A stretch of DNA of 44,259 nt from Bryobacterales bacterium. Its GTDB lineage: Bacteria > Acidobacteriota > Terriglobia > Bryobacterales > UBA6623. The stretch spans positions 1 through 44,259 of the forward strand of contig JAPPLB010000127.1 in assembly GCA_028819575.1 (NCBI GenBank), given 5' to 3'. Below are positions 1 through 44,259 of this stretch, in pieces. How positions within the stretch are numbered: position 1 is the stretch's first letter; each line of letters begins with the position of its first letter. Made by a program: the position numbers and the translations under genes. The notes beneath the pieces are model-generated. The model was given only the letters and a program-made list of their open reading frames with translations. It had not been told where the DNA came from and ran no database searches.

Positions 1-55
1 TCCTGGCGGCCGTATCGCGTGCTTCGACCGTCGGGTGGTGAGAAATGCAGGTTAG
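1..55 (+). repeat. Family 1 repeat, right end, cut by window edge
   Basis: This is the right half of the interspersed inverted-repeat element that recurs at 4655, 5004, 8715, 13145 and 14905. It reads through the conserved segment GCTTCGACCGTCGG into the terminal inverted repeat GTGGTGAGAAATGCAGG and ends at TTAG. The rest lies outside the window. It sits directly upstream of mutM, so it may be part of that gene's leader. Confidence 0.85.
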
Positions 56-95
56 GTCTCCTGCTTCATCGCCGCGCCGTGCGCAAACGACTGAC

Positions 96-914
96 GTGCC
101 TGAGCTCCCCGAGGTGGAAACGATCATTCGCGGAATGGCGAAGCGGGTTGTGAACCGCCGCATCCTCGATGTCGATTTCCGTGAGCCGCGCACGGTTGTC
201 GGTGATCCGGAAAAGACGGCGCGGCGCTTGCGCGGACAGTTCATCCGAGGCATCCGGCGGCACGGGAAATACATCGTTTTCGAGCTCGAGAACGAACGGC
301 CTACTCCTCCGCGGCAGTGCTGTCTGGTCGTCCATCTGCGCATGTCCGGCAACTTCGTCCTCGACGGCGAGCCGGGACCGTATACCCGAGTGGTCGTCGA
401 GTTGGAAGGCGGCCCGGCGATGGTGTTTCACGACATCCGGAAGTTCGGGCGCTGGCAGGTGTCGGACGGATTGCCGGCGCGGCTGCGGGAGTTGGGGCCG
501 GAACCGTTGGAGATTGGCGAAGACGAGTTCGTCAAGAAACTCCGCGGCCGGCGGGCGATGGCCAAGGCGCTGCTGCTCAATCAGGAGTTCCTGCGGGGGC
601 TGGGCAATATCTATGCGGATGAGTCGCTCTTCCGAGCGCGCATCCATCCGCGAGCCATTACGTCTCGCATCAGTCCGCGGCGGGCGGCGCGGCTCCATCG
701 GGCGATCCAGGAGGTTCTCACCGACGCCATAGCCCAGGGTGGGTCGACCATCAACAATTACGTCAACAGCGAGGGAGTGCAGGGCTACTTCCAGTTGAGC
801 ACGGCAGTCTACGGAAAGGCGGGAAACGAGTGTCCTGCGTGCGGCAGAGCGATCCTGCGGATTATCGTCGCGAGCCGCAGCACCCACTACTGCGGACGTT
901 GCCAGCGCGCTTGA
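96..914 (+). CDS. mutM: Formamidopyrimidine-DNA glycosylase (Fpg/MutM)
   Basis: Bifunctional DNA glycosylase/AP lyase that removes 8-oxoguanine and other oxidised purines in base-excision repair. The GTG at 96 is chosen as start because the processed protein must begin with the catalytic proline: the sequence reads (V)PELPEVETI, giving Pro2 and Glu3. An upstream in-frame ATG at 45 lies inside the repeat and would bury that proline. Lys58 (HGKY) matches the conserved lysine of the N-terminal domain. The C-terminal zinc finger has Cys246, Cys249, Cys266 and Cys269, with the finger arginine at about 261. The length of 272 residues is normal for the family. No operon partner is evident; the next gene follows after about 100 bp. 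Confidence 0.96.
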   Translation: MPELPEVETIIRGMAKRVVNRRILDVDFREPRTVVGDPEKTARRLRGQFIRGIRRHGKYIVFELENERPTPPRQCCLVVHLRMSGNFVLDGEPGPYTRVVVELEGGPAMVFHDIRKFGRWQVSDGLPARLRELGPEPLEIGEDEFVKKLRGRRAMAKALLLNQEFLRGLGNIYADESLFRARIHPRAITSRISPRRAARLHRAIQEVLTDAIAQGGSTINNYVNSEGVQGYFQLSTAVYGKAGNECPACGRAILRIIVASRSTHYCGRCQRA

Positions 915-1014
915 AGACATGAAAGCCTCGTGTCACTTGATTCGGGAAGCGACTCGCCTCCCGATCCGGCAAGCCTGGACGTTACCCAAAATGCAGGTTA
1001 GGATGAACTCACTG

Positions 1015-2358
1015 ATGCGACGCGTACTCGGATGGGTGCTGCCGGCGGTGTTGCTTGCCGCGTGCGCCCCGGATCCCGGGGACCGGATCTTTCCTTACCC
1101 CTACCAGGTGTCGGACCTCGATAACGGTCTGCGGGTCGTGACCGTCGAGACCGGCTATCCCGAGGTGGTGGCGCTCTACATCGTCGTCAACGTGGGCTCG
1201 CGCAATGAAGTCGAGCCGGGCCGCACCGGATTCGCTCATCTGTTCGAGCACATGATGTTTCGCGGCACGAAGAACTTCCCGCCCGAGCGATGGGAAGCCA
1301 TCATGCAGGACGCCGGCGCCGAGACGAACGCCTACACGAGCGACGACCGCACCGTATATCACGCCGTCTTCTCGAAAGAGGACCTGGAACCCATACTGGA
1401 GCTCGAGGCCGACCGTTTCCGGAATCTGGAGTATTCCGAGGAAGTGTTCCGCACCGAGACCCGCGCGGTGCTCGGCGAATACAACAAGAACTTCGCCAAC
1501 CCGATGCGCAAGCTCGATGAGATCGTGCGGAAAACGGCGTTCACCAAGCACACCTACCGTCACACGACGATGGGGTTCATCGAGGATGTCGAGAACATGC
1601 CCGCCATGTACGACTACGGGCTGAAATTCTTCGACCGCTATTACCGGCCGGAGTACACCACGGTGTGCATTGTGGGCGACGTGCCGGAAGACGCGTTATC
1701 GCTGGTCCGGAAGTACTGGGGCGGCTGGGAGCGGGGGAGTTACGAGCCGGAAATCCCTGTCGAGCCCCCCCAGGATGGGCCCAGGACCGTCGACGAAGGT
1801 TTCCACACGCCCACGTTGCCGATCGTCGCGGTCTCCTACCATGCGCCGGCCTACGACGACGAGGTCAACGATTCGGCCGTGCTGGACGTGATCTCCTACT
1901 ACGCCTTTTCCGAGAACTCCGATCTCTACAAGAAACTGGTGGTCGAAGAGCAGAAGGTCGATGCGATGTTTCCCGCCTACTATGACCACCGCGATCCCTA
2001 TCTGTTCTCAGTGGTCGCTCGGGTCAAAGAGGCGAAGGACACCGCGTATGTCCGGGATCAGATCCTGGCGGCCATCGAGCAGCTTCGCGATGAGCCGGTG
2101 CCCGCGCAGCCGCTCGAGGACGTGAAATCCCACCTGCGGTACGACTTCGCCCTCAGCATGAACAGCACTCCGGCCATCGCGTCGACATTGGCCCATTTCG
2201 TCAACATGCGCGGCAGTCCGGAGACCATCAACAAGCGCTACGCGCTCTACCAGGGCGTCACCGCCGCCGACGTGCAGCGCGTCGCGAAGCAGGTTTTCGT
2301 GGAGAATGAGCGCACGATCGCGACGCTGCGGCACGATCCGCAAGGAGGCGCCGACTGA
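1015..2358 (+). CDS. M16 family zinc metallopeptidase, catalytic subunit (lipoprotein)
   Basis: Pitrilysin/processing-peptidase-like protease. The inverted zinc motif HLFEH (His75, Glu78, His79) is intact, with a conserved downstream ETRAVLGEYN segment that should hold the third zinc ligand. The N-terminus is a lipoprotein signal ending in LLAAC, so the protein is probably exported and membrane-anchored. ATG 1015 is preferred because AGGA lies about 11 bp upstream; ATG 1003 and 919 are in frame but give longer leaders. Its stop overlaps the next start (TGATG), so it is translationally coupled to the second M16 gene. Family knowledge: bacterial M16B enzymes often work as heterodimers of one active and one inactive chain, which is what this pair looks like. 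Confidence 0.93.
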   Translation: MRRVLGWVLPAVLLAACAPDPGDRIFPYPYQVSDLDNGLRVVTVETGYPEVVALYIVVNVGSRNEVEPGRTGFAHLFEHMMFRGTKNFPPERWEAIMQDAGAETNAYTSDDRTVYHAVFSKEDLEPILELEADRFRNLEYSEEVFRTETRAVLGEYNKNFANPMRKLDEIVRKTAFTKHTYRHTTMGFIEDVENMPAMYDYGLKFFDRYYRPEYTTVCIVGDVPEDALSLVRKYWGGWERGSYEPEIPVEPPQDGPRTVDEGFHTPTLPIVAVSYHAPAYDDEVNDSAVLDVISYYAFSENSDLYKKLVVEEQKVDAMFPAYYDHRDPYLFSVVARVKEAKDTAYVRDQILAAIEQLRDEPVPAQPLEDVKSHLRYDFALSMNSTPAIASTLAHFVNMRGSPETINKRYALYQGVTAADVQRVAKQVFVENERTIATLRHDPQGGAD

Positions 2359-3836
2359 TGCGGCGCTCCTTGCTGGCCGGATGTCTCCTTGCCGCGAACG
2401 TCGTCGCGGCGCCGCCTGAGTTGTTGAAGCAGCCGAACGATTCGCCGCTGGTCACCTTCCGCATCCTCTTCCGGACCGGGGCGGCGTTCGATACCGAGGG
2501 CAAGGAGGGCGCCGCCGCCCTGACGGCCGCAATGCTCTCCAAAGCCGGAACGAAGGACAAGAGCTACGACGAGATCGTCGAGGCCCTGTTTCCGATGGCG
2601 GCTTCGGTGAACGCGCAGGTCGACAAGGAAATGACGGTCTTCGTGGGGACCACCCATGCCGAGAACCTCGAGAAATACTACGAACTTCTGCGGTCGATGC
2701 TGCTCGAACCGGGCTGGCGGGAGGACGATTTCCGCCGCCTCAAGGACGAGGCCAGGAACTACCTGCGGATCCAGCTCCGCAGCAACAACGAGGAAGAGTT
2801 GGCCAAGGAGTATCTGTTCCTCAAGGTCTTCGCGGATCATCCCTACGGTCATCACACGGCCGGCACGGTTGCGGCGCTCGACCGTCTTTCCATCGATGAT
2901 CTGAAGTCGTTCCATGAGAGGTTCTACCTGCAGGGGAACCTCGTGATCGGCCTTGCGGGCGGCTATCCCGAGGGCTTCCCCGAACGCGTGCGGGACGACT
3001 TCATGAAGCTGCCGGAAGGAGCAACGGGAACGGACCCCATCGCTCTGCCGCCCTCGCCGAAGAAACTGCGGATTCGGATCATCGAGAAGGACACTCGCGG
3101 GACGCACGTCGCCCTGGGGTTTCCGATCCCTGTGAATCGATCCCACAATGACTGGCCGGCGCTCAAGTTGGTGCAGTCCTATTTCGGCCAGCACCGCTCC
3201 AGCAAGAGCTACCTGTTTCAGAGGATTCGCGAGATCCGCGGGATGAACTACGGCGACTATGCCTACATCGAGTATTTCCCGCGCGGCATGTTCCAGTTCA
3301 AGCCCGACCCGAACCTTGCGCGCAGCCGGCAGATCTTCCACATCTGGATCCGCCCCGTCGAGCCGCAGAACGGGATGTTTGCGCTGCGGATTGCCCTGTA
3401 CGAGTTGAACAAGCTCGTCCACAACGGGATCACGGAAGAAGATCTCGAGGCCACGCGGCGCTTCCTGGGGAAGTTCGTGAACCTGCTCACCCAGACCCAG
3501 AGCGAAGAGCTGGGCTATGCGCTGGACAGCCGGTTCTACGGAATCGCGCCGTTTCGCGGCTATGTGAAGAACGCTTGGGCCGGATTGACCCTGGACGACG
3601 TGAACGCCGTCATCCGGAAGTATCTGCGGTCCACCGATCTCGATATCGTCATCATCACCAGGGATGCCGCCGCCATGCGCAACGCGATCCGGACGGGCCG
3701 CCCTTCGACGATCGAGTACGTGTCCCCGCCTCCGCAAGAGATTCTCGATGAAGACAAGGTCATCGGGCGCTATCCGCTGGACGTGGGGAGCATCGAGATC
3801 GTGCCGGCGGAGAGCATATTCGAAGGCGAAAGCTAG
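2358..3836 (+). CDS. M16 family peptidase homologue, non-catalytic subunit
   Basis: A second M16-fold protein of 492 residues with an N-terminal signal peptide. The HxxEH motif is absent: the equivalent segment reads AAALTAAMLSKAGT. The C-terminal half carries an RIREIRGMNYGDYAY stretch, the R/Y pair typical of M16B partner subunits that bind substrate. The ATG overlaps the stop of the catalytic gene by one base. Inference: the two products form one periplasmic protease complex. What it degrades cannot be read from the sequence. Confidence 0.9.
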   Translation: MRRSLLAGCLLAANVVAAPPELLKQPNDSPLVTFRILFRTGAAFDTEGKEGAAALTAAMLSKAGTKDKSYDEIVEALFPMAASVNAQVDKEMTVFVGTTHAENLEKYYELLRSMLLEPGWREDDFRRLKDEARNYLRIQLRSNNEEELAKEYLFLKVFADHPYGHHTAGTVAALDRLSIDDLKSFHERFYLQGNLVIGLAGGYPEGFPERVRDDFMKLPEGATGTDPIALPPSPKKLRIRIIEKDTRGTHVALGFPIPVNRSHNDWPALKLVQSYFGQHRSSKSYLFQRIREIRGMNYGDYAYIEYFPRGMFQFKPDPNLARSRQIFHIWIRPVEPQNGMFALRIALYELNKLVHNGITEEDLEATRRFLGKFVNLLTQTQSEELGYALDSRFYGIAPFRGYVKNAWAGLTLDDVNAVIRKYLRSTDLDIVIITRDAAAMRNAIRTGRPSTIEYVSPPPQEILDEDKVIGRYPLDVGSIEIVPAESIFEGES

Positions 3837-3897
3837 CCCGCCGCCTCAGTGGCGTTGTGAGCGTAAGGACCGGCGGCATCCCGGCCGGCCTGTATTT

Positions 3898-4308
3898 CTA
3901 TGCCGGCTGGCCCGCGAGCGTCCGTAACGGAACCGCCACGTCTGCGGCGCCGCGCAGAACCGCCTTGTCCGGAGTGGCCAAAGGAACGCCCAGGGCCCGA
4001 GCGAGCGCGACGAACTCGGCATCGTAGGCAGTCAGGCCGCACTCCAACGCGACATCGATCACCTGTTGTCCGGACACGCTGGCGATACGGTCCGCCAGAA
4101 CGGCAGCAGCATCGTCGCTCATCGCTTTGGCCTGCTCCGGGGTTACCGCGCCCCGCCGCACGAAGCCGACCAGGACGTTGTGCAACTCACTCATGAGGAT
4201 GCGGGGTGCCGCCCACTCGGTCTCCCGCTCGAACAACCGGGCCGCGTCGGCGCCCTCCGCTCCGCCCACTACCAGGCGCACCATCACGTTCGTGTCGACT
4301 ACGATCAC
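3898..4308 (-). CDS. vapC: PIN-domain ribonuclease toxin (VapC-like)
   Basis: A 136-residue PIN domain protein with the acidic residues expected of a Mg-dependent RNase: Asp5 in VVDTN, Glu in SELHN, Asp in AYDAEFVALA and Asp in TPDKAVL. The start is GTG, and GTGA overlaps the antitoxin stop by 4 bp. It is the toxin of a type II toxin-antitoxin pair that, by family, cleaves tRNA or other structured RNA. Its activity would be neutralised by the upstream gene product. It lies convergent to the M16 operon. Confidence 0.92.
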   Translation of the reverse strand: MIVVDTNVMVRLVVGGAEGADAARLFERETEWAAPRILMSELHNVLVGFVRRGAVTPEQAKAMSDDAAAVLADRIASVSGQQVIDVALECGLTAYDAEFVALARALGVPLATPDKAVLRGAADVAVPLRTLAGQPA

Positions 4309-4547
4309 GGTCGTCCCGTGTTCCGCATCTCTCGTAACGTGTCCTCACTGAGGTCGAGCGGTCCAAGTGTCTCGTTTCGCTTCCGGATGCGATCCAGGAG
4401 AGCCTGCGGGTTGATCGGCTCGGGGCGAACCGACTTCTCCAACCTCGCGAGGATCTCCCCATTCAGGCTGCGGTGGTTCCGTCTCGCGGACGACTTGAGC
4501 TCACGGTGCAGGGGGCCGGGGATTCCACGAAGCGCTATGTCCGGCAA
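4305..4547 (-). CDS. vapB: FitA/VapB-type ribbon-helix-helix antitoxin
   Basis: An 80-residue antitoxin. The N-terminus (PDIALRGIPGPLHRELKSSA) is a ribbon-helix-helix DNA-binding fold of the FitA type, followed by NHRSLNGEILARLE; the C-terminal part should wrap the toxin. Start choice: TTG 4547 is preceded by the strong Shine-Dalgarno GGAGGAGG five bases upstream. A more distal TTG at 4565 is in frame but lies upstream of that Shine-Dalgarno. There is no ATG nearby. It is expected to repress its own promoter through the palindrome just upstream. Confidence 0.88.
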   Translation of the reverse strand: MPDIALRGIPGPLHRELKSSARRNHRSLNGEILARLEKSVRPEPINPQALLDRIRKRNETLGPLDLSEDTLREMRNTGRP

Positions 4548-4569
4548 ATCAGCCTCCTCCGGCAAGTGT

Positions 4570-4599
4570 AATATCAGAATGATATCGTAAAAGTGTCAA
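4570..4599 (-). promoter_or_regulatory. vapBC promoter with overlapping operator palindrome
   Basis: Reading the minus strand, TTGACA (4599-4594) is followed after 18 bp by GATATT (4575-4570), a plausible sigma-70 promoter. A perfect palindrome, ATATCA-GAA-TGATAT (4571-4585), overlaps the -10 box. This is where an RHH antitoxin would bind for autoregulation. The region is AT-rich against GC-rich flanks. Confidence 0.65.
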
Positions 4600-4654
4600 G
4601 CGGCGCTCTGGTTCGGCGACCGGGTCTGGTCGAAAACAGCGCCTTCAGGCTCGG

Positions 4655-4942
4655 CCAGCCTGCCTTTCTCACCACGTGGCGAGGCGAAGTGCGTGAGAGG
4701 GCCGTCAGGACGAGGCGCAAGCCGGGCAGCGGAAAAAGGCGCGCGCAGGCGTACTTTCCGAATCGCCTCCTTTATCCCTCGGGTAACGAAACACGGCCTC
4801 TCCGGTTCACCGGCCATCAGGCATTTCTTCTGGAGCGAACTACGCCCCCGCCCATGGTTTTCACGAATCACGAGACACGAGACACGAATCACGGCCTTTT
4901 ATCGCGTGCTTCGACCGTCGGGTGGTGAGAAATGCAGGTTAG
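4655..4942 (+). repeat. Family 1 inverted-repeat element with family 2 nested inside
   Basis: The left end (GCCTGCCTTTCTCACCACGT, then the GGCGAGGCGAAGTGCG arm) and the right end (GTGGTGAGAAATGCAGG) of family 1 are both present. The central part is replaced by a family 2 element (4788-4900), which makes this copy longer than the others. There is no coding potential inside. With the 5004 copy it fills the 840 bp between vapB and the next gene. Confidence 0.85.
4788..4900 (+). repeat. Family 2 heptamer-ended element (nested copy)
   Basis: A long-form family 2 copy: AACGAAACACGG at the left, the shared core (TTCACCGGCCATCAGGCATT, then a GAGCGAACTACG-like stretch), then GGTTTTCACGAATCACGAG and further 7-bp units (CACGAGA, CACGAAT) ending in CACGGCC. 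It lies within the family 1 copy at 4655-4942. Confidence 0.75.
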
Positions 4943-5003
4943 TCACTACCAAATTGGTGGGGACTGGGCGGGGGCATATATGCGCTACTGAAAGTTCTGA
5001 CTT

Positions 5004-5194
5004 GTCCTGCATTTCTCACCATGTGGCGAGGCGAAGTGCGTGAGAGGGCCGTCAGGACGAGGCGCGAGCCGGGCGGAGGAAAAAGGCGCGCGCAACATGG
5101 CCTTTAAGGTTTTTCACGAATCACGAGTCACGAAACGCGAATCACGGCCTTTTATCGTGTGCTTCGTCCGTCGGGTGGTGAGACATGCAGGCTG
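5004..5194 (+). repeat. Family 1 inverted-repeat element with short family 2 insert
   Basis: The left end CCTGCATTTCTCACCATGTG and the right end GTGGTGAGACATGCAGG are intact. The middle of the standard element is replaced by a heptamer run at about 5106-5149 (CACGAAT, CACGAGT, CACGAAA and related units). This is a second independent case of family 2 sequence inside family 1. Confidence 0.85.
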
Positions 5195-5386
5195 GCCTTC
5201 GTTGCCGTCGTCGCCCTCGCTTCCCTGACGGTGTCGGGTGTGCCTGGCCGGCTTTCCACACGCAAGGAGTGCGGGGTGGCCGCACGGCGCCTGGACCGGT
5301 AGATGCGCGAGGAGATGCAGCAGGGCCGGAGCTTGTGGGCCGGGACGCGCTGACGGCTTCTATGAGCGCGAAAAAGGAGGAGAACG

Positions 5387-5665
5387 ATGGGCGATGAGAT
5401 CGCTGTTGCGGCTGTCATTTTGTCGCTGGGGGCTGTGATCAGCGGGCTGATCCTGAACGGCCAGCGGGCGTTGCGCCTGGATCTGACGGGTCAACGAGGT
5501 GAAATCGCGGGGTTGCGCGGCGAGGTGGCGGGGCTTCGAAGTGAGATCGCGGGGTTGCGTAGCGATCTCCTGGAGGTTCGCAACGAGCTGGATCAACAGC
5601 GCGAGTTCATGGCGCCCCTGAAAGGGTTGCGGGAAGTGATTGCCAGCCGGCAGGCCGCCGGATAG
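5387..5665 (+). CDS. Small membrane protein with heptad-repeat coiled coil
   Basis: 92 residues. The N-terminal hydrophobic helix (about residues 5-24) is followed by a coiled coil of near-identical seven-residue units of the type LRGEVAG/LRSEIAG, then a polar tail. The Shine-Dalgarno AAGGAGG lies 6 bp before the ATG, so it is very probably translated. The layout is a membrane anchor first and the coiled coil outside or inside. The proteins at 10653 and 15086 have the reverse layout, so they are analogous rather than obviously homologous. Function unknown. Confidence 0.75.
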   Translation: MGDEIAVAAVILSLGAVISGLILNGQRALRLDLTGQRGEIAGLRGEVAGLRSEIAGLRSDLLEVRNELDQQREFMAPLKGLREVIASRQAAG

Positions 5666-5737
5666 TGCCCTGGCGGGACGGATGAACAACGACAACGACG
5701 ATTTCTACCTCTTTATTTGGAATCCGATTCTTTGCAT

Positions 5738-5941
5738 ATGGATCGAGTCATGAAAATGCTCGCCGACCTCCGCTACGAGATGATTGACTTGATCGAGAGC
5801 AGCTATGGAAGTGCGGTAGCGGCAGTCGTCTTTTTCGCCAGTTGGGGAGCGCTGACCATGTGGTTCTTACTGTGGGGCTTCTTTCTCGGATGGATTCCCG
5901 CGGCGGTCATGGCGGCCTACATCGGCTACCGTTGTCGCTGA
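5738..5941 (+). CDS. Small hydrophobic protein, unknown function
   Basis: 67 residues from ATG 5738; an alternative ATG at 5750 and an upstream TTG at 5717 are in frame. A short amphipathic N-terminus (MDRVMKMLADLRYEMIDLIE) precedes a hydrophobic region of roughly residues 25-60 that can form two membrane helices. It ends in a basic YRCR tail. There is no clear Shine-Dalgarno. I do not recognise the family. It lies in the same direction as the 5387 gene, 70 bp downstream. Confidence 0.5.
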   Translation: MDRVMKMLADLRYEMIDLIESSYGSAVAAVVFFASWGALTMWFLLWGFFLGWIPAAVMAAYIGYRCR

Positions 5942-6118
5942 TGAGAAACGGAGACGCGCGTTCCCTCAGGCACGCGATGCCTGCTTCGAGATGTGCCATG
6001 ACTCCCGGATCGGAAAGTGGAAATGGCGATTGTGCGCTGCCAACGGCCGGCGGTCGTGTAACTGACGCGTCGGGGCGCATCCGGGAGTGACGGGCTTGCA
6101 GCGTCGGGGGCGAGATCA

Positions 6119-6127
6119 TGGTACACT
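6119..6127 (+). promoter_or_regulatory. Candidate extended -10 promoter for the polymerase operon
   Basis: TGGTACACT is an extended -10 (TGn plus TACACT); no well-spaced -35 is visible. The implied start of transcription near 6134 lies downstream of ATG 6128. This supports ATG 6158 as the true start of the following gene. I see no clear LexA box. Confidence 0.4.
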
Positions 6128-6157
6128 ATGTTCGCTTTTTGTTCGCCATGGGGAGCG

Positions 6158-7402
6158 ATGCGGAAACCGACCCGGCCCGAGCATCTGTACGTCGATTTCG
6201 ACGGCTTCTTCGCGTCCTGCGAGGAGCAGGCGAACCCCCGGCTGTACGGCTGTCCGATCGGGGTCGTACCGTTTGAGGATGCGCGCAACAGTTGCGTGAT
6301 CGCTTCCAACCCGAAGGCCAAGAAGTTCGGCGTCCGGACCGGGGTGGCCATCGACGAGGCCCGCCGGCTGTGTCCCCAGCTCGTTCTCGTGCCGCAGCGG
6401 CCCGATCTGTACGTGCGGACCCAGCAGCGGGTCGTGGCGGCGGTGCTCTCGGTGCTGCCGATCGATGTCGTTTGCTCGATCGACGAGCTGGCCGCCGTTC
6501 TGGAGAGGGGGGACTGTCCCGAAGACGTGGCGGGGCGGATCAAGCGGCGGGTGCGCGAAGCCGTCGGCAAGCGTATCACCTGCTCCATCGGGTGCGCGCC
6601 CAACCGCTGGCTCGCCAAGATCGCCGCGGACATCGACAAGCCGGACGGGCTGACCGTGCTGAGGCCCGGCGACCTGCCGGGCCGGCTGCTCGAGATCGGG
6701 CTGGAGGACTTGCCCGGCGTCGGCCGGCGCATGCGCGCGCGCCTGGAGCGGGCCGGTCTCTCGACGGTCGGGGACTTGTGGAACGACAGCCCCGGCCGGC
6801 TGCGCTCGATCTGGGGCAATGTGGCCGGCGCGCGGTTCTGGTACGCGCTCCATGGGTACGCCGTCGAACCGCCGCCGACCCGGCGCAGCTCCATCGGCCA
6901 CGGCCGGGTGCTGCCCCCGGAGCAGCGCGGCGTTCCGGCCGCCCGGGAGCCGGCGAGGCAACTGGTCGTGAAGGCCGCGCGCCGCTTGCGGCGGGAGGGG
7001 TTTCTCAGCCGGCGTCTGACGCTGTCGGCCGACGGTTTCGATGGGCCGGTCTGGAAGGCGTCGATCACGATTGCCAGGGCGGCGAACGATGACCGGACGT
7101 GCCTGGGCGCTCTGGGTGTTCTCTGGACCGGGCTTGCCGCGGCAAAGCCGCGCGCCGTCCTGTTCCGAATCATGGTGTCGTTCGACCGCTTCGTACCGTC
7201 GGGCGCAGCGCAGCTCGAGCTGCCGTTCGGAGAGCCGGACACCTGGCGCGACAAGGCGAAGAGCCTGAGCGCCGCCGTGGATGCCATCAACAACCGCTAC
7301 GGCCGCACCGTGGTCGGCTACGGGCAGTGCGGCGGCCCGGGCGGCTACTCCGGGGCCAAGATCGCCTTTGGGCGCATTCCCGACTGGGAGGATTTCTGGT
7401 AA
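6158..7402 (+). CDS. Y-family (DinB/UmuC-like) translesion DNA polymerase
   Basis: 414 residues. The palm motif VDFDGFF gives the metal-binding Asp13 and a steric-gate Phe18, and CSIDEL gives Asp109 and Glu110, so the catalytic carboxylates are intact. The thumb region has a helix-hairpin-helix (DLPGVGRRM, about residue 185) and the little-finger domain follows. ATG 6158 is chosen because GGGAG precedes it and the likely promoter overlaps the upstream ATG 6128. It copies across damaged template bases. The C-terminus lacks an obvious clamp-binding motif. The stop overlaps the next start (TAATG). It is not clearly assignable to DinB, UmuC or ImuB, so no symbol is given. Confidence 0.9.
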   Translation: MRKPTRPEHLYVDFDGFFASCEEQANPRLYGCPIGVVPFEDARNSCVIASNPKAKKFGVRTGVAIDEARRLCPQLVLVPQRPDLYVRTQQRVVAAVLSVLPIDVVCSIDELAAVLERGDCPEDVAGRIKRRVREAVGKRITCSIGCAPNRWLAKIAADIDKPDGLTVLRPGDLPGRLLEIGLEDLPGVGRRMRARLERAGLSTVGDLWNDSPGRLRSIWGNVAGARFWYALHGYAVEPPPTRRSSIGHGRVLPPEQRGVPAAREPARQLVVKAARRLRREGFLSRRLTLSADGFDGPVWKASITIARAANDDRTCLGALGVLWTGLAAAKPRAVLFRIMVSFDRFVPSGAAQLELPFGEPDTWRDKAKSLSAAVDAINNRYGRTVVGYGQCGGPGGYSGAKIAFGRIPDWEDFW

Positions 7403-7653
7403 TGCCGCTGCGGTTGGGCGATTACGCCGACGGAGGCTGGTTCTTCATCGCAAGATGCGGGGCCTGCGGCCGCGAGGCGATCCTCGAGCCGGCCGACATC
7501 CTGGCCCGGACGGAAGCGGGAAAAGTGCATCGCGGCATGCTGCTGAGCGATCTCGAGGCGCTGCTGCGCTGCCGGGACTGCCGCGCAAAGAAGGCGTCTC
7601 TCGAAGCGACCGCCCGAATCCGCAAGCAGGCCTTCGTCGGAGGGATGGTCTGA
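7402..7653 (+). CDS. Small zinc-ribbon protein coupled to the Y-family polymerase
   Basis: 83 residues with two CxxC knuckles, Cys19/Cys22 and Cys57/Cys60, spaced as a four-cysteine zinc ribbon; the C-terminus is basic. The ATG overlaps the polymerase stop (TAATG), so the two are co-translated. A longer reading frame extends upstream only as an out-of-frame overlap of the polymerase. I do not recognise the family. Inference: an accessory factor for the polymerase, for example binding DNA or a partner. Nothing in the sequence proves this. Confidence 0.75.
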   Translation: MPLRLGDYADGGWFFIARCGACGREAILEPADILARTEAGKVHRGMLLSDLEALLRCRDCRAKKASLEATARIRKQAFVGGMV

Positions 7654-7703
7654 AACGGCCCAAAGGCCGTGATTGGAAAAAGCCGTGATTCTTGCCCCGA
7701 ACG

Positions 7704-7739
7704 GACTTCGCCTCGTCACTTGGTGAGAGATGCAGGCTA
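7704..7739 (-). repeat. Solo family 1 terminal repeat
   Basis: ACTTCGCCTCGTCACTTGG then TGAGAGATGCAGGCTA is the reverse complement of the family 1 left end with a few changes. No partner end is present. A short heptamer fragment (GCCGTGATT) precedes it at about 7660-7690. Confidence 0.7.
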
Positions 7740-7766
7740 AGCTGTGTTCTTGAGGGGAGGCGCATC

Positions 7767-8633
7767 ATGAGCAGGATCTTGTTGCACGGTCTGGCCATCC
7801 TCGCGGCGGTTGGCGGCGCGGCGGCCCAAACGGCGGCCGCCGACGCGCGCGGCAGCGCCGTGCGGCCCACGGAAGTCATCCGGCTTTTTGACGGCAAGTC
7901 GCTGAACGGTTTCTACACCTGGATGAAAGACACGCAGCGCGAAGACCCGCGCAAGGTGTTTCGCGTCACCGACGGCATGCTGCACGTAACCGGCGACGGA
8001 TTGGGCGGACTGGTGACCAACAAGGAGTACCGCGACTACCACTGCGTTCTCGAGATCAAGTGGGGCGTGCGCACCTGGGGCAACCGCATCGATCGGACGA
8101 AGGATTCCGGCCTGCTGGTCCACAGCATCGGCGCCGACGGCGGCTATAACGGCATCTGGATGCCGTCGATCGAAGCGCAGATCATCGAAGGCGGTTTCGG
8201 CGACTTCATCCTGGTCAGCGGCAACGACAAGGACGGCAATCCCGTGCCGCTCTCGCTGACCAGCGAAACGGCCCGCGACCGCGACGGCGAAGTCATCTGG
8301 AAAGAGGGCGGGAAGCGCGAGACGTTCAACCTGCGGAACCGCAGGCGCATCAACTGGTATGGCCGCGATCCCGATTGGAAAGACGTGCTCGGCTTCCGCG
8401 GCAAGAACGACGTCGAAAGCCCCGACGGCCAGTGGACGCGGATGGACGTCATCTGCGACGGCGGCCACATCCGGATCTTCGTGAACGGCGTCAAGGTCAA
8501 CGAGGCGTTCGACTCGTTCCCCGCCTACGGCCGCCTGCAGTTGCAAACCGAACTGGCCGAATGCTTCGTCCGCCGCTGGGAACTGTGGCCGCTGGGGAAA
8601 GGCCCCAAGCCCGCGCCGGCCGAGAATGAATAA
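7767..8633 (+). CDS. Secreted 3-keto-disaccharide hydrolase domain protein (DUF1080)
   Basis: 288 residues. The signal peptide (about residues 1-25, ending in an AAAQTAAA-type site) is followed by the signature LFDGKSLNGF and a concanavalin-like fold with NKEYRDYHCVLEIKW and GGHIRIFVNGVKVNEAFDS. The family is named 3-keto-disaccharide hydrolase; many members act on 3-oxo-glycosides in the periplasm. The Shine-Dalgarno GGGGAGG lies 6 bp before ATG 7767. It stands alone between repeat elements, so no pathway partner is visible here. Confidence 0.88.
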   Translation: MSRILLHGLAILAAVGGAAAQTAAADARGSAVRPTEVIRLFDGKSLNGFYTWMKDTQREDPRKVFRVTDGMLHVTGDGLGGLVTNKEYRDYHCVLEIKWGVRTWGNRIDRTKDSGLLVHSIGADGGYNGIWMPSIEAQIIEGGFGDFILVSGNDKDGNPVPLSLTSETARDRDGEVIWKEGGKRETFNLRNRRRINWYGRDPDWKDVLGFRGKNDVESPDGQWTRMDVICDGGHIRIFVNGVKVNEAFDSFPAYGRLQLQTELAECFVRRWELWPLGKGPKPAPAENE

Positions 8634-8650
8634 CGCGGCCTTCCTGGCAA

Positions 8651-8680
8651 AAAGCCGTGATTCGTGTCTCGCGAAAACCG
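8651..8680 (-). repeat. Family 2 heptamer run (short form)
   Basis: AAAGCCGTGATTCGTGTCTC continues into GCGAAAACCG, the reverse-oriented end of family 2 without the core. Similar short runs occur at about 10901-10934, 20362-20385, 21153-21200, 27163-27182, 31642-31662 and 32476-32495, all between host genes. Confidence 0.7.
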
Positions 8681-8714
8681 TTGGCGGCGCGACGATGCGC
8701 CGCGGCTCGAATCA

Positions 8715-8898
8715 CTAGCCTGCATTTCTCACCACGCGGCGAGGCGAAGTGCGTGAGAGGGCCGTTAGGACGAGGCGCGCGCCGCTTGGCGCGCACAGGC
8801 GTACTTGACAGTACGTCGAGCACGGCGAGCAAGCGCAACGAAGTCATGGCGGGCGTATCGCGTGCTTCGACCGTCGGGTGGTGAGAAATGTAGGCTAG
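8715..8898 (+). repeat. Family 1 inverted-repeat element, complete copy
   Basis: 184 bp bounded by CTAG at both ends. The left terminus AGCCTGCATTTCTCACCAC is mirrored by the right terminus GTGGTGAGAAATGTAGGCT with one mismatch. The interior holds GCGCGCCGCTTGGCGCGC and GTACTTGACAGTAC inverted repeats, so the transcript could fold strongly. There is no open frame that looks coding. By its design it is a MITE- or REP-like element moved by a partner in trans. Confidence 0.88.
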
Positions 8899-9051
8899 GT
8901 GTGAAGGGTTGTCGCGGGTTCATCTCGATGCGATATGGTGGAGTCGGAGCGAATAACTGCCGATCCGTTGAAGCCCCCGGCGAGCTTGACGGATCTGGGC
9001 GATGACGGTCGAGGCTTGAACTGAACCGCGCCGCCGGCATAAGGAGTCGAA

Positions 9052-10500
9052 GTGACCGATAAGACCGAAGAGCTGGATGACCCCGAACTGGAGCGAATCC
9101 GCGGGTTGATGGGCGAGGTCGTGTCCAAGTCGTCGAAACGCGAAGACGCTTGCGTGTACCGGGGTGAACCGAAGTGCTACCCCGTGGTGTCGTCCGGTTT
9201 GTTCCGGAAGTGCCCGAACAGCTCGAACGAGGCGTTCGACATAGGCTGCGTCGAGCAGGAAATCGTCGATAAGGCGCGACCGCACACGGCCCTGGCCGAA
9301 GACGTGGAAATTCTCACGCAGATTCAGCACTTCGGCGGGGCGACGAACCTGATCGAATTCACGGACGACCATCTCATTGCGCTGTTCTTCGCGAGCCTCG
9401 AGGGCCACGGGACGAACGGCAGGGTGGTCTTGCACTGGCCCGAGTCGGACACGCTGGTCAGGCCGCAACATACGATGAACGGGGCTGTCTCGCAGAAGAG
9501 CGTATTCGTTCGGCCGCGAAGAGGGTTTATCGTGCCGGACGCCGATCAGGAGACCGTCGTCGTCCCGGCTGATCTGAAGCGCGGCATCTTGGCGTTCCTG
9601 GAACGCTTTCACGGAATTTCGGAGAGAACGGTCTACAACGACATACACGGTTTCATCAGGCAACAGACACCGAGCCGAAGCCGTTATGCACGGGAGTTTC
9701 AAGATTCGCTCACGAAGCCGCGGATCAACTGGATGAACTCCTTGGCGCCTTGCCTGGAAGCGCCGAAGATCATCATTGAAATGCACCGGATGCGCCATGC
9801 TTACCACCAGAGGGGGATGGCCTACGCAGACGGCCAGGCGAGCATGCTCCTGTTAAGCCCGCTCGGCGAGCTGGGTCCGATTAACTTGTACGCGAGCGAA
9901 CTCAACGCGGAGGAGCTCGTCGAGCTCTTCACGCAGCTCATTGAGAAGAATCAGGTGATCAACGAAGCAATAGCCTATAGCCGGCGCGGCGCGGCGCGCC
10001 TGCACCAGGGAACAGCCGACTTGGCTATGAGCGATTTCGATGAGGCGCTGGCCCGGGACGAGGAGATGCCGGAGGCGTACCATGGCCGCGCCAATGCGTA
10101 CCGGCTGCTCGGAAATGCCGACGGGGCGATGGCCGACTTTGACAAGGCGTTGAGTCTTGAACCGAGATTGGTTGCAGGGCTGATCGATCGTGCGAACGCA
10201 AGTCGGGAAAGCGGATCGCTGGACCAGGCCATCAGGGATTTGGACAGCGCGATCTTGATTATGAAGACGATGGCATATTCAGGGCGCATAGCAGTAGGAG
10301 ACGGATACTTTTACCGAGCCGTTGCACGATGCGTCCGGCAGGAATGGGCGGAAGCCAAGGGCGATCTGGAGGCGGCAAGGCAAGATGGGGTCTTGGTGGC
10401 GTCTTCGTTCCGGAAAATCTATGGCGGCGTTCAGGCGTTCCAGGATGAGTGCCGCGTCACCTTGCCGTCTGCCGTTCGGACGATACTGCACGTTCTCTGA
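9052..10500 (+). CDS. FRG-domain protein with C-terminal TPR repeats
   Basis: 482 residues, soluble. The N-terminal FRG domain has its name-giving motif as Tyr36-Arg37-Gly38 and the second conserved block QHFGGATNLIEFTDD...ALFFAS (about 92-122). A linker follows, then TPR units from about residue 300 (YSRRGAARLHQGTADLAMSD, AYHGRANAYRLLGNADGAM and a third). Start: GTG 9052 with AAGGAG 6 bp upstream. FRG proteins are often found near defence and mobile genes, but their activity is not settled. Here the gene stands alone between repeats, with no adjacent defence partner. Confidence 0.85.
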   Translation: MTDKTEELDDPELERIRGLMGEVVSKSSKREDACVYRGEPKCYPVVSSGLFRKCPNSSNEAFDIGCVEQEIVDKARPHTALAEDVEILTQIQHFGGATNLIEFTDDHLIALFFASLEGHGTNGRVVLHWPESDTLVRPQHTMNGAVSQKSVFVRPRRGFIVPDADQETVVVPADLKRGILAFLERFHGISERTVYNDIHGFIRQQTPSRSRYAREFQDSLTKPRINWMNSLAPCLEAPKIIIEMHRMRHAYHQRGMAYADGQASMLLLSPLGELGPINLYASELNAEELVELFTQLIEKNQVINEAIAYSRRGAARLHQGTADLAMSDFDEALARDEEMPEAYHGRANAYRLLGNADGAMADFDKALSLEPRLVAGLIDRANASRESGSLDQAIRDLDSAILIMKTMAYSGRIAVGDGYFYRAVARCVRQEWAEAKGDLEAARQDGVLVASSFRKIYGGVQAFQDECRVTLPSAVRTILHVL

Positions 10501-10509
10501 TCTCTTGGC

Positions 10510-10592
10510 AGTCGCAAGCCTCCATTTCTCACCATGTGGCGAGGCGAAGTGCGTGAGAGGGCCGTCAGGACGAGGCGCGAGCCGGGCGGATC
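10510..10592 (+). repeat. Family 1 element, left half only
   Basis: CCTCCATTTCTCACCATGTG is followed by GCGAGGCGAAGTGCGTGAG and GGCCGTCAGGACGAGGCGCG, then breaks off at GGGCGGA. There is no right terminus. It lies 60 bp from the 3' end of the small gene at 10653, whose paralogue at 15086 abuts a full copy. Confidence 0.8.
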
Positions 10593-10652
10593 ATACAAGC
10601 GGGAAACATCCGGACAGATGCCTACCTCGCCTGGACAGGAGGATGTTTCAGT

Positions 10653-10823
10653 TCAGTCGGGGAAGAAGACCAGCTTGGCGAGCATCAGCAGCACCGCCGG
10701 GCCGTAGACGAACTTCATGATCTTCAGATCCGACTTCACGTCGGCGATCTCCTGTTTCAACTCGGCCCACAGGTCGGTCAAGTCCTGCTTGGTGGCGAGG
10801 TCCTCGGCGATCATGATGCTCAT
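10653..10823 (-). CDS. Small coiled-coil protein with C-terminal membrane helix (paralogue 1)
   Basis: 56 residues: MSIMIAEDLATKQDLTDLWA starts a helix of ATKxDL-type heptads, followed by a KIMKFVYGPAVLLMLAKLVF hydrophobic tail and FPD-stop. The layout resembles DUF1640-like proteins with a coiled coil followed by a C-terminal anchor. It is a paralogue of the 15086 gene: the first 12 residues differ at one position and the last 25 are almost identical. The 60 bp upstream are also conserved between the two (CATCCAATCTAGCA segment, then GAGACGACCCG-like), so promoter and gene were duplicated together. Function unknown. Confidence 0.75.
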   Translation of the reverse strand: MSIMIAEDLATKQDLTDLWAELKQEIADVKSDLKIMKFVYGPAVLLMLAKLVFFPD

Positions 10824-10934
10824 CTTTGCCGCTCCTGCTTTCCATCCAATCTAGCAGGACCCAGGCTTGAGAAGACGACCCGGTGCCACGGCCGGTAAGG
10901 TTTTTCCCGAATCACGAAATACAAAACACGGCCC

Positions 10935-12635
10935 TTACCCTTCCGTCGCATAACGGATCCGCAACTCCAGGTCCGTCAGGACGGGGGCTTCGGCCAGTCC
11001 GCCGCGCGGGGTTGCCTCGATGCGGTTCTCGCCCATTTTCAGCGATGACGGGGGCACGTCATACTCGAGCCAGCCCTGCGCGAGGGAACCTCGGCCCAAG
11101 GTGTCTCCGTTGATCGTCACGGTGAGGCCGCGGGGGTTTGCGAGCTTCTCGACCTGCAGGCGGAGCTTGACGTCCGGGGGATTCCCCCGCGACGCGCTCC
11201 CCTGGAGGTCGTCGCCGACGACGAGGGGGATCGCGGTGGTCCGGCCGGCTTGCAGAGGCGACGGGTTCCGGGGCGACAGGATCGGCAAGCGCAGGTACGG
11301 GTCGGCGTTGAAGTGCTGCTTCACCATCGAGTAGCCCACCGCGTCGAGGCGGTACACCTTGTCGAGCCGGGCGAGCGTTTCCGGGTCGCCCAGTTCGCGA
11401 AACATACGGTCCCTGGTCTTGAACATGTTGAACGTGTAGATGCCGTCGGCGCCGGCACGCCAGATGTTCATCGCCAGGGCGCGATACGACTCCGCCGAGC
11501 TGCCGACACCCCTTCGGGATGGGATGGCGGGCCGGATGCAGGGGTAGACCGGAACGTCGTGGGCGTGTCCCAGGGCCACGGTTTCTTCCCAGGGAGTCAG
11601 TTGCACTCCGTTTCCGCCGATCAGGATGTCGAACAGGCTCTCCTTCAACCAGAGTTCGATATCGAAGCCCAGCGACAGGCAGGCGCCGACGGAATCGGGA
11701 ACGCGAACCGCGACGAGCAGCGGGCGGCCGCGGTCGAGGCCGGCTTGTTCGGTCATCGTTCGGATGCGCCGCAGCAGCCCGGTCATCTGGCCGCGTTCTT
11801 CGGTCGAGGCCGGCTTGCCGGAAACCGCGTAGCTCTTGAAGAAGGGCGGGTGCCGCCAGAAATCCAGCTCCAGCCCGTCGATGTCGTAACGCCGGCAGAT
11901 GTCTTCGATGACCAGGAAGGCCCGCTCCCGGACCGCCGCTTGGGCGTAATCGACGCCGCTCCAGTAGCCGTGAGCCAGCTTGTCCCCTTTCGCGCCGAAG
12001 AGATATTCGGGATGGTCGATCTTGAACTGCGCCAGGAACGCGTCCGAATACACGGCGCCGACGCCGTCGTGAATGTCGTTCATCCTGACGCTCGAGAAGA
12101 TTTCGATGCCGTTCCGGCGGCAGAACTCGATCGCGAGTTGCAAGGGACTCGTTCCTTGCGCGATGAGCTCCCGGGTGATGTTGCGCGAAGCCCCGCCGTC
12201 CCCGCGGTCGACGAGATTCGTGAAGACCTCCGCCACGTCGCTGGGATGCAGGAAGGCCCCGAAGCTTTGGGTGTCGCAGTAGAAGAGGGAGTCGATATGG
12301 GTGCCCGGAATGGGGGCGATCCGGATGTCGAGAAAGGCCTCGGGCGTGACCGTCTCGCTTTGCGGGGCCTGTGCGAAACCCACCTGCGAGATGTCGGCGC
12401 CCTCCTGGCGGAAGTGCAGTGCGTCATCGCCGTCGTTGTTGTAGATGATGCGGCGGCGGCGGTGGGCGGCTTGTTTGCGGCGTTGCCGCAGGGCGTCCAA
12501 CTCCGATGGCGGCGCCTTCGTCGGGCCGGAACAGTGCAGCAAGGGAAGCGCCGCGGCGGTCGAGGCCAATGCGGACAAGAAAGCGCGGCGGGGTTGTTTC
12601 GGGCGGCTTGCGCCGGACTGCCGGTGGGGGGTCAA
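10935..12635 (-). CDS. Glycoside-hydrolase-like lipoprotein (GHL/family 10-like barrel)
   Basis: 566 residues. The leader QPRRAFLSALAS...LPLLHC looks like a Tat-type or Sec lipoprotein signal with a cysteine at about residue 34. The body resembles predicted (beta/alpha)8 hydrolases of the GHL type: EIFSSVRMNDIHDG, a YDIDGLELDFWRHP strand with clustered acids, and a late WRAGADGIYTFNMF strand. A C-terminal beta-rich module follows (about 460-566). Start: TTG 12635 with GGAGG 8 bp upstream. The reading frame is open further upstream, but there it runs through repeats. The substrate is probably a polysaccharide, but which one is unknown. Confidence 0.75.
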   Translation of the reverse strand: MTPHRQSGASRPKQPRRAFLSALASTAAALPLLHCSGPTKAPPSELDALRQRRKQAAHRRRRIIYNNDGDDALHFRQEGADISQVGFAQAPQSETVTPEAFLDIRIAPIPGTHIDSLFYCDTQSFGAFLHPSDVAEVFTNLVDRGDGGASRNITRELIAQGTSPLQLAIEFCRRNGIEIFSSVRMNDIHDGVGAVYSDAFLAQFKIDHPEYLFGAKGDKLAHGYWSGVDYAQAAVRERAFLVIEDICRRYDIDGLELDFWRHPPFFKSYAVSGKPASTEERGQMTGLLRRIRTMTEQAGLDRGRPLLVAVRVPDSVGACLSLGFDIELWLKESLFDILIGGNGVQLTPWEETVALGHAHDVPVYPCIRPAIPSRRGVGSSAESYRALAMNIWRAGADGIYTFNMFKTRDRMFRELGDPETLARLDKVYRLDAVGYSMVKQHFNADPYLRLPILSPRNPSPLQAGRTTAIPLVVGDDLQGSASRGNPPDVKLRLQVEKLANPRGLTVTINGDTLGRGSLAQGWLEYDVPPSSLKMGENRIEATPRGGLAEAPVLTDLELRIRYATEG

Positions 12636-12689
12636 GAGTCTTTCCTCCGAGAGGAGTCTACTCGGGCGGCGCGGGCGGCGGCAACCGCA

Positions 12690-13140
12690 AAGGCCGTGTT
12701 CCGTGATTCGTGTCTCGTAAATAACCGCGGTGCTGGCGCGGGGCGGTTGCGGCTTCCGGCCGCTGGTTGGCAGTTGCATGATGCCATACTCCTCACCCTG
12801 CCCCCGGCCTTTGGTACTGAAGCCCTTCAGTACCAAACTGCCCTGTTTCGAAAAAGCCGTGATTCGTGTTTCGTGACCCCAAAACCGAGGCAGTCGGTGC
12901 GGCCGTTGCTCCCAGGCGGCTTGCGTCAAGGCCGTGTCTCGGGGAAGGCATTGCAAGCCGTGACTTGTGACTCGTGACGCGGAAAAACCGTAACAGCCGT
13001 GTTTCGTAGGGCTCAGCGCGGGCCGCGGCCGCTTCCGGCGAACGGTCTATGGCTGAAAAGGCCCTGTTTCGCGTCCCTGGTTTGTTGCTTTTGCATCCCG
13101 CATCGCGAGACACGCATCACGAAACGCGGCTTTTTCACAC
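12690..13140. repeat. Cluster of family 2 heptamer runs
   Basis: This gene-free stretch holds at least five heptamer runs: about 12695-12722, 12850-12880 (AAAGCCGTGATTCGTGTTTC), 12956-12990, 12995-13012 and 13085-13132 (CGAGACACGCATCACGAAAC). They run in both orientations and are separated by degenerate sequence. It looks like repeated insertion and decay of family 2. A long plus-strand frame through here is antisense to the 10935 gene and not credible as coding. Confidence 0.7.
12810..12837. other. Perfect 13-bp inverted repeat
   Basis: TTTGGTACTGAAG (12810-12822), CC, then CTTCAGTACCAAA (12825-12837). A shorter version of the same palindrome (GGTACTGAAG, CC, CTTCAGT, then T7) occurs at 18385-18411, so it belongs to a repeated module. 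It could act as a bidirectional terminator, but there is no T-run at this copy. Confidence 0.7.
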
Positions 13141-13144
13141 GATG

Positions 13145-13353
13145 CTAGCCTGTATTTCTCACCACGCGGCGAGGTGAAGTGCGTGAGAGGGCCGTCAGGA
13201 CTAGGCGCAAGCCGGGCGGAGGAAAAAGGCGCGAGCCGCTTGGCGCGCGCAGGCGTACTTGAACAGTACGTTGAGCACGGCAAGCAAGCGCAACGAAGCC
13301 CTGGCGGTCGTATCGCGTGCTTCGGCCGTCGGGTGGTGAGAAATGCAGGCTAG
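13145..13353 (+). repeat. Family 1 inverted-repeat element, complete copy
   Basis: 209 bp, CTAG at both ends. The left terminus (CCTGTATTTCTCACCAC) and right terminus (GTGGTGAGAAATGCAGG) pair with one mismatch. It is longer than the 8715 copy because it carries an extra AAGCCGGGCGGAGGAAAAAG segment before the GCGCGAGCCGCTTGGCGCGC hairpin. It ends about 30 bp upstream of the flavoprotein gene. Confidence 0.88.
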
Positions 13354-13384
13354 GTAGGTGCCCTGAGTGAGGCGAGGCGCGGCG

Positions 13385-14743
13385 ATGCCGAGAAAGGTTG
13401 CCATTATCGGTGCGGGAGTCTCCGGGCTGGGGGCGGCCTGGGCGCTCGATCAGCACCCCGATCGATTCGATTTCCGGGTGTTCGAAGCGCAGGCTCAGGT
13501 CGGCGGCAATGCCGTCACGGCCGACATGCCGCAAGACGACGGTGCCTCGATTCCGTTTGATATTTCGGTCACCGCCTGCATTCCCTCGGTCTATCACCAC
13601 ATTCTTCTGTTCATGCGGCAACACGGTATCGAGTTGCTCGATACCCGCTTCAGCTACAGCGTGAAATACCGCGGCGGCGTCTATGCCCACGATTTCGACT
13701 CCGATATCAGGAGGCAGTTGCAACCGGAAATCGAGAAATTCCAGAAGCTCCTCAGACGCCTGCATTGGTTCGGCCGGTTCAACCGCTCCCGGTCCAGGTT
13801 GCTCAATGCTCTCAACCCGTTCAACTACGTCAGCATGGGAACAGTTCTCAACCTGGGCCGCTTCTCCGGCGATTTCAGGTACAAGATCCTGAAGCCCATG
13901 TTCGTCAACTTCCTGATGGCCACGAACGTCTTCGACATGCCCGCCTCCCTGTTTTCCCGCTATCTCGAGTTCTTCGATATTGAGACCGCAACGCCGATGC
14001 AAACCTGGGACCGGGGCACGCGGCGCCTCTATGAAGAGATGTCGGCGGGTTTTCAGGACAGGATCTATCTCGGCCGGCCGGTTCGAAAGGTCTACCGGCG
14101 TCCGTCAGAGGTGGTCGTGGAGGACGAGAACGGAAAGACGGAAGCGTTCGATGACGTCGTTTTCGCGTGCAACGCGAATCAAACGCTGATGATCCTCGAC
14201 AAGCCGGGCTTCCTGGAGAGCAGTCTGCTCTCATCGATCCGATACGAGAGCGAGCTGCACAACCACACCGTGGTTCATTCCGACGCCTCGGTTCTTCCCG
14301 ACAACGACGTCAAGCCGCTCGCCACCCGCAGCAACCACATCGAGCAGTACGGGGTGCGGCCCGACAACTACGAAATCACCTACATCATGCATAACCAGCA
14401 GCCCTGGGCCAATCGATCGGACAAGCCCTGCCTGGTGACCTACAACCCGATCAGCCGCATCGACGAAGCCAAGATCGTCAAGAAGTGGTGGTTTCAGCAC
14501 ATCGTGCACGATGTGCCTCACGTCGCCTTCCTCATTCATCTGTTCCGCTTCGTGCAGGGCAGGCGGCGGACGTGGCACTGTGGCGCCCACACGCTGGTCA
14601 ACAGCCAGGAGACCTGTTTCGTGTCCGGCCTCGTCACCGCGAGACAGATCGGAGCGGATTATCCGTTTCAGGATTCCGAGGCAAGGAAGTGGTTCAACTT
14701 CTACGGCCGCATGATGTATGGATGGCGCTTCAGGAAGGCCTGA
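13385..14743 (+). CDS. FAD-dependent oxidoreductase (COG2907-like, amine-oxidase fold)
   Basis: 452 residues. The N-terminal Rossmann motif IIGAGVSGLGAAW (about 6-18) and the acidic FEAQAQVGGNA segment bind FAD. The rest fits the COG2907 family of predicted NAD/FAD-binding proteins related to phytoene desaturases and amine oxidases, often near cyclopropane fatty acid synthase genes. No such neighbour is present here. ATG 13385 is used; GTG 13367 is in frame. No membrane anchor is obvious. The substrate is unknown. The C-terminal ETCFVSGLVTARQIGADYPF segment is the usual second FAD contact. Confidence 0.85.
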   Translation: MPRKVAIIGAGVSGLGAAWALDQHPDRFDFRVFEAQAQVGGNAVTADMPQDDGASIPFDISVTACIPSVYHHILLFMRQHGIELLDTRFSYSVKYRGGVYAHDFDSDIRRQLQPEIEKFQKLLRRLHWFGRFNRSRSRLLNALNPFNYVSMGTVLNLGRFSGDFRYKILKPMFVNFLMATNVFDMPASLFSRYLEFFDIETATPMQTWDRGTRRLYEEMSAGFQDRIYLGRPVRKVYRRPSEVVVEDENGKTEAFDDVVFACNANQTLMILDKPGFLESSLLSSIRYESELHNHTVVHSDASVLPDNDVKPLATRSNHIEQYGVRPDNYEITYIMHNQQPWANRSDKPCLVTYNPISRIDEAKIVKKWWFQHIVHDVPHVAFLIHLFRFVQGRRRTWHCGAHTLVNSQETCFVSGLVTARQIGADYPFQDSEARKWFNFYGRMMYGWRFRKA

Positions 14744-14775
14744 ACCTGCACTGGCCCGCTGCGCCGAACTGCTCT

Positions 14776-14806
14776 CTATTTTAATTTAAGTCCTAAATTA
14801 AAATAG
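14776..14806. terminator. AT-rich perfect hairpin after the flavoprotein gene
   Basis: CTATTTTAATTTA (14776-14788), loop AGTCC, TAAATTAAAATAG (14794-14806): 13 paired bases with no mismatch, made almost wholly of A and T. It begins 33 bp after the stop codon. It lacks a GC stem and a T-tract, so intrinsic termination is uncertain; it may instead be a protein site or mobile-element scar. Confidence 0.5.
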
Positions 14807-14904
14807 CGAACGCTCTTATTTCAATAAAGCGAATAACGGCTCGTCCATCATGCGGCCCGGAGAAATCGGCGGCGCTGGCCTGACGAGCGCCGGATCCGAA
14901 CCGC

Positions 14905-15089
14905 TTAGCCTGCATTTCTCACCACATGGTGAGGCGAAGTGGGTGAGAGGGCCGTCAGGACGAGGCGCGAGCTGCTTGGCGCGCGCAGGTGTACTTGAAC
15001 AGTACATCGAGCACGGCAAGCAAGCGCAACGAAGTCATGGCGGTCCTATCGCGTGCTTCGGCCGTCGGGTGGTGAGAAATGCAGGCTAG
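14905..15089 (+). repeat. Family 1 inverted-repeat element, complete copy
   Basis: Left end AGCCTGCATTTCTCACCAC, right end GTGGTGAGAAATGCAGGCT with a final CTAG. The interior has GTACTTGAACAGTAC and the conserved CAAGCGCAACGAAG. Its last four bases overlap the minus-strand gene at 15086 and supply that gene's TAG stop codon. Confidence 0.88.
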
Positions 15090-15307
15090 GGGAAGAAGAC
15101 CAGCTTGGCGAGCATCAGTAATACCGCCGGGCCGTAGACGAACTTCATGATCTTCAAATCCGACTTCAGGTCGGCGGTCTCTTGTTTGACACTGGCGATG
15201 TCCTGCTTCACCTCGGTCCGCAGGTCGGCGATGTCGTGGGTCAGCGCGGCCCGCACATCGGCCAAGTCTTCTTTGGTGGCGAGGTCCTCGGCGATCATGA
15301 TGCTCAT
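15086..15307 (-). CDS. Small coiled-coil protein with C-terminal membrane helix (paralogue 2)
   Basis: 73 residues, paralogue of the 10653 product. The coiled coil is longer by about two heptads (LADVRAALTHDIADLRTEVK and further), followed by the same SDLKIMKFVYGPAVLLMLAK tail. It ends ...FFP and then TAG, where the TAG lies in the terminal CTAG of the family 1 copy at 14905-15089. Paralogue 1 continues with Asp and TGA. The promoter-side 60 bp match the other copy. Function unknown; the pattern suggests a DUF1640-like membrane-anchored coiled coil. Confidence 0.75.
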   Translation of the reverse strand: MSIMIAEDLATKEDLADVRAALTHDIADLRTEVKQDIASVKQETADLKSDLKIMKFVYGPAVLLMLAKLVFFP

Positions 15308-15439
15308 CTTTGCCGTCCCCGCTCCTCATCCAATCTAGCACGACCAAAGCCTTGGGGAGACGACCCGATGACGTGACGAGTGTCAGACCCAAGCCGGTTA
15401 GCGCCCTTCGCCGGAAGCCGCAGCCACCCCGCGCCACGG

Positions 15440-15572
15440 CCTTCGGGGTTTTCACGAAACACGAGACAAGAAAGCAAGGTTCATCGGCCGTCAGGCATTT
15501 CCTGTTTGAGCAACACTAGGCCGCCACCGAGAGCCTTTCACGAATCACGAAACACGAATCACGAAACGCGGG
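15440..15572 (+). repeat. Family 2 element, long form
   Basis: GGTTTTCACGAAACACGAG, then the core (TTCATCGGCCGTCAGGCATT, TTGAGCAACACTAGG), then CACGAATCACGAAACACG units up to CACGAAACGCGGG. Both heptamer runs here have the same orientation, unlike the copies at 28418 and 19672. It ends just before the stop codon of the TonB-dependent receptor gene. Confidence 0.7.
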
Positions 15573-15575
15573 TTT

Positions 15576-17942
15576 CTAGAAACTGATCCGTAGACCGGCG
15601 TTCGCCTGCCGGAACAGGCCCGGCTGGATGCCTTGCGGCGCGCGCGACGAGATGTAGATCTCGTCGAAAGCGTTCTTGATCGTGAAATACGGCTCGAACA
15701 GCCAGCGTTCGCGTCGGATCTCGTAGCCGATGGCGAGGTTCGTGACCTGGTACGACGGGAGCTGCCCCACGGTGCCGTCCACCGACGGCGCGACCGTCTG
15801 GCGGTTGTCGCCGAACTGTTCCGCCACGGCATTCAGGTCGATCTGGAAGCTCAGGCCCCCGAACTGCCTCACGCCGAAGATCACGCCGAAGGTATGCTTC
15901 GGAGCATAGGGGAGCCGGTTGCCGCCGTAGAGCACGTTGTCCGTGAATTCGGCCGTCGGCAGGTACATGTGGCGCAGGTCCGTGTAGAGGCTCCAGCCGG
16001 CGATGTTCGCCAGGCGGTTCCAATGCACCTTCACGGAGCTCTCGAAACCCTGGTGCAGCGTCGCCCCGCCGTTGGTCACCGTCGTGGTGGCGCCGCCGGA
16101 CTCCGCCGCGGTGATGATCTGGTTCGAGAAATCCATCCGGAAGAACGTGAACTCGCCGGAAACCGCCTGCCGCCCCGCCAGCCGGATGCCGGCTTCGTAG
16201 TTCCACGACAGTTCCGAATCCAGGTCGAGGTTCTCGCCCGTGCTCGAGATCGCGATCTTGGTCCCGGGAGGCGCGAAGCCGCGGTGGACGCCGCTGAAGA
16301 ACGTCACGTTGTCGTGCGCCCGCACCGAGAATCCCAGCCCCGGGATGGCTGTCGTGACGCCGTTGTCCTTGCGGATATCGACGTTCGTCGGCTCGCCCGA
16401 CACGCGCTTGCGCGTGATGTGCCGTTCCTGGTTGTAGCGTACGAAGCGCACGCCCGGCGTCAGTGAGATGCGCGAGTCGATCACGAAGCGGTTCTGGACA
16501 TAGCCGGCCAACGCCTGGCCGTAGCGGAACTCGTCGTCGCGGATGATGCCGGTCCTGGCGTCGAAGTGGTCCCCGTTGACCCGGCGGTCGTGCGCCTTCT
16601 CGTAGATGTAGCGGACGCCCAGGTCGAGATTGCCGTAGGCATGCGTGAGCCCGTAGTTCGTCTGGGCGCCGTAGACGTTGAACTGGCGGTTGCGGTTCCC
16701 GGCCGAGTTGCGCAGGTAGATCGCTCCCCCGGGCACGGATGGGTCCCCGGCAATGCCCAGGTAGTCGCGCCCCCGGTCCGAACGGTCGAAGTCCTGCCGG
16801 CCCCAGAAGCGCTTGGTCGAGTACAGGAATCCCGTGCTGCTCAACACCGCGTTGGGGCTGATCGTGTAGGAGTGCGAGAGCGACCCGGAGAGCCGCTCGA
16901 CGTCCAGCGAGTCCGAAGGAACAGGGTTCTGGTCCGGGTTTGCCTCGAACATCGGGGTGGTCAAGCCCACGTAGGTCGAGTTCGAGATCTCGTCGTAGAG
17001 GCCCGTCTTCAGCGCGATCGCGTGGCTCTCGTTGGGACGCAGGCTGAACTTGGTCTGCACGTCCTCGATGTCGTAGTAGAACTGCCGCCATCCGTCGCCC
17101 TGCTTGTGCAGGTAGTTGGTGATCCAGCCCATCGATTGGTCGCGGTTGCTTCCGCCCAGCGACGCTTGGCCGACGAACAGCCCCCGCTGCCCGCTCTCGA
17201 GGTCCACCTCGCCGTGGAACTTCGAGGGCGGCTCCGGCGTGACGAAATTCACCAGCCCGCCGATCGTCTGTGGCCCGTGGGCGATCTGGCCGCTGCCCTT
17301 CAGCACCTCGACCCGGCTCATCCGCTCGATCGGCGGGGAGTAGTACATGTCGGGCTCCCCGTAGGGCGCCAGCGCGATCGGAATGCCGTCCTCCAGCATC
17401 AGCACCTTGCGGCTGCGGTTGGGGTTCAGGCCGCGCATGCCGATGTTGAGCCGCATCGCCGCCGGCCCCGAGTCCTCCCGCAGGTTGACGCCGGGAATGC
17501 GCCGCAGCACTTCGTTCGCGTCGATCGGCTTGGCGGCGGTCAGGTCCTCTTTGCTAACCAGATGCAAGGAACCGGGGATCGACGCACGCAGGTCCTCCAG
17601 CGTCGCCACCACTTCGACCGTCGCCCGGTTGCGCTTGATCTCGGTCACCTGGATCGGCAGGGAGGAAGCCTCGCCATTCCCCTTGACCTCGACCGGCTCG
17701 AAGTCCTCCGACGTGACCCGCACGGTGAATGTCCCGTCGGGTACGTCGTCCAGGCGGTACTGGCCGAGTGCGTCGGAGATCGTGGACTCCCCGCTTTCGA
17801 CGACCTCTACTGTCGCTCCTGCAACCGGATAGCCGTTGGGATCGGTCAGGTCGCCGCTGATCATGCGGCCTTGCAAGGCCGCGGCAAGCAGCAGCAAAGC
17901 AGCCGGAGCGGCCGCTCCAGGGCGCAAGAGGGGCAATATCAT
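15576..17942 (-). CDS. TonB-dependent outer-membrane receptor (FecA-like)
   Basis: 788 residues. The signal peptide (about 1-24) is followed by a carboxypeptidase-regulatory-like domain (ISGDLTDPNGYPVAGATVEV, about 27-100), a plug domain (ANEVLRRIPGVNLRE, MRGLNPNRSRKVLMLEDGIP, RVEVLKGSGQIAHGPQTIGG) and a 22-strand barrel ending in the aromatic LRISF. The plug and the PYGEPDMYYSPPIERM stretch resemble ferric-citrate-type receptors. It imports a siderophore or similar ligand across the outer membrane using TonB energy. ATG 17942 gives a proper signal peptide; the frame stays open to 18023. No transport partners are nearby. Confidence 0.93.
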   Translation of the reverse strand: MILPLLRPGAAAPAALLLLAAALQGRMISGDLTDPNGYPVAGATVEVVESGESTISDALGQYRLDDVPDGTFTVRVTSEDFEPVEVKGNGEASSLPIQVTEIKRNRATVEVVATLEDLRASIPGSLHLVSKEDLTAAKPIDANEVLRRIPGVNLREDSGPAAMRLNIGMRGLNPNRSRKVLMLEDGIPIALAPYGEPDMYYSPPIERMSRVEVLKGSGQIAHGPQTIGGLVNFVTPEPPSKFHGEVDLESGQRGLFVGQASLGGSNRDQSMGWITNYLHKQGDGWRQFYYDIEDVQTKFSLRPNESHAIALKTGLYDEISNSTYVGLTTPMFEANPDQNPVPSDSLDVERLSGSLSHSYTISPNAVLSSTGFLYSTKRFWGRQDFDRSDRGRDYLGIAGDPSVPGGAIYLRNSAGNRNRQFNVYGAQTNYGLTHAYGNLDLGVRYIYEKAHDRRVNGDHFDARTGIIRDDEFRYGQALAGYVQNRFVIDSRISLTPGVRFVRYNQERHITRKRVSGEPTNVDIRKDNGVTTAIPGLGFSVRAHDNVTFFSGVHRGFAPPGTKIAISSTGENLDLDSELSWNYEAGIRLAGRQAVSGEFTFFRMDFSNQIITAAESGGATTTVTNGGATLHQGFESSVKVHWNRLANIAGWSLYTDLRHMYLPTAEFTDNVLYGGNRLPYAPKHTFGVIFGVRQFGGLSFQIDLNAVAEQFGDNRQTVAPSVDGTVGQLPSYQVTNLAIGYEIRRERWLFEPYFTIKNAFDEIYISSRAPQGIQPGLFRQANAGLRISF

Positions 17943-18007
17943 GGCTCGTGTCCGGGGTAAGGTTGAGGGAGCGGAGAGAAACCCGCTCGCGACCGTAACC
18001 TCCGACA

Positions 18008-18034
18008 GTAATACATATTGCAACCCGTTGTCAA
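18008..18034 (-). promoter_or_regulatory. Weak candidate promoter for the TonB-dependent receptor
   Basis: On the minus strand TTGACA (18034-18029) is followed after 15 bp by TATTAC (18013-18008), in an AT-rich island about 65 bp before the start codon. The spacing is short, so this is tentative. I see no convincing Fur box. Confidence 0.3.
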
Positions 18035-18164
18035 AGACCGACGGGAGCAGCGGCGCGATTTCTTCGGCCCGGCGCTCCCCGCGCCGTCAGGCTCGGCCGA
18101 TGATCGCCTCGCCGGCGTTTTCCCCGGCCGGAAACCGCAGTCGTCCGCGCCGCCGCCGCGCATC

Positions 18165-18411
18165 AAGAATCACGAGACACCCATCACGAAACGCTGCCCG
18201 TAAGGTTTCTCCCGAATCACGAGACACCAAACACGAATCACGGCCTTGCATCCTCGTCGAGCTGTAGACCATTTGCAAGAAGCCGCAGTCGGGGACACCC
18301 CGGCTGGTGACAACAAAGCCGCCCGAGCCACGCCTTTCAGGTTATCCCGAATCACCAGACACGAGGCCTGAAACACGGCTTTTTGGTACTGAAGCCCTTC
18401 AGTCTTTTTTT
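18165..18411. repeat. Three family 2 heptamer runs plus shared palindrome
   Basis: Runs at 18168-18193 (AATCACGAGACACCCATCAC), 18203-18245 (CCCGAATCACGAGACACC and CACGAATCACGG) and 18342-18380. They are followed by the ACTGAAG-CC-CTTCAGT palindrome and a T7 tract (18388-18411). This fills the 490 bp between the receptor gene and the prophage remnant; nothing coding is seen. Confidence 0.65.
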
Positions 18412-18431
18412 GGCCGGGGGGCCGGTTTAGC

Positions 18432-19010
18432 GTGGAAGTTATGAGGACGCCGTGCTTGGGAACGGAAACCACATCCACGCCTGTCGTGGACGCCCCGGCT
18501 GGGGACAACAGAGCCGCCCGATCCGCGGCCAGGCCGGCCAACGGACGGCTGGTCTTCGCGCGGCGCGGCGCGGCGATGAGCGCCACGTCGGGGGCGCTGA
18601 CGGCGGTGCGTATCGCCCGCGAGCAGGCCGCCGATTACCGCGTCACCCTCGCCGACCGGCCCGAATATAGCTCGGTCCGGGCGTACTGGTACGACACGGC
18701 CGCGGGACGGCGGATGGAAGTGACGGCGGGTGATGGCGAGCCGGTCTACGCCCTGCGCGACGACCATGCCCGCGAGGCGGCCGCCCGCGCGGCCGCGCAG
18801 GCCCGCCTCGACATTCTCAAGCGCGGCGCGGCAACCCTCAGCCTTACCCTCGAGCCGGGCGTGCCCGCCGTCAGCGCCGAAAGCCCGCTCGCCCTGAGCG
18901 GCTTCCGCAACGGCGTCGACGGGCTCTGGATCGCCGTCCGCGTCAGCCACGACATCGACAACAGCGGATACTCCACCCGTGTCTTGGCCGAGACGCCGAC
19001 GGCTGGATGA
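18432..19010 (+). pseudogene. Phage late control gene D protein, C-terminal fragment
   Basis: From about residue 38 the frame matches the C-terminal part of gpD-family baseplate hub proteins of Mu/P2-like tails: VRAYWYDTAAGRRMEV, then an ALRDDHAREAAARAAAQA helix, GAATLSLTLEPG, and SPLALSGFRNGVDGLWIAVR ending in GYSTRVLAETP. Full gpD proteins are around 350 residues; only about 150 remain, preceded by unrelated sequence. No other tail genes adjoin it. It is a relic of a decayed Mu-like prophage together with the broken genes up to 21141. Confidence 0.75.
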
Positions 19011-19207
19011 GACAAATCCACCCTTCGTCCCGAGATCCGCTCGGGCCGGCATCGCGCCGGAATTTTTCCGGAAGACCCGCGAGGCCCCCTCCCGGACTGC
19101 TTCGGGCTGTGGGAGTGGGACCCCTTGGGGGCCCTCCCTTCGGGACCAAAAAGTTTGGGCGCGCCTTCCCAGGCGCTTACATCCAGCAGGTCTTCCCGTT
19201 GCTTTCT

Positions 19208-19525
19208 TCAGCCCTTGAGTTCGTTGAGAACCCTCATCCCGAGAACGGTGACGACACCGGCATACAGCGCGGTGCTGAGGCTACCGACGATGGAGTTCAG
19301 GTAACCGCCAATCGCGGGAATGTTGTTCAGCACTCCCGAACCTGCGGCAGCACCGACGGCGATAGCAACAACCAATAAGGATGACGCGTCCTCGCCGGAC
19401 ATCGCCGCATGAACCAAGCCAAGAACGACCAGCAACAGCGGTACGATGCCTTCCGGCAAGTCAGGTACGAAGGCCGCCACGACTGCCAGTAGAAGTACCA
19501 AACCAGAGATGACTCTTGTCGCCAT
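19208..19525 (-). CDS. Small membrane protein, unknown function
   Basis: 105 residues with three or four hydrophobic helices (SGLVLLLAVVAAFV, GIVPLLLVVLGLVHAAMSG, SLLVVAIAVGAAAG and a C-terminal LYAGVVTVLGMRVLNE). AAGGAG lies 6 bp before the ATG at 19525, so it is likely translated. It lies inside the prophage remnant interval, and its size and topology would fit a holin. However, the sequence does not show a known holin family, and it may be a host gene. Confidence 0.65.
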   Translation of the reverse strand: MATRVISGLVLLLAVVAAFVPDLPEGIVPLLLVVLGLVHAAMSGEDASSLLVVAIAVGAAAGSGVLNNIPAIGGYLNSIVGSLSTALYAGVVTVLGMRVLNELKG

Positions 19526-19671
19526 TTTTTCTCCTTCACTTTGGGTAGTGGATGGCATCGCGCTATCGACCTGCCACGATGCGCATCAAAGGCGACCAAA
19601 GGGTACCACGAAGGGAACCCGGATGTGCAAACTTTTTTTGGGAATTTTCCGGCCTCTCGTGACGCGCGATG

Positions 19672-19803
19672 AAGAGCCGTGATGCATGGTGCGAAGGGAA
19701 GGCGGTTCACCGGCTGTCAAGCGGTTCTTGTTTCAGCGGAACCAAACCGCTTGCGCCGGCTTTTCGCGAGACACGAGACCCAGAAAACGAATCACGGCTT
19801 TTC
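19672..19803 (+). repeat. Family 2 element, long form
   Basis: AGCCGTGATGCATGGTGCG, core GGTTCACCGGCTGTCAAGCG then CAGCGGAACCAAACCG, then TTTTCGCGAGACACGAG and CGAATCACGGCTTTTC. The two heptamer runs point in opposite directions, so the ends form imperfect terminal inverted repeats (GCCGTGAT / ATCACGGC). Confidence 0.75.
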
Positions 19804-19824
19804 TGTTTTTCTCGAGACGAGTCA

Positions 19825-20281
19825 TCAGCCGGGCGTTTTGAGGATCTCCCAGATGCGGCGCTCGCTCAAGCCGTATTCCCGAGCCAGCCCCGCCACCGAC
19901 CGACCGGCCTCGTAGCTCCTGATGATCTCGTCGTTGCGGCGAGTGCGCACCGGATCGTCCAGCTTGGCGATGTAGAGCCTCGGCGCCCAGCAGCAGCGAC
20001 AAGGGATGGCCGGCGCGGTAGCGTCTCGGCACCTTGAGATAGGCCCCTCCGTGACGCTCCACCAGCGTCAGTGCGCCTTGGCGCCCCGCGACTTCGGCAA
20101 TGCTTCCGAGCGACGGCGGCAGCTTCCGCAGCGGGCCGGACTCCGTTCTCATGCGCCGCCGCAACGCGGCACAGTAGTCGCGCTTGACACGGTCCAGCGC
20201 CGCTTGCGCCTCCTCGACCGTCCCGCGCAGCGCGTCGCGACAGTGGGCATACGCGGTCGCCAGGCGCTAGATCTCGTCCAT
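19825..20281 (-). pseudogene. Broken Mor-type transcription activator of a Mu-like prophage
   Basis: The middle (LPPSLGSIAEVAG, ALTLVERHGGAYLKVPRRY, GHPLSLLLGAEA) matches the N-terminal half of Mor/C activators. The DNA-binding end (RNDEIIRSYEAGRSVAGLAR, then EYGLSERRIWEILK) follows in a different frame, with about a dozen family residues missing at the junction near 19985. The upstream part begins ATG GAC GAG ATC and then an in-frame TAG (20267-20269) before LATAYAHCRDALRGTVEEAQ. So there are at least two independent lesions. In Mu-like phages Mor switches on middle transcription; this copy cannot. Confidence 0.75.
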
Positions 20282-20341
20282 CGAGCGGGATTGTGAGCCA
20301 TCAGCAGAGCTTGTTATGGCATGGACCTCCTTTCGATCTCT

Positions 20342-20692
20342 TCAAGGGCTGTGTTTAAGGAAAGGTCGTGATTCGTGTCTCGTGCTACGAACTACGAGCC
20401 TGGGACCAAGAGAGTCGACAGCTTTCTTCCCTCTCGCTACAGGCCCTTCCCGGCCGGCCGCCGCGTGTTGCGGCCGGGAAATGTCCGCCGGCCACTCCAG
20501 CTCCTGCGGCCAGCGCTCGGAGAATTTTTTTAAAAGAACCTCGGCACGTCGCAGAGTGATCGTGCGTCCTTGTTCCAATCGGGTGAAGGTGTCGCCGGAG
20601 CCGGTGACGTAGGTTGAGACGGTAGACAGGGTGAGCGCCCGGTGGGCTGCGTACCGCCGGGCCAGGGTGGAGCATCGCGTCGCTTTTCATGC
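20342..20692 (-). pseudogene. Prophage regulator-like gene, start region frameshifted
   Basis: The minus-strand frame reads LARRYAAHRALTLSTVSTYV, then TGSGDTFTRLEQGRTITLRR and a helix ending WPQELEWPADISRP. This is a helix-turn-helix-like layout as in small regulators beside prophage repressors. The only nearby ATGs (20690, 20675) are in another frame, and a stop blocks this frame just upstream. The start therefore appears frameshifted. It is divergent from the repressor relic at 20767 across a palindromic operator. Confidence 0.5.
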
Positions 20693-20707
20693 GCAGCGAT
20701 TATCGCT

Positions 20708-20761
20708 ATTGGTAGCGAAATATATCACGGATATTTCGCTACCAATAAAAAATATTTCGCT
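20708..20761. promoter_or_regulatory. Divergent prophage operator: 16-bp inverted repeat plus third half-site
   Basis: ATTGGTAGCGAAATAT (20708-20723), 7 bp, ATATTTCGCTACCAAT (20731-20746) is a perfect inverted repeat. A third half-site ATATTTCGCT lies at 20752-20761, 6 bp before the repressor relic. The stretch is far more AT-rich than its flanks. This is the normal layout of a phage repressor operator between two divergent regulator genes. It survives although both genes look broken. Confidence 0.7.
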
Positions 20762-20766
20762 AAAGT

Positions 20767-21141
20767 ATGCGAATGGACGTGCGTGACATCCCTGCGATCG
20801 TCCGGCGCCAGCTCCAGCGCCGTGGCACGAACCCTTTCCGAGCAGCCGTGGAGGCCCGGCTGCCCGGCAACGCGGTCCGCTATGTTCTCGAAGGCAGAGA
20901 GCCGAAAGTGGGCCGTATGGCGGAGGTCTGCAAGGCTCTAGGGCTGGAATTCTATATCGGCCCGCCGCGCCGACGGCATCTTCGTGGTGCGCACCGCTGA
21001 CGGCGCGGTGGTCAAGCGCGCCGGCAAGAACGCCTCAGGCGCCTGGTTGCTGATCAGCGATCACCCGGCCTGGGAGCCCGTGCCCTGGCCGCGGGACGCC
21101 GTGGTCATCGGCGAGGTGAAGTGGATGGGAGTGACGTTGTA
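20767..21141 (+). pseudogene. Phage S24/LexA-type repressor, internally deleted and frameshifted
   Basis: The first part (RDIPAIVRRQLQRRGTNPFR, then GNAVRYVLEGREPKVGRMAE and GLEFYIG) is a helix-turn-helix repressor head. From about 20970 a second frame gives the end of an S24 peptidase domain: DGIFVVRTADGAVVKRAG (with the lysine of the dyad), SDHPAWEPVPWP, and DAVVIGEVKWMGVTL followed by TAA. The catalytic-serine segment and linker are missing, so the gene carries a deletion plus a frameshift. Confidence 0.75.
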
Positions 21142-21310
21142 AAGCCGAGTCTCGAAAAAGCCGTGGCTCGTGTCTCGGGAAAAATCATAAAGGGTGTGAT
21201 TCGTCCGATACAGTGGGCTCAGCCAGCAACCGCAACGCTTCCGGGATCGGCTGGATCGGGCCGTCAGTAGGCCACGCGCGCTACTTCCTACGAAACACAA
21301 GTCACGAAAG

Positions 21311-22033
21311 ATGGTCAACTCGCTAACTCGGCCGTTCTCCAGCACCAAGTTGCAGCGATTTCTTGATGGATCGGTAATCTTGGCGGCCGTGGCGACCGTC
21401 CCGATCATCGTCCTCCAGATCTCCGGGCGCACGTCACCCGCGATCGTCACGATCGATTGGGTGATATGGGCCATCTTTGCCATCGACCTTGCGGCGGGCG
21501 TCGCCGGCGGCAGGAGGCCGCGCCTCCATCGCGTTCTCGACACGGTGATCGTGGTTACGAGCTTCCCACTGCTTCCAGACCTTCTGTCCACAACCCGCTT
21601 GATTCGTCTCACGCGCTTGTTCCGGGTGGTCCGGGTCGTGGCGGTGGTCGGTCGAGCCGTTCCTGCTCTTCGCGCCACGGTAGGGCGCACAGGCTTTCTT
21701 TATCTTGCTGGAACGGTTCTCCTGATCGTGATTGCCGGCGCCGGTATCCTCACGATCGTGGAACCCGAAACGGCGGGGTTCTGGTCGGCTGTGTGGTGGG
21801 CGCTGGTCACCACCACCACCGTTGGGTATGGGGATATCGCCCCCGTGTCCCTGCCCGGCCGCGTGATCGCCGTGGTGTTGATGGTTTGCGGAATCAGTCT
21901 CATCGCGGCCCTGAGCGCGTCGATCGCGGCCTATTTTGTAGGGTCCGACTCGGACGAGCGGCTGCGACGAATCGAAACGCGCCTGGAACGGATCGAACAG
22001 GAGTTGAAAGCGGAACGGACAGACAGGAAATGA
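21311..22033 (+). CDS. Voltage-gated-type potassium channel subunit
   Basis: 240 residues. Six hydrophobic segments; the S4-like helix carries regularly spaced arginines (RLIRLTRLFRVVRVV, about 97-111). The pore loop has the selectivity filter TTTTVGYGD (Thr167-Asp175). The C-terminus is a short coiled coil (LRRIETRLERIEQELKAE). It forms a tetrameric K+ channel in the inner membrane; there is no RCK domain. A family 2 fragment ends directly at the start codon, so the native promoter may be displaced. A degraded copy of its 3' end lies at 24575-24753, beyond the next gene. Confidence 0.9.
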   Translation: MVNSLTRPFSSTKLQRFLDGSVILAAVATVPIIVLQISGRTSPAIVTIDWVIWAIFAIDLAAGVAGGRRPRLHRVLDTVIVVTSFPLLPDLLSTTRLIRLTRLFRVVRVVAVVGRAVPALRATVGRTGFLYLAGTVLLIVIAGAGILTIVEPETAGFWSAVWWALVTTTTVGYGDIAPVSLPGRVIAVVLMVCGISLIAALSASIAAYFVGSDSDERLRRIETRLERIEQELKAERTDRK

Positions 22034-22067
22034 CTCGGCTGCGAGCGGAATGCGACGAGGCTTCTGG

Positions 22068-24485
22068 ATGATCCGGAATCTTCCCCACCGGGCTTTGCGA
22101 ACAGCGGTAAAGCTGATCCTGATACTGGCGATCGCAGGCGTGGTCCTGTTCTTCTGGTTCCGCACCTCGCTCCCCCGGCTCGACGGATCAGTGACCGTCG
22201 CCGGTCTTGAGCAGCCGGTCTCGATCGTGCGCGACACGCGCGGCATCCCGCACATCTACGCCAAAACCGAGAACGACGCCTGGTTCGCCCTCGGCTATGT
22301 CCATGCGCAGGACCGGTTGTTCCAGATGGAGATGCAGCGGCGGATCGTACAGGGCCGGCTGTCGGAAATCATCGGCGCCTCAGGCCTGTTGTCCGACCGG
22401 ATGTTCCGCTCCCTCGGCCTGTACCGGCGCGCGCAGGAGAGCTTGAAACATCTGTCAGCAGAGCCGCTTACAATGCTCGAAGCTTACACGGCCGGGGTGA
22501 ACCAGTGGCTGCTGACCCGCAAAGGCACGCTGCCGCCGGAATTCAACCTGTTCTTCGTGGAATTCGAGCCCTGGGACCCAGCTGACACCATCGTCTGGGG
22601 CAAGTTGATGGCGGTCCGGCTGTCGACCGACTGGAAGAGCGAGCTGCTCCGGGCGCGGATCATCCAGGAGGCCGGCGAGGCATCTATCCCGGTTCTTTTC
22701 CCGCCGTATCCGGGCGACGCGCCCATAACGATCAAGTCCTACGAAGAGCGCCTGCTGAAAGGGCTGGATTTCGGACCTCTGTTAGCCGCCCTGCCGCATG
22801 AAGTGTTCGGCGCGGGCGCCTCCAACGCCTGGGCGCTCAGCCCCGAGAGGACAGCCACCGGCGCGGCAATTCTGGCGAGCGATCCTCATCTCGACATGAA
22901 TGCGCCAGTATTGTGGTATCTCGTCCAGATTAATGCTCCAGGTCTGAGTCTCAACGGCGCCACCGTACCGGGCGGGCCGTTGCTCGTTCTGGGTCATAAC
23001 CGCCACATCGCCTGGGGTATGACGTCCGCCCACATCGATACTGACGACATCATCCTGGAAAAACTCGATCCGAGCGATCCGACCCGCTACCTCGTCGGCG
23101 ACAAGTCGCTTGCCTTCGACATCCGCACGGAAAAGATCAAGGTTCGGTTCGGTGAGGATGTGAAGCTTACGATCCGCGAATCGCGCAACGGGCCGGCGCT
23201 CGACTTCGGTGGCGACTTGAAGGATCTCGAGAAGAAGGAACAGCGCGTCGCCGTTCTGCGCTCGCCCTGGCTGAGCCGGGCGGACACCAACTCCGCCAGC
23301 TTTGCCGGGGTCAACAAGGCGAAGAACTGGGACGAGTTCAGAAACGCCCTGCGCCTGTTTGTCGGCCCGGTGCAGAATTTCGTATACGCCGACAAGGCGG
23401 GCAACATCGGCTATCTCGTTCCTGGCGCCATCCCGGTTCGCAAGCTCCCGGACTCCGGCTATTTGCCTCAGGACGGCTCCGATCCCTACAGCGAACTGAC
23501 CGGCTACATTCCCAACGACGCGCTGCCGCAAAGCTACAATCCACCGGACGGCGTGCTGATCACCGCCAACAACAGGATCGCCGGCGGCGACTATCCCTAT
23601 TTCCTGTCGAAAAGCTGGGGCGACCATTATCGCGCGACACGGATTGCGCAACTCGTGGCTGCGAAACGGCGGTTCATGCCGGACGAGATCGCCCGGATGC
23701 AGGCTGACCATGTCTCGCTCGCTGCGCGAGCTACCCTGCAGCCGATGCTGAGGTTCGAACCGGCCGGCGAACTGCAACGGCGCACTATCGAAATGATGAA
23801 GGGCTGGGACGGCGCCATGGCGCTCACCCGGCCGGAGCCGCTGATCTACACCGTCTGGTTCTACGAACTGAACCGCCGTCTCTACGGCGACGAACTGGGC
23901 GATGTCGCCGACCGATTTGTTTCCTACCGTCCGGAAGTGGTCATCAACATCCTGACAAACCACCGGAAATGGTGCGACGATGTCCGGACCAGAGCGACGG
24001 AGGACTGCCCGGCGATTCTGCAGCAGAGCCTGACAGCAGCGCTGGATTTCCTCTCCGGCAGGCTGGGCGACGATCCGTTGCTCTGGCGCTGGGGCGATCT
24101 GCATTATGCCGAAATGAGGCACCAGGCCTTCAGCCCGATTCCGCTGCTCAGCCGGCTGACCACGATCCGGATCGCCGCCAACGGCTCCCGTCATACGGTG
24201 AACAAGGCAGCGATGGACTACCGCGAAGCCAATCCGTTCGCTGCGCGGCAGGGCGCGGGTTTCCGCGGCGTCTACGATTTCTCCGACCTGAAAAAATCAC
24301 GCTTCACGATCAGCAGCGGCCAGTCCGGCAACCCTTATTCCTTCTATTACGACAATCTGGTGCAGGACTGGCGCGATGTGCGCCACTGGCGGTTGGCGCC
24401 GGATGAAGCAACGGCGCGGCAGAGCGCCATCGGCGTGCTGAACTTGTCTCCGAAAACCTCGAACGCTCCGGGATCCGACGAATGA
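22068..24485 (+). CDS. Penicillin acylase family N-terminal-nucleophile hydrolase
   Basis: 805 residues. The N-terminal membrane anchor (about 12-31) is followed by the alpha-chain region (VSIVRDTRGIPHIYAKTEND, ALGYVHAQDRLFQMEMQRR). The self-cleavage site is GAGA followed by Ser252 in SNAWAL; that serine becomes the N-terminal nucleophile of the beta chain. Conserved DPHL and GHNRHIAWG segments follow. It hydrolyses amide bonds, for example in beta-lactams or acyl-homoserine lactones; the natural substrate is unknown. ATG 22068 has GAGG 7 bp upstream; ATG 22050 is in frame. The gene is flanked by the intact and the degraded copy of the channel gene's 3' end. Confidence 0.92.
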   Translation: MIRNLPHRALRTAVKLILILAIAGVVLFFWFRTSLPRLDGSVTVAGLEQPVSIVRDTRGIPHIYAKTENDAWFALGYVHAQDRLFQMEMQRRIVQGRLSEIIGASGLLSDRMFRSLGLYRRAQESLKHLSAEPLTMLEAYTAGVNQWLLTRKGTLPPEFNLFFVEFEPWDPADTIVWGKLMAVRLSTDWKSELLRARIIQEAGEASIPVLFPPYPGDAPITIKSYEERLLKGLDFGPLLAALPHEVFGAGASNAWALSPERTATGAAILASDPHLDMNAPVLWYLVQINAPGLSLNGATVPGGPLLVLGHNRHIAWGMTSAHIDTDDIILEKLDPSDPTRYLVGDKSLAFDIRTEKIKVRFGEDVKLTIRESRNGPALDFGGDLKDLEKKEQRVAVLRSPWLSRADTNSASFAGVNKAKNWDEFRNALRLFVGPVQNFVYADKAGNIGYLVPGAIPVRKLPDSGYLPQDGSDPYSELTGYIPNDALPQSYNPPDGVLITANNRIAGGDYPYFLSKSWGDHYRATRIAQLVAAKRRFMPDEIARMQADHVSLAARATLQPMLRFEPAGELQRRTIEMMKGWDGAMALTRPEPLIYTVWFYELNRRLYGDELGDVADRFVSYRPEVVINILTNHRKWCDDVRTRATEDCPAILQQSLTAALDFLSGRLGDDPLLWRWGDLHYAEMRHQAFSPIPLLSRLTTIRIAANGSRHTVNKAAMDYREANPFAARQGAGFRGVYDFSDLKKSRFTISSGQSGNPYSFYYDNLVQDWRDVRHWRLAPDEATARQSAIGVLNLSPKTSNAPGSDE

Positions 24486-24506
24486 CCGTCGCCCGGAGTA
24501 TCTTCT

Positions 24507-24548
24507 CACGCACTTCGCCTCGCCACGTGGTGAGAAATGCAGGTCAGG
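24507..24548 (-). repeat. Solo family 1 terminal repeat
   Basis: CACGCACTTCGCCTCGCCAC then GTGGTGAGAAATGCAGG is the reverse complement of the family 1 left end. It lies 22 bp after the penicillin acylase stop and next to the duplicated channel fragment, so it marks a rearrangement junction. Confidence 0.75.
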
Positions 24549-24574
24549 CGGAGCGCACGCCGACCCTGCACTCG

Positions 24575-24753
24575 CGCATCCTGTCCGGCGGCGTGACCTC
24601 AGTGGTGTTGATGGTTTGCGGAATCAGTCTCATCGCGGCCCTCAGCGCCTCGATCACAGCCTATTTTGTAGCGACCGTCTAGGACGGGCGGCTGCAACGA
24701 ATCGAACAGGAGTTGAAAGCGAAACGGACAATATCAGGAAATGACTCGGCTGC
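24575..24753 (+). pseudogene. Degraded duplicate of the potassium channel 3' end
   Basis: From about 24578 this matches 21850-22043: an identical 29-base core from GGTGTTGATGGTTTGCGG onward encodes VVLMVCGISLIAALSAS. Then a TAG interrupts after AYFVATV, an 18-25 bp deletion removes part of the coiled coil, and the match ends at ATGACTCGGCTGC. The rest of the 24.49-24.97 kb gap holds heptamer fragments at about 24805, 24903 and 24950 and nothing coding. Confidence 0.85.
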
Positions 24754-24969
24754 TCTGCTCTTTGCTTGATACCGAGGTCGTCAACGAGGTGAATGGGGAT
24801 AAGGCCGCGATTCATGTTTCGGGAAAGGCCGTCGGAAGTGGCCCGGCGCCACTCGACAATGAAACGCCTGACGGTCGCGAACCCACTCCCGGTTTCGGCG
24901 CGCATCACGAAACACCCGTCGAGCCGCAGGCGCCCGCGCTATGCGCCACGAGACAAGAGACACAGCTTT

Positions 24970-26106
24970 CTACAGGCCGGCCTCAGTGGCTTCGATCAAT
25001 GCATCCACGACCCTTCTGAGCGCCTCTTCGGGCGTAGCTCCGGACTGCAGCGCCGCTCGATACGCCTCGACCTGCATGTGGGAGCTGGTTCCCCGAGAGA
25101 TGATGTTTCGGGCGTGTTCGATCTCGTTCACGCAATCGAAGAACTCCGCATCCTCGCGCAGGATGCCGAGCAGTTCTTCCATGAGGTCGGGGAAGGGGAC
25201 GATCTCTCCCCGTCCGAAGTCCACCATGCCCTGGTCCAGGCCGTAGCGCTGCGCCCTCCAGCGATTCTCTTCCACCAGCATCCGTGCGTAGACCCGCCAG
25301 CGCTGGTTGTCCCGCCGCAGCCGGTAGAGCATGCGGCACACGCAACGGAACAGCGCGGCGCAACAGATGGCATCGTCGATGCGGGTACAGACGTCGGTGA
25401 TCCGCATCTCCAGTGTCGGGAAGCGGGCGCTCGGCCTGACGTCCCACCAGATCTTGGTGGCGTCCTCGACAAGCCCCGCAGCGATCATCAGCTCGACGGC
25501 GCGTCGGTATTCTCCGTAGCTCGCGAAGTTCTCCGGCAGTCCGGTCCGCGGCAGCTCATCGAAAACGCATAGCCGGTACGAGCGGAGTCCTGTCTCGGTG
25601 CCTTCCCAGAAGGGCGAGGACGTGCTCAGGGCGAGAAGATGAGGCAGGAAATACGGGACCTGGTTGAAGAGATCGATGCGGAGATTGTCTTCTTCGATGC
25701 CGACATGGACGTGCATGCCGCAGATGAGCAGCCGGTGCGCGACGACCTGCATGTCCTCTTGCAGAATGCGGTACCGCAACTTGTCGGTGGGCTTCTGCTT
25801 GCGCCATTGAGCAAAGGGATGCGTTGACGCAGCAATCGGCGCCAGACCGTGCTCACGGGCGATCTCCGCAACGGTCCGGCGCAAGTGCATCAAGTCGGCC
25901 CGCGCCTCGGCGATGGATCCGCAGACCGAGGTGCCGACTTCAATCTGCGTGCGAAGGAATTCCCGGCTGAAGTGGCCAGAGAGCCGTATCTCGTAGGCGT
26001 CGATGAGCGCGGGAGGCGGCTCGCTGACCAGATCCCGCGACTGCCGGTCGACGAGAAGGTACTCTTCCTCGATCCCGATGCTGAAGCTGGGCTCTCGCAG
26101 CGGCAT
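24970..26106 (-). CDS. Carboxylate-amine ligase (YbdK/GCS2 family)
   Basis: 378 residues of the glutamate-cysteine ligase type 2 fold. Marker segments: SIGIEEEYLLVD at the N-terminus (metal/ATP site glutamates), GMHVHVG (about 152) and the RPSARFPTLEMRITDVCTRI strand. Members form gamma-glutamyl-type amide bonds using ATP, but the physiological substrate is not known for most. ATG 26106 overlaps the stop of the upstream gene (TGATG), so the two are translationally coupled; the longer upstream reading frame is not needed. Confidence 0.92.
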   Translation of the reverse strand: MPLREPSFSIGIEEEYLLVDRQSRDLVSEPPPALIDAYEIRLSGHFSREFLRTQIEVGTSVCGSIAEARADLMHLRRTVAEIAREHGLAPIAASTHPFAQWRKQKPTDKLRYRILQEDMQVVAHRLLICGMHVHVGIEEDNLRIDLFNQVPYFLPHLLALSTSSPFWEGTETGLRSYRLCVFDELPRTGLPENFASYGEYRRAVELMIAAGLVEDATKIWWDVRPSARFPTLEMRITDVCTRIDDAICCAALFRCVCRMLYRLRRDNQRWRVYARMLVEENRWRAQRYGLDQGMVDFGRGEIVPFPDLMEELLGILREDAEFFDCVNEIEHARNIISRGTSSHMQVEAYRAALQSGATPEEALRRVVDALIEATEAGL

Positions 26107-26948
26107 CAACTCACTCCGGGCAGGGAGCGCAAGTCGGCGACGACGCCTGCCAGGGCATCGCCGAGCATATCGGCATAGAGTTCGATTCCGGCCCGGTCGC
26201 GGATCAGGTCTTCGCGGATTTCGACGAGGGCGCTGGGAATCCCCGCGGACGAGGCGTGGAACTCCTGCGAGAAGTCGAAATGGTCTCGGGCTGAATAGGG
26301 CTCGTTGTCGCCGACGACTACTCCCGGGTTGGCGCGAAGGGCTTTGATGAGAGGCCGCGCCATCCGCGGATCCTGGTCCCAAAGCGCTCCGAAGTGCCAG
26401 GGCCGTGCGGAACCGTTCAACTTGGGCGTGAAGCTATGGATGGCTGCGAAGATCGGCGCTGAGCCTGTGCGCCGGATGCTTTCGAGGACGCTCGCAATGG
26501 CCTGGTGGTAGGGCGTGAACAAAGCCTCGGCGCGGCGCGCGGCCTCCGCCGGATCGAGTCCGAGATTGCCCGGGATGACCGTGCCGTCACTGATTTCCAG
26601 GATGGACGTCTCGGATCCGGGCTTGCGGTTGCAGTCGATGACGAGGCGCGAATAGCCGCTGAACACGGCCGGCGCATCGAACCGCTCCGCAAGCCGGCGC
26701 GTCACCTCCGCGGCGCCGATGTCCCACCCGATATGGCGCTCCAGATCCCGAGAGGCGAGCCCGAGGTTGCCCAGAGACTCGGGCACGGCATGCGAGGCGT
26801 GGTCGCAGGTGAGCACCAGCGGAGTGCGGCCGGCCGCGTTGACGATGCAATAGGGGGGCGGCTCATGATCCGCCAGCAGTGGCGCATGCCTCGTTGGAGG
26901 TCTCTCCGCGGTTTCGATTTCACTTCTCACGGCCGCATCTCTGTCCAA
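26106..26948 (-). CDS. N-formylglutamate amidohydrolase family protein
   Basis: 280 residues. Conserved segments: LVLTCDHASHAVP (metal-binding), HIGWDIGA, LVIDCNRKPGSETSI, FAAIHSFTP and HFGALWDQD. The family hydrolyses N-formylglutamate to glutamate and formate (HutG-like), though many members lie outside histidine degradation. Pairing with a GCS2-type ligase is a recurrent arrangement, suggesting one pathway on a glutamyl compound. The TTG start at 26948 is uncertain; GTG 26930 is an alternative. No his-utilisation genes are nearby. Confidence 0.9.
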   Translation of the reverse strand: MDRDAAVRSEIETAERPPTRHAPLLADHEPPPYCIVNAAGRTPLVLTCDHASHAVPESLGNLGLASRDLERHIGWDIGAAEVTRRLAERFDAPAVFSGYSRLVIDCNRKPGSETSILEISDGTVIPGNLGLDPAEAARRAEALFTPYHQAIASVLESIRRTGSAPIFAAIHSFTPKLNGSARPWHFGALWDQDPRMARPLIKALRANPGVVVGDNEPYSARDHFDFSQEFHASSAGIPSALVEIREDLIRDRAGIELYADMLGDALAGVVADLRSLPGVS

Positions 26949-27369
26949 AGCTCGATTCGGAGTTGACGCCGGCTGGGCTTCGTGCCCTCAAGTTCACAGC
27001 GGCAGCGGCTCGATGCTGCGTTTGAAGAAGCTCTCGATCAGATGTTTCAAGATCGATCCTTGGCATTCTAGCAACATGCCGGGGCGGGAATGAGAGGCAG
27101 CCGTGTGTCGTAGTCCGGGACGGCGAACTTCTTGAGCTGAGCAAGGACACTCCCGATGACCTTCCCCGAGACACGAAACACGGGAGAGATCCGTGTTCTG
27201 CATTCGGAACAGGCGGCAGATGAAGTTCAGCGGGTCGAAGGAAGAACTGCGGTGGAGGCTGAGCGACGCCCCGGTTGTCGTCGAGCTGAAGGAAGTCGCG
27301 CCCTCGCCGTCGCTCGAGGCAATCTGCGAAGATGGGCCCTGGAGCGCAGGGTCGATCAGGAGGACGAAG
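26949..27369. other. Intergenic stretch without a supported gene
   Basis: A short family 2 fragment lies at 27163-27182 (CCGAGACACGAAACACGGG). Open frames on both strands here lack Shine-Dalgarno sites and recognisable domains. The last 30 bp hold the AGGAGG that serves the next gene. Confidence 0.5.
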
Positions 27370-28119
27370 GTGACGAAGATCAGCTTGATCGCGGGCTTGC
27401 TGGCCGCTTTGACCGCCTGGGCGGAGTCAGGACAGCGGGCGGGGGAATCGCGGGAGTTCGACGGGATGGAGTTCGTGTGGGCGCCGTCGGGGGAGTTCCC
27501 GATGGGCTCGACCAGCGCTGAAGCCAGGAGTAACGAGCAGCCGGTGACGCAGGTTCGGATCAGCCGGGGGTATTGGCTGGGCAAGTACGAGGTGACGCAG
27601 GGGGAGTGGCAGTCGGTGATGGGATCGAACCCCTCGAGGTTCTCGGGGTGCGGGAACTGTCCGGTGGAGAAGGTTTCCTGGAATGATGCGCAGGAGTTCA
27701 TCGGGCGGCTGAACCAGGGGTCAGGCGGGATGCGGTACCGGTTGCCGACAGAGGCGGAGTGGGAGTACGCGGCGCGGGCGGGGACGAGCGGGGACCGCTA
27801 CAGCGGGGATTTGGACGCGATCGCGCGGTACGGCGATGGCCTTGATGGCAGCACGTATCCTGTGGGTCGGAAGGAGCCCAACGCGTGGGGACTGCACGAC
27901 ATGCTGGGTAACGTGTACGAGTGGGTGCAGGACTGGTACGGCGGCTATCCAGGAGGAACGGTGACAGATCCTCGGGGTCCGGATTCAGGATCGAGCCGGG
28001 TGTTTCGGGGCGGCAGTTGGTTCAGCCCCGCCAGGAACTGCCGTGCGTCGTATCGCTACGACTTCTCGCCCGGAGCGCGCAACTTCATTGTCGGAGTCCG
28101 CCTGCTGAGGACGGAATAA
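27370..28119 (+). CDS. Secreted SUMF1/formylglycine-generating-enzyme-fold protein
   Basis: 249 residues from GTG 27370, which has AGGAGG 6 bp upstream and begins a clean signal peptide (ISLIAGLLAALTAWA). The SUMF1 domain is complete: FVWAPSGEFPMGST, YWLGKYEVTQGEWQSVMG, PVEKVSWNDAQEFI, YRLPTEAEWEYAARAG, GLHDMLGNVYEWVQDWY and FRGGSWFSPARNC. In true formylglycine-generating enzymes the last region holds two cysteines. Here the first position is Ser (WFS) and only the second (RNC) remains, so sulfatase activation is doubtful. A sensor or adaptor role is possible. No sulfatase gene is nearby. Confidence 0.88.
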   Translation: MTKISLIAGLLAALTAWAESGQRAGESREFDGMEFVWAPSGEFPMGSTSAEARSNEQPVTQVRISRGYWLGKYEVTQGEWQSVMGSNPSRFSGCGNCPVEKVSWNDAQEFIGRLNQGSGGMRYRLPTEAEWEYAARAGTSGDRYSGDLDAIARYGDGLDGSTYPVGRKEPNAWGLHDMLGNVYEWVQDWYGGYPGGTVTDPRGPDSGSSRVFRGGSWFSPARNCRASYRYDFSPGARNFIVGVRLLRTE

Positions 28120-28125
28120 CCCTTT

Positions 28126-28428
28126 TTGCTTTTATCCGGTTTCCCGGTGCGGAGCGACCAGGGGCGGGGCAACGCCGGCGGCATAAAAGGTGCCGTCTTG
28201 AAGGCTCTCTCGCTGTGGTCGTTGTGCGATGAGAACAACCTCTCCTCGGACTTGGCGGGCGCGCCGTTCAGCGACATTACCGACCGCAACGGGAACGTGA
28301 TCCCCGGCGCGGAGTCCCACGGCATCTTCCCGTACGCCCGAACCTCCCGCTTCGGGATCAACGGGGAGTACTCCTACGTCCGACCAAGCATCCGATTCCA
28401 GCCTGCTCAAGGCCACGAAAAGCCGTGA
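28126..28428 (+). other. Open frame of doubtful coding status
   Basis: A 100-codon frame whose second half (SDLAGAPFSDITDRNGNVIP, ESHGIFPYARTSRFGINGEY) has a protein-like composition. It has no convincing Shine-Dalgarno, I recognise no family, and it runs into a family 2 repeat at 28418. It could be the remnant of a lost gene. Confidence 0.25.
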
Positions 28429-28550
28429 CTCGTGATGCGCGGCGCAAACGAAAGGAAGGTTCACCGGCCTTCAAGCGTTTCTTTCTTGAGCGAACCAAGC
28501 CCCTTCCGACGGTTTTTCACGAAACACGAGACACCAGACACGGCTTTCTT
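28418..28550 (+). repeat. Family 2 element, long form with inverted ends
   Basis: The best-preserved copy: AAAAGCCGTGACTCGTGATG at the left, core GGTTCACCGGCCTTCAAGCG and TTTCTTTCTTGAGCGAACCA, then GGTTTTTCACGAAACACGAG and CACCAGACACGGCTTT at the right. The outer bases are inverted repeats (AAAGCCGTG / CACGGCTTT), which marks the element's limits. Confidence 0.8.
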
Positions 28551-28580
28551 CGGACGCTTTGGAGGAAGATCTCTATCGGA

Positions 28581-29366
28581 TCAAAACCGGTTCTCATCCA
28601 ACCGCCGGTGGGCATCGGAGTCCTTGAGCGCCTCTCTGTCCTTGACGTAATCCCAGGGCGTCTTGCCAAACCGGTCCAACGCTCTCAGGTCCGCTCCCGT
28701 GTCCAGCAGCATGGCGATGACGGCGGGATTCTCGTTTTTTTCAGCCGCCCAATGCAGAGGCGTCTTTCCAAACTTGTCCCGCGCCGCAAGATCCGCACCG
28801 GCGTCCGCGAGAGCGGTGATAACGGCGGGGTGCTCGTTGTGACCAGCGGCATGATGCAGAGGTGTCGTGCCAAGCATCATTTCCCGGGCATCAAGGTCCG
28901 CTCCGGCGTCCACGAGAACGGTGATGACGGCCGGATTCTCGTTCGCCATGGCCGCATGATGCAGGGGTGTCATGCCGAGCATAGCCCGCGCCTTGAGATC
29001 CGCGCCGGCGTCCACGAGAGCGGTGATAACAGCGGGATTCTCGTTTCCAAAAGCCGCTGAATGCAGAGGCGTTAAGCCGTTCTTATCCCGGGCCTTGAGA
29101 TCCGCGCCAGCGTCCACCAGCACGGCGATGACGGCGGGACCGTCATTGGACGTGGCTGCACTGTGCAGGGGAGTGTTGCCCATCTCGTTCTGCGCCTTGA
29201 GATCCGCGCCTGTCCGGATGCAGTCGGCCACATCCGCAGCGGTCGCTGTCTCAAAAAACTCCTGCGAATTCCAGTCCGCGCAGTCGATGGCGGTCATCGG
29301 GGCAGCCACGACCGTCAAGTAGAGGCTGATCACCGTGGCGACCTGGATCGAGAATCTTGGTTGCAT
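28581..29366 (-). CDS. Exported ankyrin-repeat protein
   Basis: About 261 residues. The hydrophobic N-terminus (VATVISLYLTVVAAPMTA) is a signal peptide or anchor. After NSQEFFETATAADVADCIRT come five to six ankyrin units with the TPLHHAA core, at a period of about 35 residues (NTPLHSAATSN, LTPLHSAAFGN, MTPLHHAAMAN, TTPLHHAAGHN, KTPLHWAAEKN, KTPWDYVKD). Adjacent units are nearly identical, indicating recent internal duplication. The start is uncertain among ATG 29366, 29372 and 29390. It is a protein-binding scaffold; the partner is unknown. Confidence 0.85.
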   Translation of the reverse strand: MQPRFSIQVATVISLYLTVVAAPMTAIDCADWNSQEFFETATAADVADCIRTGADLKAQNEMGNTPLHSAATSNDGPAVIAVLVDAGADLKARDKNGLTPLHSAAFGNENPAVITALVDAGADLKARAMLGMTPLHHAAMANENPAVITVLVDAGADLDAREMMLGTTPLHHAAGHNEHPAVITALADAGADLAARDKFGKTPLHWAAEKNENPAVIAMLLDTGADLRALDRFGKTPWDYVKDREALKDSDAHRRLDENRF

Positions 29367-29422
29367 TGTCATCCGCCAAATCCCCAGCATTCGTCTCTTT
29401 CTCGCGGCAAACTATTCCTCTG

Positions 29423-29482
29423 TCATTCGCAGACCACGCCATCTCCAACATCCGCGTCATGCAAGGGCGTCTTGCCAATGTC
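29423..29482 (-). pseudogene. Isolated ankyrin-unit fragment
   Basis: In the minus strand DIGKTPLHDADVGDGVVCE followed by TGA reads as the start of an ankyrin unit. It lies about 55 bp upstream of the ankyrin gene and is cut off on both sides. It is probably debris of an earlier, longer repeat gene. Confidence 0.45.
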
Positions 29483-29571
29483 AACGACGTTCCTTGGCCT
29501 CGCCCTAGGCATCTACTCACAGCCGGGGGCGGCTACGGCTTCCGGCGAATGGTCTACGGCTAGACGGGTAT

Positions 29572-29695
29572 TTCATGATCCGCGATTTGTGATACGTGCC
29601 GCGAAGGGGAGGGGTTTCACCGGCCGTCAGGCATTTCTTTCTTGGGCGAACCAAGCCCCTTCCAATGGTTTTCACGAATCACGGTCTTTTATGAG
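29572..29695 (+). repeat. Family 2 element, long form
   Basis: CCGCGATTTGTGATACGTG, core GGTTTCACCGGCCGTCAGGC and TTTCTTTCTTGGGCGAACCA, then GGTTTTCACGAATCACGG and TCTTTTATG. Its right end lies about 65 bp before the DUF1801 gene. Confidence 0.75.
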
Positions 29696-29759
29696 AAAGT
29701 CCCTTCGCAGCCCGCGCCTTTTCCCGATTGCGGGATCGCAAGTCTGATAGGTTGGGTCC

Positions 29760-30221
29760 ATGGCAAGAAGCATGGCTGTCAGTGTCGAGGACTATCTGGG
29801 GGAACTTCCCCGGGAGCGCCGCGAGGCCCTGCAGGAGGTGCGCAAGGTCGTCTTGGACAACCTTCCGGCGGGATATGTCGAGACCATGAACTGGGGCATG
29901 ATCACGTATGAAATTCCCTTGGAGCGGTATCCCGACACGTACAACAAGCGCCCTCTGATGTACGCCGCCCTGGCGTCTCAGAAAAACCATATGTCGCTCC
30001 ACCTGATGTGCGTGTACAGCCACAAGGAGTCCCGGATACGGTTTGAGGAAAAATTCAAGGCCAGCGGCAAGAAGCTGAACATGGGCAAATCGTGTGTTCG
30101 CTTCAAGAGACTGGAAGACCTGCCCCTGGATGTTGTCGGCGATGCCATTGCGGGAACCTCTGTTGACGCCTATATCAGGATCTACCAGGAATCCCGAACG
30201 AAGCAGAAGACTTCCGCGTGA
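29760..30221 (+). CDS. DUF1801 (YdhG-like) domain protein
   Basis: 153 residues. The DUF1801 layout is clear: VEDYLGELPRERREALQEV, AGYVETMNWGMITYEIP, a KNHMSLHLMCVY strand and GKSCVRFKRLEDLPLDVVG near the end. The family is small, cytosolic and structurally related to frataxin-like folds; its function is unknown. ATG 29760 or 29772 could start it. It has no operon partner and is isolated between family 2 copies. Confidence 0.85.
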   Translation: MARSMAVSVEDYLGELPRERREALQEVRKVVLDNLPAGYVETMNWGMITYEIPLERYPDTYNKRPLMYAALASQKNHMSLHLMCVYSHKESRIRFEEKFKASGKKLNMGKSCVRFKRLEDLPLDVVGDAIAGTSVDAYIRIYQESRTKQKTSA

Positions 30222-30361
30222 CGCATGGATTGACCGCGGTTTGGGCATTTTGTGCCCGTGGGCATGGGCATCTCCCGGCTGCCCGCAGCGGTTTGAATAA
30301 GGCTGGACAAAGCAATTCATCAGTGACGGTAACTTGGCAGCCTTTGGTGGATGCCTATGAC

Positions 30362-30560
30362 GTAACGAATCACGAAGAAAGCCGAGATTCGTGATGCTCG
30401 GCGCAAACGGGAGGGGTTTCACCGGCCTTCAGACGTTTCTTTCTTCACCGAACCAAGCCCCCCGCGAAGCCTTTTTCCGAGATACGAAACATGAACACAA
30501 ACCACGGCTTTTGGGGACATTCCTGAGACACAGGACACGAAACACGAATCACGACTCTTT
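30362..30560 (+). repeat. Family 2 element, long form, with extra heptamers
   Basis: AATCACGAAGAAAGCCGAG, core GGTTTCACCGGCCTTCAGAC and TTTCTTTCTTCACCGAACCA, then CCGAGATACGAAACATG. A second heptamer run follows (GAGACACAGGACACGAAAC, CACGAATCACGAC). It occupies most of the 380 bp between two host genes; no coding sequence is seen there. Confidence 0.7.
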
Positions 30561-30604
30561 CGGTCTTTCGCGACCTCTCCGATTCTGATAACCTTGCCCT
30601 TATC

Positions 30605-31621
30605 ATGCGACGTCAAGCACTTTTCTTATCAATCCTTTTGACCTTCCTGGCCGCCGCGCCTGCTCTCGCCAGCCATCCGGACGCTGAAGCGCTGACTTGC
30701 GCGGATCGCTCGGTCAGCGCCAGGGCCGTGCGCACGACACAGGACGTTCAGGCGTTCGTCCAGTGCGCCTACGAGTTCGTCCAGGAAATGGGCTTTGAAG
30801 AGGCCCGGCGAGCCTTCCACAAAGACAAGCGCTGGAAGAGAGGCCCGATCTATGTCTTCGTCTCCGAAGTCACACCGATGACCGAGCAGACGCGAAGCCT
30901 CGTCTTCCCGCCCGACCCGTCGAGGGAAGGAGCAGTGCTCGGAGAGCTACTGCTCGACGCCTTCGGAAACAACTACTACCAGGAACGGCATCGCATCCTG
31001 AGCAGCTTCGGCGAGGGCTGGATCTATTACGCCTTCACCAATCCGGCGACGGGACGGGATGAGCCGAAGGCTTCCTACGTCAAGAGCATCGACTGGGACG
31101 GGATCCCGGCCGCGATCGGCTCGGGAATCTACCGCCGTGACATTCCGGGATCCTGCAATAGCGAAGAGGTCAACGCCATGGGGCTCGAGGACGATCCTTC
31201 CGACGAGAGGCTGCAGGAGTTCGTCCGCTGCGCCGCCATGGAGTTGGAGTCGAAAGGCTATTTCGCCACGATCCCGCTGGCGACCGATCCACGGTGGAAG
31301 CATGGCTCGATCTACCTGTTCGGTGTGGACACGTACGGCGGGGCGCTGTTCAGCGGCGATCCCGACAGCGGGCAGCCGGGCGCCGGTGTCTCGGAGTTGA
31401 ACGACATGATGGACGGGCCCTTCGGCGGCAGGGACGTGGTGAGCGTGGGGGATGCGTTCGGGGAAACCTTGCTGTACTACACGGCGCGGAATCCCGCCAG
31501 CGGCGAGATGCAGGACAAGGTGACGTTCGTCAAGAGAGTGGTGGTTTTCGGCCTGCCGGTGCTGATCGGAGCCGGCTATTATTCAGGCTATAACCCCCGG
31601 CCTAGTCCCTTCCCCTTCTAG
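30605..31621 (+). CDS. Secreted protein with two tandem single-Cache-like domains
   Basis: 338 residues. The signal peptide (about 1-22) is followed by two copies of one module, about 35-185 and 195-325. Each has a TTQDVQAFVQCAYEFVQEMG / SDERLQEFVRCAAMELESKG helix, a KRGPIYVFV / KHGSIYLFG strand, a FGEGWIYYAFTNPATG / FGETLLYYTARNPASG strand, and a closing V-K-x-V-(x)n-G-IG-GY stretch. These fit extracellular ligand-binding Cache domains of the sCache_2 type. No transmembrane helix or signalling output follows, so it is a free periplasmic or surface protein. Inference: a ligand scavenger or binding protein. Confidence 0.75.
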   Translation: MRRQALFLSILLTFLAAAPALASHPDAEALTCADRSVSARAVRTTQDVQAFVQCAYEFVQEMGFEEARRAFHKDKRWKRGPIYVFVSEVTPMTEQTRSLVFPPDPSREGAVLGELLLDAFGNNYYQERHRILSSFGEGWIYYAFTNPATGRDEPKASYVKSIDWDGIPAAIGSGIYRRDIPGSCNSEEVNAMGLEDDPSDERLQEFVRCAAMELESKGYFATIPLATDPRWKHGSIYLFGVDTYGGALFSGDPDSGQPGAGVSELNDMMDGPFGGRDVVSVGDAFGETLLYYTARNPASGEMQDKVTFVKRVVVFGLPVLIGAGYYSGYNPRPSPFPF

Positions 31622-31719
31622 CAGGGGAATGGAGTAACAGGCCGTAATTCGTGTCTCGTGATGCGCGGGGCGAGATCGGGCGCCGGTGTAGTCTTGGCGT
31701 TTGTCAGGAAAGCGCCGAG

Positions 31720-32466
31720 TTACAGGTGGAACCGGACGCCTCCTTCAATCTGGTCGGAATCGATCGGCTGTCCTCGACTTGAGCGAAAGCGATAACCGAA
31801 GCGGAACTCCATGCGCCGTGAGAGTCGAGCGGAGAGGCCTGCCATGATCTGATAGGCAAACCGAGTGTCGTCGTAGGCGACCGTGGTCATGAGGGAGTGA
31901 GGATCGCTGGTGTTTCCCGAGTCGGGTGCCGGGATATCTAACAAACCTGAGAGGAAGTCGGGAAGCGCGGTCTCCAAGGTGACGCTGGAGTTGATGACCC
32001 CATTGTGGAAGAAGGATCCCAGGCCGAAACCGGCATAGGGACTCACTTTCCATTTGGGGTAGCGGTAGTAGACATTGCCCATCAGGGACTGGGTCTTGAT
32101 GTCTCCGTCAATCCTTATGCTGATCGGGATACGGCCGGAGGCTTCAGAACCTGTGGAGCCCGTATTGAAGCCCTGGGAGAGATTTACAGAGGGAGCACCG
32201 ACAGCGGCTTTCTGGTACCCCCATTCCATCTCGGTCGAGAATCCCTCTTTGAAGGAGTAGCCGAATGCCGCCGAGAATCCGGCTCCCGCATTGAAATCGA
32301 TCCCCGCGCCACCGGCGTCCGATGGATTCTTGGGGTCGTATGGGAAAACGGCTGATCCAGCAAAACCGACAAAGAACTCCCCAGCTCCGTCAGTATTCTC
32401 AGCGCTCAGAGGTCTGCACGAGAACAGGATGAAGAACAGGAGCAGGGAGCATCGGAGGAGTTTCAT
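31720..32466 (-). CDS. Outer-membrane beta-barrel protein
   Basis: 248 residues. The signal peptide (LLRCSLLLFFILFSCRPLSA) is followed by alternating hydrophobic strands typical of an 8-stranded barrel: FFVGFAGSAVFPYD, GFSAAFGYSFKEGFSTEMEW, KVSPYAGFGLGSFFHNG, FAYQIMAGLSARL, MEFRFGYRFRSS and the terminal GGVRFHL. ATG 32466 has GGAAGG 4 bp upstream. Function unknown; OmpA/opacity-like porin folds are the closest kind. It lies in the same direction as the thioredoxin-like gene but 170 bp away. Confidence 0.8.
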   Translation of the reverse strand: MKLLRCSLLLFFILFSCRPLSAENTDGAGEFFVGFAGSAVFPYDPKNPSDAGGAGIDFNAGAGFSAAFGYSFKEGFSTEMEWGYQKAAVGAPSVNLSQGFNTGSTGSEASGRIPISIRIDGDIKTQSLMGNVYYRYPKWKVSPYAGFGLGSFFHNGVINSSVTLETALPDFLSGLLDIPAPDSGNTSDPHSLMTTVAYDDTRFAYQIMAGLSARLSRRMEFRFGYRFRSSRGQPIDSDQIEGGVRFHL

Positions 32467-32634
32467 TTCCACCTTCCCCGTGTCTCGTGTTCCTGGTTTC
32501 GGAAAAAACATCGGAAGTTGTCCGGCGCCGCGCGACAAAGAATCTCCAGAGAGACGGTTACTCTCTCATTGTCACATCGTGTCTCAAGTATCACGGCCCT
32601 TCTTCCTCATCTTCGACTGCATAACCTGGAAGGC

Positions 32635-33207
32635 TTACGGGCGGGGCAAGGGTTCATCATCGGCTTGCAGAGCAGGAGTCTGGGACACGTACTTCTCTAC
32701 GATAGGGAACAGGTCTTTGCCTTCGAAGATGCCACGATTCGACAGTTTGTAGCGGTAGTCCTCTCTGATCCAGCCCTTCTGATCAATGATGAAAACGTGG
32801 GGTACTTCGAATCTTGGCCGCTCCGGAGTGAGCTTGAGATAGGAGATCGCCACTTGTCCGCAGTCGAACAGGATCACGTTGTCTTGCAGGCTGTTCCGCG
32901 AATGATATTGAGCCACGGTCGCCTGGGTTTCAGGCGGTGAATTCACGATCGATAGCACCTGGATCCGGTCCTGATACTTCTGCTGCAATTGCGACAGCAC
33001 CTTCGAGAAACTGCTGCAGTGGGGGCAGGTGGTCTTCATGATGTTGAGCAGCACGATCTTGCAGCGATAGTCGTACAGGTCGTGATGTTTCAGGTCCGAG
33101 TCGGGCAGTGAATAACCCGGAGCGCGCCGACTGGAAAGCTCGTCCGATGCCCAAGCCGAGGCCGCGAGCACGAGAGCCCATCCACATACGAGAGCACTTC
33201 TTCGCAT
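32635..33207 (-). CDS. TlpA/ResA-like periplasmic thioredoxin-fold protein
   Basis: 190 residues. Signal peptide (LVCGWALVLAASAWA), then a redoxin domain: APGYSLPDSDLKHHDLYDYR, IVLLNIMKTTCPHCSSF with the active-site CPHC (about 60-63), and VPHVFIIDQKGWIREDY with the cis-proline. Members reduce disulfides or serve cytochrome maturation and stress defence. The gene stands alone. The unusual KTTCPHC in place of the common WATWCxPC suggests tuned redox potential. Confidence 0.87.
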   Translation of the reverse strand: MRRSALVCGWALVLAASAWASDELSSRRAPGYSLPDSDLKHHDLYDYRCKIVLLNIMKTTCPHCSSFSKVLSQLQQKYQDRIQVLSIVNSPPETQATVAQYHSRNSLQDNVILFDCGQVAISYLKLTPERPRFEVPHVFIIDQKGWIREDYRYKLSNRGIFEGKDLFPIVEKYVSQTPALQADDEPLPRP

Positions 33208-33446
33208 GATTAGCACCTTAGCAGAACAGTCTGTGATATCGTGTGGCCCATCACACCGAGAATCCCCTTCGTGCTGAAACGCCGTCATCCGGCAGCGTCT
33301 TCACTACGCTCAGGCTTTGGTTTGTCGGCTGGAATCGGAACCACTCCCGAATTTGCCAGGTCAAACAGACCACGGCGCCCGGGCAAACTCAGGGCAACTT
33401 CGAGATGGTGCCGCGCAGAATCGCTGTTGTCGTCTCCGAGGAATAG

Positions 33447-34262
33447 GTGAACACTGTGAAGGCCATTCTGAATTGGAGAAGCACTCTCGTTTTCATTTTT
33501 TTTGTAACGGGTGTGTTTTGGATTCTCACGGACACGGCACTGGCTCAGGAGTCGAGGTTCTATGTCGGTGTTCCTGTGATGGCTGAGCGTCTGGATGTTT
33601 TCTATGAGAAAACCGTCGACAACACCGACCCGCGCAACATTTCACCGAGCAAGGGAAGGGTATATCGGGCGGACGATTCCTCAGCCGGCACGGCAGGTGG
33701 CGTTGGTTTCTTGGCTGGCTACCGCGTTCCTCTGGGTCCGAGCGGCATCTTTGTGAGCGGCGAGGGAGACGTGACCTTTCCCGGCGGTGCGGTGCGGGGG
33801 CACTTCGAGGGCGCAGGAGCTTCCGAGAGCCGCACACAACTGGGGGAAAATTGGCCCGAAGATTGGTCCTTTGAAAAAAACAGAAGCTATGGCTTAACGG
33901 TCCGGTTGGGCGCCGGCATGCCGGCGCTCTCAGGCTTGAGCGTGTATGCTCTCGCCGGTCTGCGTCGTCTCGACGCGACTCTCCGTGCGGATTATGTCGG
34001 ATGCTTCAGTTCCGAGTTGTGTACGGACGCCGAGGAATTTACCTCGGGAACGTTCAAATACGATGAGGATTTCACCGGGTGGACGACCGGTGGCGGTCTG
34101 GAAAAGAGGCTTGGGAACGCCGCGATTCGGGGCGAACTGCGCTACACCGATTACAGAAGCGCAGATAGGGTTGTTCCGTACGACGACCTTGGAATCAAGG
34201 TGCCGATCGGCCTGGGAGCGGACGGAGTCGGCTTGCTGGTGAGCCTGCTCTGGTATTTCTGA
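33447..34262 (+). CDS. Outer-membrane beta-barrel protein
   Basis: 271 residues from GTG 33447 with GAGGA upstream. After a hydrophobic signal segment (FIFFVTGVFWILTDTALA) it shows barrel strands: FYVGVPVMAERLDVFYE, GGVGFLAGYRVPL, GIFVSGEGDVTF, YGLTVRLGAGMP, VYALAGLRRLDATLRADY, GGGLEKRLGNAAIRGELRYT and the terminal aromatic LLVSLLWYF. Two cysteines (CFSSELC) sit in a loop. The layout is opacity/OmpW-like. It is the last intact host gene before the integrated element. Confidence 0.78.
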   Translation: MNTVKAILNWRSTLVFIFFVTGVFWILTDTALAQESRFYVGVPVMAERLDVFYEKTVDNTDPRNISPSKGRVYRADDSSAGTAGGVGFLAGYRVPLGPSGIFVSGEGDVTFPGGAVRGHFEGAGASESRTQLGENWPEDWSFEKNRSYGLTVRLGAGMPALSGLSVYALAGLRRLDATLRADYVGCFSSELCTDAEEFTSGTFKYDEDFTGWTTGGGLEKRLGNAAIRGELRYTDYRSADRVVPYDDLGIKVPIGLGADGVGLLVSLLWYF

Positions 34263-34420
34263 ATTCCAGCCCGTCGTTGGGGTCTTGAGCCCGACTCTCC
34301 CGGAGGCCGATGGTGATGCTGCGACGTCACATTGCCGGCGGATCTTGTGACGGAGCCCCGGACATGTCGGCGCACTGCATCTGCTCGGCTTGATTCATGC
34401 CCAGGCGGTCCGGCGGGGGC

Positions 34421-34648
34421 CTACTGCTTCACCCACTTCTGCAACAGAGGGGGGCTGAGGCGCGGAGACCGGGTCAGTCCGGCGAACACATTGCCCAGGT
34501 CGTCCGCTCCCACTCCTTCCGGGTTGATACCGTCGATGAAGGCCCAGAGGGAACCGTCCTTCGCGCTTCCGATCCGAACCCCGTTTTTCCATCCGGCATT
34601 GACAAGCACTCCGGCGATCTTCCTGTTCGATTCCGAGTCCTTTGCATA
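34421..34648 (-). pseudogene. 3' remnant of an NHL/beta-propeller protein, truncated at the element boundary
   Basis: The minus-strand frame reads YAKDSESNRKIAGVLVNAGW, then VRIGSAKDGSLWAFIDGINP, EGVGADDLGNVFAG and ends LLQKWVKQ. This is the typical C-terminal blade of secreted NHL-repeat proteins. It is open only from 34648; a TAG (34651-34649) lies just upstream. There the sequence changes to the AT-rich style of the integrated element, so the 5' part was cut away. Confidence 0.65.
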
Positions 34649-34720
34649 CTATGTAATTTTTCATGTGATCCGTCACCGTACGAGAAAATCACGTAAAACC
34701 ATGTAAAACATACACTTAGG
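34640..34720. other. Probable left attachment region (attL)
   Basis: The host beta-propeller frame ends here and composition turns AT-rich. CACGTAAAAC and CATGTAAAAC stand as direct tandem 10-mers (34690-34709), with TATGTAATTTTT at 34650. The integrase starts 80 bp further on. The exact core cannot be fixed without the right junction, which lies beyond the window. Confidence 0.45.
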
Positions 34721-34728
34721 GGCGTCCC

Positions 34729-34758
34729 TTGACGGTGGTTTAGGCCATTTTGTACACT
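34729..34758 (+). promoter_or_regulatory. Integrase promoter
   Basis: TTGACG (34729-34734), 18 bp, TACACT (34753-34758), 40 bp upstream of the integrase ATG. It is a reasonable sigma-70 match. It overlaps a GGCGTCCC/GGTGGTTTA pair that recurs downstream of the gene, so the integrase may bind its own promoter. Confidence 0.5.
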
Positions 34759-34797
34759 GTTGATCGCGTTTTGAAAGTGACAACAGGAAGTGACAAC

Positions 34798-35934
34798 ATG
34801 GCGAAACAGAATCGTTTAACCGCTTCATTTGTGCGGTCCGTCCGGAAACCAGGACGACACAGCGACGGCCGCGGTAGCCGCGGTCTCGCGCTACTCGTGC
34901 AGGCCGACGCCGCAGGCCAAATCCGAAAATCCTGGATTCAGCGGATCAAGGTAGACGGCCGGGTGACGAATAAAGGGCTAGGCGGCTATCCGTCGACGAC
35001 CCTGACCCAAGCGCGCAGCAAGGCGATCAGGAACTGGCTACAGGTACAGGATGGTAAGTCACCGTTTACGAAACGAGTCCCGACGTTCGCGGTGTGCGCC
35101 GATCGCTGCATCCGTGAATTAGTGCCGACGTGGAAATCAGGTAGCCGCTCTGAGGACATCTGGAGGCGTTCGCTGGACGCCTATGTCATGCCTGTGATCG
35201 GTGACATACGGATAAACGAGATCACAGCGAAACGCCTACATGATTTGTTGACGCCGATCTGGACCGCGAAACGTGCAACAGGACTGAAGATCATGCAGCG
35301 TATCAGCACGATCATGCAATGGGCACAGGTTCAAGGCTACAGGAAAGACGACCCGACGACGGCACTACGTCCACCGCGAAACGGACAAGTAAAACACTTC
35401 GACGCGCTACCACACGGCGAGGTGAAGGCCGCGGTGCAAGCAATCAGACGTTGCAAGCAATGGGACGCCGCAAAGGCGGCGGTGGAGTTTGCGATATTCA
35501 CCGCGGCCCGCTCGGCCGAGGTATGCGGCGCGACGTGGGATGAGATCGACCTGGACGCAGGCACCTGGACGATTCCCGCCGCCAGAACGAAAGTGAAGCG
35601 CGATCATGTCGTGCCGCTCAACGATGGCGCGAAGTGGGCATTGACCGAGGTTATCGGCAGGCATCCGACCCTGGTATTTCCATCGGCGCAAGGCAAGGTC
35701 ATGAACGGCCTGATTCTGCGGCGTGTTTTACAAGCGGCAGGCGTAGAATCCACGGTCCACGGATTCCGATCATCGTTCAGAGACTGGTGCGGAGAAACAG
35801 GCCAACCGCGCGAAGTGGCCGAGGCGTCCCTGGCGCATGTCGTCGGATCCGCCGTCGAGCAGGCATACGCCAGATCGACCATGCTGGCCAGACGCCGTGA
35901 ATTGATGAAGGCGTGGTCCGATTACCTGTTGTAA
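34798..35934 (+). CDS. int: Phage tyrosine integrase (P4-type)
   Basis: 378 residues from ATG 34798 with AGGAAG upstream. The N-terminal arm-binding domain of the DUF4102 type (TASFVRSVRKPGRHSDGRGS, RGLALLVQADAAGQ) is followed by a SAM-like core-binding domain and the catalytic domain. Active residues are visible as Arg in FTAARSAEVCG, Lys in RTKVKRDHVVPL, HGFR, His in LAHVVG and the Tyr nucleophile in VEQAYARST. It catalyses site-specific integration and, with a directionality factor, excision. Codon use is less GC-biased than in host genes. Confidence 0.95.
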   Translation: MAKQNRLTASFVRSVRKPGRHSDGRGSRGLALLVQADAAGQIRKSWIQRIKVDGRVTNKGLGGYPSTTLTQARSKAIRNWLQVQDGKSPFTKRVPTFAVCADRCIRELVPTWKSGSRSEDIWRRSLDAYVMPVIGDIRINEITAKRLHDLLTPIWTAKRATGLKIMQRISTIMQWAQVQGYRKDDPTTALRPPRNGQVKHFDALPHGEVKAAVQAIRRCKQWDAAKAAVEFAIFTAARSAEVCGATWDEIDLDAGTWTIPAARTKVKRDHVVPLNDGAKWALTEVIGRHPTLVFPSAQGKVMNGLILRRVLQAAGVESTVHGFRSSFRDWCGETGQPREVAEASLAHVVGSAVEQAYARSTMLARRRELMKAWSDYLL

Positions 35935-35944
35935 TGCGCCTTTT

Positions 35945-36025
35945 GGCGTCCCTGGGCGTCCCCACGCCACGTTACGCCGTTTATGGTGGTTTACCACCAT
36001 CCTGGCCTGGAAAACGTCCCCCTGG
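35945..36025. other. Candidate integrase arm-type sites
   Basis: GGCGTCCCT (35945), GGCGTCCCC (35955) and a related CGTCCCCC (36016) lie just after the integrase gene. ATGGTGG-TTTA-CCACCAT (35983-36000) is a perfect 7-bp inverted repeat. GGCGTCCCT and GGTGGTTTA also occur together just before the integrase gene (34721-34742). Repeated short sites on both sides of int fit arm sites for its N-terminal domain. Confidence 0.35.
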
Positions 36026-36046
36026 CGTTCTACGGCAGGAAGTAAA

Positions 36047-36083
36047 AAACGCCCTCCGGCTCAACAGGCCAGAGGGCGTTTTC
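36047..36083. terminator. Bidirectional intrinsic terminator between int and the divergent gene
   Basis: AAAACGCCCTCCGGC (36047-36061), a short loop, GCCAGAGGGCGTTTT (36069-36083): 15 paired bases with one wobble. T-rich or A-rich flanks lie on both sides. It serves the integrase from the left and the 36095 gene from the right. Confidence 0.85.
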
Positions 36084-36094
36084 TCGATCCTGGT

Positions 36095-36349
36095 TTACTT
36101 GCTGAAGATCGCCGTGATCTTCTCGACCAGGGTTTCCGCGTAATCCAGCTCCTTCGCACCGAACGCGCCGGGCTTCAGGCCAGCACGCCGTTTTTTCAAG
36201 GCCGCGGCCACGGCGTCGGCGCGTTTCTTGAAGTCTGCTGCGTCGTGGTTGTCGAGCAGCCAGATCACGAGCTGCCGAGGCGGGATCTTCTCGATGGGCT
36301 TGCGGACGACCTTCACGGTCTCGATTTCAAAGGATTTGCTGTTGGTCAT
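36095..36349 (-). CDS. Small phage protein, unknown function
   Basis: 84 residues. ATG 36349 has GGAG 6 bp upstream; ATG 36361 is in frame. The N-terminus is a short beta segment (SFEIETVKVVRKPIEKIPPR), followed by helices rich in Lys and Ala (DFKKRADAVAAALKKRRAGL) and LDYAETLVEKITAIFSK. Basic and soluble, it could be a DNA- or protein-binding accessory factor. It is the only leftward gene of the element seen here, so it may belong to the lysogenic or early side. I do not recognise the family. Confidence 0.7.
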   Translation of the reverse strand: MTNSKSFEIETVKVVRKPIEKIPPRQLVIWLLDNHDAADFKKRADAVAAALKKRRAGLKPGAFGAKELDYAETLVEKITAIFSK

Positions 36350-36445
36350 TGTGGTCTCCATTGGCGGGTCTGCCGCCGAATCATTGAATTTCCAGGAGGG
36401 TTGCTCATCCCGAAAAGGAAAGCAAGCGCATCGTTAAAAAAAGTT

Positions 36446-36486
36446 TGTGGCAATAATACGTCTTTCGGGCAGACCAGATATAAAAT
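36446..36486 (+). promoter_or_regulatory. Element-specific promoter A
   Basis: TGTGGCAA (36446-36453), then 25 bp ending in AGACCAGA, two bases, and TAAAAT (36481-36486). The same layout recurs at 37257 and 39106 with identical spacing. There is no TTGACA at the normal -35 position. Downstream sequence AATCGTGAAA resembles AATAGTGAAA after promoter B. It points to the rightward genes. Confidence 0.65.
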
Positions 36487-36830
36487 GTAATCGTGAAAGC
36501 GATATCAAGCCCAGAGCGCGCAAGATACCGCCCTGCTTGGAGTGCCGTGGATTTGAGCGGTTCACGGTATGGCATAGAGGAAAGATTTTCACAACACGGG
36601 CCGGCGTTAGGTAGGCGTGAGTAAACCGCCGATTACGCGCTAAGCCGTTCCAAGCACCATCTGACGGGTGACCTGCCCTAGATCAATCAGGCTCGCGCGA
36701 CGGTATCCCATACGGTCATAATCGTTAACGCATTTGGGACTAATTAGCCTGCTGTGGTAACGCTACCTGACAGCATGGCATAGACCCAGATGCGTTCAAA
36801 TAAACCCTCCAATCATATTTACTCCTTAAT
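36487..36830 (+). other. Leader region after promoter A, no firm gene
   Basis: A 43-codon frame starts at GTG 36493, on the predicted +1, and reads KAISSPERARYRPAWSAVDL and on to TAA; if used it would be leaderless. Beyond it I see no coding. Pairs such as ACGGTAT/ATACGGT (36700-36718) allow folding. Position and length would suit an untranslated leader RNA, but no known RNA family is recognised. Confidence 0.35.
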
Positions 36831-36833
36831 AGT

Positions 36834-36913
36834 GGTTGAAACTGGTTGATGCAGGTTGAAACTGGTTGATGCAGGTTGAAACTGGATACTGGTTGGGGAT
36901 AGTGGTTGAAACC
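36834..36913 (+). repeat. Iteron-like direct repeats
   Basis: Two exact 20-bp units GGTTGAAACTGGTTGATGCA (36834-36853 and 36854-36873), a third partial unit GGTTGAAACTGG (36874-36885) and a fourth GGTTGAAACC (36904-36913). The shorter sub-repeat ACTGGTT recurs inside. The arrangement resembles iterons of a replication origin or a regulator array. A minus-strand open frame through it merely translates the repeat and is not credible. Confidence 0.7.
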
Positions 36914-36930
36914 GTTAATAGAGAATCGAT

Positions 36931-36960
36931 GATCAATGACATCGATCATGATCGTTGATC
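36931..36960. promoter_or_regulatory. GATC cluster with palindrome next to the iterons
   Basis: Four GATC sites in 30 bp (36931, 36944, 36950, 36957) and the perfect palindrome CGATCATGATCG (36943-36954). It lies between the iterons and the next gene. It supports an origin-type or operator function of this locus. Confidence 0.45.
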
Positions 36961-36973
36961 GGAGTGTGAAAGA

Positions 36974-37141
36974 ATGAAATACAAGGACGAATCAGGAGTA
37001 CGCTTTGAAGCGATCATATGCAGGCATTGTGCTCGAACAGCGTATAAACCAAACTACAAACTGGATCGTGAGTGCAGCTCACAGCATGGACATGTCTGGC
37101 ATCCTTTGATGTGGACTCGGACATCTAAGCTGTTACGTTGA
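36974..37141 (+). CDS. Small zinc-binding phage protein
   Basis: 55 residues: MKYKDESGVRFEAIICRHCA, then RTAYKPNYKLDRECSSQHGH and VWHPLMWTRTSKLLR. Cys16, Cys19, Cys34 and clustered histidines (His38, His40, His43) can bind one zinc. GGAG stands 9 bp before the ATG. It follows directly on the iteron/GATC block and precedes a strong hairpin. Unknown family; a DNA-binding regulator is a guess only. Confidence 0.6.
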   Translation: MKYKDESGVRFEAIICRHCARTAYKPNYKLDRECSSQHGHVWHPLMWTRTSKLLR

Positions 37142-37200
37142 TGTAAAATATCTATGAGGTCTTCTGCCGACGGCGGAAGTATCGCAAAAACCAATCAAGA

Positions 37201-37230
37201 CAAGGGCCTCACTAACCAGTGAGGCCCTTG
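37201..37230. terminator. Strong hairpin after the small zinc protein gene
   Basis: CAAGGGCCTCACT (37201-37213), AACC, AGTGAGGCCCTTG (37218-37230): 13 paired bases without mismatch, 60 bp after the preceding stop. It lacks a T-run on the plus strand, so it is a terminator-like or RNA-stabilising structure. Confidence 0.6.
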
Positions 37231-37256
37231 CCTCTTCATGGTCGACAAAGAAAGTA

Positions 37257-37297
37257 TGTGGCAATACTCAGCCATATTGACAAAGCAGATGTACAAT
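37257..37297 (+). promoter_or_regulatory. Element-specific promoter B with overlapping inverted repeat
   Basis: TGTGGCAA (37257-37264), 25 bp ending in GCAGA, two bases, TACAAT (37292-37297). From inside the -10 box a 9-bp inverted repeat runs across the expected start: ACAATCAAT, 8 bp, ATTGATTGT (37293-37318). This could be an operator, or fold in the first bases of the RNA. It is the first promoter upstream of the packaging genes. Confidence 0.65.
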
Positions 37298-37302
37298 CAA
37301 TA

Positions 37303-37393
37303 GTGAAACATTGATTGTTTTTCTCCTACCAAACAGCCCGCAGACTTAACGTCGATCCTACCAATTCGACGGCAGAGTCTGCGGGCCTTTTTT
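37303..37393 (+). ncRNA. Predicted terminated leader or small RNA before terL
   Basis: Promoter B would start RNA near 37303. An intrinsic terminator with T6 ends at 37393, giving about 90 nt. No start codon with a Shine-Dalgarno lies within it. It precedes terL by 70 bp. Late operons of lambda-type phages use the same layout, a short terminated RNA that is extended by antitermination. No antiterminator is identified here. Confidence 0.5.
37336..37393 (+). terminator. Intrinsic terminator upstream of terL
   Basis: GCCCGCAGACT (37336-37346) pairs with AGTCTGCGGGC (37376-37386), followed by C and T6 (37388-37393). An inner stem CGTCGA / TCGACG (37350-37355, 37366-37371) extends the structure. 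The structure is strong and typical. Confidence 0.85.
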
Positions 37394-37465
37394 AACAAAA
37401 TATGGCTCCAAGACTTTGAAATCAGGCCAGCGAGAACGTCGCCTGTACCTGCTTCGTAAACGAGA

Positions 37466-38839
37466 ATGAAACTCCTGCCATTTCAGAGACGTTATATCGA
37501 CGCCCCAAATCAGATCAAGTGTCTCAGTCTGCCCAGGGGAAATGGCAAATCAACGCTCTGCGCCTACCATCTGGCTCACGTTCTTGAGACACAGCCGAAC
37601 ACCAGTAACTACGTGTTTGCCCATTCTTTGGGACAGGCTCGGGATACGATATTCAAGGAGTTCAAGCGGTTTATCAATCAGGACGATTACCGGATCTCCG
37701 ATAGCACAAACAACATCTGCAGGGCAATCCACAAGAAAACAAAGAGTGTTTTATACGTCCGGTCAGCTAATCCGAAATCAGCTATGGGTATGGTCGGCGC
37801 AAACTTAATCGTTTGCGACGAGCCAGGGGCCTGGGAGGTCAACGCAGGCGAGGCACTCTGGGACGCCATCGAGACCAGTCTCGGCAAACCTGGAGACAAA
37901 TCCAAGGTCTTTGTTGTTGGTACGAGAGCACCTGTAAATCCAGTCTGGTTTCAGACCTTGTTGGCAGACCCCAATAACTACGCGGATTTGATGGTGGGTT
38001 CTGCCGACAAATGGTCTGATCTGCGACACGTCTACTCCGTGAATCCGGTAATGCGCCTGTTTCCAGAATCACGGAAGAAGCTAACGCAGGAGAGAGACCA
38101 AGCGCTAAACGATCCCAGGTTGAAGGCGAGGTTCTTATCCTACAGGCTCAACCTGCCGAGCCAGGATGAATCATCGACCCTGCTCACCGTTTCCGATTGG
38201 AAACGGTGTCTGGCTCGGCCTGTACCTCCACGAGAAGGACGGCCTGTTGTTGGCGTTGATTTGGGTGCAGGTAGAGCGTGGTCGGCCGCGGTAGCCGTCT
38301 GGCGTAATCAACGCGTCGAGGCCGTTGCACTATGTCCGGGTCTACCGAGCGTCAGAGAACAGGAACGCCGGGACAAGGTATCGGCCGGGACATATCAGAG
38401 ATTGGTCGACGCAGGCAGTTTGATCGTTGCCCAGGGCCTGCACATTCCGCCGGTCAGCGGGTTGCTGTCCTGTATTGCCGAGTGGAATCCGCAGGTCATT
38501 GTCTGCGATCGGTTCCGGTTACAGGAACTCAAGGATGCACGTCCACCCTGCGACGTAATACCAAGGATCAGTCGGTGGTCAGAATCCAGTCAGGATATTC
38601 GAGCAACTCGAGCTATGTCAAAGGACGGGCAGCTATCAATCGATCCCGAATCCAGGGACTTGCTGGAGCATTCGTTGTCGGTTACGACCGTCGTGAACGA
38701 CGATGCCGGTAACGTGATGATCAAAAAGTCTAAAAACAATACTGCACGAGACGACCTCTCTTCCGCTCTGGTGTTGGCGTGCGGCGTTGTATCCAGGTTC
38801 AAAGAACCACGGCCTTTCAGATATGTCGTATGTCGATAG
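37466..38839 (+). CDS. terL: Phage terminase large subunit
   Basis: 457 residues. The ATPase part has the Walker A motif LPRGNGKST (Lys28) and Walker B LIVCDEPGAW (Asp118, Glu119). The nuclease part has the RNase H-like acids Asp265 (VGVDLGAG), Asp348 (VIVCDRFR) and Asp429/Asp430 (ARDDLSSAL). It packages DNA into proheads and cuts it. No small terminase is recognisable upstream; only the zinc protein and non-coding sequence lie there. The Shine-Dalgarno is weak. Its end overlaps the HNH gene by 17 bp. Confidence 0.92.
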   Translation: MKLLPFQRRYIDAPNQIKCLSLPRGNGKSTLCAYHLAHVLETQPNTSNYVFAHSLGQARDTIFKEFKRFINQDDYRISDSTNNICRAIHKKTKSVLYVRSANPKSAMGMVGANLIVCDEPGAWEVNAGEALWDAIETSLGKPGDKSKVFVVGTRAPVNPVWFQTLLADPNNYADLMVGSADKWSDLRHVYSVNPVMRLFPESRKKLTQERDQALNDPRLKARFLSYRLNLPSQDESSTLLTVSDWKRCLARPVPPREGRPVVGVDLGAGRAWSAAVAVWRNQRVEAVALCPGLPSVREQERRDKVSAGTYQRLVDAGSLIVAQGLHIPPVSGLLSCIAEWNPQVIVCDRFRLQELKDARPPCDVIPRISRWSESSQDIRATRAMSKDGQLSIDPESRDLLEHSLSVTTVVNDDAGNVMIKKSKNNTARDDLSSALVLACGVVSRFKEPRPFRYVVCR

Positions 38840-39101
38840 TCGACTGGAAGGTTACCGTTGGTCCAAGGTCCGTAAGGTGATCTTACGGCGTGATCGTTAT
38901 ACCTGCCAAAAGTGCGGCGCAGTTAATCGGCGTCTGCAAGTCCACCATATACAGGAGCGTCGTCACAGGCCGGATCTTAAGTACACTCTCTCGAACCTAT
39001 TAACCGTTTGCCGGACGTGTCATATAGAAATTCATTCCGCAGATGTACCGAGGGACAAACAAGAGTGGCGAGATTACGTAATAGAACAGCAGGCTTCGTG
39101 A
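38823..39101 (+). CDS. HNH endonuclease
   Basis: 92 residues. The fold is clear: YTCQKCG (first CxxC), LQVHHIQERRH with the catalytic His, SNLLTVCRTCHIEIHS with the Asn, second CxxC and final His. Its ATG lies inside the terL 3' end. In HK97-like phages an HNH protein beside the terminase stimulates cos cleavage during packaging, so it probably works with TerL here. Confidence 0.88.
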   Translation: MSYVDSRLEGYRWSKVRKVILRRDRYTCQKCGAVNRRLQVHHIQERRHRPDLKYTLSNLLTVCRTCHIEIHSADVPRDKQEWRDYVIEQQAS

Positions 39102-39105
39102 GATA

Positions 39106-39146
39106 TGTGGCAAATATCACTCTCAAATCAAGACCAGAGGTATAAT
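39106..39146 (+). promoter_or_regulatory. Element-specific promoter C
   Basis: TGTGGCAA (39106-39113), 25 bp ending in AAGACCAGA, GG, TATAAT (39141-39146). It has the same 27-bp distance as promoters A and B and, like them, no -35 match. It lies immediately after the HNH stop and 72 bp before the tail tube gene, so it gives the structural genes a separate transcript. Confidence 0.65.
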
Positions 39147-39179
39147 CTTAGTAATAATTGATTTGGGCATAGCAGAATT

Positions 39180-39216
39180 GCACAGTCCTTAATTCAAAGA
39201 GAAAGAAGGATTGTGC
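39180..39216 (+). promoter_or_regulatory. RBS-masking hairpin of the tail tube gene
   Basis: GCACAGTCCTT (39180-39190) can pair with AAGGATTGTGC (39206-39216), 11 bases with one G-U pair. The 3' arm contains the Shine-Dalgarno AAGGA of the gene starting at 39218. The loop is 15 nt. The structure would close the ribosome site unless opened, which implies translational control. Confidence 0.55.
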
Positions 39217-39217
39217 T

Positions 39218-39823
39218 ATGTCAGCACCTATCGAGATTGTTTCAGGCCCTTTGTCCGTTTGGATTTCCCCCCACGGCGAGGCCTTCCCCACCATTCAGAC
39301 CACACCAGCAGGTAATTGGGTCAAGATCGGCGCTACTGGAGCAGGAAGTATTTCCGAAGACGGTCTTACGATCAGTCACCCTCAGGAGTTCTTTGAAGTA
39401 AGAACGGCTGGATCGACCGCGGTTCAGAAGGTATTTCGTACCTCCGAGAGTATGATCGTTAGTTTTTCGTTGTTTGATATCTCCGCTCCAGAATACAGCA
39501 GGATGTTGAATAACAACACGGTCGGCAGCGTTACCGCAGCTGCAGGCGTTGCCGGTGAAAAGAGCGTCGACATTTACCGCGGTATGAACGTAAACGTCAA
39601 CGGCCTGCTTGTTCGAGGCAGCCTAAGCCCCGGTCAAGATGGTGCCCCTGTCCAGTATGAGATCCCCAAGGTTTATCAGGCGTCCAGTCCCGAAGTGGTC
39701 TATAACAAAGGCGTAGCCGCCGGCCTCGCTTTTGAGTTTACGGCCATCTTTGATGCCACTCAGTCGGCGGGCCAGGAACTCGGACGTTATGTCTATCAAA
39801 CCGCAGATCCGGTGAAGGAGTAA
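39218..39823 (+). CDS. Major tail tube protein, predicted
   Basis: 201 residues. The pattern fits siphovirus tail tube proteins: GNWVKIGATGAGSISEDGLT, a VQKVFRTSESMIVSFSLFDI strand pair, a variable loop, VQYEIPKVYQAS and AGLAFEFTAIFDATQ near the end. It polymerises into the tail tube. This start is supported by AAGGA 8 bp upstream. Its place before the capsid gene is unusual. Not a certain assignment: no strict motif exists for the family. Confidence 0.7.
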   Translation: MSAPIEIVSGPLSVWISPHGEAFPTIQTTPAGNWVKIGATGAGSISEDGLTISHPQEFFEVRTAGSTAVQKVFRTSESMIVSFSLFDISAPEYSRMLNNNTVGSVTAAAGVAGEKSVDIYRGMNVNVNGLLVRGSLSPGQDGAPVQYEIPKVYQASSPEVVYNKGVAAGLAFEFTAIFDATQSAGQELGRYVYQTADPVKE

Positions 39824-39826
39824 AGA

Positions 39827-41047
39827 ATGTCAGAACGAACACGTCTTGAAGTACGACAAAGAGAAATCCGCGCCAAGCTTACTGAGCTTGGTAAGGCCGA
39901 TAGTCCGAGTGACGAGCAGCGATCAGAGATGGACAAGCTTACTACTGAAGCAGTCGATATTGATCGCAAGCTAAACATCTTGGACGTCACTAAAGAGGAG
40001 GAGCGCTCGGTCGAGGTCAATGATGCGGAGACTAACGAGATCCGTGAGTTGCGAAAGAAGAGCCAAATTACCTCCTACATCGCCGCGTCTCTTGGAGGCC
40101 GAAGCGTTACAGGACCGGAGGCGGAGTTCAACGCCGCTGTAGGTATTGACGCCTCGGAGTTTCCAGTCGAGTTGCTGGTCCCGGATGAAATGAGATCTGT
40201 TACCGACGCCGACGGACAGGTTACACAGCAGCCCTGGATTCAGCGTTTGATGGCGGGCACAGCGTCAGGTGTGCTTGGCGTAACGTCCCGCAGTGTTGGA
40301 GTGGGTGTCCAGTCGGTGCCTCAAGTAGCAACCGGCCCTGACACCTTCACGCAGGTTGCCAAGGGTGCATCCGCTACCGAATCCACGTGGACGGTCAGTA
40401 CGATTCAATCCGAGCCCAAACGTGCGAGCGTTAATTTCAAATTCAGCATGGAAGATATCGCTCGGCTTCCCAGTTTGGAAGAGCAGCTCACCAGCGACAT
40501 GCGCCGTGCAGTAGCCGAGAAGATGGATCGAATGCTGTTCCTTGGTGACGATTCTCCAACAGGAACTGCCGCAGATATTGTTGGGTTTCAGACCGCAACG
40601 ATTACCGAGAAAACGATCAAACAGGCGGACAAGACCAAGGGTGAAAAGTGGCTGGCTCTGCTTGCCGAGTTGCTCGATGGCCTTCATGCCGAATCGATGA
40701 ACGATGTCCGTTTGGTGGTCTCGACGAGCACCAATCAGGCGTTTCTCTCCACGGTGATGGCTCCGCAGGTGAGTACCCAAACCGTGTCAAGTTTTCTCAG
40801 GGAGAACAACCTGTCCTGGACTGCTCGGAACTCGCTTGCGGCTAACACGTCTGCCGATAGCTTTGCCGGATATGTCGGTCTGCAGAAGGGTATTGCCGGA
40901 GCAGCCGTTCACAACATCTGGAACGCTGGATCGTTGATCAAGGACGTATACAACACGGCCGGCGAGACTACGCTCGTGCTCAACGTACTCCACGACTTTG
41001 TCATTCCGCGAGCTACCTCCTTCCGCAGGTTGAAATACGTCGCGTAA
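39827..41047 (+). CDS. HK97-fold major capsid protein
   Basis: 406 residues. The first 80 or so form a charged helical delta domain (REIRAKLTELGKADSPSDEQ) that acts as scaffold and is normally removed. The HK97 fold follows: FPVELLVPDEMRSV, FTQVAKGASATESTWTVSTI, KMDRMLFLGDDSPTG, VVSTSTNQAFLSTV and a C-terminal NVLHDFVIPRATSFRRLKYV strand. GGAG precedes the ATG within the end of the tail tube gene. The prohead protease two genes downstream should cut it. Confidence 0.87.
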   Translation: MSERTRLEVRQREIRAKLTELGKADSPSDEQRSEMDKLTTEAVDIDRKLNILDVTKEEERSVEVNDAETNEIRELRKKSQITSYIAASLGGRSVTGPEAEFNAAVGIDASEFPVELLVPDEMRSVTDADGQVTQQPWIQRLMAGTASGVLGVTSRSVGVGVQSVPQVATGPDTFTQVAKGASATESTWTVSTIQSEPKRASVNFKFSMEDIARLPSLEEQLTSDMRRAVAEKMDRMLFLGDDSPTGTAADIVGFQTATITEKTIKQADKTKGEKWLALLAELLDGLHAESMNDVRLVVSTSTNQAFLSTVMAPQVSTQTVSSFLRENNLSWTARNSLAANTSADSFAGYVGLQKGIAGAAVHNIWNAGSLIKDVYNTAGETTLVLNVLHDFVIPRATSFRRLKYVA

Positions 41048-41508
41048 TGTCGAACCTTTTGATCAGCGGCCCTGCTGGTGGAGGCAAGTCTCAACGTCTC
41101 AAGGAGTTGTTGGACGAGTCCGAAGAACCCACAGCAACGGCCGACTTTCAAAGTCTGTATGCCGCCTTACTTCAGCAGCAGCGTGATCCCTCAGGGAAAT
41201 ATCCTTTGAGGGATCCCGCCTTGCTGCCGCTCGTGGAGTATACGCGCAGATCAGTGATTACAGGCGCTCGCAAGCGAGGTATCAGGATTCTGGCAACCAA
41301 CAGCGACGGCGATCCAGAACGCCGCGGATCGTTGTTAGACGAGCTAGGCCCTGACAGTGAAGAACTGGTTATCGATCCCGGTCAAACAATCGCGGAGGAC
41401 AGGCTACGTAGCAAGGACGGTAGTTTGTCTCCCGAATGCAGAAACGCCCTGCAGCGATGGTACGCCAAGAAATATCGGGATAACCCGCGGCGTCGATACA
41501 GGAGATAA
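41047..41508 (+). CDS. Small P-loop protein in the head operon
   Basis: 153 residues with a classic Walker A loop at the N-terminus (LLISGPAGGGKSQRLKELLD), a helix carrying VEYTRRSVITGARKRGIRIL and a very basic C-terminus. The ATG overlaps the capsid stop (TAATG), so it is strongly co-expressed with the capsid. No Walker B acid is obvious. I do not recognise a known head protein of this kind; a nucleotide-binding accessory or kinase-like role is only an inference. Confidence 0.75.
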   Translation: MSNLLISGPAGGGKSQRLKELLDESEEPTATADFQSLYAALLQQQRDPSGKYPLRDPALLPLVEYTRRSVITGARKRGIRILATNSDGDPERRGSLLDELGPDSEELVIDPGQTIAEDRLRSKDGSLSPECRNALQRWYAKKYRDNPRRRYRR

Positions 41509-41510
41509 CG

Positions 41511-41996
41511 ATGGACGAAATCAGATGCAGCGTGAATTACCTGCCGGACGAAACACGGCAAGGACCAGGACGTCTTGTTGGCCGTCTTTTGTCATACGGC
41601 GAACAGATCGTCCACGGCCAGGGACGCGAGACATTTGAATCTCGTTCTTTGACGTTCGGTGACGACGGCATCGTCTTTTATGACAGCCACGATGTTACAC
41701 CTCGACGGCCTGTAGCCATTGTGCATCCTGAGAATCGTGATACCGAGGCAGTCGTTGACTTTGTCTTGCCTGATACTGGCGCAGGGAGACGTGTAGCGAA
41801 ACGTTTTCGAGAAGGATCGTACAAAGGCCTGTCTATCGAGTTTCGAAGCGTTAGGGAGAAATACGTCGCCGGTGTGCGCCGTATTTCCGAAGCCCTGGTT
41901 AATGGGTTCGCCGCCGTTGAAAGCCCTGCCTACCCTTCGGCACAGGTTGAGGTCCGATCAAAGCGTAAGCAGAGAAATCCTTACTCATGGCGATAA
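41511..41996 (+). CDS. Prohead protease (HK97/S78-like)
   Basis: 161 residues. The N-terminal GRLVGRLLSYGEQIVHG and FESRSLTF lead to VAIVHPEN and then the family's FREGSYKGLSIEFRSVREKY, where the Ser is the likely nucleophile. VRRISEALVNGFAAVESPAY follows, a typical end-of-domain block. It should mature the capsid delta domain. In most HK97-type clusters it lies upstream of the capsid gene; here it lies downstream. AGGAGA stands just before the ATG. Confidence 0.82.
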   Translation: MDEIRCSVNYLPDETRQGPGRLVGRLLSYGEQIVHGQGRETFESRSLTFGDDGIVFYDSHDVTPRRPVAIVHPENRDTEAVVDFVLPDTGAGRRVAKRFREGSYKGLSIEFRSVREKYVAGVRRISEALVNGFAAVESPAYPSAQVEVRSKRKQRNPYSWR

Positions 41997-42274
41997 CCAA
42001 CGATCAACTAGTAAACGCCCTCCGACTTGGTGACAGTGACGAAGAACTAAACCTCGCTATGCGCCTAAAAGGTGTTGGAGAAGCCCTGGTCGAGAAGCGT
42101 TGTCCTGCAGCCCCGGACGCCATTAAGGCCGAGGCGGTTATACGCATCGCAGGCTGGCTCTATGACAAGCCGAATTACTCAATCCACAAATTCTCCAGCA
42201 TACTCAAAAACTCTGGCGCAGGAGAATTGCTCCTTCCTTGGGTGGTTGTTTCCGCCACATCAACAGGTGACTAA
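41987..42274 (+). CDS. Head-tail connector protein (gp6/gp15-like), predicted
   Basis: 95 residues, largely helical (LAMRLKGVGEALVEKRCPAA, DAIKAEAVIRIAGWLYDKPN) with an exposed hydrophobic end. The size, helical pattern and location are those of ring connectors that dock to the portal. Overlaps the protease stop by 10 bp. Confidence 0.6.
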   Translation: MAITNDQLVNALRLGDSDEELNLAMRLKGVGEALVEKRCPAAPDAIKAEAVIRIAGWLYDKPNYSIHKFSSILKNSGAGELLLPWVVVSATSTGD

Positions 42275-42562
42275 ATGAGAAACGACGGAATACAACTTGA
42301 TCGCCGTATTGCTCTCGTCGCGACAAAATACACAGGCGACGGTTCTTCACTGCCCCTAAAAAACGTAACTACCTGGGTATGGGCACGACGAGAAGAGTTA
42401 GGTTCGGACCATCGGGATCGCGCCATGTATACGATCCGATACAGACCCGGTGTTACTACAGCGTGGCACGTCGAGGCAGGCGGCAAATGCTACGACATTC
42501 AGGAGATCGAGTTTATCGGCCGTAACAGGTATCTCAAACTCACAGTTAAGGAGATTGGTTAG
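42275..42562 (+). CDS. Head-tail stopper/adaptor protein, predicted
   Basis: 95 residues, all-beta: VTTWVWARREELGSDHRDRA, MYTIRYRPGV and KCYDIQEIEFIGRNRYLKLT. This WARxxE...FxIRY-like pattern fits the phage head-tail joining (SPP1 gp16-like) family that seals the portal. The start directly follows the previous TAA. Confidence 0.7.
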   Translation: MRNDGIQLDRRIALVATKYTGDGSSLPLKNVTTWVWARREELGSDHRDRAMYTIRYRPGVTTAWHVEAGGKCYDIQEIEFIGRNRYLKLTVKEIG

Positions 42563-43573
42563 ATGTTCAAATGGTTTGGTAAACAGGAAACCCGATCGAC
42601 ATACACCGACCATGTAGTCAGTGCTCTACTGGCCGCTGCCACCGGATCTGCTACAGACGTTGGTACGACCGCGGCGGTGCAGGTTGTCGCAGGTGCTGTA
42701 GGACGCGCTTTCGCTCTGGCATCGACCAGCGAGAAACTACTTACGCCGGGCGTGTTGACAACCATGGGAACAGACTTGGTCCGTTATGGATCGACGACAT
42801 GGCTCATTGATCCTGAAGGACTATTCCCTGTTGCAGGCGCATCGTTGAAGGCAGGAAACTACAACCCCAAATCATGGAGATACGACGTCGACCTCAACGG
42901 TCCGCACTCCACGACAACCAAGAAAAACGTACCGTATGAGGATTTGATCTCCGTAAGGTTGAATACGGATTCGATGGCACCCTGGCAGGGTGTGTCGTAT
43001 ACGACCAAGGCAAAGACCTCCAGCGCATTAACCGCCAATCTTTTGAAGTCATTGAGCGATGAGGCGTCAGGCCCTGTAGGTAGTTTCTTTACCGTACCCG
43101 GTGGAGATCTCAAAGCCTTGACAGCCGATATTAAAACAGCAAAAGGCGCAGCCTTGGCGGTACAAGGCGGCGAGACAGGATTTGAGACAGACAATCGTAT
43201 GAGTCCCCAATCGGACTTCGTACAAAAGCGGTTCGGTGTATCTACGCCTCAGGGAACAGTCGAACTGCTAAAGACGGCATACGAGCAGACGCTCAATTCT
43301 CTAGGAGTTTCAGGGTCTCTATTCTCCAGCACAAACAACGCCGGGGCAATCGCAGCCTACAGGCAGTTTGCCTTTGGACTGGTACTGCCGCTTGGCCGTC
43401 TTGTTGAGGCCGAATGCTCCGAGAAATTGGAAACGAAAATTACCCTGGACTTTGCCTCCATACGCGCCGTCGATGTGGCCGCTCGTGCTACAGGATTCAA
43501 CAAACTGGTCCAGGGTGGTATGGATCTGGAAAAGGCCCTCGCCATATCAGGATTGCTTCAAGATGAAAAATAA
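42563..43573 (+). CDS. Portal protein, short form
   Basis: 336 residues. Signs of an HK97-type portal: the N-terminal AAVQVVAGAVGRAFALAST helix, a DLVRYGSTTWLID strand, VPYEDLISVRL, a GVSTPQGTVELLKTAYEQTL clip/stem region and the C-terminal AVDVAARATGFNKLVQGGMD helix that leads into the crown. It is shorter than the usual 380-420. Portals usually come right after the terminase; here it is the last of the head block. The assignment rests on the C-terminal pattern and context. Confidence 0.7.
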   Translation: MFKWFGKQETRSTYTDHVVSALLAAATGSATDVGTTAAVQVVAGAVGRAFALASTSEKLLTPGVLTTMGTDLVRYGSTTWLIDPEGLFPVAGASLKAGNYNPKSWRYDVDLNGPHSTTTKKNVPYEDLISVRLNTDSMAPWQGVSYTTKAKTSSALTANLLKSLSDEASGPVGSFFTVPGGDLKALTADIKTAKGAALAVQGGETGFETDNRMSPQSDFVQKRFGVSTPQGTVELLKTAYEQTLNSLGVSGSLFSSTNNAGAIAAYRQFAFGLVLPLGRLVEAECSEKLETKITLDFASIRAVDVAARATGFNKLVQGGMDLEKALAISGLLQDEK

Positions 43574-43925
43574 CACAGACGTAGACATTAACTTCGACGC
43601 CGAGCAGTTGTTTCAGGACATGATCAAGACCGCCAAGGACGCCGTCGACGAGACGATGGAAGAGGCGGTGGATCACGCTAAAAAGAACCACCCTAGATGG
43701 CGGCGTCAAACCGGACGTACCGATCGAAATACCCAGGTAATCGAGAAGGCGAAACCTACAGGTTTCAAGGTTGAAGGTACTTGGGGCGTCGTAAAAACTC
43801 CCTATGCAGGCGTCCTTAGAAAACGCGGCGACTGGCTCGCCGCGGCACAGAACGAGAAGGCTCCCGGTCTCTCCGACAAACTCGAGCGTAAATGGCACCA
43901 GCGCAAACGAACCCAATCCAAGTAG
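43563..43925 (+). CDS. HK97 gp10-like head-tail/tail-terminator protein, predicted
   Basis: 120 residues from ATG 43563, overlapping the portal stop by 11 bp. An acidic helix (FDAEQLFQDMIKTAKDAVDE) is followed by a basic strand-rich part (RWRRQTGRTDRNTQVIEKAK, WGVVKTPYAGVLRKRG) and a C-terminal Lys-rich tail. The pattern GRT...VIE..K..G......YA..LE/LR is typical of gp10/minor tail proteins. Family assignment is moderate. Confidence 0.6.
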   Translation: MKNNTDVDINFDAEQLFQDMIKTAKDAVDETMEEAVDHAKKNHPRWRRQTGRTDRNTQVIEKAKPTGFKVEGTWGVVKTPYAGVLRKRGDWLAAAQNEKAPGLSDKLERKWHQRKRTQSK

Positions 43926-44259
43926 CCCAAAAATACGAACGTCCTTTACTCCGTAACCCTGCCTCGATTCGCGTCCCGGCGCATATCGAGGGCACCCCTA
44001 ACAGCAGGTGCATGGACTGCGGATCGCCTGACATTGCACCTGGCAAAGTAGCGCATTGCAGCAAGTGTCTTGAATACTGGCTCGACCTGTTTCATTACAA
44101 GACGTGCATCGAGTGCGGCGTACGGTTCGCCATAGAGGAACGACCAACCGCCCTGATCTGTTCGCCGCGGTGCAGGCGAGTACGTCTATCGAGATTGGTA
44201 ACGGAACGCCGGCGCGCCTTGCGCAAGCCGATACCCGAGCGGCCCTGCGCCGTATGCGG
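43892..44259 (+). CDS. Multi-zinc-knuckle phage protein, 3' end outside window
   Basis: At least 122 residues, still open at the last base. It carries five Cys pairs: CMDCG, CSKC, CIECG, CSPRC and CAVC, so two or more zinc sites, with an arginine-rich region between the last two (RVRLSRLVTERRRALRKPIP). The ATG overlaps the gp10-like gene by 34 bp. Zinc-knuckle proteins in phage head blocks are often DNA-binding or HNH-like. The family is not recognised and the C-terminus is unseen. Confidence 0.65.
   Translation, partial: MAPAQTNPIQVAQKYERPLLRNPASIRVPAHIEGTPNSRCMDCGSPDIAPGKVAHCSKCLEYWLDLFHYKTCIECGVRFAIEERPTALICSPRCRRVRLSRLVTERRRALRKPIPERPCAVC

Follow-up and report, generated by a model that had tools for sequence, protein, structure and literature searches.

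Three places in an integrated element, all within 2.7 kb, carry the motif TGTGGCAA followed by a -10-like hexamer at one fixed distance, and these are the only three copies, all on the forward strand, in the window (the whole 44,259-nt stretch of DNA analysed here). A preliminary description took them for promoters of a new architecture, each driving a separate block of genes. Are they a co-regulated set, what would read them, and is their layout new?

The element and its relatives

The contig runs to 51,372 bases, with host genes resuming at ~45,480, and the element occupies ~10.6 kb between candidate copies of a 12-bp repeat at 34788 and 45421. Its genes are listed below.

34798..35934, forward: tyrosine integrase at the left end of the element (open reading frame readable from 34750)
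36095..36361, reverse: 88-aa protein of no family, modelled with three helices
36974..37141, forward: 55-aa ORF with the pattern CxxC...C....H and a Shine-Dalgarno sequence, 481 nt after the predicted start of site A
37466..38839, forward: terminase large subunit (terL), after site B and a terminator
38787..39101, forward: HNH endonuclease
39218..39823, forward: 201-aa protein, the first gene after site C, with a weak major-tail-protein match (E 0.005)
39827..43573, forward: major capsid protein, 153-aa protein, prohead protease, 95-aa protein, head-completion protein and portal

The portal is followed at the right end by a connector-like protein and two zinc-ribbon proteins. The latter two extend from 43892-44259 of the window on to position 45380 of contig C33 (L010 10893-12381); one of them consists of tandem CxxC repeats and is broken by a stretch of N in the assembly. 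The relatives L013 and L014 likewise encode small zinc proteins after the portal gene. Replication, lysis and clear tail genes were not recognised in the element, the tail match of the 201-aa protein being only weak.

The element resembles capsid-forming satellites (PMC13230959, PMC10803314). Like cf-PICIs, it has an integrase and its own capsid, protease, portal, connectors, HNH and terminase in ~10 kb, and AlpA and an AAA protein are present in some of its relatives. It differs from cf-PICIs in gene order, with TerL first, and in the weak tail-protein match of the first gene after site C. AlpA, Stl and primase were not recognised in this copy (AlpA was found in relatives L014, L041 and L017), and the hosts here are not among the groups that PMC10803314 names. 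A second element of the same genome encodes a TerL relative, and so do another genome of the family, one genome of the class, MAGs labelled Chloroflexi, Rhodospirillaceae and Gammaproteobacteria, and viral contigs, with identities of 44-49%. Several of these relatives share the order integrase-AlpA-(AAA protein)-TerL-HNH-capsid-protease-portal. The sister element in the same genome (L026, G000 contig C175, 5303-15415) measures 10.07 kb between 41-bp repeats that resemble part of a tRNA gene. The IMG/VR contig L008 coincides with a stretch of L014, the integrated element of a Rhodospirillaceae MAG, and we therefore regard L008 as an integrated element catalogued as a virus.

Three sites of one layout

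The sites and the sequence features around them are as follows.

36442-36457: asymmetric 16-mer of site A, AGTTT-GTGGCA-ATAAT (-51 to -36 if +1 = 36493)
36446..36486, forward: promoter-like site A, TGTGGCAA-N27-TAAAAT
37253-37268: perfect 5-6-5 inverted repeat of site B, AGTAT-GTGGCA-ATACT (-51 to -36 if +1 = 37304)
37257..37297, forward: promoter-like site B, TGTGGCAA-N27-TACAAT
37294..37317, no strand assigned: palindrome CAATCAAT-N8-ATTGATTG, an inverted repeat overlapping the -10 and start of predicted promoter B
37336..37397, forward: intrinsic terminator between site B and terL, a 12-bp G/C-rich stem followed by T6
39102-39118: 5-7-5 inverted repeat of site C, GATAT-GTGGCAA-ATATC
39106..39146, forward: promoter-like site C, TGTGGCAA-N27-TATAAT

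We confirmed the reported arrangement at 36446, 37257 and 39106, where a spacer of exactly 27 bp separates TGTGGCAA from the hexamer and CAGA ends two bases before each -10, in A and C as AGACCAGA. Taking the seventh base after the -10 as +1 gives predicted starts at 36493 (A), 37304 (B) and 39153 (C) and puts TGTGGCAA at -47 to -40 in all three. The GTGAAA described at the expected start of A and B is also present, at +1 to +6 in A and -1 to +5 in B. The reported absence of TTGACA at -35 was borne out with one correction: every hexamer 15-19 bp upstream of each -10 matched TTGACA at three or fewer of six positions, but site B has a TTGACA at 37277-37282, 9 bp before TACAAT. The resulting alternative reading of B as TTGACA-N16-AATAGT is a minor caveat for a model in which an activator replaces the -35.

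Arms of at least 5 bp are perfectly symmetric in two of the three sites, B and C, with a post hoc probability of ~0.002. Site A is not symmetric, and what stays constant across the sites is the centre, with arms that vary. The bases at -57 to -52 are A-rich in A (AAAAAA) and B (AAAGAA). The palindrome over the -10 of B may be an operator. The surroundings of the three sites are otherwise different, as the preliminary description had it: beyond the letters they have in common, their flanks are about as alike as chance would make them, and recent duplication of one promoter was rejected on that basis.

Chance expectation and distribution

We counted, for every 8-mer at every spacing of 5-40, the copies preceding TANAAT, a test that allows free choice of word and spacing. 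The best count in the real DNA was 3. None of 2000 dinucleotide shuffles of the element reached it (maximum 2, attained 28 times), nor did any of 400 shuffles of the whole window (maximum 2). The genome-wide tests were pattern searches. Across the 5.37-Mb genome (200 contigs) TGTGGCAA-N27-TANAAT had three exact matches, all in the element, so the motif is not widespread in the host; the opposite outcome was what the preliminary description had named as a refutation. Allowing other spacers of 20-34 or a single mismatch added no match, and the genome-wide count at two mismatches, 16, equals background (15 for a reversed control). A host regulon was rejected, the genome having no further exact site and a two-mismatch level like that of the control. 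The site set is real and is private to the element within its genome.

Related elements do not have it. The suggested search for TGTGGCAA-N27-TANAAT in them found none with the pattern, in the sister element of the same genome or in those of distant bacteria; a set of 60 relatives gave one single exact match, and the 257 genomes of the order contained no cluster. The CAGA-containing pattern had four matches in public viral contigs, all single and without a cluster, and a regulon shared with those contigs was rejected. A literature search on TGTGGCAA together with promoter gave nothing relevant among the papers listed. If a short word had merely fallen into line with A/T-rich hexamers by chance, this would agree with the lack of conservation in relatives, but such a coincidence is highly improbable given three copies in 2.7 kb, none elsewhere in 5.37 Mb and none of 2000 shuffles reaching that count.

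In the terL region of the sister element, consensus-like sigma-70 promoters and several hairpins stand in place of the TGTGGCAA sites. A near-match in that element (L026 15141, N26, TACAAA) lies inside a reverse-strand ORF at a mismatch level equal to background and was not counted, nor were the look-alikes TGTGGTAA (L026, 7959) and TGTGTCAA (L014, 8805), which have no good -10 at 27 bp.

Comparison with known promoters

Pm, the activator-dependent middle promoter of phage Mu, has a recognisable -10 and no -35 and is transcribed by sigma-70 polymerase. A Mor dimer binds there to 16 bp, from -51 to -36, in which a G/C-rich hexamer is flanked by two 5-bp inverted repeats; the bases from -57 to -52 serve as an UP subsite (PMC4390567). 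Sites A, B and C likewise have a -10 without a -35 (best TTGACA match 3/6), and if +1 is placed 7 nt after the -10, their 16-bp element also falls at -51 to -36. The 5-bp inverted repeats around a G/C-rich hexamer are exact in B, which has the Pm/Mor geometry to the base, take a 5-7-5 form in C and are absent in A; the A-rich DNA just upstream in A and B lies where Pm has its UP subsite. The present sites differ from Pm in being three, with an invariant TGTGGCAA centre and variable arms, and in belonging to an element without a Mor/C gene. From this comparison the sites look to work like Pm, but the element lacks the activator that would place them in the Mor system, and the asymmetric site A gives no clear answer on that point. 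Pm already shows the layout, and neither the claimed novelty of the architecture nor the statement that no described phage promoter has this layout is supported; as a promoter layout, the sites repeat what Pm showed.

At class II activator-dependent sigma-70 promoters the activator site overlaps the -35 and the -10 is ordinary. The sites here have the same arrangement, a putative activator site overlapping the -35 and an ordinary -10, but the box is absent from the host genome outside the element and no activator was found in the element. A different precedent is given by the late promoters of P2 and P4, where one small phage or satellite protein, Ogr/Delta, coordinates packaging and capsid genes through a site TGT-N12-ACA at about -55. 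The element similarly encodes small zinc proteins; the TGT-N12-ACA site at about -55 is absent here, and no protein of the element matches Ogr/Delta.

The preliminary description proposed either one activator or an alternative sigma factor. A single trans-acting factor does best fit a fixed box without a -35, and the second option fares less well. A sigma factor reading TGTGGCAA and the -10 directly would account for a bipartite motif with fixed spacing, but 27 bp is far above known sigma spacers and more than a -35/-10 pair could span, the hexamer is an ordinary sigma-70 -10, the scanned element proteins contain no sigma domain, and the host genome has no other exact site. We consider this reading very unlikely because of the ordinary -10, the long spacer and the lack of a sigma factor in the element.

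Leaders, terminator and noncoding DNA

Each copy had been said to lie before a separate rightward block. This is fair for C, whose predicted leader to the capsid operon is 65 nt long; B precedes terL only across the strong terminator, and A reaches the 55-aa ORF only across its 481-nt leader. The segment 37304-37400, which includes the B terminator, folds at -36.3 kcal/mol (z -7.5), with no shuffle equally stable; for the A leader (36493-36973) the advantage over shuffles is modest (z -2.25).

In phage lambda, PR' and tR' form an antiterminated late operon, and the Q site lies between the -35 and -10. A serious rival to the activator model follows this pattern: the box would load a processive, lambda Q-like antitermination factor, and the modified polymerase would pass the terminator before terL. 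A very strong intrinsic terminator between B and terL is what an antiterminated late operon would be expected to have. Site C, however, has no such terminator, and the hairpin in its leader lacks a T run; the T tail of the hairpin after A (37198-37233) is poor on the forward strand; the box lies upstream of the -35, unlike the lambda Q site; and an antiterminator gene was not recognised. On balance we hold antitermination to be unlikely. The same terminator, directly after B, would also suit a scheme in which transcripts from B end there as a small RNA of ~90 nt and those from A form a long structured RNA. Regulatory RNAs would then be what the shared promoter serves, and terL would be read by another route. 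The z of the A leader is in keeping with this, but Rfam found no match to a known RNA family and C precedes the capsid operon with a short leader, making such a scheme very doubtful.

Roughly 1 kb of noncoding DNA follows the 88-aa gene. Downstream of site A it contains an array of direct repeats, TTGAAACTGG/TTGATGCAGG, phased at 10 bp (36826-36912), which are possible replication origin iterons. Repeat array and hairpins in one noncoding region, together with the operator-like palindrome over the -10 of B, favour a reading of the box as an operator or structural site, to which a repressor or a protein of replication or packaging would bind at a constant distance from otherwise weak -10s, silencing or organising the element there instead of activating it. 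An operator alone would need neither the exact 27-bp spacing nor the shared CAGA, and without an activator the sites would be left with no -35, so we regard this reading too as rather unlikely. The same noncoding DNA carries a motif, GGCATAGA/GGCCTAGA, with a nearby inverted repeat (36564-36578 and 36770-36784; L014 8832-8845), common to the noncoding DNA before terL in distant relatives and possibly a packaging or processing site. In the window at 39180-39216, the hairpin GCACAGTCCTT...AAGGATTGTGC pairs the Shine-Dalgarno sequence of the first gene after C (z -3.6), which suggests translational control of that gene.

Proposed activation and the trans-acting factor

The reading we prefer, with a probability of roughly 0.55, is that A, B and C are co-regulated promoters switched on together by an activator. 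Such a protein would bind around TGTGGCAA, at about -51 to -36, stand in for the missing -35 contact and bring ordinary sigma-70 RNA polymerase to the -10, in the way Mor acts at Pm. Joint switching would yield transcripts of the noncoding repeat-bearing segment from A, the packaging genes from B and the capsid operon from C. We infer promoter activity, protein binding at the box and activation from the same box, spacing and CAGA recurring in three unrelated contexts. Against the activator model stand the asymmetry of A, the invariance of the centre rather than the arms, and the presence of the motif in no related element. If the model is true, the sites form an element-private promoter set from which to learn how capsid-encoding satellites time late genes, and TGTGGCAA-N27-TANAAT is a sequence handle for identifying the activator or helper phage.

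The activator is probably encoded by the element itself or brought in by a helper phage, given that no further copy of the site exists in the host genome. Scanned against Pfam, the proteins of the element showed no match to Mor/C, Ogr/Delta or a sigma factor. An element-encoded activator had been anticipated beyond the right edge, but none is recognisable in the remainder, which holds the connector-like protein and the two zinc-ribbon proteins. The 88-aa protein was rejected as a regulator, its three-helix model having no significant PDB match. The 55-aa ORF, with no Pfam match, a weak PHROG match and a low-confidence structure model, and the zinc-ribbon proteins are only candidates. A more specific version of the activator model is tentative and in our judgement has well under even odds: the sites would be a private regulon in one member of a widespread group of tailless capsid-encoding satellites, where an undescribed activator, either its own small zinc protein or a helper-phage protein, reads an asymmetric TGTGGCAA core centred at about -43.5 and places the packaging and capsid genes under joint control with the repeat-bearing noncoding region.

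Matches to the Mor family (PF08765) in the genome all lie outside the element, on C45 in a Mu-like prophage, in a frameshifted remnant in the window (19834-19959), and weakly on C9. The prophage (L011, G000 contig C45, 7344-19900) has MuA/MuB-like genes and a short Mor-like protein. In the window, a piece of a baseplate-hub (GPD) gene on the forward strand (18432-19010) and the frameshifted Mor-family gene on the reverse strand (19834-20150) are fragments of a decayed Mu-like prophage.
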